A DNA stretch of 44,286 nt. It comes from Chlorobiaceae bacterium (GTDB taxonomy: Bacteria > Bacteroidota > Chlorobiia > Chlorobiales > Chlorobiaceae). Shown in pieces: positions 1 to 44,286 of the stretch. How positions within the stretch are numbered: the stretch's first letter is position 1; every line of letters starts with the position of its first letter. The stretch spans positions 1 to 44,286 of the forward strand of contig JAAXWL010000011.1 of the NCBI GenBank assembly GCA_013334975.1, given 5' to 3'. The notes below the pieces were generated by a model, which saw only the letters and a program-made list of their open reading frames with translations, did no database searches and was not told the DNA's origin. The position numbers and the translations under genes are program-made.

Positions 1-8
1 TGTTTTGA

Positions 9-398
9 AAAACTTCCGGGACGTTGTTCCGTAGCCACAATTTTCCGTGAGCAAACTCTTGAGCGAAAGAAAGAAGGGACAAAAAGGACGAAAGGGACAT
101 AAGGGACGAAAAGGGAAGAAAGTGCGAGCTAACCCTGGGAGCGCGGGCATCCTGCCCGCAATTAAAAAAGCGCAAGAGACGTTCGTGCTTGTGCTTGAAT
201 GGGGCTAAAACCTCCGGGACGTTGTTCCGTAGCCACAATTCTCCGTGAGCAAGCTCTCGAGCGAAAGAAAGAAGGGACAAAAAGGACGAAAGGGACATAA
301 GGGACGAAAAGGGAAGAAAGTGCGAGCTAATCCTGGGAGCGCGGGCATCCTGCCCGCAATTAAAAAGCGCAAGAGACGTTCGTGCTTCTGCTTGAATG
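9..398. repeat. Two-copy tandem repeat, unit about 198 bp
   Basis: Two near-identical units (about 9-203 and 207-398, offset 197-198) differ at only about eight positions, including one lost A in the A-run near 165/361. Each unit contains a purine-rich stretch of short GGGAC/GGACGAAA-like words (for example 78-117 and 276-315), then a perfect hairpin GCGGGCA-TCC-TGCCCGC (143-159 and 341-357). The first copy lies close to the window edge, so more units may exist upstream. Translations across the units give SAGILPA-type peptides, a known artefact of this hairpin, so I treat the region as non-coding. A partial relative lies at 2086-2150. Confidence 0.9.
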
Positions 399-747
399 TG
401 TACTTCCCCCTACGCACCGATCGATGAAGAGGGTGTTTGATTTCAAGCAATCTGGCATCTCTGTTTCAGGCGCCGTCAGGTTGCAAAATCTTTGTTTTTC
501 AGCAGGAGATATTCGTATTTCACCCAATAAAGTATCCCTTTATCGATTCAGTCTGAGAAGTCCGTGCCAACCAATTTGAGGCATTGACCTCGTGTAGGAC
601 ACATTAGGCCTCTCACTGAATCTCTCTCTTGCTCTCTCACGCCTGCCCTCATCACCACAACAGGCGGCTGGCCTATACCGATGAACAAGTTCGCAACCAA
701 TCCATCAAAGATCGGCATGTCGATCTTTGATGGATTTCTCCTGAATC
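399..747. other. Intergenic stretch with no recognised gene
   Basis: About 350 bases follow the tandem repeat. No ORF with protein-like composition, no strong hairpin and no RNA gene is apparent. There is a CTCTC-rich patch near 610-640 and a short inverted repeat of the type GATCTTTGATGGAT at 700-735 (ATCCATCAAAGATC at 700-713 against GATCTTTGATGGAT at 722-735). Confidence 0.5.
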
Positions 748-981
748 TTGCCGAATCGGTTCAGGGCATGGCAACACGTCATAGAACAGGAAGGCCCGAT
801 CCAGGAAGAGGTACTCGTCAGAAGGATAGACCGCTTCCACGGTTTCAAACGTACCGGCAAACAGATTCAGGAGATTGTGCTCGCCATCGCCAAAAACCGC
901 AAATGCCACATCCGATACGGGTCGGTCTCTTCTTCTGGCCCAGAGCGATCTTTGAAGCCCGTCAAGCCCCAGCACGCCTGA
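748..981 (+). pseudogene. Fragment resembling the DUF3320 domain of large helicase-like proteins
   Basis: Only about 60 codons look protein-like. The core EQEGPIQEEVLVRRIDRFHG followed by KRTGKQIQE resembles the pattern EGPIHxxEVxRRI...RTGxRI of the DUF3320 domain, normally found at the C-terminus of very large DUF4011/helicase proteins (family knowledge, from memory). The rest of such a protein is absent: upstream is repeat DNA and downstream the frame runs into the next fragment and stops. The TTG at 748 is just the first possible start, not a convincing one. I read this as the stranded tail of a lost accessory or defence-type gene. Confidence 0.5.
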
Positions 982-1161
982 AAGCGGGTTTGACACAAGC
1001 GCAACTCGCCGAAAAGCTAGGGATTCGCCAGAGCATGGTCAGCGCGATTACGAATGCGGTCGCCGCACGTATTCCGATGCTATGGCCAGGAGGTTCAGTG
1101 AAGCGCTCGTGTCAACGAAGAGCACCTGAAATATGGACGCGAAAAACAGCCATGCGTGTGA
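960..1161 (+). pseudogene. Broken XRE-family helix-turn-helix regulator (HigA-like)
   Basis: Reading across frames gives a nearly complete Cro/C1-type DNA-binding domain. One frame encodes LKAGLTQAQLAEKLGIRQSM then VSAITN (982-1056). After a shift, the next frame reads RRTYSDAMARRFSEAL (about 1064-1111), and a second shift gives VNEEHLKYGREKQPCV and a stop at 1159-1161. The three pieces join in the order expected for a HigA-type antitoxin or phage-like repressor, so the gene has at least two frameshifts and no intact start. No partner toxin is recognisable beside it. Confidence 0.7.
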
Positions 1162-1267
1162 ACGTACAATGGAGCGGAAAAGATTCAGGAACACATAATG
1201 AAAGCTGAACGAAATCGCTTTCCGGCTTCAGCACATGGAGCCTGTCGAACTTAGTCATATTTTTTGC

Positions 1268-1362
1268 CGTCATTGCGAGAAGCGCAGCGTCGTGGCAATC
1301 CATCTTACCGCATTCACGCATGGATTGCTTTTCCCGACAAGTCGGGAGAAGCAATGACGAAG
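1268..1362. repeat. Dispersed imperfect palindrome
   Basis: The element begins CGTCATTGCGAGAAGCGCAG and ends GAGAAGCAATGACG, so its ends are inverted copies (CGTCATTGC...GCAATGACG). Inside, GGCAATCCAT and ATGGATTGC pair, and CCCGACAAGTCGGG forms its own small hairpin. Elements of this pattern are widespread intergenic repeats in many bacteria (from memory). No coding potential. It lies between two pseudogenes. Confidence 0.75.
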
Positions 1363-1574
1363 AGTAAGAGTGTATTCCGGGTGAATAACGGGCTGTTTCC
1401 TGTAAGTCCGACAGGCTGCTAGTACTCTCAAAAAAAAGACTTCCACCGAGGTGTCGGGAGCTACCAAGCAACAATAGGCTGCTGCATAAACACCCTGCCG
1501 GTTACCAGTTTAAACACAGCCTGTTGTTGTCTACTGTTTAGGGGCCACTTTTCACTGCATTACATGAGCACACC
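1363..1574. other. Short intergenic stretch, nothing recognised
   Basis: Between the palindromic repeat and the broken four-helix-bundle gene I see no ORF, hairpin with T-run, or promoter that stands out. Confidence 0.4.
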
Positions 1575-2158
1575 ATGAAAAAGCTGAGACCGAGTGGTGG
1601 GTATCGCACAAGCGCTAGTTTTCAGACGGCTACCCTCGTCTACGATGCTACGTACTGGTTCTGCGAGAAGTTCGTCGATGCCCGATCGCGGACGCAGGAT
1701 CAGATGATCCAGGCAGCCGCTCTGCGGCAACCTCCTCGCAGACCGAGCTGCGACTGGTCAATGTGGCGCGATCGATTCTTGAAGAGCTTCTGCTTGATTT
1801 CGAGGACTATCTGCGCCATCGGCATTTGGCGCTGTGGGCACCTTCGAGCTGGGAAGCGAGCGCTGTTCGTGAAGTTCCAATGCAATTCCGCAAAGATCAG
1901 ACTGATTCGGAGCGCTGGGGATTGTATGCATCCTGGCTGGAGCATGAGAGTGTCGGGGTTCGGGCCAATGATATTATTTGCCTGATTCATCAGACGAACA
2001 GAAACCTGCAATTTACCGAAGATCAAATTCAGAGTGACGTTGATCCGTTAGTGAAAATTCTTACGTTGGTGAAACTGTGGAGCGTGGGAAAGAAAGGACG
2101 AAAGGGACGCAAGGGTGAAGAGAGGAGAGATGCCCACGCTCCCGGAATTCGTTGCTAA
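1575..2158 (+). pseudogene. Broken four-helix-bundle suffix-domain protein
   Basis: The intact N-terminus (RPSGGYRTSASFQTATLVYD then ATYWFCEKFVDARSRTQDQM) and the downstream frame (RSAATSSQTELRLVNVAR, then LEELLLDFEDYLRHRHLALW and FRKDQTDSERWGLYASWLEH) belong to the 23S-IVS-like four-helix-bundle family with the C-terminal suffix extension (family recognised from memory). They lie in different frames. The join falls near 1709-1720, exactly where family members carry the R-SGRQNIAEGS core, which is missing here; a deletion of about 30 bases that removed this core and shifted the frame is the simplest reading. The tail after LIHQTN diverges from the family and runs into purine-rich repeat DNA, so the C-terminus is also lost. 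Confidence 0.75.
2086..2150. repeat. Purine-rich mini-repeat related to the window-start repeat
   Basis: GGGAAAGAAAGGACGAAAGG and following GGGACGCAAGGG words repeat the motif of the tandem repeat at 9-398. Immediately after, ATGCCCACGCTCCCGGA at 2128-2144 is the reverse complement of the GGGAGCGCGGGCAT arm of the hairpin found there, so a single inverted half of that hairpin sits beside the mini-repeat. Confidence 0.65.
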
Positions 2159-2461
2159 AAAATCTCCGCGAACTTTCGATGTATTGAGGTGTCTTCACAA
2201 AAAGCTGATATTTATGAACCTTGAACGCACTCATCCAACATTGAGTATCAGGACTCAGTTTTCATCGACTGGCATTGTTTCTGCTCGTACTCTTTACCAA
2301 TGCGTTCCTTGAGGAACATTTTCATCAGGGAGTGATAGAGATTGTCATGTTCGTTGGCCAGACACGGAGGCTGTTGAGTCACGAAAAGGCAGAGATTGTG
2401 GACGCGAGAATAGATTTGGTCCCCCTAACCGGTATTGTCGTGTCAGGAGGCGGTGCCGGAG
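2159..2461. other. Intergenic stretch, nothing recognised
   Basis: About 300 bases between the broken four-helix-bundle gene and the end of the PEP-CTERM gene. Short open frames exist on both strands but none has a recognisable motif, credible start or ribosome-binding site. No terminator with a clear stem and T-run is visible for the minus-strand gene ending at 2462. Confidence 0.4.
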
Positions 2462-3079
2462 TTATGGATACAGTTTTTTTTTCCAGTTCTTCAATGGTAT
2501 GGAAACGGCAATGCCCGATAACAGCATCATGAGGGCAGAGGGTTCCGGTATCGGGCTTCCCGGGTCTGTCTGGACGAGAGAGATGTTGTCAATGGCATAG
2601 TCGGTGTCGTCGCCGTCGATTTCAGCACGAAAAGCGATCAGGAGATCGTTATCTGGTGTGACAATATCAAAAGAAAAATTTCCCCAGACGCTTGTACCGG
2701 GAAAGTCAATTTTGTCAAGCGTTACACCATCAATATCAATGGCGAAGGTGTCGAAGGAGCGGCTTCCGATTCCGTAAATGTTTTTATAATTGCCGGTCAG
2801 TCTGTATGTGGCGCCGGGTGTCAGGCTGGTAACCAGTTGCTCGATAGTGGGATCAGTTGATACTCCGTTATCGTTTATGATGAACATTCCGTTCGGATTG
2901 CCACTTGCAGATCGCCAACCTCCGGCTCCGTCAATGTGTGATGATGTCCATCCGGCACTGGTTGTGTTGGACTGTACAAGAGTTTCAAAATCACCGTTGA
3001 TGATGAGGTTGGCTTTTGCTGAGTTAAGCTGTCCCAGAAAAAGCAGTGTGGTTAGTGGTGTGATAACAGGTATTTTCAT
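2462..3079 (-). CDS. PEP-CTERM sorting-domain protein, exported
   Basis: 205 residues. An N-terminal signal peptide (hydrophobic PLTTLLFLGQ core, likely cut after SAKA) is followed by a jelly-roll-like region beginning NLIINGDFET, containing GWTSSH...GGWRS and DDTDYAIDNISLVQ, a layout typical of carbohydrate-binding or discoidin-like exported proteins. The C-terminus carries the diagnostic PEP-CTERM tripartite signal: IPEPSA, a hydrophobic helix (LMMLLSGIAVSIPL) and a basic end (KNWKKK). In known systems the signal is processed by an exosortase (EpsH family) and linked to extracellular polysaccharide production; none of those genes is in this window. The ATG at 3077-3079 has only a weak ribosome-binding site. 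The ligand and role are unknown. Confidence 0.85.
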   Translation of the reverse strand: MKIPVITPLTTLLFLGQLNSAKANLIINGDFETLVQSNTTSAGWTSSHIDGAGGWRSASGNPNGMFIINDNGVSTDPTIEQLVTSLTPGATYRLTGNYKNIYGIGSRSFDTFAIDIDGVTLDKIDFPGTSVWGNFSFDIVTPDNDLLIAFRAEIDGDDTDYAIDNISLVQTDPGSPIPEPSALMMLLSGIAVSIPLKNWKKKLYP

Positions 3080-3368
3080 GACTTATTCTGTTTTACCTGA
3101 ATTATACTGAGAGCCATCTAAAAAAAAGAGGATTACTTTTCAGAACATGCGCTGGTGTCTCATGATGTGCAATACCGATAGTGCTGTTTGATCAGTAAGG
3201 TGAATATTTAAAAAGTATCCATAAATAATAGCTAAAAATCTTTAAACAGTATAATAAATTTGTGTATATCATGATGCGCAGTGTGCAGGTGATACGGACG
3301 GATGGCAGGGTCATTTATTGTGAGCGAGGGTGTGTTTGTGACAACCGGTTGCCGGGAATGGTGGATCA

Positions 3369-4094
3369 CTACGGCTTCAGGATGTAATTACCGGCGAAAT
3401 CCATGACGCACATGGCTCCATAGACGGGATGCGTTCCGGTTTTTACACCTACGACATTGTAGATGCCGTTCAGCAGGTTTTTTCGATGGCCTCGAGATGG
3501 TACGCCATCGTCGATGAGCAGGGAGATGACGATCTCACTTGCCTCAACCGGCCCGTACGAGATGTTTTCGGCTGCTGACAGTTCCCATTGCCCGTAACGC
3601 TCAATTCTGGTTTGCACTGATGATCCGTCGCTTCCCGCATGACCGGTTTTTCCCGTGCTGGCCTGGTCATTGACCTGGTCGCGTGCAGCAAGGGTGAGCC
3701 CTTTTGAGGGGGACAGTGAAGAGGCCGGAGTGGAATTCAGCAGTTCACGGATACACTCATCAAGAGCGGAGACCCCTTCATTGGCGATGATGGTGATTTT
3801 TCCAGGCACTGTATAGGAATTGCCACGATAATATGCCGTTCGTGGTATCAGGTACTTTCTTGCATATCCGGCAGGGTCGGTTCTCATCCGGTTGATCTCC
3901 TTGACGACTTCAAAATCGGATGTGGTCATATAATCAGGTGTGGCGACAGGGTTTACGGATGATGAGTGTCGTGTTGACCAGGGAGCGGATGCATTATCAG
4001 CGGTAGCATGAAACGGAGCAGAAATCAGGAAGAGCAGAGCAAGAATGGTTGTTCTGCCTCTACGGATGCTGATCATGGGGGGGATTGAGTTCAT
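3369..4094 (-). CDS. Secreted CAP-domain (SCP/PR1, YkwD-like) protein
   Basis: 241 residues. A signal peptide (TTILALLFLISAPFHATA) precedes a CAP domain covering about residues 60-240. The family hallmarks are visible in order: EINRMRTDPAGYA, the first histidine in GHAGSDG, the AAENISYG glutamate, and the second histidine in SRGHRKNLL, followed by the NVVGVKTG and CVMDFAG strands. Bacterial CAP proteins of this kind are extracellular; their biochemical function is mostly unknown. It is transcribed towards the PEP-CTERM gene, 289 bases away, so two exported proteins lie next to each other on the minus strand. The first ATG is taken as the start; an internal ATG six codons later is also possible. 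Confidence 0.9.
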   Translation of the reverse strand: MNSIPPMISIRRGRTTILALLFLISAPFHATADNASAPWSTRHSSSVNPVATPDYMTTSDFEVVKEINRMRTDPAGYARKYLIPRTAYYRGNSYTVPGKITIIANEGVSALDECIRELLNSTPASSLSPSKGLTLAARDQVNDQASTGKTGHAGSDGSSVQTRIERYGQWELSAAENISYGPVEASEIVISLLIDDGVPSRGHRKNLLNGIYNVVGVKTGTHPVYGAMCVMDFAGNYILKP

Positions 4095-4330
4095 AGTTGG
4101 TCAGTGAAGAACCGTTTGTGAGATCGATCGACAGTAGCGACTTTGTTGATAGAAGATACGAGTTTGTAGCTGAGTTGCCTGTTGATGATGTCACGAATTC
4201 TTTTTTTACATTATACAAAGTGGATTAGCTGTACGTGCAGAATTTCAAGGATGCCTCACTCTGGCGATGAAGAACCACCAAGAAGGACAGTGCATCGAAG
4301 TGCCGAACTGAACACCGAAACCGCATCCGG
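4095..4330. other. Divergent intergenic region before the AT-rich island
   Basis: Between the start of the CAP gene and the tiny ORFs preceding the large helicase gene. It becomes AT-rich around 4195-4225. I see no recognisable gene. A CAP-gene promoter must lie here on the minus strand but no clear -35/-10 pair stands out. Confidence 0.4.
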
Positions 4331-4456
4331 ATGGTGTTTCCATCTGACATAGAGCTTTTCCCGTCACTGTGCGCTGTTCATTGGCAACTCATTGATAAAG
4401 AACTGTTCATCGACGCTTTGCCGGGAATTATTCATCATAGGGAGTACCATGAATGA
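4331..4456 (+). CDS. Possible 41-residue small protein, unknown
   Basis: ATG at 4331 opens a 41-codon frame ending TGA at 4454-4456. Part of its product reads SLCAVHWQLIDKELFIDALP, which has a balanced protein-like composition, unlike most random short frames here. No strong ribosome-binding site precedes it and I recognise no family. Its last codons overlap the start of the next tiny ORF (ATG at 4449), a spacing typical of translational coupling. It could instead be the remnant of a longer decayed gene. Confidence 0.25.
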   Translation: MVFPSDIELFPSLCAVHWQLIDKELFIDALPGIIHHREYHE

Positions 4457-4529
4457 GCAGAACTATTTCAGCAATCAATCATCATGGCTTGTAAACCAGG
4501 GAGATGAGACCATGTTATTTTATTATTAA
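4449..4529 (+). CDS. Possible 26-residue leader or gene remnant before the helicase gene
   Basis: ATG at 4449 is preceded by GGGAG with a 4-base spacer (4440-4444), the clearest ribosome-binding site in this stretch. The frame encodes 26 residues beginning MNEQNYFSNQSSWLVNQGDE and stops at 4527-4529, about 20-26 bases before the large helicase gene, which itself lacks an evident ribosome-binding site. It may act as a leader whose translation couples to the helicase, or be the stump of a lost gene. No family recognised. Confidence 0.3.
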   Translation: MNEQNYFSNQSSWLVNQGDETMLFYY

Positions 4530-4555
4530 TTGTAAAATAAGCGTATTAATTGAGC

Positions 4556-7500
4556 ATGAATTCAATTGCATTCATTGATACCGAAATTCATCCAAAGAGC
4601 AGAAAGATTCTTGATATTGGAAGTGTTAAGAGTGATGGAAGCATATTTCATAAGGCTTCTGTTGGTGATTTTATCCGTTTTCTCAATGGAATGCAATTCA
4701 TCTGCGGGCACAATGTTTTCAATCACGATATACAATACATTCGTGATGCACTTGATAGCGCAGGGGTAAATACTGCGAACATTATAGATACTCTGGTTCT
4801 TTCACCACTGCTTTTTCCGACCAAGCCATACCATGCTCTATTAAAAGACGACAAGCTGCAATCTGAAGAGCTTAACAACCCTTTGAACGATTCAATCAAA
4901 GCGAAAGATTTGTTCTATGATGAAATAGCTGCTTTTAATCAAACTGATGACACACTTAAAAAAATTTATTATTTGTTGTTGAGTGATAAAAAAGAGTTCA
5001 GTTCATTTTTTCGTTTTATTGGATATTCGAGCATTGATATTGATGTTGAAAAGTTGATTCGGAAGAGGTTTGAAAATGAACTATGTGAATATGCTGATCT
5101 GACAAGAATTATTTCAGAGTCACCAATTGAACTCGCGTACTGTTTATCCCTGATTCACTCTTTTATAAACCACAAGCTGACTCATTCCATCACCCCACCC
5201 TGGGTTCTGAAAAACTATCCGGATGTTGAGAGAATCATGTTTTTTTTGCGAAACAAGCCATGTATTACAGGCTGTGTGTATTGCAACAGCGCACTGGATA
5301 TTTATAAGGGTTTAAAAAGATTTTTTGGTTTTGATTCATTCAGGATACATGGAAATCAAAATTTTCAGGAAAAAGCGGTTAAAGCAGCGGTTGACAATAA
5401 ATCTTTGCTTGCGGTTTTTCCGACTGGCGGCGGAAAGTCAATTACTTTTCAGATTCCTGCTTTAATGAGTGGTGAAAGTGTGAGAGGTTTGACTGTTGTT
5501 ATTTCTCCCTTGCAGTCATTAATGAAAGACCAGGTGGATAACCTTGAAAAAAACGGAATCACTGAAGCGGTAACCATAAACGGTCTGCTCGATCCGATTG
5601 AGCGAGCCAAATCATTTGAGCGGGTTGAGGATGGTTCGGCATCAATCCTTTATATTTCACCTGAATCATTGCGTTCACGAACCATTGAGCGATTGATTCT
5701 TGGGAGAAAGATTGTTCGTTTTGTTATTGATGAAGCACACTGTTTTTCATCGTGGGGACAGGATTTCAGAGTTGACTATTTATATATCGGTGATTTTATC
5801 AAATCAATTCAGGAAAAGAAAAATATTGAAGATTCAATACCGGTGTCATGTTTTACGGCAACAGCCAAACAGAAAGTGATCGAGGATATATCTGAATACT
5901 TCAGGGAAAAGCTGTCGCTTGATCTTGAACTTTTTGTTTCGCCAACATCAAGAACAAATCTTCATTACAGGGTATATGAGAAAATTGATGAAAAAGAAAA
6001 ATATCTTGCGTTGAGAGATTTGATTGAAGTGAAACCTTGTCCAACAATCATTTATGTATCAAGAACAAAGAGGGCATATCAGCTTGCTGAAAAATTAAAA
6101 AATGATGGTTTTAGTGCAAAACCATATCATGGAAAGATGGACAAGAAAGAGAAGTCTGAAAATCAGGATACATTTATTAGTGGTGAAACCAGAATCATGG
6201 TTGCGACTTCTGCCTTCGGAATGGGGGTAGATAAAAAAGATGTCGGCATGGTTATTCATTATGATATTTCTGATTCACTTGAAAACTATATTCAGGAGGC
6301 AGGCAGGGCTGGAAGAGATGAAAATATAGATGCGGATTGTTTTGTGTTTTTTAATGAGGAAGACCTTGGTAATCATTTTATTCTTCTTAATCAAACCAAG
6401 TTGACAATAAAGGAAATTCAGCAGATTTGGAAAGCAATAAAAGATATTACAAAGTTACGTTTAACAGTATCAAAATCAGCTTTGGAGATTGCAAGGAAAG
6501 CTGGTTGGGATGACAATGTGTCGGATATTGAAACAAGAGTTAAAACAGCTATAGCGTCACTGGAAGCTGTCGGATATTTAAGAAGAGGACAAAACATGCC
6601 AAGGATTTTTGCTGACAGTATACTTTCCGGGAATATTAATGAGGCAATCGGCAAGATTCAATCATCAAACAGATTCGATGAGAAACAGAAGGAGAATGGA
6701 ATCAGAATTATCAAGAAGCTTTTTTCCAGTAAAAGCAGAGAGCAGTCAGTTGACGAATCGCCCGAATCGAGAGTCGATTATATTAGTGATCATTTAGGGA
6801 TTGTGAAGGATGAGGTGATCAATATTGTGAATCTTCTTCGTGAAGAGAAGATTCTGGCAGATACAAAAGATTTGCAAGCATTTATCAGGAAGGGTGGAAA
6901 CAAAAATCGTTCACTTGGTATACTTGATTCATTTATTACAATCGAGGACTCCTTATTGCGAAATATTGAAGAGCAAAAAGAAATATATCATTTCAAAGAA
7001 CTCAACGAACAGGCAGAAAAAGATGGTTGTAATGATGTCAGCATCAGCAAGATTAAAACCATCATCAACTATTGGGCAATAAAAAACCTGGTCAATCGAC
7101 ACTATTCATCGTATTCTAAGAATCATATAGCAATTCATTGCTTGTATCCTGAAGGTGTACTGAGAGAAAAAATGAGGTTAAGATATGCGTTGTCAAAGTT
7201 CATTGTTGAATTTCTTTATGAAAAAAGCAGATGTGAGTGTTTGGATGATGATGCAGGAAAAGAAGAGGTGTTGGTCGATTTTTCGGTGCTTGAATTAAAA
7301 TCAGTCTATGAGAACTCTTCGGAACTATTCAAGTTAAAAATCAGTGTTGATGATGTAGAAGAGACACTCTTTTATCTCTCAAGAATTGATGCAATAAAAA
7401 TAGAGGGAGGTTTTCTTGTTACATATAACCCGTTGACTATTGAGCGACTTGAACAGAATAGTAAAAAAAGTTATACAAAAGATGATTATCAGAAGCTGAA

Positions 7501-9382
7501 TCAGTTCTATGAAAACAAGGTTCAGCAAATTCATATAGTGGGTGAGTACGCAAAGAAGATGATCAGTAACTACAACGAGGCGTTGCGGTTTGTTGATGAT
7601 TATTTTCAGTTGAAATATTTATTATTTCTGAGAAAGTATTTTCCCGGAAGTAAATCCGATGATCTCAGGCTGAAAATGACCCCCGCTAAATTCAGGCAGC
7701 TTTTTGGAGAACTGTCGTTGAACCAATTGAAAATAATTAACGATAATGAATCAAAAAACATTGTAGTTGCTGCTGGACCGGGAAGCGGAAAAACAAGAGT
7801 TCTTGTTCATAAACTTGCATCATTGCTTCTGATGGAAGATGTAAAGCATGAACAGTTACTCATGCTTACCTTTTCAAGAGCTGCTGCAACAGAGTTTAAA
7901 AAACGATTGATAAGGCTTATTGGTAATGCAGCGCATTACGTAGAGATAAAAACATATCATTCTTTCTGTTTTGATTTGTTGGGTAGGGTTGGTGATCTGG
8001 AAAATGCAGATGTCATTATAAAAAAGACTATTGAAAAAATAAAAAACAACGAGGTTGAAGTAAACAGAATCACAAAAACTGTTTTAGTGATTGATGAGGC
8101 ACAGGATATGGATGAAGATGAGTTTACTCTGATAATTACCCTGATGGAAAAGAACGAAGATATGAGAGTGATAGCGGTTGGGGATGATGATCAGAATATT
8201 TATGAATTCAGAGGTTCAAGTTCAAAATATCTTGAACATTTTATCACGGTCAACAAAGCAACAAAATATGAATTGATCGAGAATTACAGGAGTAAACGAA
8301 ATCTTGTTGATTACACTAACCAGTTTGTGAGCAGGATTCAGCACCGCTTAAAAAGCACACCGATAATTCCTAAGCTACTCGACACCGGAACGATAAGAAT
8401 GATTCGGTATAACAGTAACAATCTCATTGCACCGCTTGTGCAAGACGTACTGAACACAGAGCAAAATGGAACCACCGGTATTCTTGCAAAAACGAATGAC
8501 GAGGCGCTTCAAATTACCGGACTGCTTCTGAAAAACAGTATCCCGACAAAGTTGATACAGGCAAATGAAGGATTCAATATGTATAATCTTGCTGAAATCA
8601 GATTCTTTTTAAGCCAGTTAAATATGGAAGCTGATGTCTTTATAATCAGCGATGATGTCTGGGTAAACGCAAAACGGGAACTGTCACACAGATTCCATAC
8701 AAGCTCGATGTTGGAAATGTGCAAAAAAGTCATAAGAGATTTCGAAGAGACTAATCCGAGGAAATATAAAACTGATTTCGAGTATTATATCCGTGAATCC
8801 CGAATGGAAAATTTTTTTAACGAGAACGGAGATACAGTTTTGGTCTCTACCATTCATAAAACAAAAGGCAAGGAGTTTGATAATGTTTATCTTATGCTCG
8901 AGAATTTCAATACTTCGACAGATTCAGCAAATCGTTTATTGTATGTAGCAATGACCAGGGCTAAAAAGAATTTGATTATTCATATTAATTCAAATATTCT
9001 TGACAATCTTTCAACAAAGAATATGGTTCAGGTTGTGGATAGACAAAATTATTTACCTCCATCTGAAATCCTGATTCACCTGACATACAAAGATGTCTGG
9101 CTTGACTATTTTATATCAAAACAATGTTTGGTTGATGAGTATGTAAGTGGCGACGAATTGAATCTGAAAGGATATGAATGTTTAAATTCAAGAGGGCAGA
9201 TTGTATTGAAATTCTCTCAACAGTTTTTAAGGAAAATAGAACGTCTGGAAGCTGATAATTATGTATTGAAATGTGCGAAAGTAAATTTCATTCTTTATTG
9301 GCTTAAAGAGGGGTCGGAAAAAGAGATAAAAATTATTTTACCAGAATTATGCTTTGAAAAGCAGTATCATAATGCTCAATAA
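4556..9382 (+). CDS. Exonuclease-RecQ-UvrD triple-domain helicase fusion
   Basis: About 1608 residues from ATG 4556 (a TTG two codons upstream at 4550 is the alternative; a stop lies directly before it; numbering below counts from that TTG). Residues 1-125: DEDD-type 3'-5' exonuclease fold, with FIDTE at 8-12, GHNVFNHD at 53-60 and NDSIKAKDLF at 113-122. Residues 238-245 hold Cys-x3-Cys-x2-Cys, possibly metal binding. Residues 270-620: RecQ-type superfamily 2 helicase with PTGGGKS (291-297), DEAH (394-397), TATAK (436-440) and QEAGRAGRD (582-590). Residues about 1050-1480: UvrD/Rep superfamily 1 helicase with AGPGSGKT (near 1075), DEAQD, GDDDQNIYEFRG, STIHKTKGKEFD and LLYVAMTRAK. All catalytic motifs look intact. 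Base composition is clearly more AT-rich than neighbouring genes, suggesting transfer. Likely role: DNA repair or defence against foreign DNA; this is inference. Confidence 0.9.
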   Translation: MNSIAFIDTEIHPKSRKILDIGSVKSDGSIFHKASVGDFIRFLNGMQFICGHNVFNHDIQYIRDALDSAGVNTANIIDTLVLSPLLFPTKPYHALLKDDKLQSEELNNPLNDSIKAKDLFYDEIAAFNQTDDTLKKIYYLLLSDKKEFSSFFRFIGYSSIDIDVEKLIRKRFENELCEYADLTRIISESPIELAYCLSLIHSFINHKLTHSITPPWVLKNYPDVERIMFFLRNKPCITGCVYCNSALDIYKGLKRFFGFDSFRIHGNQNFQEKAVKAAVDNKSLLAVFPTGGGKSITFQIPALMSGESVRGLTVVISPLQSLMKDQVDNLEKNGITEAVTINGLLDPIERAKSFERVEDGSASILYISPESLRSRTIERLILGRKIVRFVIDEAHCFSSWGQDFRVDYLYIGDFIKSIQEKKNIEDSIPVSCFTATAKQKVIEDISEYFREKLSLDLELFVSPTSRTNLHYRVYEKIDEKEKYLALRDLIEVKPCPTIIYVSRTKRAYQLAEKLKNDGFSAKPYHGKMDKKEKSENQDTFISGETRIMVATSAFGMGVDKKDVGMVIHYDISDSLENYIQEAGRAGRDENIDADCFVFFNEEDLGNHFILLNQTKLTIKEIQQIWKAIKDITKLRLTVSKSALEIARKAGWDDNVSDIETRVKTAIASLEAVGYLRRGQNMPRIFADSILSGNINEAIGKIQSSNRFDEKQKENGIRIIKKLFSSKSREQSVDESPESRVDYISDHLGIVKDEVINIVNLLREEKILADTKDLQAFIRKGGNKNRSLGILDSFITIEDSLLRNIEEQKEIYHFKELNEQAEKDGCNDVSISKIKTIINYWAIKNLVNRHYSSYSKNHIAIHCLYPEGVLREKMRLRYALSKFIVEFLYEKSRCECLDDDAGKEEVLVDFSVLELKSVYENSSELFKLKISVDDVEETLFYLSRIDAIKIEGGFLVTYNPLTIERLEQNSKKSYTKDDYQKLNQFYENKVQQIHIVGEYAKKMISNYNEALRFVDDYFQLKYLLFLRKYFPGSKSDDLRLKMTPAKFRQLFGELSLNQLKIINDNESKNIVVAAGPGSGKTRVLVHKLASLLLMEDVKHEQLLMLTFSRAAATEFKKRLIRLIGNAAHYVEIKTYHSFCFDLLGRVGDLENADVIIKKTIEKIKNNEVEVNRITKTVLVIDEAQDMDEDEFTLIITLMEKNEDMRVIAVGDDDQNIYEFRGSSSKYLEHFITVNKATKYELIENYRSKRNLVDYTNQFVSRIQHRLKSTPIIPKLLDTGTIRMIRYNSNNLIAPLVQDVLNTEQNGTTGILAKTNDEALQITGLLLKNSIPTKLIQANEGFNMYNLAEIRFFLSQLNMEADVFIISDDVWVNAKRELSHRFHTSSMLEMCKKVIRDFEETNPRKYKTDFEYYIRESRMENFFNENGDTVLVSTIHKTKGKEFDNVYLMLENFNTSTDSANRLLYVAMTRAKKNLIIHINSNILDNLSTKNMVQVVDRQNYLPPSEILIHLTYKDVWLDYFISKQCLVDEYVSGDELNLKGYECLNSRGQIVLKFSQQFLRKIERLEADNYVLKCAKVNFILYWLKEGSEKEIKIILPELCFEKQYHNAQ

Positions 9383-10112
9383 TTCTCTATTTATTAAAAA
9401 ATGACGATAGGGAAATGCGGATAGTAACAGTTCCGGTAAATTTTCTTTTATTCATTCGGGTTTGATTGTAAATTCCTGATTACTGCTTTTTTTGTTAGGA
9501 TTATATTTACTAATTAATACATTTATTGATGTGCTTTGTCGTGAGTGAATGAAAGAATACATTGAAAACTGATGGAGGAGGAATCAACGGGTACTCGATA
9601 TTAATCCGCTTAAGCGTGGAGCGTGATTCGATGGTTGTGAGCCGGTCGTTACACGGGACACAGTACTCTTATGTTGACCATGTTGATTGCTTCAGTGATG
9701 GTTATACCTGTGGGGTATTTTTCTGAAACATGATGAGAGTTTTTAAGAGTAGTTTTGATGACGCTTTCTGTTTCGGGATGTTAGAGGATAAAGGTGACTC
9801 AAGAGGGTGCATACATGGCATGGTGAATGTCCAGCAAGGGAATACCACAATCCTTTGGCCGCCGGAAACGACGTTGTCCATTGGCGGAGGGGTGCAACCT
9901 GAGGCGATACAGTGTGGTACGTTGTAAAAAAACATGAATCATCGGTATATAGTCGCGGGCTTCTATGTATAAAACGAAGCATGATGTCTTTGGCGCGCTG
10001 CAGTATGGCTCGATTTTCCCGGAACGCTTGCAGGGTGGAGTGGGACAGAGTACCTTTTATGATGAACGATGTCCCTGCAAGATATTATGAACCCTTTTCA
10101 ATCCAGCTGACC
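9383..10112. other. 730-base stretch without a recognisable gene
   Basis: The first 150 bases are as AT-rich as the helicase gene; base composition then returns towards the genome norm. Overlapping open frames exist on both strands at 9702-9982, but none shows a credible ribosome-binding site, motif or hydrophobic pattern, and I do not call them. A GGAGGAGGAA purine run at 9571-9582 is not followed by a start codon at usable distance. It could be the decayed right flank of the transferred segment. Confidence 0.45.
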
Positions 10113-10574
10113 ATGCCACTCATGAAATTTATCAAAGAACTGAAAAAAAGTTTTCTGCTGCATCCGGTGGCAGCTCATTTCAGCAATGGGTTGGTGCCGG
10201 TGGCTTTTCTCTCTCATCTGATTTTCCTGCTGACGGGTAATTCCTGTTTTGACTATGCCGTTATTTATTTACTGCTCATCGTGCTGATGGCGGTGCCGGT
10301 CTCTTTTTTTTCCGGTATTCGTGAGTGGAAGAGTAAATACAAGGGTGTTAAGGCTCCTGTGTTCAAAAAAAAGATCAGGTTGTCGATGCTTCTGATGGCT
10401 TTGGGTGTGACCACAGTTACGATACGGGTTGTGGCGCCTGACGTGATGCAGCGTGGCGACTTTCTTTCATGGGTGTATGGTGCGGCGCTCATTGTCATGT
10501 TTCCTGTCGTTGTGCTTCTCGGTCATCACGGAGGACAGCTCTCGGCAGGTCAACGTTCCGAAAGGTTTCGCTGA
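10113..10574 (+). CDS. DUF2231-like inner-membrane protein
   Basis: 153 residues from ATG 10113 (another in-frame ATG lies at 10122; the frame is open further upstream but that part is not protein-like). The start LHPVAAHFSNGLVPVAFLSH matches the LHPxxxHFPxxL opening of DUF2231 membrane proteins, whose conserved histidines have been suggested to bind haem. Four hydrophobic segments are visible (about residues 17-40, 45-65, 85-105, 120-140), and the end VVVLLGHHGGQL matches the family's C-terminal GxxGG(K/Q)L signature. The stop codon overlaps the next gene's ATG by one base, so the two are probably translated together. Function unknown. Confidence 0.7.
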   Translation: MPLMKFIKELKKSFLLHPVAAHFSNGLVPVAFLSHLIFLLTGNSCFDYAVIYLLLIVLMAVPVSFFSGIREWKSKYKGVKAPVFKKKIRLSMLLMALGVTTVTIRVVAPDVMQRGDFLSWVYGAALIVMFPVVVLLGHHGGQLSAGQRSERFR

Positions 10575-11083
10575 TGCATGTCGAACTGCTACCGGTCTCT
10601 CCGGACGACATGGAGGAGATGGCTGGTATTTTCAATCACTATGTCGAGCACACCCTGGCGACCTGGACTGAAACGCCTGTCAGTGTCGAGCTATTCGAGT
10701 TGCTCATGAATTTCACTCCGGGTTATCCGGCATATACGGCTCGCGATGCTTTCGGCACTCTTGCCGGATTCGGTCTGTTGCGTCCGTACAGCCCTATTCC
10801 GGCTTTTATACATACTGCTGAACTGACAAGTTTTCTTGGTACTGACTTTACCGGAAAGGGGATTGGTACGATGATGCTTCAGGTGCTTGAAGCCGAAGCG
10901 GTTACGATTGGCATCGATACGATTATCGCAACGGTTTCTTCGCTGAACGAAGGGAGTCTTGAATTCCATCGTTCCAGAGGATTTATCGAAACGGGCTGTC
11001 TGCAGGGTGTGGGGCTGAGAAGCGGTCGACGTTTCGATGTCGTCCTTTTGCAGAAGATGCTCAGGGTTTACGGAAATGATTGA
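10574..11083 (+). CDS. GNAT-family N-acetyltransferase (phosphinothricin acetyltransferase-like)
   Basis: 169 residues from ATG 10574, in a TGATG junction with the preceding membrane-protein gene. The opening with IFNHYVEHTLATW matches the IYNHYVxxTxxTFxxxP pattern of the Pat/MnaT subgroup, which acetylates the amino group of phosphinothricin, methionine sulfoximine or related amino acids. The acetyl-CoA loop appears as TGKGIGTMML (motif Q/RxxGxG/A), followed by ATVSSLNEGSLEFHRSRGF, the typical motif B. Substrate cannot be told from sequence. The LysE-type exporter starts 13 bases downstream, so acetylation and export of an amino-acid-like compound could be linked; that is inference. Confidence 0.85.
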   Translation: MHVELLPVSPDDMEEMAGIFNHYVEHTLATWTETPVSVELFELLMNFTPGYPAYTARDAFGTLAGFGLLRPYSPIPAFIHTAELTSFLGTDFTGKGIGTMMLQVLEAEAVTIGIDTIIATVSSLNEGSLEFHRSRGFIETGCLQGVGLRSGRRFDVVLLQKMLRVYGND

Positions 11084-11096
11084 AAGAGGGGTAACC

Positions 11097-11720
11097 ATGA
11101 TCGATCTTTCGACCTTGCTGGTGTTTTTTTCGACGGCTCTTCTGTTGGCGCTTTCCCCGGGTCCGGACAATCTTTTTGTGCTTGCCCAGTCAGCCCGGCA
11201 TGGCCGACAAGCTGGCCTTGTTGTGACCCTGGGCCTCTGCACGGGGCTGATCGGCCATACCTTCGCCGTGGCGTTCGGTCTTGCTGCCCTTGTCAATGCT
11301 TCGGCGCTTGCTTTCACGATACTGAAGATGCTGGGAGCGCTCTACCTTCTCTACCTTGCATTGCAGACGTGGCGAGCAGATGCTGAGAGCGCAGAACCGG
11401 CGGCTCCAGTGCTCTCCGGAAGCGGCCTGTACAGGCGGGGGATAATCATGAACCTTACCAATCCCAAGGTCTCACTCTTTTTCCTCGCTTTTCTTCCCCA
11501 GTTCGCTGATCCTCGCCGAGGTTCGATGAGCATGCAGTTTCTTGAGCTTGGCGCGGTTTTCATCCTGGCTACCCTGATGGTTTTCGGAGGGCTGAGTATG
11601 GTTGCCGGGGGACTTGGCGATCGGTTCCGTCGTTCTCCCGCAGCGCGCAGGCGGCTCAACCGGATTGCGGCACTTGTTTTTACCGGACTTGCCATCAGAC
11701 TGGCCTTGGCCGAACGCTGA
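11097..11720 (+). CDS. LysE/RhtB-family amino-acid exporter
   Basis: 207 residues with about six hydrophobic segments. The family signature near the N-terminus is clear: LLALSPGPDNLFVLAQSARH (SPGPxxL/xxV). Further on, LKMLGALYLLYLALQTWR and the central GIIMNLTNPKVSLFFLAFLP (GxxxNLxNPKxxLFFxxFLP) are conserved in LysE/RhtB exporters of homoserine, threonine or lysine. ATG 11097 is chosen because it has GAGGGG 6-10 bases upstream; an in-frame ATG at 11076 lies before that site. It follows the acetyltransferase gene by 13 bases and probably shares its transcript. Confidence 0.92.
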   Translation: MIDLSTLLVFFSTALLLALSPGPDNLFVLAQSARHGRQAGLVVTLGLCTGLIGHTFAVAFGLAALVNASALAFTILKMLGALYLLYLALQTWRADAESAEPAAPVLSGSGLYRRGIIMNLTNPKVSLFFLAFLPQFADPRRGSMSMQFLELGAVFILATLMVFGGLSMVAGGLGDRFRRSPAARRRLNRIAALVFTGLAIRLALAER

Positions 11721-11762
11721 TTCAGAGTGGTGTGATGGAGTTCCCGATAGTTGCTTTTGGGA

Positions 11763-11812
11763 TTGCAAAATTGTACCAAATAACGTACAATAAAAGATTC
11801 TCTATTTTGTAC
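11763..11812 (+). promoter_or_regulatory. Promoter with overlapping TTGTAC/GTACAA operator for the antitoxin gene
   Basis: A -35 TTGCAA (11763-11768) and a -10 TACAAT (11786-11791) are separated by 17 bases. Overlapping spacer and -10 is the dyad TTGTAC (11771-11776) - 8 bases - GTACAA (11785-11790), and a third half-site TTGTAC lies at 11807-11812. YefM-type antitoxins repress their own operons through TGTACA-containing palindromes (family knowledge), which fits the gene starting at 11841. Confidence 0.6.
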
Positions 11813-11840
11813 GAAACTATGCAGCTCATGAGTGGTTAGT

Positions 11841-12068
11841 ATGAACAGAATCGATCTGGTCAGTGATATCAAGCCTCTTTCGGAGTTCAGGGCGAATACT
11901 GCATCGCTGATTTCGCAAGTAAGGAAAACCGGGCGCCCTCTTGTGCTGACACAGCACGGAAAGAGTGCAGTTGTTTTGCTCGATGTGCGGCTCTATCAGA
12001 CAATGCTTTCAGCTTGTGATCAGGTCAAGGGCGGTCTGAAAGCCGATGATTCCGATCCGGGTGCTTAA
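11841..12068 (+). CDS. Orphan Phd/YefM-type antitoxin
   Basis: 75 residues from ATG 11841. The N-terminus KPLSEFRANTASLISQVRKT followed by GRPLVLTQHGKSAVVLLD is the canonical Phd/YefM fold: an N-terminal dimerisation and DNA-binding half that recognises the operator, followed by the variable toxin-binding tail (here ACDQVKGGLKADDSDPGA). Such proteins neutralise a RelE/ParE/YoeB or Doc toxin encoded directly downstream. Here the next 157 bases contain no toxin-like frame and the following gene is a carboxypeptidase, so the antitoxin is an orphan or its toxin has been lost. It may still act as a repressor. A GTG three codons upstream is a less likely start. Confidence 0.85.
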   Translation: MNRIDLVSDIKPLSEFRANTASLISQVRKTGRPLVLTQHGKSAVVLLDVRLYQTMLSACDQVKGGLKADDSDPGA

Positions 12069-12225
12069 GGTTTCCGGAAAATCATAAGAAATATTCAGTT
12101 AAGAGCTTCTGAAATCTGTTTTTCTCAAGAATTTTCGTCTTCAGTTTGTATTTTGAAAGGTACGGGATACGCCAATATGTTTCCGGCTCGTGAAGCCGGG
12201 ATGACCACCAACAGAATGATAAGCC

Positions 12226-13698
12226 ATGTCAGCTTGCAGCCATGATGAGTTTGCCCGGCGGAAAAGGATTGTGTGCAGTGACCAGGTGGTGCGGCATGAA
12301 TGTTTTTCCCTGAAGAGACTGTTAATCTGCGCTTTTTTTGCAGTTTTCAGCCTTATGTTTCAGCCGATTGCTGCTTCAGCAGGCTGGTACGTCTCAGCAG
12401 CCGAAGAGTCCGTAACTTCGTATATCGTAAAGGAGACGGGCAGTTCGCATCTGCTGATGTCAAAGGAGATCGATAAGCCGGTTTCTCCTGCAAGCCTGAC
12501 CAAGATCATGACCTGCCTGATGGCCATCGAGAGTGGTCGCATGGATGATGTGATCACGATTCCCCTTGATGCAACCGAGGTGGAGCCGACCGTGGCCGGT
12601 TTGAAACCGGGTGACCGGATCAGGTTGCGCGACCTGGTCAAGGCTGCGATGGTCAATTCAAGTAATGATGCTGCTTTTGCTATTGCCGGGTATCTCGGGG
12701 GCAGTGTGGAGGGCTTCGTGGCATCGATGAACAACCGTGCTCGTGCGCTTGGCATGAATCATACCTGGTTTACCAATCCGGCGGGTTATGACCGGGGCCT
12801 CTATGTCGGCAATCAGTCGTCAGCAAGAGACCTTATGATTCTGACGGAACGGGCGATCAGGTATCCCGAATTCAATTCCATCGCAAAACTCGATGCTGCG
12901 GTTTTCAGCGAGCTTGAAACCGGACGCGCCTTTTATCTCAGGACCCATAACAAGCTGTTTGACCGTTATCCCCATACTGTGGGTATCAAGACCGGCTATA
13001 CGGTGATTGCCGGCCCTTGCCTGATAGCAAGGGCGATAAGGGATGGCAAGGATATGCTGATTGTCATGCTTGGCGCCCGTACCGATCGCTGGTCACTGGC
13101 TTCCGCCATGTTCGATCGCGGGTTCGAACCGGGTAGTGCGGAACCTCAGATGCAGGTTGCCGGTACGCAGCGTCAGGATAACCGGAAAGAGATGGCTGTT
13201 TCAGTGCCGGTGGTGTCTGTTGGCAGGGCAAGAGCCCTGATCCCGGTGAAGCACAATGTTGCCAGTCAGGGCGCTGCCAGGGTGGGCCGCAAAGTAAATG
13301 CTGGTGGACGTGAGCGGGTTTTTGTGGCGAAAACCTCGCTGAAGTCATCACGTGACGGGAAATCGAAGCGTCGAGTGGCCGTGATCTCCCGACAGAAAGC
13401 TGCCAAAAAGGGTTCGCTGGCTCTCAAAGAACAGAAGAGCGCTTCAGAGCGAAAAAAATCGCTGGTGAAGAGGACGCAGCGTGACCGGAAGGGTCTGCTT
13501 GCGGTGAAATCTGCTGCTCAAAAGAGATCCCGTACCAAGGTTGCGCTTAACTCTGGGAACAAGGATCGTCACAAGGCGGTAACTGCCCGGAAAGGCGCCT
13601 CAAAGCGTTCATCCGCCCAGGCAAATACCGGGAAAAAGCGTAATGGCAAAGAGGCCCTCTCTCTGTCCGGAAAGAACGCTCACTCTCCGAATGGTTGA
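12226..13698 (+). CDS. D-alanyl-D-alanine carboxypeptidase (PBP5/6, peptidase S11) with long basic tail
   Basis: 490 residues. A signal peptide (LLICAFFAVFSLM, cut near AASA) leads to a penicillin-binding DD-carboxypeptidase domain at about 55-300 with all three active-site motifs: SLTK (90-93, nucleophile serine), SSN (145-147) and KTG (255-257). The enzyme trims the terminal D-alanine from peptidoglycan stem peptides in the periplasm. Instead of the usual beta-rich PBP5 C-terminal domain and membrane-anchoring helix, residues about 315-490 form a very Lys/Arg/Ser-rich low-complexity tail, which may bind peptidoglycan or anionic polymers by charge. The start is uncertain: internal GTG codons near residues 21-22 would give a more normal signal peptide. 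Confidence 0.9.
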   Translation: MSACSHDEFARRKRIVCSDQVVRHECFSLKRLLICAFFAVFSLMFQPIAASAGWYVSAAEESVTSYIVKETGSSHLLMSKEIDKPVSPASLTKIMTCLMAIESGRMDDVITIPLDATEVEPTVAGLKPGDRIRLRDLVKAAMVNSSNDAAFAIAGYLGGSVEGFVASMNNRARALGMNHTWFTNPAGYDRGLYVGNQSSARDLMILTERAIRYPEFNSIAKLDAAVFSELETGRAFYLRTHNKLFDRYPHTVGIKTGYTVIAGPCLIARAIRDGKDMLIVMLGARTDRWSLASAMFDRGFEPGSAEPQMQVAGTQRQDNRKEMAVSVPVVSVGRARALIPVKHNVASQGAARVGRKVNAGGRERVFVAKTSLKSSRDGKSKRRVAVISRQKAAKKGSLALKEQKSASERKKSLVKRTQRDRKGLLAVKSAAQKRSRTKVALNSGNKDRHKAVTARKGASKRSSAQANTGKKRNGKEALSLSGKNAHSPNG

Positions 13699-13710
13699 CG
13701 GGAGCGGCAG

Positions 13711-14160
13711 TTGAGGAGTGTTTTCACCCATACCTTTTCAGTCCCTGAGACATCGATCGACCTGTATGGGCACGTCAGTAATATCGAATATCTTCGATGG
13801 ATGCAGGAGTCAGCAACGGCTCATACCGCATCCGAAGGATGGACGCTCGACCGTTACCGGCAGAGCCGCGCCATCTGGGTTGTCCGTCGACATACCATAG
13901 AATATTTCATACCGGCATATGCAGGAGAGTCACTCGATCTGCACACCTGGATCGAATGGGTGAAGGATTGCCAGTCGGTGCGCCGGTATCTATTGACCAG
14001 GGAGGGGCAAAGCCGGATTATCGCCAAAGCTGAGACACTCTGGGTTTGTGTTGATCCGGTAACGGGACGCCCGAAACGGGTGCCCGATGAGTTCATGCAG
14101 GCTTTCGACCTTGTGACTGGCGGTGATGCTGAGGCTCTTCGTGTATCAGGCAAGGTTTGA
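13711..14160 (+). CDS. Acyl-CoA thioesterase of the 4-hydroxybenzoyl-CoA thioesterase (hot-dog) family
   Basis: 149 residues from a TTG at 13711 with a GGGAG 7-11 bases before it. The catalytic signature is DLYGHVSNIEYLRWMQE (family pattern D-x-x-G-H-V-x-N-x-x-Y-L-x-W/x-x-E), followed by VVRRHTIEYFIPAYAGESL, typical of YbgC/FadM-like hot-dog thioesterases. These hydrolyse fatty-acyl or aromatic acyl-CoA thioesters in the cytoplasm. It lies only 12 bases after the carboxypeptidase gene and probably shares its transcript, although a functional link is not obvious. Substrate cannot be deduced. Confidence 0.85.
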   Translation: MRSVFTHTFSVPETSIDLYGHVSNIEYLRWMQESATAHTASEGWTLDRYRQSRAIWVVRRHTIEYFIPAYAGESLDLHTWIEWVKDCQSVRRYLLTREGQSRIIAKAETLWVCVDPVTGRPKRVPDEFMQAFDLVTGGDAEALRVSGKV

Positions 14161-14210
14161 TCTCCGAAGGATATGAAAACAGAATACCTGCTTGTGTCGT
14201 GATCTGTCAG

Positions 14211-14276
14211 ATTCCTGAGAAGATCATGTATTGTTGACGCACTATTATCTTCTTATTTTGATACCGATACCGATTC
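14211..14276. repeat. Dispersed repeat, left copy flanking the Dabb gene
   Basis: ATTCCTGAGAAGATCATGTA then TTGTTGACGCACTATTATCT and a GATACCGATACCGAT block. It matches the segment at 14727-14795 in the same orientation, with mostly single-base differences in the first 50 bases. The GATACCGAT words recur in the larger repeats at 38714-38946 and 42587-42825. Confidence 0.75.
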
Positions 14277-14360
14277 AGAAGATAATGGGAATGAAAACTT
14301 TTTGCTTTTGACGCTACACAAGTTTCATTGCACAGAGCTCAATCTTTTATCGAGAGTATT

Positions 14361-14663
14361 ATGGTCAAACATATTGTCATGTGGCGACTCAGGGATGAGG
14401 CGCACGGCAACAGTGCCGAAGTCAATGCCTGTATCATCAGGGAGAAACTCGAAGCTCTTGGAGGAGGGATTCCTGGACTGGTTTCGATTGAAGTTGGTAT
14501 CGATTTCAGTCGAACCGACAGCTCTGCCGACGTTGTTCTCTTTTCGGAATTCATTGACCAGGCCGCTCTTGAAGCCTATCAGCGTCATCCGGAGCATGTA
14601 GCCCTCAAGCCCTTCATCGGTGGAGCGACCAGCGAACGCCGTCTGGTTGATTACGAGCGGTAA
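14361..14663 (+). CDS. Stress-responsive alpha/beta-barrel (Dabb) domain protein
   Basis: 100 residues from ATG 14361 (GAGAG 5-9 bases upstream). The opening MVKHIVMWRLRDEA, followed by IPGLVSIEVGIDFSRTDSSA then DVVLFSEFIDQAALEAYQRH and HPEHV, is the classic Dabb fold: a small dimeric ferredoxin-like alpha/beta barrel with the conserved N-terminal histidine. Members occur from plants to bacteria and most have no known activity; some act as cyclases or as oxygenase-like barrels. It stands alone between two copies of a dispersed repeat, which hints at past mobility or rearrangement around it. Confidence 0.9.
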   Translation: MVKHIVMWRLRDEAHGNSAEVNACIIREKLEALGGGIPGLVSIEVGIDFSRTDSSADVVLFSEFIDQAALEAYQRHPEHVALKPFIGGATSERRLVDYER

Positions 14664-14726
14664 GAGGAGAGGGGGGGAATAGGGATTAGGGAATAGGGAA
14701 AACTCAGTATCCAATACCCAGTAACT

Positions 14727-14795
14727 ATTCCTGAGAAAATCATGTACTGTTGGCGTACTATGGTCTCCTTTTTTTCGATTTGGATACCGATTTTT
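14727..14795. repeat. Dispersed repeat, right copy flanking the Dabb gene
   Basis: ATTCCTGAGAAAATCATGTA, then CTGTTGGCGTACTATGGTCT and a CGATTTGGATACCGATTT block. Direct copy of 14211-14276; together they bracket the Dabb gene. Just upstream, 14680-14725 has short AATAGGGA and CAATACCCAGTA words. Confidence 0.75.
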
Positions 14796-15148
14796 CAATT
14801 ATCAACTATCCATTGTCCATTCTCGTCACTTGTCACTTTCCATGAACATGCACGATCTATCAAGTAATTAGCCTTATTTGGCCTGTCATGCTGAATGAAA
14901 TGAAGCATCCAGTCGAAACGCCTTGGTGCTACTCGAAAGAACTGGATTCTTCGTCGGCAAGCCTCCTTAGAATGACACACAAAAACAAGTCTCACATTAT
15001 CCTGTCATCGCGATGGAGCACATTGTTCAAGGTCTGTGTGCGGTAGCCGACCGGATACCGGTGGCTATCAAAGAGTTTCTGATTCACTGAGAAGAATGGC
15101 GTTCTTTGCTTTTTACCCAGTACCCAGGCTTTTTCTCAATGAGAGTGG
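14796..15148. repeat. Repeat-rich intergenic region with a palindromic element at 14884-14977
   Basis: No gene. The element at 14884-14977 begins TGTCATGCTGAATGAAATGA and ends AGAATGACA, and its inner parts GAAGCATCCAGT and ACTGGATTCTTC are near-perfect inverted copies, so it could fold into a long hairpin. Similar elements are common in intergenic DNA of Chlorobi and Bacteroidetes (from memory). The rest, 14978-15148, holds nothing I can name. Confidence 0.6.
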
Positions 15149-15186
15149 AAAAAAAAGAGGCCGGGTTGAAATCGGCCTCTTTTTTT
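15149..15186. terminator. Bidirectional rho-independent terminator after the first ferredoxin gene
   Basis: Stem AAAAAAAGAGGCCG / CGGCCTCTTTTTT with a nine-base loop (15164-15172). Read on the minus strand it lies 23 bases past the ferredoxin stop codon and ends in a T-run. It can also stop plus-strand transcripts. Confidence 0.85.
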
Positions 15187-15209
15187 ATCTCACAAACAGG
15201 GTAGTTGAA

Positions 15210-15398
15210 TCAGCCCTGAACGATGCATTCTGCCGGGCAGACTGCAACGCAGGCAGGGGCATCGGCATAACCGACACACTCGGTGCAGGTGGCAGCATCG
15301 ATGACGTAGAGGTCGTTGCCTGCCGAGATGGCGGTTACCGGACATTCGGACTCGCAAGCACCGCAGTAGGTGCATTCTTCAGTGATATACAGTGCCAT
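15210..15398 (-). CDS. 2[4Fe-4S] ferredoxin
   Basis: 62 residues with eight cluster cysteines: CTYCGACESECP for the first set and CTECVGYADAPACVAVCP for the second. The second set has eight residues between its second and third cysteine, as in ferredoxins of green sulfur bacteria and Allochromatium, not the compact clostridial spacing. In green sulfur bacteria such low-potential ferredoxins accept electrons from the type I reaction centre and feed the reductive TCA cycle and ferredoxin-NAD(P) reduction. It has its own putative promoter and terminator, consistent with high independent expression. A second ferredoxin gene lies 205 bases upstream on the same strand. Confidence 0.95.
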   Translation of the reverse strand: MALYITEECTYCGACESECPVTAISAGNDLYVIDAATCTECVGYADAPACVAVCPAECIVQG

Positions 15399-15457
15399 GT
15401 TGACGACGTGCTTTGATAGTTTGGTGAAAAAGAAAGAACACTTTGAGCAATTCTTTC

Positions 15458-15487
15458 AATATAACCATTTTTCAGGTCTGAAAACAA
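15458..15487 (-). promoter_or_regulatory. Putative promoter of the first ferredoxin gene
   Basis: On the minus strand, TTGTTT (complement of 15482-15487) and TATATT (complement of 15458-15463) are separated by 18 bases, giving a leader of roughly 50 bases before the ATG at 15398. Pattern match only. Confidence 0.4.
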
Positions 15488-15548
15488 ACGCAAGGTAAAT
15501 ATTTAACAGTACAACCATGCACCAGAGATGAAAGCGTTCTGATAGAAG

Positions 15549-15587
15549 CCCGTCGCCATGAAGAGCACCAGGAGGTACGGCGACGGG
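15549..15587 (-). terminator. GC-rich hairpin downstream of the second ferredoxin gene
   Basis: CCCGTCGCC (15549-15557) pairs with GGCGACGGG (15579-15587) around a 21-base loop, 17 bases past the ferredoxin stop on the minus strand. There is no T-run after it, so it may attenuate transcription or protect the mRNA 3' end and is not a textbook terminator. Confidence 0.45.
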
Positions 15588-15603
15588 TTTGCGGAGACAG
15601 TTG

Positions 15604-15792
15604 TTATACTTTGATAATACAGTCCACAGGGCAAACGGCTACACAAGCCGCTTCTTCATTGTATCCGACGCAGTCCACACAGACATTTTCGTCTATGACG
15701 TAGACTGAATCACCGGGAGCGATGGCGCTGACCGGGCAATCGGGTTCACATGCTCCGCAATAGGTGCATTCGTCGGTAATACGGTGTGCCAT
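15604..15792 (-). CDS. 2[4Fe-4S] ferredoxin, second copy
   Basis: 62 residues with CTYCGACEPDCP and CVDCVGYNEEAACVAVCP, the same cysteine spacing as the neighbouring copy at 15210-15398 and about 60-70 percent similar to it by eye. Acidic overall, as expected for a soluble low-potential electron carrier between the photosynthetic reaction centre and ferredoxin-dependent enzymes such as pyruvate and 2-oxoglutarate synthases. It lies 82 bases downstream of phoH on the same strand, so it may be partly co-transcribed. The pair probably arose by tandem duplication; keeping both suggests different partners or expression conditions. Confidence 0.95.
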   Translation of the reverse strand: MAHRITDECTYCGACEPDCPVSAIAPGDSVYVIDENVCVDCVGYNEEAACVAVCPVDCIIKV

Positions 15793-15874
15793 GGTTTTCG
15801 GTTTTGAATGGTTGATAAGGGATTCGGGCAGAAGAACAGTGCTTCCTGCATTTCAACAAACCGGAGCGCGTTGA

Positions 15875-16864
15875 TCAAAGTTCCTTTTCTTTGGCTTTGC
15901 CGTGCCGGTACTTCTCCTCATGATGCTCGTAAGCGTCAATAATATCCTTGACCAGGCGATGGCGTACAACATCCGATTTGTCGAGGAAGACGAAGCTGAT
16001 GCCTTTGATATCCTGGAGGATATTGCGAGCGTTCAGAAGCCCCGATTCCATCTCTTTGGGCAGATCGACCTGGGTTATATCGCCTGTGATAATCGCTTTT
16101 GAATTGACACCGAGCCGGGTCAGGCACATCATCATCTGCTTGCTCGAAGCATTCTGCGCTTCGTCGAGGATGATGAAGGCGTTATTCAGGGTGCGCCCTC
16201 TCATATACGCCAGAGGCACGATTTCGATGACCCGCCGTTCAGTGAGGAATTTGAGCTTTTCGGCGGTCAGCATGTCCTGAAGGGCGTCATAGAGTGGTCG
16301 CAGATAAGGGTCTATTTTCTGGGCCAGGTCACCGGGAAGGAATCCGAGGCTTTCACCAGCTTCAACTGCAGGCCGGGCAAGCACGATGCGCTTGATGGTT
16401 TTGGCCTTCCATGCGGCAACGGCTATGGCAACGGCGGTATAGGTCTTGCCGGTACCCGCCGGCCCGATGGCGAACACGATGTCGTTGGTTCTTGCTTCGG
16501 CGACCATCCTTCTTTGACCGTCGGTTTTTGCCTTGACGACATAATCCTTTGTCTCGACGATTACATCGCGATCACCGGCATGAGCTGTCGAAGGTCGGGA
16601 AGCTGGCGAGAGCGCAAGGCTGACTAATGCATTGACATCGTTTTCGAGTACTTCACCATGCTGGTCAGCCAGAAAAATCATCTCTCTGAAGATATTTTCT
16701 GTTGCCGTCAGGTCTGGCTCTTCACCACTGATGGTGATTTTAGCTCCGCGGGCATTGATACGAATGTCGGGAAAAGCTTCACGTATTTTTTTCAGCGAAC
16801 TATCGTAAGGTCCGAAAATGATAACTGGTTCTATACCATCGAATTCGATCGTTTTTTCAGTCAA
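15875..16864 (-). CDS. PhoH-like (PhoH/YbeZ) ATPase
   Basis: 329 residues. An N-terminal KH-like region (PVIIFGPYDSSLKKIREAF...INARGAKITISG) precedes the PhoH ATPase domain with Walker A GPAGTGKT at 134-141, the VLARPAVEAGESLGFLPGD motif, Walker B FIILDEAQNAS and ITGDITQVDLP. This is the YbeZ form, linked in other bacteria to the endoribonuclease YbeY in ribosome and RNA maturation; ybeY is not next to it here. It starts at a TTG at 16864, 15 bases after hldD, and runs on towards the ferredoxin genes. ATP binding is certain from motifs; the cellular role is inferred. Confidence 0.93.
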   Translation of the reverse strand: MTEKTIEFDGIEPVIIFGPYDSSLKKIREAFPDIRINARGAKITISGEEPDLTATENIFREMIFLADQHGEVLENDVNALVSLALSPASRPSTAHAGDRDVIVETKDYVVKAKTDGQRRMVAEARTNDIVFAIGPAGTGKTYTAVAIAVAAWKAKTIKRIVLARPAVEAGESLGFLPGDLAQKIDPYLRPLYDALQDMLTAEKLKFLTERRVIEIVPLAYMRGRTLNNAFIILDEAQNASSKQMMMCLTRLGVNSKAIITGDITQVDLPKEMESGLLNARNILQDIKGISFVFLDKSDVVRHRLVKDIIDAYEHHEEKYRHGKAKEKEL

Positions 16865-16879
16865 GTCCTGAGTCCTTTT

Positions 16880-17881
16880 TTATGTTTGCGTTTCCGTACC
16901 GGCCATTTCCAGATGCGGGATGGCTTTGCCCAGATAATTGAGTACATAATCACGCACCCCGTCTTCAAGCGGGGTCATGGGTTCGGTGAAGCCCTTTTGC
17001 CGGAGATTAGGGCACTCCGCACAGGTATAATACTGGTATTTGTCACGAATGGTTTCAGGCATCGGGATCCAGGTGATCGACGGTGTTTTTCCAAGAGCCT
17101 CGAAGGTGGCTCCGACCAGATCCCTGAAGGTGCGGGCACGACCGGTGCCGATGTTGAAAAGACCCGCTGCCGAAGGGGTTTCGATCAGCCAGTGCATGAT
17201 TTTCGTACAATCCTTGATATAGACGAAGTCGCGCATTTGCTCGCCATCAGCGTAATCCGGATGATGAGATCTGAAAAGCTTCACGGTTCCGGTATCGCGG
17301 ATCTGGTTGAACGCCTTGAAGACGACGCTGGTCATATCCTCTTTGTGGTACTCGTTCGGCCCGTAAACATTGAAGAACTTCAGTCCGGCAGCTTTGTCGA
17401 GAATGCCGTTGCGCAGAGCCCAGCAATCGAAAAGGTGTTTGGAGTATCCGTACATGTTCAGGGGTCTGAGTCGATCGATCGAACCGGTTCCGTCGGTATA
17501 CCCAGACGAACCATCACCGAAGGTTGCCGCACTCGATGCGTAAATCAGGCGCACCTCATGTTCGGCACACCATGAAGCGAGCATCTTTGAATATTCGTAA
17601 TTGTTGTTCATGAGCAGGCCGGCATCCTGTTCAGTCGTCGAACTGATAGCACCCATGTGGATGACGGCGCTGATCTTTGGGAGACGGTTCTGTTCAAGAA
17701 GTATCGGAAGATCGTTCTTGTTGATGAAATCGGAAAAGCGAAGTCCTCTGAGATTGAGCCATTTTCCGTCGGATGCCTGACCGAGGTCATCGACGATCAG
17801 CACCTTCTCGATGCCGTTGCGGTTGAGTTCCCAGAGCATTGCACTGCCGATGAACCCGGCGCCGCCGGTAATGATGATCAT
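16880..17881 (-). CDS. hldD: ADP-L-glycero-D-manno-heptose 6-epimerase
   Basis: 333 residues of the extended short-chain dehydrogenase family. The NAD(P)-binding TGGAGFIGS is at 5-13, the catalytic serine lies in ASSAATFGDG (115-124) and the Y-x3-K pair is Y144/K148 in MYGYSK. FFNVYGPNEYHKEDMTSVVF is characteristic of HldD/RfaD, which converts ADP-D-glycero-D-manno-heptose to the L-glycero form for the LPS inner core. The frame is open 25 codons further upstream, but the Rossmann fold begins at the ATG at 17881, so I start there; no strong ribosome-binding site is visible. First gene of a minus-strand run with phoH. Confidence 0.92.
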   Translation of the reverse strand: MIIITGGAGFIGSAMLWELNRNGIEKVLIVDDLGQASDGKWLNLRGLRFSDFINKNDLPILLEQNRLPKISAVIHMGAISSTTEQDAGLLMNNNYEYSKMLASWCAEHEVRLIYASSAATFGDGSSGYTDGTGSIDRLRPLNMYGYSKHLFDCWALRNGILDKAAGLKFFNVYGPNEYHKEDMTSVVFKAFNQIRDTGTVKLFRSHHPDYADGEQMRDFVYIKDCTKIMHWLIETPSAAGLFNIGTGRARTFRDLVGATFEALGKTPSITWIPMPETIRDKYQYYTCAECPNLRQKGFTEPMTPLEDGVRDYVLNYLGKAIPHLEMAGTETQT

Positions 17882-17939
17882 GTAACACAGGTCAAATGGT
17901 TTTGCCGCCCGAAAAATATACACCCGGCTGTCGGGAAAA

Positions 17940-17975
17940 ACAAAAAGCCGGTACAATGGAGTACCGGCTTTTTGT
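17940..17975. terminator. Bidirectional rho-independent terminator
   Basis: A perfect 15-bp stem ACAAAAAGCCGGTAC / GTACCGGCTTTTTGT around AATGGA. On the minus strand it lies 20 bases past the stop of the sigma-like gene and insulates it from hldD. Confidence 0.9.
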
Positions 17976-17994
17976 GCTAAGGAGAAGTATCTTT

Positions 17995-18414
17995 TCAGGC
18001 AGACGCTCTCAGAAAGTAGTCATGCGCCATGAACTTCCTGCCCCAGAAGAGCCAGAGTCTTATAGTATCGACCGGTTTGCCAAGGATATCGGCGATCTGG
18101 GAGTGTCTCAAACCGGTCAGTTCCGACAGAAGCACCGAGAGCTTGATATCGGCTGCCCATTGTTTGAGGGAGTTGATCAGGTTACCTTGCGTTCCAGAGA
18201 TATCATGAATCTCCAGATCGGAATTCTGGCCATAGGTGTCCAGATAACAGTCACGGAAAGTTCTGAGCACTTCGGTTTCCGGTGCTTGCATATCGGTGTT
18301 CAGGCAGGTGTGGCTGACCAGGTCGGTTGAAGCTTTTTCATTGCCAGTCATCCAGTAGGCAAGATTATATATGTCATCGATCAGGTCCAGCGGGGTTTTT
18401 TTGATCTCTATCAT
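17995..18414 (-). CDS. Small sigma-70-like (ECF-type) regulator, divergent
   Basis: 139 residues. The N-terminal part LIDDIYNLAYWMTGNEKAST then DLVSHTCLN resembles region 2 of ECF sigma factors (LYRLAYRLTGNxxDAEDLVQETFL), and the C-terminal part LSELTGLRHSQIADILGKPV followed by DTIRLWLFWGRKFM resembles region 4 (helix-turn-helix). The linker is short and the acidic and aromatic promoter-melting residues of region 2 are not obvious, so it may be a sigma-like regulator that does not melt promoters. No anti-sigma factor is next to it. Ribosome-binding site GGAG precedes the ATG at 18414. It is divergent from hisC and has its own terminator. Confidence 0.65.
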   Translation of the reverse strand: MIEIKKTPLDLIDDIYNLAYWMTGNEKASTDLVSHTCLNTDMQAPETEVLRTFRDCYLDTYGQNSDLEIHDISGTQGNLINSLKQWAADIKLSVLLSELTGLRHSQIADILGKPVDTIRLWLFWGRKFMAHDYFLRASA

Positions 18415-18595
18415 GATAGCTCCGTTTTTATTGAAAGAGGATTAATTTTGTCCTTATTTAATGTAGATAAAAAAAAGGGTGTTGTCCAGTTTTTTTTCCC
18501 GAAAAATGCAAAAATTCGTTTCTTGTCTGGTCTCATAACCAGCCTCGGGTTGGTTTCATTCTTGTATGACGTTGAAAACCGGAAAATCCATCACC

Positions 18596-19663
18596 ATGAA
18601 AAGAGATTTCAGAGCTGCGCTCAACCCTGCCCTGGAGCGTATCGGGGTCTATAAAGTTGAGGGTGGGCAGGAGGCCGAAGTCAAGCTGAATCAGAACGAA
18701 AGTCCTTTCGATCTGCCCATGTGGCTCAAGGAGAAGATTCTCGATGCGTTTCGACAGGAGCACTGGAACCGCTATCCGGACATCCTTCCCTATCGGGGGA
18801 TGGCCGCCTATGCGTCGTTTCTCGGTATTTCCCCTGATTCATTGATTATGAGCAACGGCTCGAACGAGATGCTCTACACCATTTTCATGGCGTGTCTCGG
18901 CACGGGTCGTCGGGTGCTCATTCCGCAGCCCTCTTTTTCTCTGTATGAGAAGATAGCACTGCTCTTGCAGGCCGATCTTGTCGAGGTGCCCATGCACCAG
19001 GATCTTGGCTTTGATGTCGATGCCATCATCGACACGGCTTTGAGCGAAAAGGTTGATTTTATCGTGCTTTCCACGCCGAATAATCCAACGGGAAAGTCAC
19101 TTTCGCATGAAGAGGTTGAGCGGATTGTGGCTGAGAGCGATGCTATCGTACTGGTTGACGAGGCCTATATCGAGTTTTCGAAGCAGCGCACGGCGCTGGA
19201 CCTGATTGACCGCTATCCGAACCTGATTATACTGCGCACCATGTCGAAGGCGCTTGCCCTGGCCGGTATGCGAATCGGTTTTGCCATCTCGAATCCGGAA
19301 CTCATGGCCGAGATCACCAAGCCGAAGATTCCTTTTGCGTCGGGTCGCCTTGCAGAAATAACCCTTGCCGGTGTCCTCGACAACTACTCGCTGGTGACCG
19401 ATGCCGTCAGTTATATTCTTGCCGAGCGCGAACGACTCTATGCGGAACTTTCCTGCTTTGACAACGTTGATGTATTCGAGAGCGATACCAACTTTCTCGT
19501 CATCAGGGTTGGTGATGCCGGTCAGGTTTTCACCAGACTCAGGGAGTCCGGCGTACTGGTGCGCAACGTGTCGGGTTATCCGCTCATGGAAAACTGCCTT
19601 CGGTTCAATGTCGGTCTCAGGGCCGAGAATGACCGGCTTCTGGCTTTGCTGAAAACGCTCTGA
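18596..19663 (+). CDS. hisC: Histidinol-phosphate aminotransferase
   Basis: 355 residues from ATG 18596; an ATG ten codons upstream (18566) is possible. PLP-dependent class II-like aminotransferase with KLNQNESPFD at 30-39, SNGSNEM (86-92), STPNNPTGK (159-167), DEAYIEF (188-194) and the Schiff-base lysine K218 in RTMSKALALAGMRIGF. It converts imidazole-acetol phosphate and glutamate to histidinol phosphate in histidine synthesis. No other his genes are adjacent, in keeping with scattered biosynthetic genes in this lineage. The next gene starts 2 bases past its stop, so they are probably co-transcribed. Confidence 0.9.
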   Translation: MKRDFRAALNPALERIGVYKVEGGQEAEVKLNQNESPFDLPMWLKEKILDAFRQEHWNRYPDILPYRGMAAYASFLGISPDSLIMSNGSNEMLYTIFMACLGTGRRVLIPQPSFSLYEKIALLLQADLVEVPMHQDLGFDVDAIIDTALSEKVDFIVLSTPNNPTGKSLSHEEVERIVAESDAIVLVDEAYIEFSKQRTALDLIDRYPNLIILRTMSKALALAGMRIGFAISNPELMAEITKPKIPFASGRLAEITLAGVLDNYSLVTDAVSYILAERERLYAELSCFDNVDVFESDTNFLVIRVGDAGQVFTRLRESGVLVRNVSGYPLMENCLRFNVGLRAENDRLLALLKTL

Positions 19664-19664
19664 T

Positions 19665-20207
19665 ATGATGGTTTTCCGGCAACTGGCAGGAGAAGAGATG
19701 GGGCGCCTGACTCCTGGCGCCTATGCGGTTTCACGACGCCATCCTGTGACGCTCATGCTGCACAACATCCGGAGTATGTGGAACGTTGGCGCGATGTTCA
19801 GAACCGCGGATGCTGCTGGTATTGACAGGATTGTCATTACCGGTTATACAGCCACACCTCCTCGAAAAGAGATCGACAAAACGGCTCTCGGAGCCCAGGA
19901 GACGGTGCCGTGGCTCCATTTCGACGATCCGTTTGAAGCCATTTCTGTTCTGAAAGATGAGGGAAAAAAGGTATACGGTCTTGAAATTGCCGAAAACAGC
20001 CGTATGTATACTGATTTGAAGGCCGACGACTTTCCTCTTGTCTTGCTTGTGGGTAATGAGGTTGATGGAATCGGTGATGCGCTGCTTGCCAACTGTGACG
20101 GCGTCCTTGAAATTCCGCAATATGGTATCAAGCATTCACTGAACGTGGCCGTGGCTGCCGGGGTAGCTGTTTTTGAGTGCGTCAGGGTCTTCAGGCAGCC
20201 AGGGTGA
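19665..20207 (+). CDS. SpoU/TrmH-family RNA 2'-O-ribose methyltransferase
   Basis: 180 residues. All three SPOUT motifs are present: NIRSMWNVGAMFRTADAAGI (motif 1), LVLLVGNEVDGI (motif 2) and IPQYGIKHSLNVAVAAGVAV (motif 3), which together form the trefoil knot that binds S-adenosylmethionine. These enzymes methylate ribose 2'-hydroxyls in tRNA or rRNA. The protein is short and lacks the N-terminal substrate-binding domain of RlmB/TsnR, so it resembles stand-alone TrmH/TrmL-like forms; the target nucleotide cannot be assigned. It starts two bases after hisC, most likely for transcriptional economy. Confidence 0.9.
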   Translation: MMVFRQLAGEEMGRLTPGAYAVSRRHPVTLMLHNIRSMWNVGAMFRTADAAGIDRIVITGYTATPPRKEIDKTALGAQETVPWLHFDDPFEAISVLKDEGKKVYGLEIAENSRMYTDLKADDFPLVLLVGNEVDGIGDALLANCDGVLEIPQYGIKHSLNVAVAAGVAVFECVRVFRQPG

Positions 20208-20328
20208 TCTTTTATCAATGGATCGGGTTCTTCTCTATAATTATTGTATATTCCGTGCAAATCTCGGGTGTCCCGAACTGTTTTTTTTCACGAACATCTT
20301 TTGCCATGTTCCTTATCTGTAAAGTTGC

Positions 20329-21162
20329 ATGCTGCATTACAAAACACATGTAATAGCCGAGAATGCCCCCTGGGTGGTGTTCGTGCATGGTGCCGGAGGA
20401 AGTTCTTCGATCTGGTTCATGCAGATCAAGGAATTTGTCAGGCATTTCAATGTCTTGCTGGTCGATCTGAGAGGTCATGGTCGTTCAAAGCAGGTCAGTA
20501 CGACCCGTGAGGATCGGAATTACAATTTCGAGGTAGTTACTCGTGACGTCATCGATGTGCTTGATGAACTGAAAATCCGTAAGGCTCATTTCATCGGTAT
20601 CTCTCTTGGCACCATCCTCATCAGAAACATCAGCGAACTGGCCCCGGAAAGGGTTGAATCGATGATCATGGGGGGAGCGATCATTCGTCTCAACGTTCGT
20701 GCCAAGGTTCTGGTGGCCATCGGTAATCTTTTCAAGAGAATGGTGCCCTACATGTGGCTCTACTCCTTTTTTGCCTGGATTATCATGCCCAAGGCCAGGC
20801 ACCGCAAGTCGCGCATCCTTTTTGTGAACGAGGCTAAAAAGGTGGCCCAGAAAGAGTTTATGCGCTGGTTCACGCTCACCTACGAAATCAATCCGCTGCT
20901 CAAGTATTTCGAAGAAAAGGATACCGGCATTCCGACACTCTACCTCATGGGAGACGAGGATTACATGTTTCTTCCGGCGGTCGAGTATATCGTCAATCGT
21001 CACTCCAACTCTTACCTCAACGTGATCAGCAATTCGGGACACGTCTGCAATATTGACCAGCCTCATGAGTTCAATTCACGGGCGATCGAATTTGTCAGAG
21101 GTATCTGCAACCGCAACCGTTCTGAGGTCCTGGATGTTATGGCGGAGCTGGTTGCTGTTTAA
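20329..21162 (+). CDS. Alpha/beta-hydrolase fold enzyme
   Basis: 277 residues. The oxyanion-hole region VVFVHGAGGSSSIW (16-29), VDLRGHGRS (45-53), nucleophile elbow GISLG (S92), acid in GDEDYMF and catalytic histidine in NSGHVCNIDQP make a complete Ser-Asp-His triad. Such enzymes hydrolyse esters, lactones or amides; this subgroup looks like proline-iminopeptidase or esterase relatives, without a clear substrate. Its stop codon overlaps the stop codon of the convergent pth gene by four bases. Upstream at 20262-20292 a weak CGGG-TGT-CCCG hairpin with a later T8 run could end the preceding transcript. Confidence 0.85.
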   Translation: MLHYKTHVIAENAPWVVFVHGAGGSSSIWFMQIKEFVRHFNVLLVDLRGHGRSKQVSTTREDRNYNFEVVTRDVIDVLDELKIRKAHFIGISLGTILIRNISELAPERVESMIMGGAIIRLNVRAKVLVAIGNLFKRMVPYMWLYSFFAWIIMPKARHRKSRILFVNEAKKVAQKEFMRWFTLTYEINPLLKYFEEKDTGIPTLYLMGDEDYMFLPAVEYIVNRHSNSYLNVISNSGHVCNIDQPHEFNSRAIEFVRGICNRNRSEVLDVMAELVAV

Positions 21163-21722
21163 ATCATCGCTCTGTTGAAGTGATTCATGGCATGGTCGAT
21201 GCCATGTGACGAGAAGTCCATGACCGCATCGACGCATACCGTAATGACCTTTTCGATAGTACCCCGTTCCTCCACCGTGAATTTCGCCAACACGAAGGAG
21301 GAGAGGGAGTCTGGCGCAAGTTCCGTGCCGACACCGACGCGCAACCGGGCGAACTCCTCGCTTCCAAGGCTCTCGATGATGTGTTTCAGTCCGTTCTGTC
21401 CCCCAGCCGATCCTTTTTTTCTTATCCTCACACTCCCCAGAGGAATGTTGACATCATCACAGATGACCAGCAGCTCCTCCCGGCGGATTTTCCAGAAATT
21501 CATGGCAGCCACGACAGCATGACCCGAAAGGTTCATGTAGGTCATTGGCTTGACCAGAATCAGGGGGCCTCCAGGCGCGCTGATTTTCGTAAACCGGAAA
21601 TTGCCCTTGCCGGATGAAAACGAGGCCCCTCCGGAAAGACGCTCGATGATGTCGAAGCCGATATTGTGCCTGGTTCCGGCATGCCGCAGTTCCGGATTGC
21701 CGAGGCCGACGATGAGTTTCAT
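21159..21722 (-). CDS. pth: Peptidyl-tRNA hydrolase
   Basis: 187 residues. It recycles peptidyl-tRNAs released prematurely from ribosomes and is normally essential. The family start MKLIVGLGNPELRHAGTRHN fixes the initiation codon at 21722 although the frame stays open 60 codons upstream; N10 and H20 are catalytic. LVKPMTYMNLSGHAV, CDDVNIPLGSVRIRKKGSAG and GGQNGLKHIIESLGS match the remaining conserved blocks. Length is normal for Pth. Convergent with the hydrolase gene; the two stop codons share the palindrome TTTAAA. A divergent, long intergenic region separates it from the pyrophosphatase gene. Confidence 0.95.
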   Translation of the reverse strand: MKLIVGLGNPELRHAGTRHNIGFDIIERLSGGASFSSGKGNFRFTKISAPGGPLILVKPMTYMNLSGHAVVAAMNFWKIRREELLVICDDVNIPLGSVRIRKKGSAGGQNGLKHIIESLGSEEFARLRVGVGTELAPDSLSSFVLAKFTVEERGTIEKVITVCVDAVMDFSSHGIDHAMNHFNRAMI

Positions 21723-22222
21723 GGCGCAGACTGTGATGGAGTTTCCATTGTTTGGTGTGGCTTGACGCCCTTTTGCACTCTTTGGGGGGCAATATAATAC
21801 GTGATGGGAGATTGAGAAGCGGCAGAAGGAGTATGGTGGATAAATCTGGTCAGTGTCTTGCGGCAGAAGGGTTGTTGCACAGGACATTGGAATATGGAAC
21901 AATACAGGCGGATACCTCTTTTTCCGGCTTTGTTATCGCGTTCTGATACCGGGAAGAATAGGATAATTGTTGATGAATATATTATATAAATAGTTGGTTA
22001 TATCGTTATATAGAAGTGTAATGAAATGGCGGGAACCGAATTTGCCTGCGTTCGTTTAGTGTTTTTTTGTGATGAGTTACCGGAAAAAGTTGCTACTTTC
22101 ATCTATCCTGTTTATCAGCAAGGATGTTCTTTAATAATACACTGTTCTTTGTTGTTATTATAATAATCCTGCTGTCAGCAGACATTCTGTAAACCAGTAA
22201 AAAACAGAGAAAAAACAGAGCG
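21723..22222. other. 500-base divergent regulatory region between pth and the pyrophosphatase gene
   Basis: No gene. Two AT-rich patches, 21970-22020 (with TATATT/TATATA words) and 22125-22170 (TTATTATAATAAT, containing TATAAT at 22159-22164), are candidates for the pyrophosphatase promoter, but I find no convincing -35 at proper distance. A small hairpin CTGCTGTCAGCAG lies at 22169-22181. The ATG at 22223 has only a purine-rich leader (ACAGAGAAAAAACAGAGCG) before it. Confidence 0.4.
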
Positions 22223-24661
22223 ATGAAACAACCAACCAAAGCAAAACGGTACGTCAGGGCCGGATCGGTTCTGGCGGGACTTATGGCTTTTCTTCAGGCG
22301 CCACAAGCGTTTGCAAGTGAAGCCGATCTGGTACTTCCGGATTTAAGCTCGGTATCCTTTTTAGGAGGAATACCCGGGCACACCTTGTTATTGTATGGTC
22401 TTGCGGTATGCCTTTTTGGCATGATTTTCGGATTGATCCAGTACAAAGCAATTCAGAACCTTCCGGTGCACAGTGCCATGAAGGAGATCAGTGAACTGAT
22501 CTACGAGACCTGTAAAACCTATCTCATTACCCAGGGTAAATTCATTCTCGTTCTCTGGGCACTCGTTGGCGCCATTATCGTCTACTATTTCAGCGTTCTC
22601 AGTGGACTTGAAACAACCAAGGTTGTCTTTATTCTCGCCTGTAGCCTTATCGGCATCGCCGGCAGCTATATTGTTGCCTGGTTCGGTATGAGGATCAACA
22701 CCTTTGCCAACTCCAGAACCGCATTCGCCAGTCTTGGTGGCAAACCCTTTCCGACCTACGCCATTCCGCTTCGTGCCGGTATGAGTATCGGTATGCTCCT
22801 TATCAGTATCGAGCTGTTCGTGATGCTCTGCATCCTTCTTTTCGTTCCGGTTGACTATGCAGGGCCATGCTTTATCGGCTTCGCTATCGGTGAATCCCTT
22901 GGCGCCTCGGTGCTTCGTATTGCCGGTGGTATCTTCACCAAGATCGCCGACATCGGATCCGACCTTATGAAGATCGTCTTCAAAATCAAGGAAGACGACG
23001 CCCGTAACCCCGGCGTTATTGCAGACTGCGCAGGCGACAACGCAGGCGACTCCGTAGGCCCGACAGCTGACGGTTTCGAAACCTACGGTGTGACCGGCGT
23101 GGCTTTGATCTCCTTTATCCTGCTGGCAATCAAGGAACCCATGGTGCCCAACGCAGAGGTCATTCAGGTCAAGCTTCTCGTCTGGATTTTTGCCATGCGT
23201 CTCGTGATGATTCTCGCCAGCGCCGTTTCGTACTGGGTCAACGATTTTATCGCCAAAGCCAGGTACAGTAATGCCTCCGAGATGAACTTCGAGAAACCGC
23301 TGATCACCCTTGTCTGGCTGACTTCAATCGTCTCGATCGTTTTAACTTATGCAGCATCTTACGTACTCATCCAGGATCTGGGCGACGGTTCCATGTGGTG
23401 GAAGCTCGCTTCGATCATTACCTGCGGTACGATCGCTGGCGCCTTGATTCCCGAACTGGTCAATCGTTTCACCTCGACTGAATGCGCCCATGTCCGCAAC
23501 GTTGTGCAGTGCTCCAAAGAGGGTGGTGCTCCGCTGAACATCCTGGCCGGTCTGGTTGCAGGAAACTTCAGCGCCTATTGGATGGGCCTTGCGATTATCG
23601 CCCTTATGGGAGCGGCTTACGGATTCAGCCTCATGGGTTTTGATGTGATGATGCTTGCTCCTTCGGTGTTCGCTTTCGGTCTTGTGGCGTTTGGCTTCCT
23701 CAGCATGGGCCCGGTCACCATCGCCGTTGACTCCTACGGTCCGGTGACTGACAATGCTCAGTCGGTCTACGAACTTTCGCTGATCGAGGACATTCCGAAC
23801 ATCAAGAAGAATATCGAGAATGAGTTCGGTTTCAAGCCCGATTTTGTCAATGCCAAACGTTACCTCGAAGCCAACGATGGCGCAGGCAACACCTTCAAGG
23901 CAACAGCCAAACCGGTGCTCATCGGTACCGCCGTTGTTGGTTCGACAACCATGATTTTCTCGATCATCATGATTCTTACCGGTGGTCTGACCGATACAGC
24001 AGCCATCGCCAAACTCTCCATTCTTTCTCCTCCGTTCCTGCTCGGTCTTCTGATGGGTGGTGCGGTGATCTACTGGTTCACCGGCGCTTCGATGAACGCA
24101 GTGACTACCGGTGCTTATTATGCTGTCGAGTTCATCAAAAACAACATCAAACTTGATGGCGTGACCAAGGCTTCGACCGAAGACAGCAAGAAGGTTGTTG
24201 AAATCTGCACCAAGTTTGCGCAGAAAGGCATGATCAACCTCTTCCTGACCGTTTTCTTCAGTACGCTTGCTTTTGCCTGTCTCGATTCGTTCTTCTTCAT
24301 TGGCTACCTGATCTCCATCGCCCTTTTTGGTCTTTACCAGGCCATCTACATGGCCAACGCCGGCGGCGCATGGGACAACGCCAAGAAGGTGGTTGAAACA
24401 GAGCTGAACGCCAAAGGCACTCCGCTTCATGATGCATCCATCGTTGGCGACACCGTTGGCGATCCTTTCAAGGATACCTCTTCAGTCGCCCTCAACCCGA
24501 TCATCAAATTCACCACGCTGTTCGGTCTGCTTGCCATCGAAATGGCCATCAAACTCGATCACCAGCTCGCCATCGGTCTGGCAGTGGTCTTCTTCCTGCT
24601 TTCACTTGTTTTCGTACACCGCTCCTTCTTCTCCATGAGAATTGCTGTGGACAAGGACTGA
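22223..24661 (+). CDS. hppA: Membrane-bound proton/sodium-translocating pyrophosphatase, divergent type
   Basis: 812 residues, about 16 membrane segments plus an N-terminal signal-like stretch (AGSVLAGLMAFLQAPQAFAS) that many family members lack. It couples pyrophosphate hydrolysis to ion export across the inner membrane. The PPi site is seen in KEDDARNPGVIADCAGDNAG then DSVGPTADGFETY (canonical DDPRNPxxIADNVGDNVGDCAG) and a C-terminal VGDTVGDPFKDTSS. GNTFKA at about 555-560 has lysine at the position that distinguishes potassium-independent from potassium-dependent enzymes. Several canonical residues differ (IADCAGDNAGD, GSDLMKIVF in place of GADLVGKVE), which agrees with the divergent Chlorobium-type clade reported as Na-regulated proton pumps (from memory). 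Single-gene transcript, ended by the hairpin at 24703-24728. Confidence 0.93.
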   Translation: MKQPTKAKRYVRAGSVLAGLMAFLQAPQAFASEADLVLPDLSSVSFLGGIPGHTLLLYGLAVCLFGMIFGLIQYKAIQNLPVHSAMKEISELIYETCKTYLITQGKFILVLWALVGAIIVYYFSVLSGLETTKVVFILACSLIGIAGSYIVAWFGMRINTFANSRTAFASLGGKPFPTYAIPLRAGMSIGMLLISIELFVMLCILLFVPVDYAGPCFIGFAIGESLGASVLRIAGGIFTKIADIGSDLMKIVFKIKEDDARNPGVIADCAGDNAGDSVGPTADGFETYGVTGVALISFILLAIKEPMVPNAEVIQVKLLVWIFAMRLVMILASAVSYWVNDFIAKARYSNASEMNFEKPLITLVWLTSIVSIVLTYAASYVLIQDLGDGSMWWKLASIITCGTIAGALIPELVNRFTSTECAHVRNVVQCSKEGGAPLNILAGLVAGNFSAYWMGLAIIALMGAAYGFSLMGFDVMMLAPSVFAFGLVAFGFLSMGPVTIAVDSYGPVTDNAQSVYELSLIEDIPNIKKNIENEFGFKPDFVNAKRYLEANDGAGNTFKATAKPVLIGTAVVGSTTMIFSIIMILTGGLTDTAAIAKLSILSPPFLLGLLMGGAVIYWFTGASMNAVTTGAYYAVEFIKNNIKLDGVTKASTEDSKKVVEICTKFAQKGMINLFLTVFFSTLAFACLDSFFFIGYLISIALFGLYQAIYMANAGGAWDNAKKVVETELNAKGTPLHDASIVGDTVGDPFKDTSSVALNPIIKFTTLFGLLAIEMAIKLDHQLAIGLAVVFFLLSLVFVHRSFFSMRIAVDKD

Positions 24662-24702
24662 GAGCGAGTCACCATCATTCCCCTGCCGCAATGGCAGGAA
24701 CT

Positions 24703-24728
24703 CCGGAGCCGCAGCAATGCGGCTCCGG
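24703..24728 (+). terminator. Hairpin terminator after the pyrophosphatase gene
   Basis: A perfect 11-bp stem CCGGAGCCGCA / TGCGGCTCCGG closed by a GCAA tetraloop, 41 bases past the stop. The downstream T-run is weak (GTGTTTATG). A second small hairpin, CTGCC-GCAAT-GGCAG, precedes it at 24683-24697. Confidence 0.7.
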
Positions 24729-24749
24729 GTGTTTATGGGAGGTCTGGTT

Positions 24750-24880
24750 TCATTTCCCCACGAGCCCCCTGGGGGAGCGCCAATCCCAACTTGTCGGGAT
24801 TGGCACATCTTCATTCTTTAAATCCCCCCCCCCGATGCCGAAAGGCATGAACATAGGTCTTATAGGAGTGAAGATTTCAG
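24750..24880. repeat. Hairpin-rich dispersed repeat cluster
   Basis: It contains GCCCCCTGGGGG (palindrome, about 24765-24776), GCCAATCCCAACTTGTCGGG ATTGGC hairpin at 24778-24804, a run of ten C at 24826-24835, GATGCC-GAAA-GGCAT, and ATAGGTCTTATAGGA (24853-24867) followed by AAGATTTC. The last block recurs at 42462-42485. No coding potential. Confidence 0.6.
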
Positions 24881-24918
24881 GATGGTTCTTTCTGCATTAA
24901 CTCGTCACTTGCCTGTTA

Positions 24919-25953
24919 TTAAGGCTTTACATCGATCTTCAGGAGCAGCGGGAGATGGTCGGAATAGCCGCCCTTGAATTCTCGCTTCTCATAGGTCGGG
25001 TAGAGTGCTTTGCCGGAGCGGTCGAACATTTCAGGTATGGAAAAAACCCGGAAGCCATTCTTGCCGACAGAGAGCCCTTTTCCGTCGAGCAGGCTGGCAG
25101 AAACAAGCATCTGATCGATCCGCTCCCAGTGCTTCCTGTAAAAGTAACTCCCAGGCGATTCAGTATCGCTCCAGCAGTTGAACAGCAGAAGAGCGCCGGA
25201 GCGCTTAACCTCTTTTCTTTCAAACGAAGAACCAAGTGTTTCCCTGACCGATCGATTTTCGGGATGGTCGTTGAAATCACCCATGACGATGATCTTTGCA
25301 AGCGGATTGCGTGTTCGGAGGCTGTCCACGACACGGCGGGCGACAGTTGCCGCTGCTATCCGTTTTGATTCGCTCCATGAGGCATCAAACGAGCGCGAAG
25401 GCCAATGGTTTAGCACGACGGTGAGCGGATGGCCAGAGGCGACGAAACCGGCAGCAATGACATACCGTGTGCCGCGTCCGTCATCGAGCCGAACCGTGTA
25501 AGGCTTCGAGCCGCTGAATTGCACGGTTGCCGGATTCCACGCAAGACCGATATCGATTCCCCGTGGATCGGGACTCTCATGATAATCGACAGCATATCCG
25601 GCCTGATCGATGGCCCCGAGAGTACCTGCGAACACCTCCCGGTTCTCCGTTTCGGCAAACGTCACGATGTCAGGGTACTTTCCATACTCACGATCGGCCC
25701 TGATGGCCTTGAACACCTGCTCGATACGCAACCGCTTCAGAAGCAGCTTTTTTTCCGTCCAGTGCAACTTCCCCTCAGGCGTGAACTCTCTGTCATCCAC
25801 ACTCCTGTCGTTACGGGTATCGAAAAGGTTTTCGACATTCCACCACAGCGTTACCAGCGTCTGCTGCCGATTCTGACAAAAACTGCTTTGCAAAGAAGAG
25901 AGATGCATTAGCAGGATCAGCGGCACCATGGTCAAGGGTAATCGAATAGTCAT
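24919..25953 (-). CDS. Exported endonuclease/exonuclease/phosphatase-fold protein
   Basis: 344 residues. An N-terminal signal peptide (PLTMVPLILLMHLSSLQSSF) indicates export. The fold is that of the DNase I/exonuclease III/phosphatase superfamily: WWNVENLFDTRND near the start (metal-ligand Asn/Glu), DIVTFAETENRE, VVLNHWPSRSFD (catalytic His), VMGDFNDHPENRS (Asp/Asn) and GGYSDHLPLLLKI (terminal SDH-L). All key residues are present, so it should hydrolyse a phosphodiester or phosphoester outside the cytoplasm, for example extracellular DNA. Transcribed convergently with the pyrophosphatase gene. I cannot tell nuclease from phosphatase. Confidence 0.88.
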   Translation of the reverse strand: MTIRLPLTMVPLILLMHLSSLQSSFCQNRQQTLVTLWWNVENLFDTRNDRSVDDREFTPEGKLHWTEKKLLLKRLRIEQVFKAIRADREYGKYPDIVTFAETENREVFAGTLGAIDQAGYAVDYHESPDPRGIDIGLAWNPATVQFSGSKPYTVRLDDGRGTRYVIAAGFVASGHPLTVVLNHWPSRSFDASWSESKRIAAATVARRVVDSLRTRNPLAKIIVMGDFNDHPENRSVRETLGSSFERKEVKRSGALLLFNCWSDTESPGSYFYRKHWERIDQMLVSASLLDGKGLSVGKNGFRVFSIPEMFDRSGKALYPTYEKREFKGGYSDHLPLLLKIDVKP

Positions 25954-26371
25954 AACCGTTCGGAATGTTGAGAGTTCAACACATCAGGTGACACATCTCT
26001 GGCAATATACAAAGCAGACCCGTTTGCCGGATGTGGAACAGTGTCGTTTCGGTAGTTTCGAAATGTTGTTCCGTTGATGAAAATAGTCGCGTCAGGTGTT
26101 TCCGGAAAAGGTTCAGTCGCGTGAGTGAACTGAATGTCGTCTTTTGCTTGATAAGGTGCCGGTCAACGGATGCTGGTGAAAAGAGTGGCTTCTGTTGTAG
26201 AGTGTAATGAGTCATCAATGTCCCCCTTTCGTCCCCCTTTGCGAGCAACAGGCAAAGCTTGGATATTCTTGCATGGTGAAGTTTTTTCTTTAGGTTTATC
26301 CGTGCTATACTTAACTTTACCGGGAGTTTTCAATCACCTTGAACCGGACACAACCGCCAGTCTTCAGGAGT
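25954..26371. other. 418-base divergent intergenic region
   Basis: No credible gene; the minus-strand frame at 25976-26248 has no motif or ribosome-binding site. TATACT at 26306-26311 is a plausible -10 for the plus-strand gene that follows, with a poor -35. CTTTCGTCCCCCTTTGCG at 26224-26243 includes a short CCCCCTTT direct repeat. Confidence 0.4.
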
Positions 26372-26770
26372 ATGAACAAAAAGTATGATGTTAAGGAGCA
26401 GGCGAGGGATATCATCGAGGAGAACCTCGATATGGAGGCCGTTATATATCTCGGTACGATTTCCGATGAGATGCAGCGGATTTTCACCAGCAACCCTACG
26501 CCATCTCTGGCTGATGTCACACGGATTGTGACCGACTATTTTACCGGTGATGGACGTCAGGCCGGGTTTATCGAGGACTGGCTCCGTACGGCAGAGGAGC
26601 ACAGTGCAACACGGGGCCTCGATGAAGTGGAGCGACCAAAGGCTATTCTTTCGGATCTTGGCGTTTTCAGGTTCATGTGGTTCCTGAAGGAGCGGGGATT
26701 GACCGAGGAGCAGATCAACATTGTCCTGACCGGGGCCGTACAGCAGGCGACCGGAGAAGAGGGGGAGTGA
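26372..26770 (+). CDS. Conserved-looking cytoplasmic protein of unknown function
   Basis: 132 residues, acidic, largely helical by composition, with no signal peptide or membrane segment. It starts KKYDVKEQARDIIEENLDME and includes an EAVIYLGTISDEMQRIF segment, ADVTRIVTDYFTGDGRQAGF and FMWFLKERGLTEEQINIVL. I recognise no domain. Codon use is like neighbouring genes, so it is probably a real lineage-specific gene. The start is uncertain: AGGAG lies only one base before ATG 26372, and a TTG 11 codons upstream (26339) has GGGAG 12 bases before it. It precedes purC by 77 bases, possibly in one operon. Confidence 0.7.
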   Translation: MNKKYDVKEQARDIIEENLDMEAVIYLGTISDEMQRIFTSNPTPSLADVTRIVTDYFTGDGRQAGFIEDWLRTAEEHSATRGLDEVERPKAILSDLGVFRFMWFLKERGLTEEQINIVLTGAVQQATGEEGE

Positions 26771-26847
26771 TTATGACCGCTGCGGTCGCATGGGAGCCGT
26801 TTTTTATCAAATTACCATTCTAACAATATCAGAAGTTATCCGAATCA

Positions 26848-27555
26848 ATGAACAAGACCCAACTGCTACACGAGGGGAAGGCCAAGAAAGTATGGCAGAC
26901 CAATGAGCCAGACCTCATTATACAGGAGTTCAAGGACGACGCTACGGCGTTTAACAACAAGAAAAAGGGCTCCATCGCCGATAAGGGGGTGACCAATAAC
27001 GCTATTTCGTGCCGTCTGTTCACCATGCTCGGTGAGCAAGGCATTCCAACCCACCTGGTAAGCCAGCTGAATGATCGCGACATGCTCTGCAAGAGTCTCG
27101 AGATTATCAAGGTCGAGGTGGTGACCCGCAACATCGCTGCCGGTTCGCTGGTCAGGCGGTACGGTTTCGCCGAGGGTACCGTACTGGAGAAGCCAATCAT
27201 CGAACTGTATCTGAAGGACGATGACCTTGACGATCCGCTCATGACCGAGGATCATGCCGTGGCTCTTGGTGTGGCTACCTACGATGAGGTTGCTGTTCTT
27301 AAAACTATGGCGGCCAGGATCAATGCTTTGCTGGTACCGTGGTTCGCTGAAAGGGGTCTCAGACTGGTCGATTTCAAGCTCGAGTTCGGACGCCACAAGG
27401 GTGAAATTCTGCTTGGCGATGAGATCAGCCCCGATACCTGCCGTTTCTGGGACGCCGAATCGGGCGAGAAGCTCGACAAGGATCGGTTCCGTCTTGATCT
27501 CGGCGGCGTCGAGGATGCCTATTCCGAGGTGAAGAAGAGGGTTCTCGGACTTTGA
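26848..27555 (+). CDS. purC: Phosphoribosylaminoimidazole-succinocarboxamide synthase
   Basis: 235 residues, the usual length for the bacterial single-domain enzyme. It joins CAIR and aspartate with ATP in purine synthesis. Signature blocks: LLHEGKAKKVW (3-16 region), FKDDATAFNNKKKGSIADKG, VEVVTRNIAAGSLVRRYGF (matching the PROSITE-type VxVRNxxxGS), LVDFKLEFGRHKGEILLGDE and ISPDTCRFWD. No other pur genes are adjacent. The DedA gene follows after 25 bases. Confidence 0.95.
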   Translation: MNKTQLLHEGKAKKVWQTNEPDLIIQEFKDDATAFNNKKKGSIADKGVTNNAISCRLFTMLGEQGIPTHLVSQLNDRDMLCKSLEIIKVEVVTRNIAAGSLVRRYGFAEGTVLEKPIIELYLKDDDLDDPLMTEDHAVALGVATYDEVAVLKTMAARINALLVPWFAERGLRLVDFKLEFGRHKGEILLGDEISPDTCRFWDAESGEKLDKDRFRLDLGGVEDAYSEVKKRVLGL

Positions 27556-27580
27556 AGAGCCTTTTCCGGAGCCCTGTCAG

Positions 27581-28231
27581 ATGATCGATGCCATCATCAC
27601 CTACCTGAAACAGGCCGATCCATCGTCTGTTTATGCCGTGCTCTTCTTTTCGGCTTATCTGGAGAACATCATCCCCCCGGTTCCGGGGGATGTTCCGGTT
27701 ACGCTAGCCGGTTACCTTTTGGCCTTTAACAATATTTCTTTTCCGGCTGCGCTCTTCTGGTCGACCTTCGGTTCTGTGGCCGGTTTCATGACCGTTTTTC
27801 TTCTGAGCCGTTTTCTGGGACTCAAGCTCTATGCTGCAGGAACGGGTGAGGTGCGTCACCGGTTTGCCCGGAGCATTCACCGGTTGTTTCCGCCATCTGA
27901 AATGGAGGTCGTGCGCCAGAAGTTTTCAGGGCACGGTTATATGGCTGTTGTGGCGAACCGTTTTTTTCTCGGTTCGAGAGCGGTTATCTGCATCGTTGCC
28001 GGCATGCTGCATCTGAAAATACACCTGGTCTTTCTGGGTTCGGTGGTGAGCTCTCTTTTCTGGAACCTGATGCTGCTTTACGGCGGTTTTCTGCTCGGGC
28101 AGAACTGGGAGCAGATTGGCAAATATGTCCTGGTGTACAGCGTTCCGTTCTCGTTTTTCTTTTCCGGTTTCATTGTCTGGTCAATTATCAAATACCTGAA
28201 AAAAAGAAAACAGGATACCGCCGGAGCATGA
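27581..28231 (+). CDS. DedA-family (SNARE-associated/VTT) membrane protein
   Basis: 216 residues with about five hydrophobic segments. The DedA signature is clear: YLENIIPPVPGDVPVTLAGY near the N-terminus (E-x3-PxxPGE/D), the first re-entrant region, and later FSGHGYMAVVANRFFLGSRA (acidic/arginine motif FxxRxxPxxR-like, here NRFFLGSRA). DedA/VTT proteins act as lipid scramblases or flippases, for example for undecaprenyl phosphate, and affect envelope integrity. Ends in a basic cytoplasmic tail (KKRKQ). Probably co-transcribed with purC. Confidence 0.88.
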   Translation: MIDAIITYLKQADPSSVYAVLFFSAYLENIIPPVPGDVPVTLAGYLLAFNNISFPAALFWSTFGSVAGFMTVFLLSRFLGLKLYAAGTGEVRHRFARSIHRLFPPSEMEVVRQKFSGHGYMAVVANRFFLGSRAVICIVAGMLHLKIHLVFLGSVVSSLFWNLMLLYGGFLLGQNWEQIGKYVLVYSVPFSFFFSGFIVWSIIKYLKKRKQDTAGA

Positions 28232-28346
28232 CTTGGTTTTTCATGCAGCCGCACGTAACTTCAGGGAGGTTTCTGACAGGTAACCGTTCAGCTCCCTTTC
28301 TACGGCATCATTTATCAATCATCATTCAGTATTCATCGCTTCCATC

Positions 28347-29258
28347 ATGGCAAAACATCTGAAGCCTTATCCTCCCGAGAAGAGGGGCACGTATTTGCAG
28401 CTTTCAACCATCGATGAACTCAAGGAGATGGCCCGGCAGGTACGCAGGGACGTGATCCGCATGCTGGTGAAGTCTAGTTCAGGACATACCGGCGGTTCTC
28501 TGGGCATGGCCGATATCTTCACGGCGCTCTATTTCAGGGTGCTTCAGCACCATCCGCACCGCTTCAGGGATGGCAGCGATCAGGATATGCTTTTCCTTTC
28601 GAATGGTCATATCGCACCGGTCTGGTACAGTGTGCTGGCCCGTTCGGGCTACTTTTCGCTCAATGAGCTGAATTACCTGCGTGAGGTCGATTCCTATCTT
28701 CAGGGCCATCCGACCTGTGAAGCCTCTCTTCCAGGTATCCATATCGCCTCCGGGTCACTTGGTCAGGGTCTTTCGGCGGCTGTTGGTGCTGCTCTCGGTT
28801 TGCGTATGGATGGCAAGCGCGGCGATGTGTTCTGCCTCATGGGTGACGGGGAGTGTCAGGAGGGGCAGATATGGGAAGCCGCTATGAGCGCAGCACATTT
28901 CAAGCTCGGTAATCTGATCGGTATTATCGATTACAACAACCAGCAGATCGACGGTGAGGTTAGCGATGTCATGGATGTTGAGCCTTTTGCCGATAAATGG
29001 CGCGCTTTCGGCTGGGATGTTCTGACCTGCGATGGCAACGATATCGAACATTTCATCGATACCCTCGAGTATCTCAGGAAAGACCAGGGGCGAAAGAGGC
29101 CGGTGGTCGTGCTGGCAACGACGGTTATGGGCAAAGGGGTGCCTTTCTTTGAAGGCACAATGCCCGACAGGTCGAACTGGCATGGCAAGGCGCCATCGAA
29201 GGTGGATGGCGACAAAGCGCTTGCCATTCTCGGCGTTACTGTTTTCGGCGATTTTTAA
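28347..29258 (+). CDS. Transketolase, N-terminal (TPP-binding) subunit
   Basis: 303 residues covering only the thiamine-diphosphate-binding half of transketolase. Motifs: SSGHTGGSLGMADIFTALYF, FLSNGHIAPVWYSVLARSGY, GSLGQGLSAAVGAALGLRMD and the TPP motif MGDGECQEGQIWEAAMSAAH...NLIGIIDYNNQQ. In organisms with split transketolase a separate ~310-residue C-terminal subunit is needed; it is not downstream here, where rsmD starts 14 bases past the stop. The subunit gene must be elsewhere in the genome. Role: two-carbon transfers of the pentose phosphate pathway. A separate 115-base leader precedes it. Confidence 0.92.
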   Translation: MAKHLKPYPPEKRGTYLQLSTIDELKEMARQVRRDVIRMLVKSSSGHTGGSLGMADIFTALYFRVLQHHPHRFRDGSDQDMLFLSNGHIAPVWYSVLARSGYFSLNELNYLREVDSYLQGHPTCEASLPGIHIASGSLGQGLSAAVGAALGLRMDGKRGDVFCLMGDGECQEGQIWEAAMSAAHFKLGNLIGIIDYNNQQIDGEVSDVMDVEPFADKWRAFGWDVLTCDGNDIEHFIDTLEYLRKDQGRKRPVVVLATTVMGKGVPFFEGTMPDRSNWHGKAPSKVDGDKALAILGVTVFGDF

Positions 29259-29272
29259 CCACACGGCGCAGC

Positions 29273-29815
29273 GTGCAGGTTCAGGCGGGCAGGTATCGGG
29301 GGCGGAAAATCAGGCATCTGCCTTCGCGTGATATACGTCCTTGCAGCAGCAGGGTGAAAAAATCGCTGTTCGATACGCTCTCGGCGAGGATTGATTTCGA
29401 TGGTATCGACGTGCTCGACCTGTTTGCCGGGTTCGGCAGCCTGGGTTTCGAGTCTCTGAGCAGGGGGGCCGGCAGCGTTTGTTTTGTGGAACAGAACCGG
29501 CCGGCGCTTGAAACGATGAAGGCCACAGCCGCCGATATCGGTGTGAGTTCGTCGGTACGGTTCATCATGGCCGACGTTCAGGCCTTTCTCAGACGGAAGG
29601 AGGGAGCCTACGATCTGGTTTTCTGTGATCCCCCCTATCGTTGGGAGGAGTACGAACTGCTCATCCGCGCGATTCTCGACGACGGCCTGCTTGTTTCGGG
29701 AGGGCTGCTGCTTATGGAGCACCATGCAAGCAGGGATTTTTCAATGTCACGCGGCTACCTTTTCCACAAAGATTACGGAACGACGCGAGTCTCTTTTTTC
29801 ACCTCCGAACCGTAA
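29273..29815 (+). CDS. rsmD: 16S rRNA (guanine-N2)-methyltransferase RsmD
   Basis: 180 residues from GTG 29273. It methylates G966 (E. coli numbering) of 16S rRNA. Motifs: [13 protein letters not shown] at the start, [15 protein letters not shown] (family RPTxxRVKExLFN), the SAM-binding [20 protein letters not shown] and the catalytic DLVFCDPPY. Overlap is absent but the spacing to transketolase (14 bases) and to coaD (4 bases) is tight, so the three are likely one transcript. The rsmD-coaD pairing is common across bacteria. Confidence 0.93.
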
Positions 29816-29819
29816 CCAC

Positions 29820-30320
29820 ATGATCAGGAAAGCAATCTATCCGGGGACTTTCGACCCTTTTACCAACGGTCATCTCGATGTTCTCGAGCGGGCACTGAAC
29901 ATCTTCGATTATGTTGAAGTGGTGCTGGCCGAGAACAGCCAGAAGCAGACGCTTTTTTCGGTCGAAGAGCGCCTTGATATGATCCGAAGAGTGGTGCTTG
30001 ACATTCCGAATGTGAATGTCGATGTGTTGCATGATGGTCTGCTGGCCGATTATGCACGACAGGCCGGAGCCAAAGCCATTGTCAGGGGGGTACGACAGGT
30101 CAAGGATTTTGAATACGAGTTCCAGATGTCGCTTCTGAACCGGCACCTCTATCCCGAAGTGACCACGGTATTCCTCATGCCGAATGTCAAATACACCTAT
30201 GTGGCCTCCTCGATCATCCGGGAGGTTGCCCTGCTCGGCGGGGATGTCAGCAAGTTTGTCCATCCCTATGTCCTCGACAGACTTCTGTTGAAGAGACCGG
30301 GACGTCGGAGTCAATCATGA
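29820..30320 (+). CDS. coaD: Phosphopantetheine adenylyltransferase
   Basis: 166 residues from ATG 29820; the frame is open far upstream inside rsmD but that is not coding. It carries out the penultimate step of coenzyme A synthesis. Nucleotidyltransferase signature [20 protein letters not shown] with the TxGH-type NGH, then [20 protein letters not shown] (phosphopantetheine site) and [20 protein letters not shown] (ISSTxVRE-like). Length normal. Follows rsmD by four bases. Confidence 0.96.
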
Positions 30321-30351
30321 TTTTTTCATTACAAAACCAAAAACCACAACC

Positions 30352-31554
30352 ATGAGCGCAGAGAGCCATGAACGATTCCTGAGCAACAGAGTGCTGAGTA
30401 TGCAGGAGTCACAGACGATGAAGATTACCGGACTGGCCAAGAGGATGCAGGCGGAGGGGAAAGATATCGTGAGCCTTTCGGCAGGCGAACCAGATTTTCC
30501 GACACCTGAGAACGTTTGCGAAGCCGGAATCGAGGCTATCAGAAAAGGCTTTACCCGCTACACGGTCAATGCCGGCATACCGGAGCTCAAAAAGGCGATC
30601 CAGAGAAAACTTTCACGCGATAACGGTCTTGAGTATCGCGAGGATGAGATCATCGTCAGCAACGGCGGCAAGCAGACGCTGGCCAATACTTTTCTTGCCC
30701 TTTGCCAGGAGGGTGACGAGGTGATTGTGCCGGCCCCGTACTGGGTAAGTTTCCCGGAAATGGTCCGTCTTGCAGGAGCAACTCCGGTCATTGTCGATAC
30801 CACGCTCGAATCGAACTACAAACTGACGCCGGAGCAGCTCGCGTCGGCCATCACACCGAAGACCCGGATTTTCGTGCTGAACTCGCCTTCCAACCCGACA
30901 GGCTCGGTCTACAACGAAGCAGAGGTTCGCGCACTCATGAAGGTGATCGAGGGCAAGGAGATTTTTGTCGTTTCCGATGAGATGTATGACATGATTGTCT
31001 ATGGCGGTGTGCGACCCTTCTCGCCGGCCAGGATTCCGGAGATGAAACCCTGGGTGATTGTCAGCAACGGTACCTCGAAGAGCTACTCGATGACCGGATG
31101 GCGGATCGGCTATCTTGCGGCACCGAAATGGATCATTGATGCCTGCGACAAGATTCAGTCACAGACCACCTCTAATGCCAATTCGATCGCCCAGAAAGCT
31201 GCCGTGGCTGCGCTCGATGGCGATCAGTCGATTGTTGAAGAGCGTCGTCTTGAGTTCGAGAAGCGCCGTGACTTCATGTTCCGCGAGCTGAACACCATTC
31301 CCGGCATCCAGACGGCCCTGCCGGAAGGGGCGTTTTATATCTTCCCGTCAATCAAAGGGTTGCTTGGAAAAACCTTTGGTGGCAAGGTAATGAAAGATTC
31401 AGCCGACATTGCGGAATATCTTCTCAAGGATCATTACGTGGCGACCGTGCCAGGCGATGCTTTTGGTGCTCCCGAGAACCTGCGTCTCTCCTATGCTGCC
31501 TCGATCGCGGAGCTGGAAAAGGCGATCAATCGTATGAGAATAGCCTTCGAATAA
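30352..31554 (+). CDS. aspC: Class I aspartate aminotransferase
   Basis: 400 residues, PLP-dependent fold type I, of the Ib subgroup found in thermophiles and many bacteria. [14 protein letters not shown] (42-55), [14 protein letters not shown] (70-83), [10 protein letters not shown] (103-112), [12 protein letters not shown] (176-187), [12 protein letters not shown] (208-219), and the Schiff-base lysine K243 in [17 protein letters not shown]. Interconverts aspartate and 2-oxoglutarate with oxaloacetate and glutamate; some members also act on prephenate, which sequence alone does not settle. Stands 31 bases after coaD and 9 bases before the acyltransferase gene. Confidence 0.9.
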
Positions 31555-31563
31555 ACATCACTC

Positions 31564-32337
31564 ATGCTGAAGGTTCGCCGGAGCCGGGTTTACACGCGGT
31601 GGTTTGGTTGGTACTCCCGTCGGCAGTTCAGGCGGCATTTCCATTCTCTGAGAGTGTTTATGCCGCCGGAACTGCCCGTAATGGATAACGGCGTACCAGT
31701 CATTTTCTACGGCAACCACGCCTACTGGTGGGATGGTTTCTGGTCGCAGCTCTGTACGGAAACCTGGTTCCGGCAGAACCTGTTCATCATCATCGAAGAT
31801 ACCCAGCTCGAAAAGCACCGATTCTTTACCCGTCTCGGTGCTTTTTCGATCGATCGTTCTAATGCCCGAAGCGCCATAGAGACGCTCGATTATGCGGCAT
31901 CGTGTCTGCTTAAGCCTTCCTTGCGTCAGAATGCGCTCTGGATTTTTCCCCAGGGCATGATTGAGCATGTTGACAAACGCCCCCTTGTTTTTTTCAGGGG
32001 AACGGCAGGGATTGTCCAACGGGTTCTGAAAAAGAGGGATTCACTCTATCTTGTTTCAGTTGTCAGCCGTATTGAATATCTTGAAGATCAGAAACCAGAA
32101 CTTATCCTCTCTTTCGGGACGCAACGATTGTTCGGAAAAAAGGAGTGGAAAGGGCTCGATGACCTTACTGGGTTCATGCAGACGACGACCGAATCCCATC
32201 TCGACAAGGTGAAGCAAGCGGTGGTCGAGCGATCGATTGATTCATTCGAAGTGCTCATCCGGGGCACAGCATCGATCAACCGGCGAGTCGAGGCATTTCG
32301 GGAGATGATTGGAGTGAATCGTCCGGCAGGTAAATAA
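31564..32337 (+). CDS. PlsC-like lysophospholipid/glycerolipid acyltransferase
   Basis: 257 residues. The catalytic H-x4-D motif is NHAYWWDGFW (H52, D57), and the later FPQGMIEHVDKRPLVFFRGT replaces the FPEGTRS and P-loop-like block. An N-terminal basic, aromatic-rich region could be membrane associated; no classic transmembrane helix. These enzymes transfer acyl chains to lysophosphatidate or other lipids such as carotenoid or ornithine lipids. The SxG variation and the tryptophan-rich motif resemble acyltransferases that work on non-phospholipid substrates such as glycosyl carotenoids in Chlorobium (CruD-like), but this is speculative. Confidence 0.75.
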   Translation: MLKVRRSRVYTRWFGWYSRRQFRRHFHSLRVFMPPELPVMDNGVPVIFYGNHAYWWDGFWSQLCTETWFRQNLFIIIEDTQLEKHRFFTRLGAFSIDRSNARSAIETLDYAASCLLKPSLRQNALWIFPQGMIEHVDKRPLVFFRGTAGIVQRVLKKRDSLYLVSVVSRIEYLEDQKPELILSFGTQRLFGKKEWKGLDDLTGFMQTTTESHLDKVKQAVVERSIDSFEVLIRGTASINRRVEAFREMIGVNRPAGK

Positions 32338-32490
32338 AAGAGCAGACTCTTTTCTCCTGGAAACGATGCCGCCATTGGCCTTTTATCGAGCACCAGCAGA
32401 CGACGCAGTCCGGAAAGGGGTGGTTGGCAGGGGCAGTGAACCACGGCAGGGCGGTTATTATATAGATATAAAGAAAAGGAAGATTCATAC

Positions 32491-33489
32491 ATGAGTACAG
32501 TAATATGTAGTTGTCTACTTGGCGATAATGCAAGAATAAGGCTCAAACTCTCAAAGATATTGCATCAGGAGGTTTCAGGTCTCTATCCTCAGGAGCAGTC
32601 GGAGGATGCTGTCAAGGTCTGCGAGGTTGAAGTGAAGGGGTGCCGACGGGAGTTTTTTGCCAACAGAAACGATCTGGAACTTTCCATCGGGATGCCGGTT
32701 ATTCTCGAAGCTGATGGTGGTTACGATTTTGGTCTCGTCTACTCAACAGGCGCGATAGCCTTGCGCAAGTTCCGGATTAAGGGCATAACCGAGCAGATCG
32801 AAACGCTTCCGATGCTTCTGAGAGAGGCGACAGAACAGGAGGTGAGCGATTATACCGAAATCCGCAAACGTGAACCTGAAATCAGGGCTGCCTGCCTGGA
32901 GAGGATCGAGCGGCATCAGCTGGAGATGAAGCTGGTCGATATCGATCTCAGGCTCGATCAGCAGAAGCTTTCGGTCTATTACACTGCTACCCACCGGGTT
33001 GATTTCAGGGGACTGGTGCGTGACCTTGCTGGTGAGTTCAAGGCAAGGATCCAGATGGTGCAGATCACCACGCGCGAGGAGGCAAGGCGGACCAACACCC
33101 AGGGCTCCTGCGGTTGTGCGCTTTGCTGCTCGACCTGGATGCAGAAGATACACTCCAATCCGTTTGCCGAAAAGCCGCAGTTGCCGGAAACCATGAGCGG
33201 AGACAATTTCTCTTTCAACACGATAGGTCTGTGCAACCGTCCGAAGTGCTGCCTGGGTTTTTCCAGGACGAATGGTAAGAATGGTACGGGCCACGGCGCC
33301 TGTCAGCAAAACGGATGGCCGGCTGTCGGCACCATTATCTCAGTCAGGGAGGGCAGTGCTGTGGTCGACGGGGTCGATCAGCAGAAAAAAACTCTATGGC
33401 TGCGGTACGTGAACACCGGGCAGAAACGGCGAATGTCACTTGATCAGTTCAACAACCTTGCCGGCAGGCGTCAGGGAGGGCTGGACTGA
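32491..33489 (+). CDS. ricT: PSP1-domain Fe-S protein, RicT (YaaT) type
   Basis: 332 residues. The PSP1/RicT core (VCEVEVKGCRREFFANRNDL..., LVDIDLRLDQQKLSVYYTA, RVDFRGLVRDLAGEFKARIQ) is followed by the cysteine cluster CGCALCC and CNRPKCCLGF, which matches the CxxxLCC...CGRLxCCL pattern that binds Fe-S in RicT. In Bacillus, RicA-RicF-RicT cooperates with RNase Y in mRNA maturation; in other phyla the partner is unknown. A GAAAAGGAAG ribosome-binding site precedes the ATG. Upstream, 32338-32490 is a non-coding leader with a short AAAAGAG/CTCTTTT hairpin. metG follows. Confidence 0.88.
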   Translation: MSTVICSCLLGDNARIRLKLSKILHQEVSGLYPQEQSEDAVKVCEVEVKGCRREFFANRNDLELSIGMPVILEADGGYDFGLVYSTGAIALRKFRIKGITEQIETLPMLLREATEQEVSDYTEIRKREPEIRAACLERIERHQLEMKLVDIDLRLDQQKLSVYYTATHRVDFRGLVRDLAGEFKARIQMVQITTREEARRTNTQGSCGCALCCSTWMQKIHSNPFAEKPQLPETMSGDNFSFNTIGLCNRPKCCLGFSRTNGKNGTGHGACQQNGWPAVGTIISVREGSAVVDGVDQQKKTLWLRYVNTGQKRRMSLDQFNNLAGRRQGGLD

Positions 33490-33557
33490 ACCATGGTTCC
33501 TTTCGTCCGGCCAGTGGCCGGGTGAGAAGAATTTATCACTTTTGAATGTATTTTTTC

Positions 33558-35669
33558 ATGACGCATACTTATAGAAGGACTCTCGTTACCACTGCTCTTC
33601 CCTATGCCAACGGTCCGGTCCATCTCGGCCATCTTGCCGGCGTTTACTTGCCAGCCGACATCTATGTCCGGTACAAACGGCTCTGTGGTGATGATATTAT
33701 TCACATCGGAGGCTCCGACGAGCATGGCGTGCCGATCACTATCACCGCCGATCGGGAGGGGATATCGCCACAGGATGTGGTCGATCGTTATCACAAGATG
33801 AATGCTGAAGCATTCGCAAAGTGCGGTATCTCGTTTGATTACTATGGTCGTACCAGTTCAGCCGTTCACCATGAGACCGCAAAGGAGTTTTTCGCTGAAA
33901 TCGAGCGGAAGGGGATCTTTGTCAGGAAAACAGAGAAGCAGTTTTTCGACGCCACAGCAGGCCGATTCCTCTCCGACCGTTACATCACCGGAACCTGCCC
34001 CGTCTGCAACTCTCCGGGGGCCAATGGCGATCAGTGCGAGCAGTGCGGTACCCATCTGAGCCCGACGGAGCTGATCGATCCGAAAAGCAAGCTCTCCGAT
34101 GCCACCCCCGAGCTTCGTGAAACCCTGCACTGGTACTTCCCTCTGGGTAGGTACCAGAAGTTGCTCGAAGATTATGTCGAAAGGCACAGCGGCGAGTGGC
34201 GATCGAATGTGGTGAACTATTCGAAAACGTGGCTCAACCAGGGGCTGGCTGAGCGGGCCATCACCCGTGACCTCTCCTGGGGCATCTCCCTGCCGCTCGA
34301 CTCTGTTGAGGCCCAGGGCAAGGTGCTCTATGTCTGGTTCGATGCCGTGCTCGGCTATATCTCCTTCACGAAGGAGTGGGCAGAACGGCAGGGTGATCCG
34401 CTGCTCTGGAAGCGTTACTGGCAGGATCCGGAGACACGCATCATCAATTTTATCGGCAAGGACAACGTCGTGTTTCATACCCTGATGTTCCCGGCGATCC
34501 TGATGGCCTGGAATGACGAGCGGAGTGAAGGGCGCTACGAGCTTGCCGACAACGTTCCGGCCTCCGAGTTCATGAACTTCGAGGGACGCAAGTTCTCCAA
34601 GTCGCGTAACTATGCGGTCTATCTGGGTGAGTTCCTTGAACGTTTTCCCGCTGATACCCTGCGTTACAGCATCGCCATGAACTATCCGGAGAACAAGGAC
34701 AGTGATTTCAGTTGGGTCGATTTTCAGAATCGCACCAATGGTGAACTGGCTGACACGCTTGGCAATTTCATCAAACGCTCGGTTGACTTCACCAACGCCC
34801 GTTTTGATGCTGAGGTGCCCTGTGACCTCTCTTTTGACGAGTGGGACAACCTCGGTATTGACTGGCTGGAGAGTTTTTGCCGGCTTGAGGCGGCATACGA
34901 AGGATTCCACTTCCGTGATGCCGTATCCCAGACGATGGATATTGCGCGCTTCGCCAACCGGTATCTCACCGAGAGCGAGCCCTGGAAGGTGATCAAGGTC
35001 GATCGAGAGGCGGCCGGTCGTGCAATGGCCGTTTCCCTGAACCTTTGCCACTCGCTGGCCTTGCTGCTCTATCCGGTGCTGCCTGAAACCAGCAACCGTA
35101 TCTGGAGGATGCTTGGTTTTGAGGGCACGATCGATGATCTGGTGGAGCCAGGCAAAGTGGTCTGGAGAAAAGCCCTTGAACCGGGACTGAAGAAGGGTCA
35201 CAAACTCCTTGGTACCTCGGAAATTCTCTTCACCAAAATTGAGCAGAAGGATATCGAGCCCGAGCTGAAAAAGATCGAAGCGCTGCTGGCTGAAGCCCGT
35301 CGTTGTGAAGCCTCGGAAAAGCAGACGACGACGACCTTCAAACCGGAGATCACCATCGAAGATTTCCAGAAGGTCGATCTGCGTGTGGCCAGAGTGATCG
35401 GATGCGAACCGGTTAAAAAAGCCGCCAAGCTGCTCAAACTGAAGCTGCAGGTGGGTTCGGAAGAGCGTCAGGTGCTTTCGGGCATTGCGCAGCACTACAA
35501 GCCTGAGGAGATGGTGGGTAAGCAGGTGGTGCTGGTGGCCAATCTTGCCGAAAGAACCATGAGAGGCGAAGTGTCGCAGGGGATGATTCTGGCCGTCGAA
35601 GGTGAGGAGGGTCAGCTTTTCATCCTTGAGCCGCAGGGAAAGTCAATAAACGGGAAGCCGGTTGAATAA
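33558..35669 (+). CDS. metG: Methionyl-tRNA synthetase with C-terminal tRNA-binding domain
   Basis: 703 residues from ATG 33558 (in-frame ATG at 33546 also possible). It charges tRNA-Met and initiator tRNA. Class I synthetase motifs: YANGPVHLGHLAGVYLPADI (HIGH as HLGH), the zinc knuckle CPVCNSPGANGDQCEQCG, KVLYVWFDAVLGYI and KMSKS-like KFSKS in FEGRKFSKSRNYAV. After a helical anticodon domain, a charged linker leads to the Trbp111/EMAP-like OB-fold (DFQKVDLRVARVIGCEPVKK), as in E. coli-type dimeric enzymes. Its product's substrate, tRNA-fMet, is encoded 48 bases downstream, which is notable. Confidence 0.96.
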   Translation: MTHTYRRTLVTTALPYANGPVHLGHLAGVYLPADIYVRYKRLCGDDIIHIGGSDEHGVPITITADREGISPQDVVDRYHKMNAEAFAKCGISFDYYGRTSSAVHHETAKEFFAEIERKGIFVRKTEKQFFDATAGRFLSDRYITGTCPVCNSPGANGDQCEQCGTHLSPTELIDPKSKLSDATPELRETLHWYFPLGRYQKLLEDYVERHSGEWRSNVVNYSKTWLNQGLAERAITRDLSWGISLPLDSVEAQGKVLYVWFDAVLGYISFTKEWAERQGDPLLWKRYWQDPETRIINFIGKDNVVFHTLMFPAILMAWNDERSEGRYELADNVPASEFMNFEGRKFSKSRNYAVYLGEFLERFPADTLRYSIAMNYPENKDSDFSWVDFQNRTNGELADTLGNFIKRSVDFTNARFDAEVPCDLSFDEWDNLGIDWLESFCRLEAAYEGFHFRDAVSQTMDIARFANRYLTESEPWKVIKVDREAAGRAMAVSLNLCHSLALLLYPVLPETSNRIWRMLGFEGTIDDLVEPGKVVWRKALEPGLKKGHKLLGTSEILFTKIEQKDIEPELKKIEALLAEARRCEASEKQTTTTFKPEITIEDFQKVDLRVARVIGCEPVKKAAKLLKLKLQVGSEERQVLSGIAQHYKPEEMVGKQVVLVANLAERTMRGEVSQGMILAVEGEEGQLFILEPQGKSINGKPVE

Positions 35670-35674
35670 ATAAT

Positions 35675-35711
35675 TTGTTGCTCTCATTAATTGTTGTACA
35701 TTAATGTACAA
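35675..35711 (+). promoter_or_regulatory. Possible tRNA-fMet promoter overlapped by a perfect 18-bp palindrome
   Basis: TTGTTG (35675-35680) and TACATT (35697-35702) at 16-base spacing form a possible promoter, with transcription starting near the tRNA 5' end at 35718. The perfect inverted repeat TTGTACATTAATGTACAA (35694-35711) covers the -10 region, where a bound protein would block transcription. The half-sites are the same as those in the antitoxin operator at 11771-11790. Pattern reading; no data. Confidence 0.45.
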
Positions 35712-35717
35712 ATACAT

Positions 35718-35790
<73 letters not shown>

Positions 35791-35793
<3 letters not shown>

Positions 35794-35838
35794 TAAAAAA
35801 AAAGACCGCACAACATGACGCGGTCTTTTTTTTTATGG
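35791..35838. terminator. Strong terminator fused to the tRNA-fMet 3' end
   Basis: CCAT-A9-GACCGC pairs perfectly with GCGGTC-T9-ATGG (19 bp) around a ten-base loop (35810-35819). The stem begins with the tRNA's own CCA. As a bidirectional hairpin it ends the tRNA transcript immediately, leaving only a short trailer to remove. Confidence 0.9.
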
Positions 35839-35946
35839 TAGTGCAGTGAAGTATATTGGCATAGCGGTTTTTTATGGTACAGATCGGCCTTATCACCCAG
35901 ATCTTTCGGAAAACACAATGCGGATGAACTATAGGCCATCTCCTTC

Positions 35947-37170
35947 ATGAAGAGTTTTTCTCTGTCATTCATTGTCTCGTTCATTTTTTTCCTGCTCACA
36001 CTTACTGCGTTTCCAGCAGGAGCTGAAGGGTTCCGGTATGGGCTCGATGTGCTCGATGCGGACGGATGCCGGCAGCTCAAGGGAAAAAAGGTCGCACTGA
36101 TCACCAATGCGGCTGCGGTGTCGGGTTCAGGGGAGGATGGTTACAGGGTGCTGCTTCGGCATGGAGTCGATCTCAGGTTCCTGATGGCTCCGGAGCACGG
36201 TTTTGCCCTTGATCGTGAGGCCGGCCAAATGGTTGGTGATGCCGGTGTTGCTGACACCCTGAGCGTGTACTCGCTTTATGGAGCATCAAAAAAGCCGGAC
36301 TCCAATCTTCTGAAAACCGTCGATCTGGTTGTTTTCGATCTGCAGGATGCAGGAGTGCGTTGTTATACCTACATATCCACAATGAAGCTGGCTATGGAGG
36401 CCTGTCAGGATGCAGGTATCGCATTCATGGTGCTTGATCGTCCCAATCCGATCGCTCCGCTTCCATCTGGCGGATTTCTTCTGGATCGGCGTTTCGAGTC
36501 ATTTGTTGGTGCAGCCGAATTACCTTTCCTGCACGGTATGACAACAGGGGAGATTGCGCTCTGGCTTCAGCAGCAACGATATCAGGGGCTATTGCTTCAG
36601 GTTGTTGGCATGAAAGGGTACCGTCATGACCTGTTTGTTGATGAACTGAATGGTTACCATTACCGAGCGCCCTCACCTGCTCTGCGGGACTTCAGGACGC
36701 TTCTGCTCTATCCGGCGACGGTTATGCTGGAGGCAACTGATGTTAGTGAAGGGCGCGGCACCAAGAGGCCCTTCAGGATGTTTGGTGCTCCTTTCATCGA
36801 AAGTGAGGTGCTGCTTCGGGAGCTCGAAAACTACAACCTTCCGGGTATCGATTTCGGGACGACGACCTTTGTGCCGGTAAGCGGCAAGTTCAGCGGTGTG
36901 GAGTGCCATGGTATCACGCTGAAAGTGACTGATCGAAAGCGATTCGATCCTTTCATGACCGCCACAGCCATTCTGCTCTCTTTGCAGAAGCTATGGCCTG
37001 TCGAACTGGGGATTGATCGACATACCTTATTTTTCGATCACCTTGCCGGTACCGACCGCTATCGGCAGATGATCCGGAATCAGCAACCGATCGGAGAGGT
37101 TCTTGAAGCGGCCCGCCTCTCGGTGCAGCCATTCATAGCGGTTCGTGACGACGGCATTCTTTATCCCTGA
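35947..37170 (+). CDS. DUF1343/NamZ-like exo-beta-N-acetylmuramidase, exported
   Basis: 407 residues. A signal peptide (SLSFIVSFIFFLLTLTAFPA, cut near GAE) precedes a DUF1343 domain: RYGLDVLDADG...KGKKVALITNAAAVS, the FLMAPEHGFALDREAGQ motif, SVYSLYGASKKPD, VVFDLQDAGVRCYTYISTM and MVLDRPNPI, ending with LLYPATVMLEATDVSEGRGT and KRPFRMFGAPFI. In Bacillus NamZ this domain removes MurNAc from muropeptide ends, which points to peptidoglycan recycling in the periplasm. The usual PEHGF/RG and DxQDxGxR residues are retained. It is read towards the STAS gene, 101 bases away. Confidence 0.9.
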   Translation: MKSFSLSFIVSFIFFLLTLTAFPAGAEGFRYGLDVLDADGCRQLKGKKVALITNAAAVSGSGEDGYRVLLRHGVDLRFLMAPEHGFALDREAGQMVGDAGVADTLSVYSLYGASKKPDSNLLKTVDLVVFDLQDAGVRCYTYISTMKLAMEACQDAGIAFMVLDRPNPIAPLPSGGFLLDRRFESFVGAAELPFLHGMTTGEIALWLQQQRYQGLLLQVVGMKGYRHDLFVDELNGYHYRAPSPALRDFRTLLLYPATVMLEATDVSEGRGTKRPFRMFGAPFIESEVLLRELENYNLPGIDFGTTTFVPVSGKFSGVECHGITLKVTDRKRFDPFMTATAILLSLQKLWPVELGIDRHTLFFDHLAGTDRYRQMIRNQQPIGEVLEAARLSVQPFIAVRDDGILYP

Positions 37171-37271
37171 TCATGGTCAGTTCTGATGCAGGACTGCACC
37201 CTTTCAGGAGCATCTCCAGCAAGAGGGGTTTGCCGGGGGATGACTCAGCTGAGTTCCGGTGGTGAGTAATT

Positions 37272-37961
37272 TCAGTCTCCTGTTTTCACCTTTTTGTTAC
37301 CGGAGCGGGGCTCTTTTTTCGGGCGGCCCCGTTTTCTGGAGGGATGGTCAGCTTTTGGCCTCTTTTCAGTTTTTTCCGCAAGCTCTTCTTCGTCAAAGTC
37401 ATCCTGGTTGTCATCAGAGCTCTGCTCTTTCTTGTCAAGCTCATCGATATCCTCAGCCTCATCGCTGTCGCTGACGTCAATTACTTCGTCCATTTCAGGG
37501 AATGGTTCGTTGACGAAAACCTCCTCGGGAAGAATATCGATCACATCAGCAATATCGTCAACAATGTCGTCCTGAACCTGTGGCGGACGGGATTTGCTGC
37601 CCCGTTTGCCTTTAAGGGCAGGTTCAATGAGCGTCATCACCTCGTTGATCGACGAGAAAATGTAGAGTTGTTTGTCGAGATTGGTCAGTTTGAGCAGATC
37701 CTTGATCTGCTGACACAGCGATACAAAAATCGCCAGACCGTCAGAGCGATTGGCAACCTGGTGCGCAAGAAGCATCGAACCGATACCAGACGAGTCGATC
37801 GCCTTGACCTGTGAAAAATCGATGATCACATTCCTGCTGAAGGCGTTGCTGACCATGTTGTCAATTGTCGATTTGAACCAATCGGCGTACCGGACATCGA
37901 AAATCGATTCTTCAAGCTTCAGAATGGTTAGTTCCTTTCGGGTCGAGACGGAGTGTTTCAT
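37272..37961 (-). CDS. STAS-domain protein with acidic linker and AT-hook tail
   Basis: 229 residues. Residues 1-115 form a STAS domain (anti-sigma-factor-antagonist type) with NVIIDFSQVKAIDSSGIGSM: the serine in DSSG is the usual phosphorylation site. Residues about 125-200 are strongly acidic (EEVFVNEPFPEMDEVIDVSD, DEAEDIDELDKKEQSSDDNQ, DDFDEEELAE). The C-terminus, KADHPSRKRGRPKKEPRSGN, contains the AT-hook core GRP flanked by basic residues, a minor-groove DNA-binding motif. A STAS domain joined to an AT-hook suggests a nucleoid-associated or regulatory switch. No anti-sigma kinase is adjacent. Divergent from the small HTH gene; 371-base intergenic between. Confidence 0.85.
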   Translation of the reverse strand: MKHSVSTRKELTILKLEESIFDVRYADWFKSTIDNMVSNAFSRNVIIDFSQVKAIDSSGIGSMLLAHQVANRSDGLAIFVSLCQQIKDLLKLTNLDKQLYIFSSINEVMTLIEPALKGKRGSKSRPPQVQDDIVDDIADVIDILPEEVFVNEPFPEMDEVIDVSDSDEAEDIDELDKKEQSSDDNQDDFDEEELAEKTEKRPKADHPSRKRGRPKKEPRSGNKKVKTGD

Positions 37962-38332
37962 AAAAAAAACTCCAGCGGAAAACGATAACTTATTTATTAA
38001 AAAGCAGATAATCTGCCATTTCGTTCCGCATGGCGTGAGGGATGCTGATCAGTTCGATGCGGAAGGCAACCACCTCCTATTATCGTAAAAAAAATCGATT
38101 CATCAGTATCATATTTTTATTTAATAGCCTGAAAAAGAAAAGCCTGTCAATAGGATTATACGTCAGACCAGTCAGGGTACCATAAATTTCCGTTGGTCCG
38201 ATCATCGACTCATCTTCTCTTCAATCCTTATCCAGATTGTTTTTCTGAGGAGATCTACTTTGAAAAATTCGATACAACGAAAATATACCCCGTCGTTAGC
38301 TGTGGGGTAGTTGATCAATAAGGATTATCATT
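37962..38332. other. 371-base divergent intergenic region with one possible mini-ORF
   Basis: AT-rich. Contains a possible 16-residue ORF (38260-38310, listed separately), a TACCCC/GGGGTA inverted repeat (38286-38309), and a CACCTCC sequence at 38071-38076 that reads as a GGAGGTG on the minus strand with no start codon at useful distance. No named promoter stands out. Confidence 0.4.
38260..38310 (+). CDS. Possible 16-residue leader peptide
   Basis: GAGGAG (38247-38252) lies seven bases before TTG 38260, an ideal ribosome-binding spacing. The frame encodes MKNSIQRKYTPSLAVG and stops at 38308-38310, where it overlaps the TACCCC/GGGGTA inverted repeat, and the next gene's own AAGGA site starts about ten bases later. 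It could be a translated leader coupled to the gene at 38333, or chance. No family recognised. Confidence 0.3.
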   Translation: MKNSIQRKYTPSLAVG

Positions 38333-38668
38333 ATGGCTGAATATGGTGAATGGAATCTGAGAGGAGCGACGCTCAGTGATGTAACGGCTAAAACAGAATA
38401 TGGGGTCAGCCGTGAATTTGTGGTCAATGCCATAAGGGCCGGGAAAATCGAGTGCCGGGAGGGATCACAATGGGGAAATCCCTATCTCAGGATTCTGAGA
38501 AGGCAGCTTGAGCAATGCTTCGTCGAGGAATTTGGTGAGGAGTACCTGATGAGGCTCCGCAATCAGGCGGAACTCGGCAAGGTGAAGAAGGAGATTTCCA
38601 GCCTCAAAAAGAAACTCGGAGAGCTTCAGAACCGGAAAACGGTTTTAGAGGAGTTACTGAAAGCGTAA
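38333..38668 (+). CDS. Small HTH-like/coiled-coil protein of unknown function
   Basis: 111 residues with AAGGA eight bases before the ATG. The N-terminal half (GEWNLRGATLSDVTAKTEYG then VSREFVVNAIRAGKIECREG and QWGNPYLRILRRQLE) resembles an excisionase/MerR-like winged helix: a recognition helix followed by IRAGKI. Similar GATLSDKTA...AGKL...GNPY proteins occur sparsely in many bacteria (from memory). Residues about 75-110 are an obvious heptad coiled coil (KKEISSLKKKLGELQNRKTV). The combination suggests a DNA-binding dimeric protein; targets unknown. It stands alone, preceded by a possible leader peptide. Confidence 0.7.
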   Translation: MAEYGEWNLRGATLSDVTAKTEYGVSREFVVNAIRAGKIECREGSQWGNPYLRILRRQLEQCFVEEFGEEYLMRLRNQAELGKVKKEISSLKKKLGELQNRKTVLEELLKA

Positions 38669-38713
38669 CTCGCCAGTTGCAAGAAGGCTGGAACGTTCGT
38701 AGCGTCAGGTCAA

Positions 38714-38946
38714 ACTTAAACTGACGTATCTTTCCTGGCCATCGATTTATTCAAATCGAAATCGGTAACGGGGATCAAAATCGATTGATTCTGTAAAAAC
38801 AGAAAACCGGTCTATGACTGTATCTGATTAATTATATAATGTTTATCACATTAAGTCATAATACTTGGTGAGTTTTTCTTCAGCCTTTTCAAGTGGAACC
38901 CGATACCGATTTGGATACCGATTCCGATGATAAGAGAAATTCTGAC
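38714..38946. repeat. ~235-bp dispersed repeat, copy A (inverted relative to copy B)
   Basis: From TAAACTGACGTAT to GAGAAATTCTGAC. When the segment 42587-42825 is reverse-complemented it aligns over the whole length at about 75-80 percent by eye, sharing AAATCGAAATCGGTA, ATCAAAATCGATT, GAAAACCGGTC, TTATCACA and GATTTGGATACCGATT. It carries GATACCGAT words also present at 14262-14276 and 14781-14790. No coding potential. Confidence 0.8.
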
Positions 38947-39008
38947 TCATTACCGTTGGTACGATCCCCGATCTCTATTTTTCCGGCGTGGATTTGTTGA
39001 CCGGTGCG

Positions 39009-39953
39009 TTACGAAATGTGGCGACAGAGCTTTTCGGCGAGTCTGACTGTTTCGGATTCATCGAGGGGGGCATTGATCCAGTCGACCTTGAGGCGGTTGC
39101 GCAAGAAGGTTAACTGACGTTTTGCGTAGTTCCGGGTGTGCTGGGCGATGAGTGATGTGGCGGTGGCCAGATCACTGTGCCCTTCGAAGTGTTCGAAGAG
39201 TTCCCGGTACCCAACAGTGGCCAGGGCGTTGAGTTTTTTACTGTGCCATTCGTCCCGGAACTGGTTGTAGAGCTGGCGGGCTTCAGCTTCGAGTCCGGCC
39301 TCCATCATGGCGGCTGTGCGTCGGTTGATGCGTTCGTAGAGTACGGGGCGGAGCATATCGAGACCGATAACGATGAATTCAGTGTCAGGCGGTGAGCTTG
39401 AAGCTGGGTGTTGCAGGGCTGCCGTCACGGTGCTGCCGGAGAGTTCGATGATTTCGAGGCTTCGGATGAGCCGCTGGGTTTTGGTGGGGTCGAGGGTGCG
39501 GGCCTGTTCCGGGTCGATGGCCTCGAGTCTGCGGTAGAGCGTTTCGGGGCCGAGTGAGTGTAACTCCTCAGTGAGTCTTCTCCTGATTTCGGTGTCGGAT
39601 TGCGGCAGTTCAGCAAAGCCTTTCAGGAGTCCTTCCAGATAGAGCGTCGAGCCTCCGGCGACGATGGCCGGGATGTTGCGTTGCCGGAGATCCCTGATTC
39701 TTTCGGTGGCCTGCAAGGCAAAATCGCCTGAACTGAAGGGTTCGCCTATCTCCTTTTCGTCGATGAAGTGGTGCCGGACTGTTGCGAGCATTTCGCGGGG
39801 AGGTTTGGCCGTGCCGATCTCCATACCACGGTAAATCTGGCGCGAATCGGCCGAGACAATCTCGGCGCCGCTCAGCCGTGCAATCCGGAAGGCCAGCTCT
39901 GTTTTGCCGGAGGCAGTGGGGCCAATGATCGTCAGCACCGGCCTGGTGCTCAT
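39009..39953 (-). CDS. miaA: tRNA dimethylallyltransferase
   Basis: 314 residues from the ATG at 39951-39953 (the frame extends upstream into maf but the family start is [20 protein letters not shown]). It adds the isopentenyl group to A37 of tRNAs reading UNN codons. P-loop GPTASGKT (10-17), [22 protein letters not shown], and [20 protein letters not shown], plus [13 protein letters not shown] and the [14 protein letters not shown] block, all match MiaA. Its start codon overlaps the maf stop by four bases (ATGA). Third gene of the unit symporter-maf-miaA, and its product acts in the same tRNA pathways as other nearby genes. Confidence 0.95.
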
Positions 39954-40552
39954 GGCTGATCCGAAGTGTAGGGAAACAGGGGTTTCAGGGCAGCATAGAC
40001 CTTCGAGACCGGCAGGCCGACCACGTTGTAGTAGCAACCCTCGATCCCGGTGACAAAGCAGGCGAGCAGCGCATCCTGGATGCCGTACGATCCCGCCTTG
40101 TCGTAAGGTTTCATCACGTCGAGGTAGCGGCCGATTTCGCCGGGTGTGATCGGGCCGAATTCGACAATGGTGCGGGAGTAGTCCATGATGGCTTTGCCGT
40201 CGTGCAGGATGCAGAAGCCGGTCAGCACTTCGTGTCTCCTGTCTTGCAGGGCGGAGAGCATCGCGAAGGCGTGTCCGAAATCATCGGGTTTGCCGAGAGG
40301 GGAACCGTTGAGGATGACGGTGGTGTCAGAGCCGAGTACAACCGTTCCAGATGCCGGCACGGTAGCTGATTGCACGACGGCTTCAGCCTTTTTTCGGGCA
40401 ATGGTCATGACATTTTCTTCGAGCGGCAGTGAGGGGTCGAAGGTTTCGTCGATCTCTGCCGATGCCGTTTCAAACGGTAAACCGGTCATGGTGAGAAGCT
40501 CGCGTCTGCGGGGCGATTGCGAGGCGAGGATAAGTTGTGGATTGCCTGACAT
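39950..40552 (-). CDS. maf: Maf-family nucleotide pyrophosphatase
   Basis: 200 residues. The family signature [14 protein letters not shown] (7-20) is followed by [39 protein letters not shown] (substrate pocket) and DKAGSYGIQ (YD/DKAGxYxIQ). Maf proteins hydrolyse non-canonical or methylated pyrimidine triphosphates such as dTTP, UTP, m5UTP and pseudo-UTP; the YhdE-type residues suggest dTTP/UTP activity, not certain. It overlaps miaA by four bases and follows the symporter gene by two, so the three are one operon. Confidence 0.93.
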
Positions 40553-40554
40553 CT

Positions 40555-42390
40555 TTAGTCGAAGGTTTTCCAGTTTCGCCTGGAGAGGTCACGGTAGATC
40601 ATCGCTCCTGCAACGGCCCCGGCGGCGAAGTAGAGCAGCGCGACCCCAGTCTCTCCGAAGATCAGCTTGCCGGTACCGAAAAGCATGGCGTAGACCAGGA
40701 CGATACCGAAAAACCAGTTGGCGAAAAGGGCGGGGAAGCCTGTGTCGCCCTTCACGTCGGGAAGCTCTCGGGCGATCGGTTTCCATAAGGCCCCCCCTAC
40801 CCGGGTGATGGTGTAGAATGCGTGGAGCCTTTTGCGATCAGTGGGCGGGGTGAGCCAGGTAACCGCCAGAGTGCAGATGATCGTGAAGGATACAATAATG
40901 AAAAGGGTGTTGGGAAATTCAATGTGTTGCAAGTCAATTACATTAACTCCTTGTGCTGAGTTATTTGCAAAAGCAAAAGCAATGGCAAATGTATTGTGGC
41001 TTAAATAAGAAATAATTGAATAGGCCACGATTGGCGCGACCATCGAGGTGATCTCCGACCAGGCGTTCAGGCGCCACCAGAACCAGCGCATGATGAGCAC
41101 GAAGCCGGTGCCAGCGCCGCACTGGATGATGAACTCCCAGGCGCCGGTGATGGTTTCGAGCACGTAAAAGGTGATGTAAAGAGCGAAGATGGCCGTTATT
41201 GCCGTGACGATTCTCGACATGAGGACGTAGTGGTTCTCATCGGCCTCCGGTTTTAAAAATCGTTTGTAGAAGTCGTTGATGAGGTAACTGGTGCCCCAGT
41301 TCAGATGCGTGGAGAGCGTGGACATGTAGGCGGCCATGAAGGCGGCAATAAGTACGCCTTTCAGTCCGGGAGGCAGGACGGCGTTCATGACGTGAACGAA
41401 ACCGTCCTCCTTCTGTCCGGCGGGCAGGTTCGGGAACATCACCAGGCTCACCAGTCCAACGACGATCCAGGGCCAGGGGCGGACGCAGTAATGGGCGATG
41501 GTGAACCAGAGTGTTGCCAGAAGCGAGTGCTTCTCGTCTTTGGCGCTCATCATGCGCTGGGCGATGTAACCGCCACCACCGGGCTCGGAGCCAGGATACC
41601 ATGAAGACCACCACTGGACGAAAGCCATGGCGGCAAAGGCGCTGAAAGGCATGGTGAAGGCGCCGGATGCCGTCGTACTATTCGTTGTTGCCGACCAGGC
41701 AGGGAAAAAGTCGAACATCCAGGCGGGAAGAGCCTGTTTGAGACCTCCTGCTGCGGTCACCTGGGGTGAATTGACCGCCAGAATGGCAAGGATGATGCAT
41801 CCGCCCATGGCGATGACAAACTGTACGGCGTCGGTGATAGAGACCCCCCAGAGACCCGACATACCGGAATAGATCGTTGTGAAGAGAACCAGAGCGATGA
41901 TGGCCAGCACCGGATCGATTCCGGGGATCATGATTCTGATGATCTTGAACATGGCCAGGTTGACCCAGCCGATGATGACGGCGTTGATGAAGAGTCCGAA
42001 ATAGAGCGCCTTGAAGCCTCTCAGAAAGCTTGCGGCCCGGCCGCTGTAACGAAGCTCGATGAATTCAAGGTCGGTCAGGATGTTGGCTCGTCGCCACAGG
42101 CGGGCAAAAAAGAAGACCGTCAGCATCCCCCCTGAGACAAAAGTCCACCAGACCCAGTTGCCAGCTATACCGTTCTTTGCCACAAAACCGGCAACTGCCA
42201 GCGGGGTGTCGGCAGCGAAGGTTGTGGCGACCATGCCGGTGCCAGCGATCCACCAGGGGAGCTTGCGTCCGGAAAGGAAAAATTCGCCGACATTTTCGGA
42301 GGCCCTGCGTGAGAAGAAAAGACCGACCAGGAGCGTCAGCAGCAGATAGCCTGCAATGAAGGCCATATCCAGAGTGGTGAGTTGCGCCAT
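40555..42390 (-). CDS. Sodium:solute symporter (SSS) family transporter
   Basis: 611 residues with about 13-14 membrane segments. The N-terminal motif MAFIAGYLLLTLLVGLFFSR then FFLSGRKLPWWIAGTGMVAT then AADTPLAVAGF is characteristic of SSS/SLC5 transporters; TTIYSGMSGLWGVSITDAVQ is the core helix. It imports a sugar, amino acid, vitamin or similar solute with sodium; no substrate can be deduced. Residues encoded by 40905-41030 (AYSIISYLSHNTFAIAFAFA) use notably AT-richer codons than the rest. First gene of the operon with maf and miaA. Confidence 0.92.
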   Translation of the reverse strand: MAQLTTLDMAFIAGYLLLTLLVGLFFSRRASENVGEFFLSGRKLPWWIAGTGMVATTFAADTPLAVAGFVAKNGIAGNWVWWTFVSGGMLTVFFFARLWRRANILTDLEFIELRYSGRAASFLRGFKALYFGLFINAVIIGWVNLAMFKIIRIMIPGIDPVLAIIALVLFTTIYSGMSGLWGVSITDAVQFVIAMGGCIILAILAVNSPQVTAAGGLKQALPAWMFDFFPAWSATTNSTTASGAFTMPFSAFAAMAFVQWWSSWYPGSEPGGGGYIAQRMMSAKDEKHSLLATLWFTIAHYCVRPWPWIVVGLVSLVMFPNLPAGQKEDGFVHVMNAVLPPGLKGVLIAAFMAAYMSTLSTHLNWGTSYLINDFYKRFLKPEADENHYVLMSRIVTAITAIFALYITFYVLETITGAWEFIIQCGAGTGFVLIMRWFWWRLNAWSEITSMVAPIVAYSIISYLSHNTFAIAFAFANNSAQGVNVIDLQHIEFPNTLFIIVSFTIICTLAVTWLTPPTDRKRLHAFYTITRVGGALWKPIARELPDVKGDTGFPALFANWFFGIVLVYAMLFGTGKLIFGETGVALLYFAAGAVAGAMIYRDLSRRNWKTFD

Positions 42391-42524
42391 GGAGGGTTTG
42401 GTGGGTTTGGTTGCTTACGGGAAGAACTTGAAGAACTTGAAGAACTGGAAAAGCTGGAAGAATAGGTCTTATAGGATAAGATTTCTTGTCCACAAAGTCC
42501 ACTTCGTCCATTGATTTCAGGTCA

Positions 42525-42546
42525 GGGCGGACACATAGGTCCGCCC
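42525..42546. repeat. GC-rich hairpin repeat
   Basis: GGGCGGAC-ACATAG-GTCCGCCC, a perfect 8-bp stem, followed by CCTACGG. This exact type of element is a widespread intergenic repeat in bacteria (from memory). Just upstream, 42427-42460 holds AAGAACTTG-type short tandem words. Confidence 0.7.
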
Positions 42547-42586
42547 CTACGGTTACGTATCACTAATGTTGTGTCAACGATAAAGA

Positions 42587-42825
42587 GTCAGAATTTCTTT
42601 TATCATCGAAATCGGTATCCAAATCGGTATCGGTATCGAGTTTCACCTGAAGAGAATAAAGAAAAAATCAGTGATCATTATGGCTTATTGTGATAACTAT
42701 TTGATAATTAAACAGATAAAGTCAGTGACCGGTTTTCGGTTTTTATATAAATAATCGATTTTGATACCGATACCGATTTCGATTTGGATAAATTAATGGC
42801 TCCGAAAAATACGTCAGTTTAATCT
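42587..42825. repeat. ~235-bp dispersed repeat, copy B
   Basis: Reverse-complement partner of 38714-38946 (about 75-80 percent by eye). It starts GTCAGAATTTCTTTTATCAT and ends ACGTCAGTTTAATCTT. The two copies flank the symporter-maf-miaA operon in inverted orientation. Confidence 0.8.
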
Positions 42826-42849
42826 TGATGCGGTCACCTGTTACTGCTC

Positions 42850-43761
42850 TTAAGCTTCGATGCGTGAGAGTTCGAGGAAGCTCTGGTAGCGGTCTTCGAT
42901 TTCGAGCAGATCGAGGTCGTTCAGGCGGTCAGGGCCGAACTGCTCGACGCAGAAGCTGGCCATGGCACTGCCGTACAGAACAGCCTTTCTCATTTCGCCT
43001 TCGCTCACGCTGCCGCTGCGGGCCAGGTGGCCGATGAAACCGCCAGCGAAGGTGTCGCCAGCGCCGGTCGGATCGAAAATCGATTCGAGCGGATAGGCAG
43101 GTGCCGCAAAAATGCCATTGTCCGTGAAGAGCAGCGCGCCGTGTTCACCTTTTTTGATGATGAGGGTTTTGGGCCCCATGTTGCGGATAATGCGGGCAGT
43201 CTTGACCAGATTCGGCTCACCGCTCAGAAGGCGGGCCTCGCTGTCGTTGATGATGAAGATGTCCACCCTTTCAAGTACTTTTTTCAGCGCTTCCGGTTTG
43301 CCTTCGATCCAGAAGTTCATGGTGTCGCAGACGATCAGCTCCGGACTGGCGATCTGGTCGAGCACCTTGAGCTGGAGTTCGGGATCGATGTTGCCCAGGC
43401 AGATGTATTTCGATTCGCGGTATTGATGAGGAATATGGGGATCGAAATTCGCGAACACATTGAGTTGCGTATCGAGAGTGTCGCGGGTGTTCATGTCGTA
43501 GTGGTAGCGGCCAGCCCAGCGGAAGGTGTTGCCATCTTCGACGATCTGGATGCCTTTGGTGTCGATGTTTTTGGAGTGGAGCAGCCCAAAGTGCTCCTTT
43601 CCGAAATCGGATCCGACGACGCCGACCATCCTGATCGGGTCGGTGAAGTAGCTGGCCGAGAGTGCTATGTAGGTCGATGAGCCGCCGAGGGTGTTGTCGG
43701 AGCGGCCGAACGGGGTTTCGATGTCGTCGAAAGCGAGGGATCCAATGACAAGGAGTGACAT
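42850..43761 (-). CDS. PfkB-family carbohydrate/nucleoside kinase
   Basis: 303 residues. The two family signatures are present: GGSSTYIALSASYF...MVGVVGSDFGKEH in the N-terminal half and DPTGAGDTFAGGFIGHLAR with the catalytic aspartate in the C-terminal half. PfkB kinases phosphorylate ribose, fructose, 2-keto-3-deoxygluconate, adenosine or similar. The substrate lid sequence (TFRWAGRYHYDMNTRDTLDT) is not one I can tie to a given sugar. It lies downstream of a glycoside hydrolase gene (55-base gap), so it may belong to a carbohydrate pathway, but the link is inference. Confidence 0.9.
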   Translation of the reverse strand: MSLLVIGSLAFDDIETPFGRSDNTLGGSSTYIALSASYFTDPIRMVGVVGSDFGKEHFGLLHSKNIDTKGIQIVEDGNTFRWAGRYHYDMNTRDTLDTQLNVFANFDPHIPHQYRESKYICLGNIDPELQLKVLDQIASPELIVCDTMNFWIEGKPEALKKVLERVDIFIINDSEARLLSGEPNLVKTARIIRNMGPKTLIIKKGEHGALLFTDNGIFAAPAYPLESIFDPTGAGDTFAGGFIGHLARSGSVSEGEMRKAVLYGSAMASFCVEQFGPDRLNDLDLLEIEDRYQSFLELSRIEA

Positions 43762-43816
43762 GTTCGATGTGGTTTAACGGGTTTGCTGGATAAACATTCG
43801 ATACTATTAAAACGGA

Positions 43817-44284
43817 TCAGGTTCGATCTTGCCGGTTTCCAGGCAGTTCGAACAGAACGCACTGGCCCGGAGCGAAATCAAGAGAGAGCCGATGCTCCGC
43901 TATACGGAGTTTCAGGCCGCTGGTCAGCTCTTCAAGTTCCATTTCGGACTCTTCGAACTCCATGACAGCCGATACCGGATGCTCGAAGTTGCTGTTGCCG
44001 GCAAAAACCAGCGTCTGGCCACCCGATTTTCTCATGACGGTCAGAATGGCAGGGTCTGATATATAAGGCTGGATGATCGATCCTTTGTCGCCGCAGCGGA
44101 CGAGGTCAACATAGCGGTTTCTGATGTCGATAATTCTGCGGATGTCGTCGCAGAGTGGTTCGAGTCCGTTCGAGTTTTCCCAGTCGCAGGCGTCGGCGCT
44201 GAAGAGCGGCAGATCATCGGAGGGGAAGCGTTGCCGGTCATCATCGGTGAAGTTCAGGCCGAGGTTGACCGGTTGCCATTGGCA
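43817..44284 (-). CDS. Partial glycoside hydrolase, C-terminal part (alpha-amylase-like)
   Basis: The last about 155 residues of a protein that enters from beyond the window edge; no start is in view. The segment DIRRIIDIRNRYVDLVRCGD and the following QPYISDPAILTVMRKSGGQT then LVFAGNSNFEHPVS resemble the end of a GH13 catalytic barrel and its all-beta C-terminal domain (xxxLIxLRxxxPxLxxGxxxxL...VFxRxxxxxxxLVxxNxS). This would fit maltooligosaccharide or glycogen metabolism, but with only the C-terminus I cannot name the enzyme. The frame remains open to the edge. Confidence 0.55.
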   Translation of the reverse strand, partial: CQWQPVNLGLNFTDDDRQRFPSDDLPLFSADACDWENSNGLEPLCDDIRRIIDIRNRYVDLVRCGDKGSIIQPYISDPAILTVMRKSGGQTLVFAGNSNFEHPVSAVMEFEESEMELEELTSGLKLRIAEHRLSLDFAPGQCVLFELPGNRQDRT

Positions 44285-44286
44285 GA

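Follow-up and report, generated by a model that had tools for sequence, protein, structure and literature searches.

An exonuclease–RecQ–UvrD fusion gene at a defence insertion hotspot in a green sulphur bacterium: a candidate single-protein nuclease–helicase

The window analysed here, a 44,286-nucleotide stretch of DNA from a Chlorobiaceae bacterium, encodes a single polypeptide in which a DnaQ-like exonuclease domain is joined to a RecQ-family SF2 helicase and a UvrD/Rep-type SF1A helicase (Table 1). We interpret this protein as a mobile, stand-alone nuclease–helicase that would unwind and degrade foreign DNA in the 3'→5' direction on its own, a reading to which we assign a probability of roughly 0.58. 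The features on which it builds are the architecture, the conserved catalytic residues, purifying selection, horizontal spread, the absence of any operon partner, and a chromosomal junction shared with CRISPR and toxin–antitoxin loci. From these we infer the enzymatic activities, their polarity, the substrate, the rule separating self from non-self, and the defence function itself.

Table 1. Positions of the fusion gene, its modules and the flanking genes in the window
Feature	Position	Strand	Remarks
Exo–RecQ–UvrD fusion gene	4556..9382	+	intact, 1608 aa; dN/dS 0.106 vs L012
DnaQ-like DEDD exonuclease domain, residues 1–135	4556..4960	+	D8, E10, D58, D112 kept; Asn107 at the DEDDh His position
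Helical linker, four-Cys site C177, C236, C240, C243 (C-x58-C-x3-C-x2-C)	4961..5305	+	all four in 71/73 members
RecQ-family SF2 helicase core, residues 253–620	5312..6415	+	TIGR00614, Pfam, Foldseek of AF2 model (RECQL5/RecQ)
Middle region, residues 621–1050, structured, without Pfam family	6416..7705	+	AF2 pLDDT ~60–93 per 10-residue block; conserved in the family
UvrD/Rep-type SF1A helicase, residues 1051–1480, full motif set	7706..8995	+	Pfam, motif conservation, Foldseek of AF2 model (UvrD/PcrA/Rep)
C-terminal region, residues 1481–1608, fastest evolving	8996..9379	+	49–54% identity to nearest relatives
DUF2231 gene, right-hand edge of the insertion hotspot	9912..10574	+	DNA homology to relatives begins near 10108
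CAP-domain gene, left edge	3369..4094	-	~25 kb from DUF2231 in G008, G016; ~46 kb in G024

Modules of the fusion protein

The first-pass annotation had described one chain of about 1.6 kresidues containing an exonuclease, a cysteine segment, RecQ and UvrD, and the intact reading frame and the order of domains uphold this description. The frame (4550/4556–9382) is uninterrupted over 1608–1610 codons, and ATG 4556 is the likely start because the N-termini of homologues read MNSIAFIDTE. Searches of plasmids, of genome contigs from GTDB and of IMG/VR provided 72 further near-full-length relatives, giving an alignment of 73 sequences with the window copy. Every module is under purifying selection, with dN/dS of 0.03–0.3 in seven computable pairs, the values for distant pairs resting on saturated dS. 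AlphaFold2 models covered residues 1–690 (mean pLDDT 85.4) and 600–1608 (pLDDT 85.8).

Both helicases proposed from the sequence proved complete. The Pfam domains DEAD and Helicase_C (residues 270–587) and UvrD-helicase/UvrD_C (PF00580/PF13361; residues 1056–1479) scored far over their cut-offs, and the RecQ Walker A and DEAH motifs, together with the UvrD Walker A, DExQ and motifs III–VI, are near-invariant in the 73-sequence alignment. The RecQ part belongs to the RecQ family (TIGR00614, 275.4 bits vs a cut-off of 219.8), with the SF2 core motifs 0–VI near-invariant, and stays below the equivalog model for RecQ proper (TIGR01389, 315.8 bits vs 640). Furthermore, no Pfam match at E<=1 was found in the protein for the RQC, HRDC or RecQ zinc-binding domains. 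The UvrD part, with its Pfam pair and complete SF1 motifs, falls within the UvrD/Rep group of SF1A. None of the equivalog models for RecQ, UvrD, Rep, PcrA or RecB reached its cut-off with the fusion protein.

A Pfam search of the protein returned no match for the exonuclease, PF00929 being absent, and in a Foldseek search with the N-terminal model the RecQ core dominated, with no separate exonuclease match among the matches listed. DnaQ/PolC profiles were matched weakly (E 0.003–0.01) by a profile built from nine relatives. An hhalign comparison of the full family profile with DnaQ-type proteins of related genomes gave a probability of 91% (E 1e-6) and placed the acidic residues of motifs I and III in register; the AlphaFold2 model arranges strands and helices in RNase-H-like order. 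D8, E10 and D58 are without exception wherever sequence is present in the alignment, and D112 is missing solely in L103. These observations support the DEDD-type exonuclease assigned earlier. The domain does not qualify as a DEDDh exonuclease (D-E-D-D plus His in HxAxxD), as the acidic residues are present and the His position holds Asn in 68 of the 73 members. Exonuclease activity is thus plausible but unproven, since the usual DEDDh His is absent.

More distant cousins were also found. Cyanobacterial and Deinococcus plasmid proteins share the exo–RecQ–UvrD order and the Asn-type motif and lack the Cys site. On plasmids of Rhodobacter sp. CZR27 and Hymenobacter, the exonuclease is of the canonical DEDDh kind and comes with a cold-shock-like domain, and RecQ and UvrD are encoded together with it or next to it in adjacent genes (cousin systems of this type lie at L234:3105-10506, L235:1278-9435 and L228:2525-10152). 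Because the three modules stay adjacent even where they are split into separate genes, we argue that they work as one unit. The Asn substitution could also mean that the exonuclease has lost its catalysis, or works in a much changed way, and acts as a sensor of DNA ends or a clamp, so that the protein would chiefly be a dual helicase, in keeping with either a defence or a maintenance role. The Asn itself and the further loss of the last Asp in L103 speak for this reading, but the near-invariance of the four acidic residues, the strong purifying selection on the domain and the canonical HxAxxD motif of the split cousins speak against it, and we regard it as unlikely. The homologue L103:9950-14872, from a viral contig, has lost both Asn107 and Asp112 and is a possible natural nuclease-dead variant.

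Between the exonuclease and the RecQ core, a Cys-x3-Cys-x2-Cys segment had been noted. The segment is real, but its cysteines number four rather than three, as C177 is co-conserved with the others. The site was lost jointly in two Campylobacterota members (L009 and L046), where a single nearby Cys is left. It is a putative metal-binding site, a candidate for Fe–S or zinc. We discarded the idea that CxxxCxxC marks a radical-SAM protein: the spacing varies between x3 and x4, a distant fourth Cys is conserved along with the others, and Pfam gave no radical-SAM match.

Foreign origin and the insertion junction

The gene is AT-rich, as the first reading had it, with a GC content of 0.36 and a GC3 of 0.34 vs 0.608 ± 0.060 in 25 further window ORFs. 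Among the genomes surveyed, 2 of 61 in the host family and 10 of 198 in the phylum carry it, and the second family copy (G032, 74%) sits at a different locus. In a quickly built tree, in which a long branch joins the Campylobacterota, the window copy and this single family relative are nested within Bacteroidota, and a Flammeovirgaceae protein is 75% identical. The horizontal transfer suggested earlier is thus supported by the aberrant GC3, the sporadic distribution and the nesting. Helicases of these families have repair roles, and the gene could in principle be a housekeeping repair gene of Chlorobi. A universal, vertically inherited gene is contradicted by the sporadic distribution and the different locus in G032, and the base composition is foreign. 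Moreover, housekeeping is already covered: the host, which its FMO protein marks as a green sulphur bacterium, possesses RecQ-size and UvrD-size helicases of its own and, elsewhere in its genome, a RecB that scores over cut-off. We consider a housekeeping role highly improbable.

Mobile carriers of the gene were found. Eight plasmid records among 72,556 hold it at a coverage of at least 80%, and 3 of the 12 IMG/VR contigs that bear it also encode a phage portal. The INPHARED phage genome collection contained no full-length copy, and neither flanking direct repeats nor a tRNA att site was found.

Directly to the right of the fusion gene lies a conserved block (DUF2231, GNAT, LysE etc.), which in relatives comes after a UbiA prenyltransferase gene. 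The junction between UbiA and DUF2231 is empty and 60–75 bp long in five relatives (G008, G014, G016, G004 and G040). In G024 (L185–L186) and G032 (L203) it is occupied by type III-A CRISPR–Cas genes including RT–Cas1, and in G002 (L188) by a Cas10/Csm2/Csm3 locus, counted as type III-A. In G038, a TacA1-type antitoxin gene and a GNAT gene, a toxin–antitoxin pair, stand beside DUF2231. We regard this junction of the genus as a hotspot for the insertion of defence loci in green sulphur bacteria.

In the genome studied here (G000), DUF2231 is the direct neighbour of the fusion gene on the window contig. The UbiA gene is found on another contig, C1, where a match to the BPTD_3080 restriction endonuclease family, a DUF4062-type gene and then the contig end come after it. 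The genes on the UbiA side and the fusion gene would form one island, as we infer across an assembly gap; the island is not contiguous in the assembly because the left side of the hotspot is split between contigs. The endonuclease and DUF4062-type genes (L204:10442-14477) probably make up the left portion of this island. Compared with G008, G016 and G024, the left flank has been rearranged in this genome, as the distances between the CAP and DUF2231 genes indicate (Table 1).

Genomic neighbourhoods and known helicase–nucleases

All-against-all clustering of 1107 neighbour proteins of the homologues identified no recurring operon partner at a fixed offset, the largest cluster comprising 11 loci at scattered offsets. 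As no partner recurs, the fusion protein probably acts alone. PADLOC models matched 185 families in 117 neighbours and 132 in 101 others (218 neighbours in total), compared with 8 families for a control set of 77 genes around ordinary recQ, a crude measure of enrichment since redundant models inflate the counts, the control genomes are unmatched, and ±5 genes are set against ±3. A type I restriction–modification system lies directly downstream of the chromosomal copy in Desertivirga and another near the plasmid copy on pALVIN01; a type I-D CRISPR system lies near a plasmid copy, and type IV restriction enzymes are among the neighbours. The defence role proposed in the first-pass annotation thus draws support from the CRISPR and toxin–antitoxin genes at the junction in relatives and from these matches, which are evidence of context; the activity is predicted.

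Other neighbouring genes were recorded as well. On a conjugative plasmid of Scytonema (L230:1234-9200), helicase-like, hypothetical and phospholipase D genes just upstream of a homologue form a predicted set reminiscent of DISARM. Large uncharacterised gene pairs lie near homologues at L036:3893-8364 and L106:12052-18094, and the first gene of the latter pair has no PADLOC match.

Many homologue neighbourhoods consist of ordinary metabolic genes, and several plasmid copies stand beside par/rep genes, as expected of a plasmid-maintenance enzyme; both facts tell against defence, as does the Asn in the DEDD site, which could mean weak or altered nuclease activity. The main rival account is that plasmids and prophages carry the protein, pictured as a WRN-like exo-RecQ plus UvrD, as a repair, recombination or replication-restart enzyme for their own maintenance, with chromosomal copies arising only by integration. 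Repair and replication are the classic roles of RecQ and UvrD helicases, and the account would fit the portal-bearing phage contigs and the copies beside ParA/ParB and replication initiators (Aliarcobacter pACIB, Deinococcus p96k, and a Bacteroides plasmid with SSB and ParA nearby). It agrees less well with the many chromosomal copies in unrelated contexts, with the rarity of the gene even among plasmids and with the defence-type junction and neighbours. We hold this account to be the less probable one, though it remains the foremost competitor of the defence reading.

In WRN the exonuclease is of the DEDDy kind, RQC and HRDC domains are present, and there is no UvrD part. Like WRN, whose helicase is among the PDB sequence matches, the fusion protein combines an N-terminal DEDD 3'→5' exonuclease and a RecQ core in a single chain. 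Unlike WRN, it has a DnaQ-like domain with Asn, a four-Cys site, no RQC or HRDC match and an added UvrD part, and it is thus not a WRN orthologue (DEDDy, RecQ, RQC and HRDC). With AdnAB, RecBCD and AddAB it shares a UvrD-type SF1 motor coupled to a nuclease, and the UvrD part matches these structurally. It differs in its DEDD rather than PD-(D/E)XK nuclease (no such Pfam domain was found in the protein, which places it outside these groups), its SF2 RecQ second motor, its single chain and the lack of a RecD-like 5'→3' motor. Helicases of the RecQ and UvrD families move along DNA in the 3'→5' direction, which is also the direction of degradation by DnaQ-type exonucleases. Since the two motors share this polarity, they do not make a bipolar RecB/RecD-type pair. 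The RecBCD-like character claimed earlier therefore stands as to a nuclease with motors and not as to bipolarity; by analogy, the protein appears closer to WRN, with its exonuclease and RecQ, coupled to a motor like that of AdnAB than to RecBCD.

The protein also matches the GajB profile and structure of Gabija (GajAB), another UvrD-like helicase with a nuclease, but no GajA (OLD/TOPRIM) partner was seen with it, and it adds RecQ and DEDD modules. With CAP and DUF2231 genes as immediate neighbours in the window and no recurring partner in relatives, it is not a Gabija system. DinG-like proteins (B. subtilis DinG; CasDinG) join a DEDD exonuclease to an SF2 helicase (PMC12525004, PMC11981726); their helicase is of XPD type rather than RecQ and comes without an SF1 helicase. 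Bad/DNA2-type helicase–nucleases carry a four-Cys site within the chain (PMC7430649), but with a RecB-type iron-staple nuclease, a 5'→3' SF1 motor and a Cys spacing different from ours. The best PADLOC matches, the RecQ-like helicases DpdF and PsyrT, cover the RecQ core only (residues ~250–635) and lack the architecture of exonuclease plus UvrD. PADLOC-DB 2.0 has no full-length model for this architecture, its best matches being single helicase domains, and searches of NCBIfam and the literature found neither it nor a RecQ–UvrD fusion described. Thus, within the databases and papers searched, the family is undescribed so far; by its make-up it belongs with the helicase–nucleases.

Predicted mechanism and significance

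Given the 3'→5' polarities of the three families, the chain would start from a 3' end or a junction, separate the duplex and digest the 3' strand. Specifically, the RecQ core would engage a 3' overhang, a fork or a single-strand–double-strand junction, and the two motors, RecQ and UvrD, presumably both moving 3'→5', would open the duplex. The N-terminal DEDD exonuclease would digest the exposed 3' strand behind the motors, and the four-Cys metal site may brace it onto the helicase. Host DNA would be spared because its ends and forks are occupied by RecBCD, RecA and SSB, as has been proposed for Gabija, where RecBCD occupancy is suggested to protect DNA (PMC12407980). In its most specific form, the defence reading pictures a single-protein immune system not described before, in which an Asn-substituted DEDD 3'→5' exonuclease, a metal-site clamp and SF2 and SF1A motors are combined in one chain and which plasmids and prophages have carried across several phyla; for this form we see an even chance.

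Helicase–nuclease machines such as RecBCD and Gabija determine which DNA survives in a cell. Database entries name the family members 'RecQ family ATP-dependent DNA helicase', a label under which a widespread family hides a candidate one-gene defence. With an SF2 motor, an SF1 motor and an exonuclease in a single chain, point mutants of one gene would make it possible to study how motors of different superfamilies share the work and how such a machine spares self DNA.
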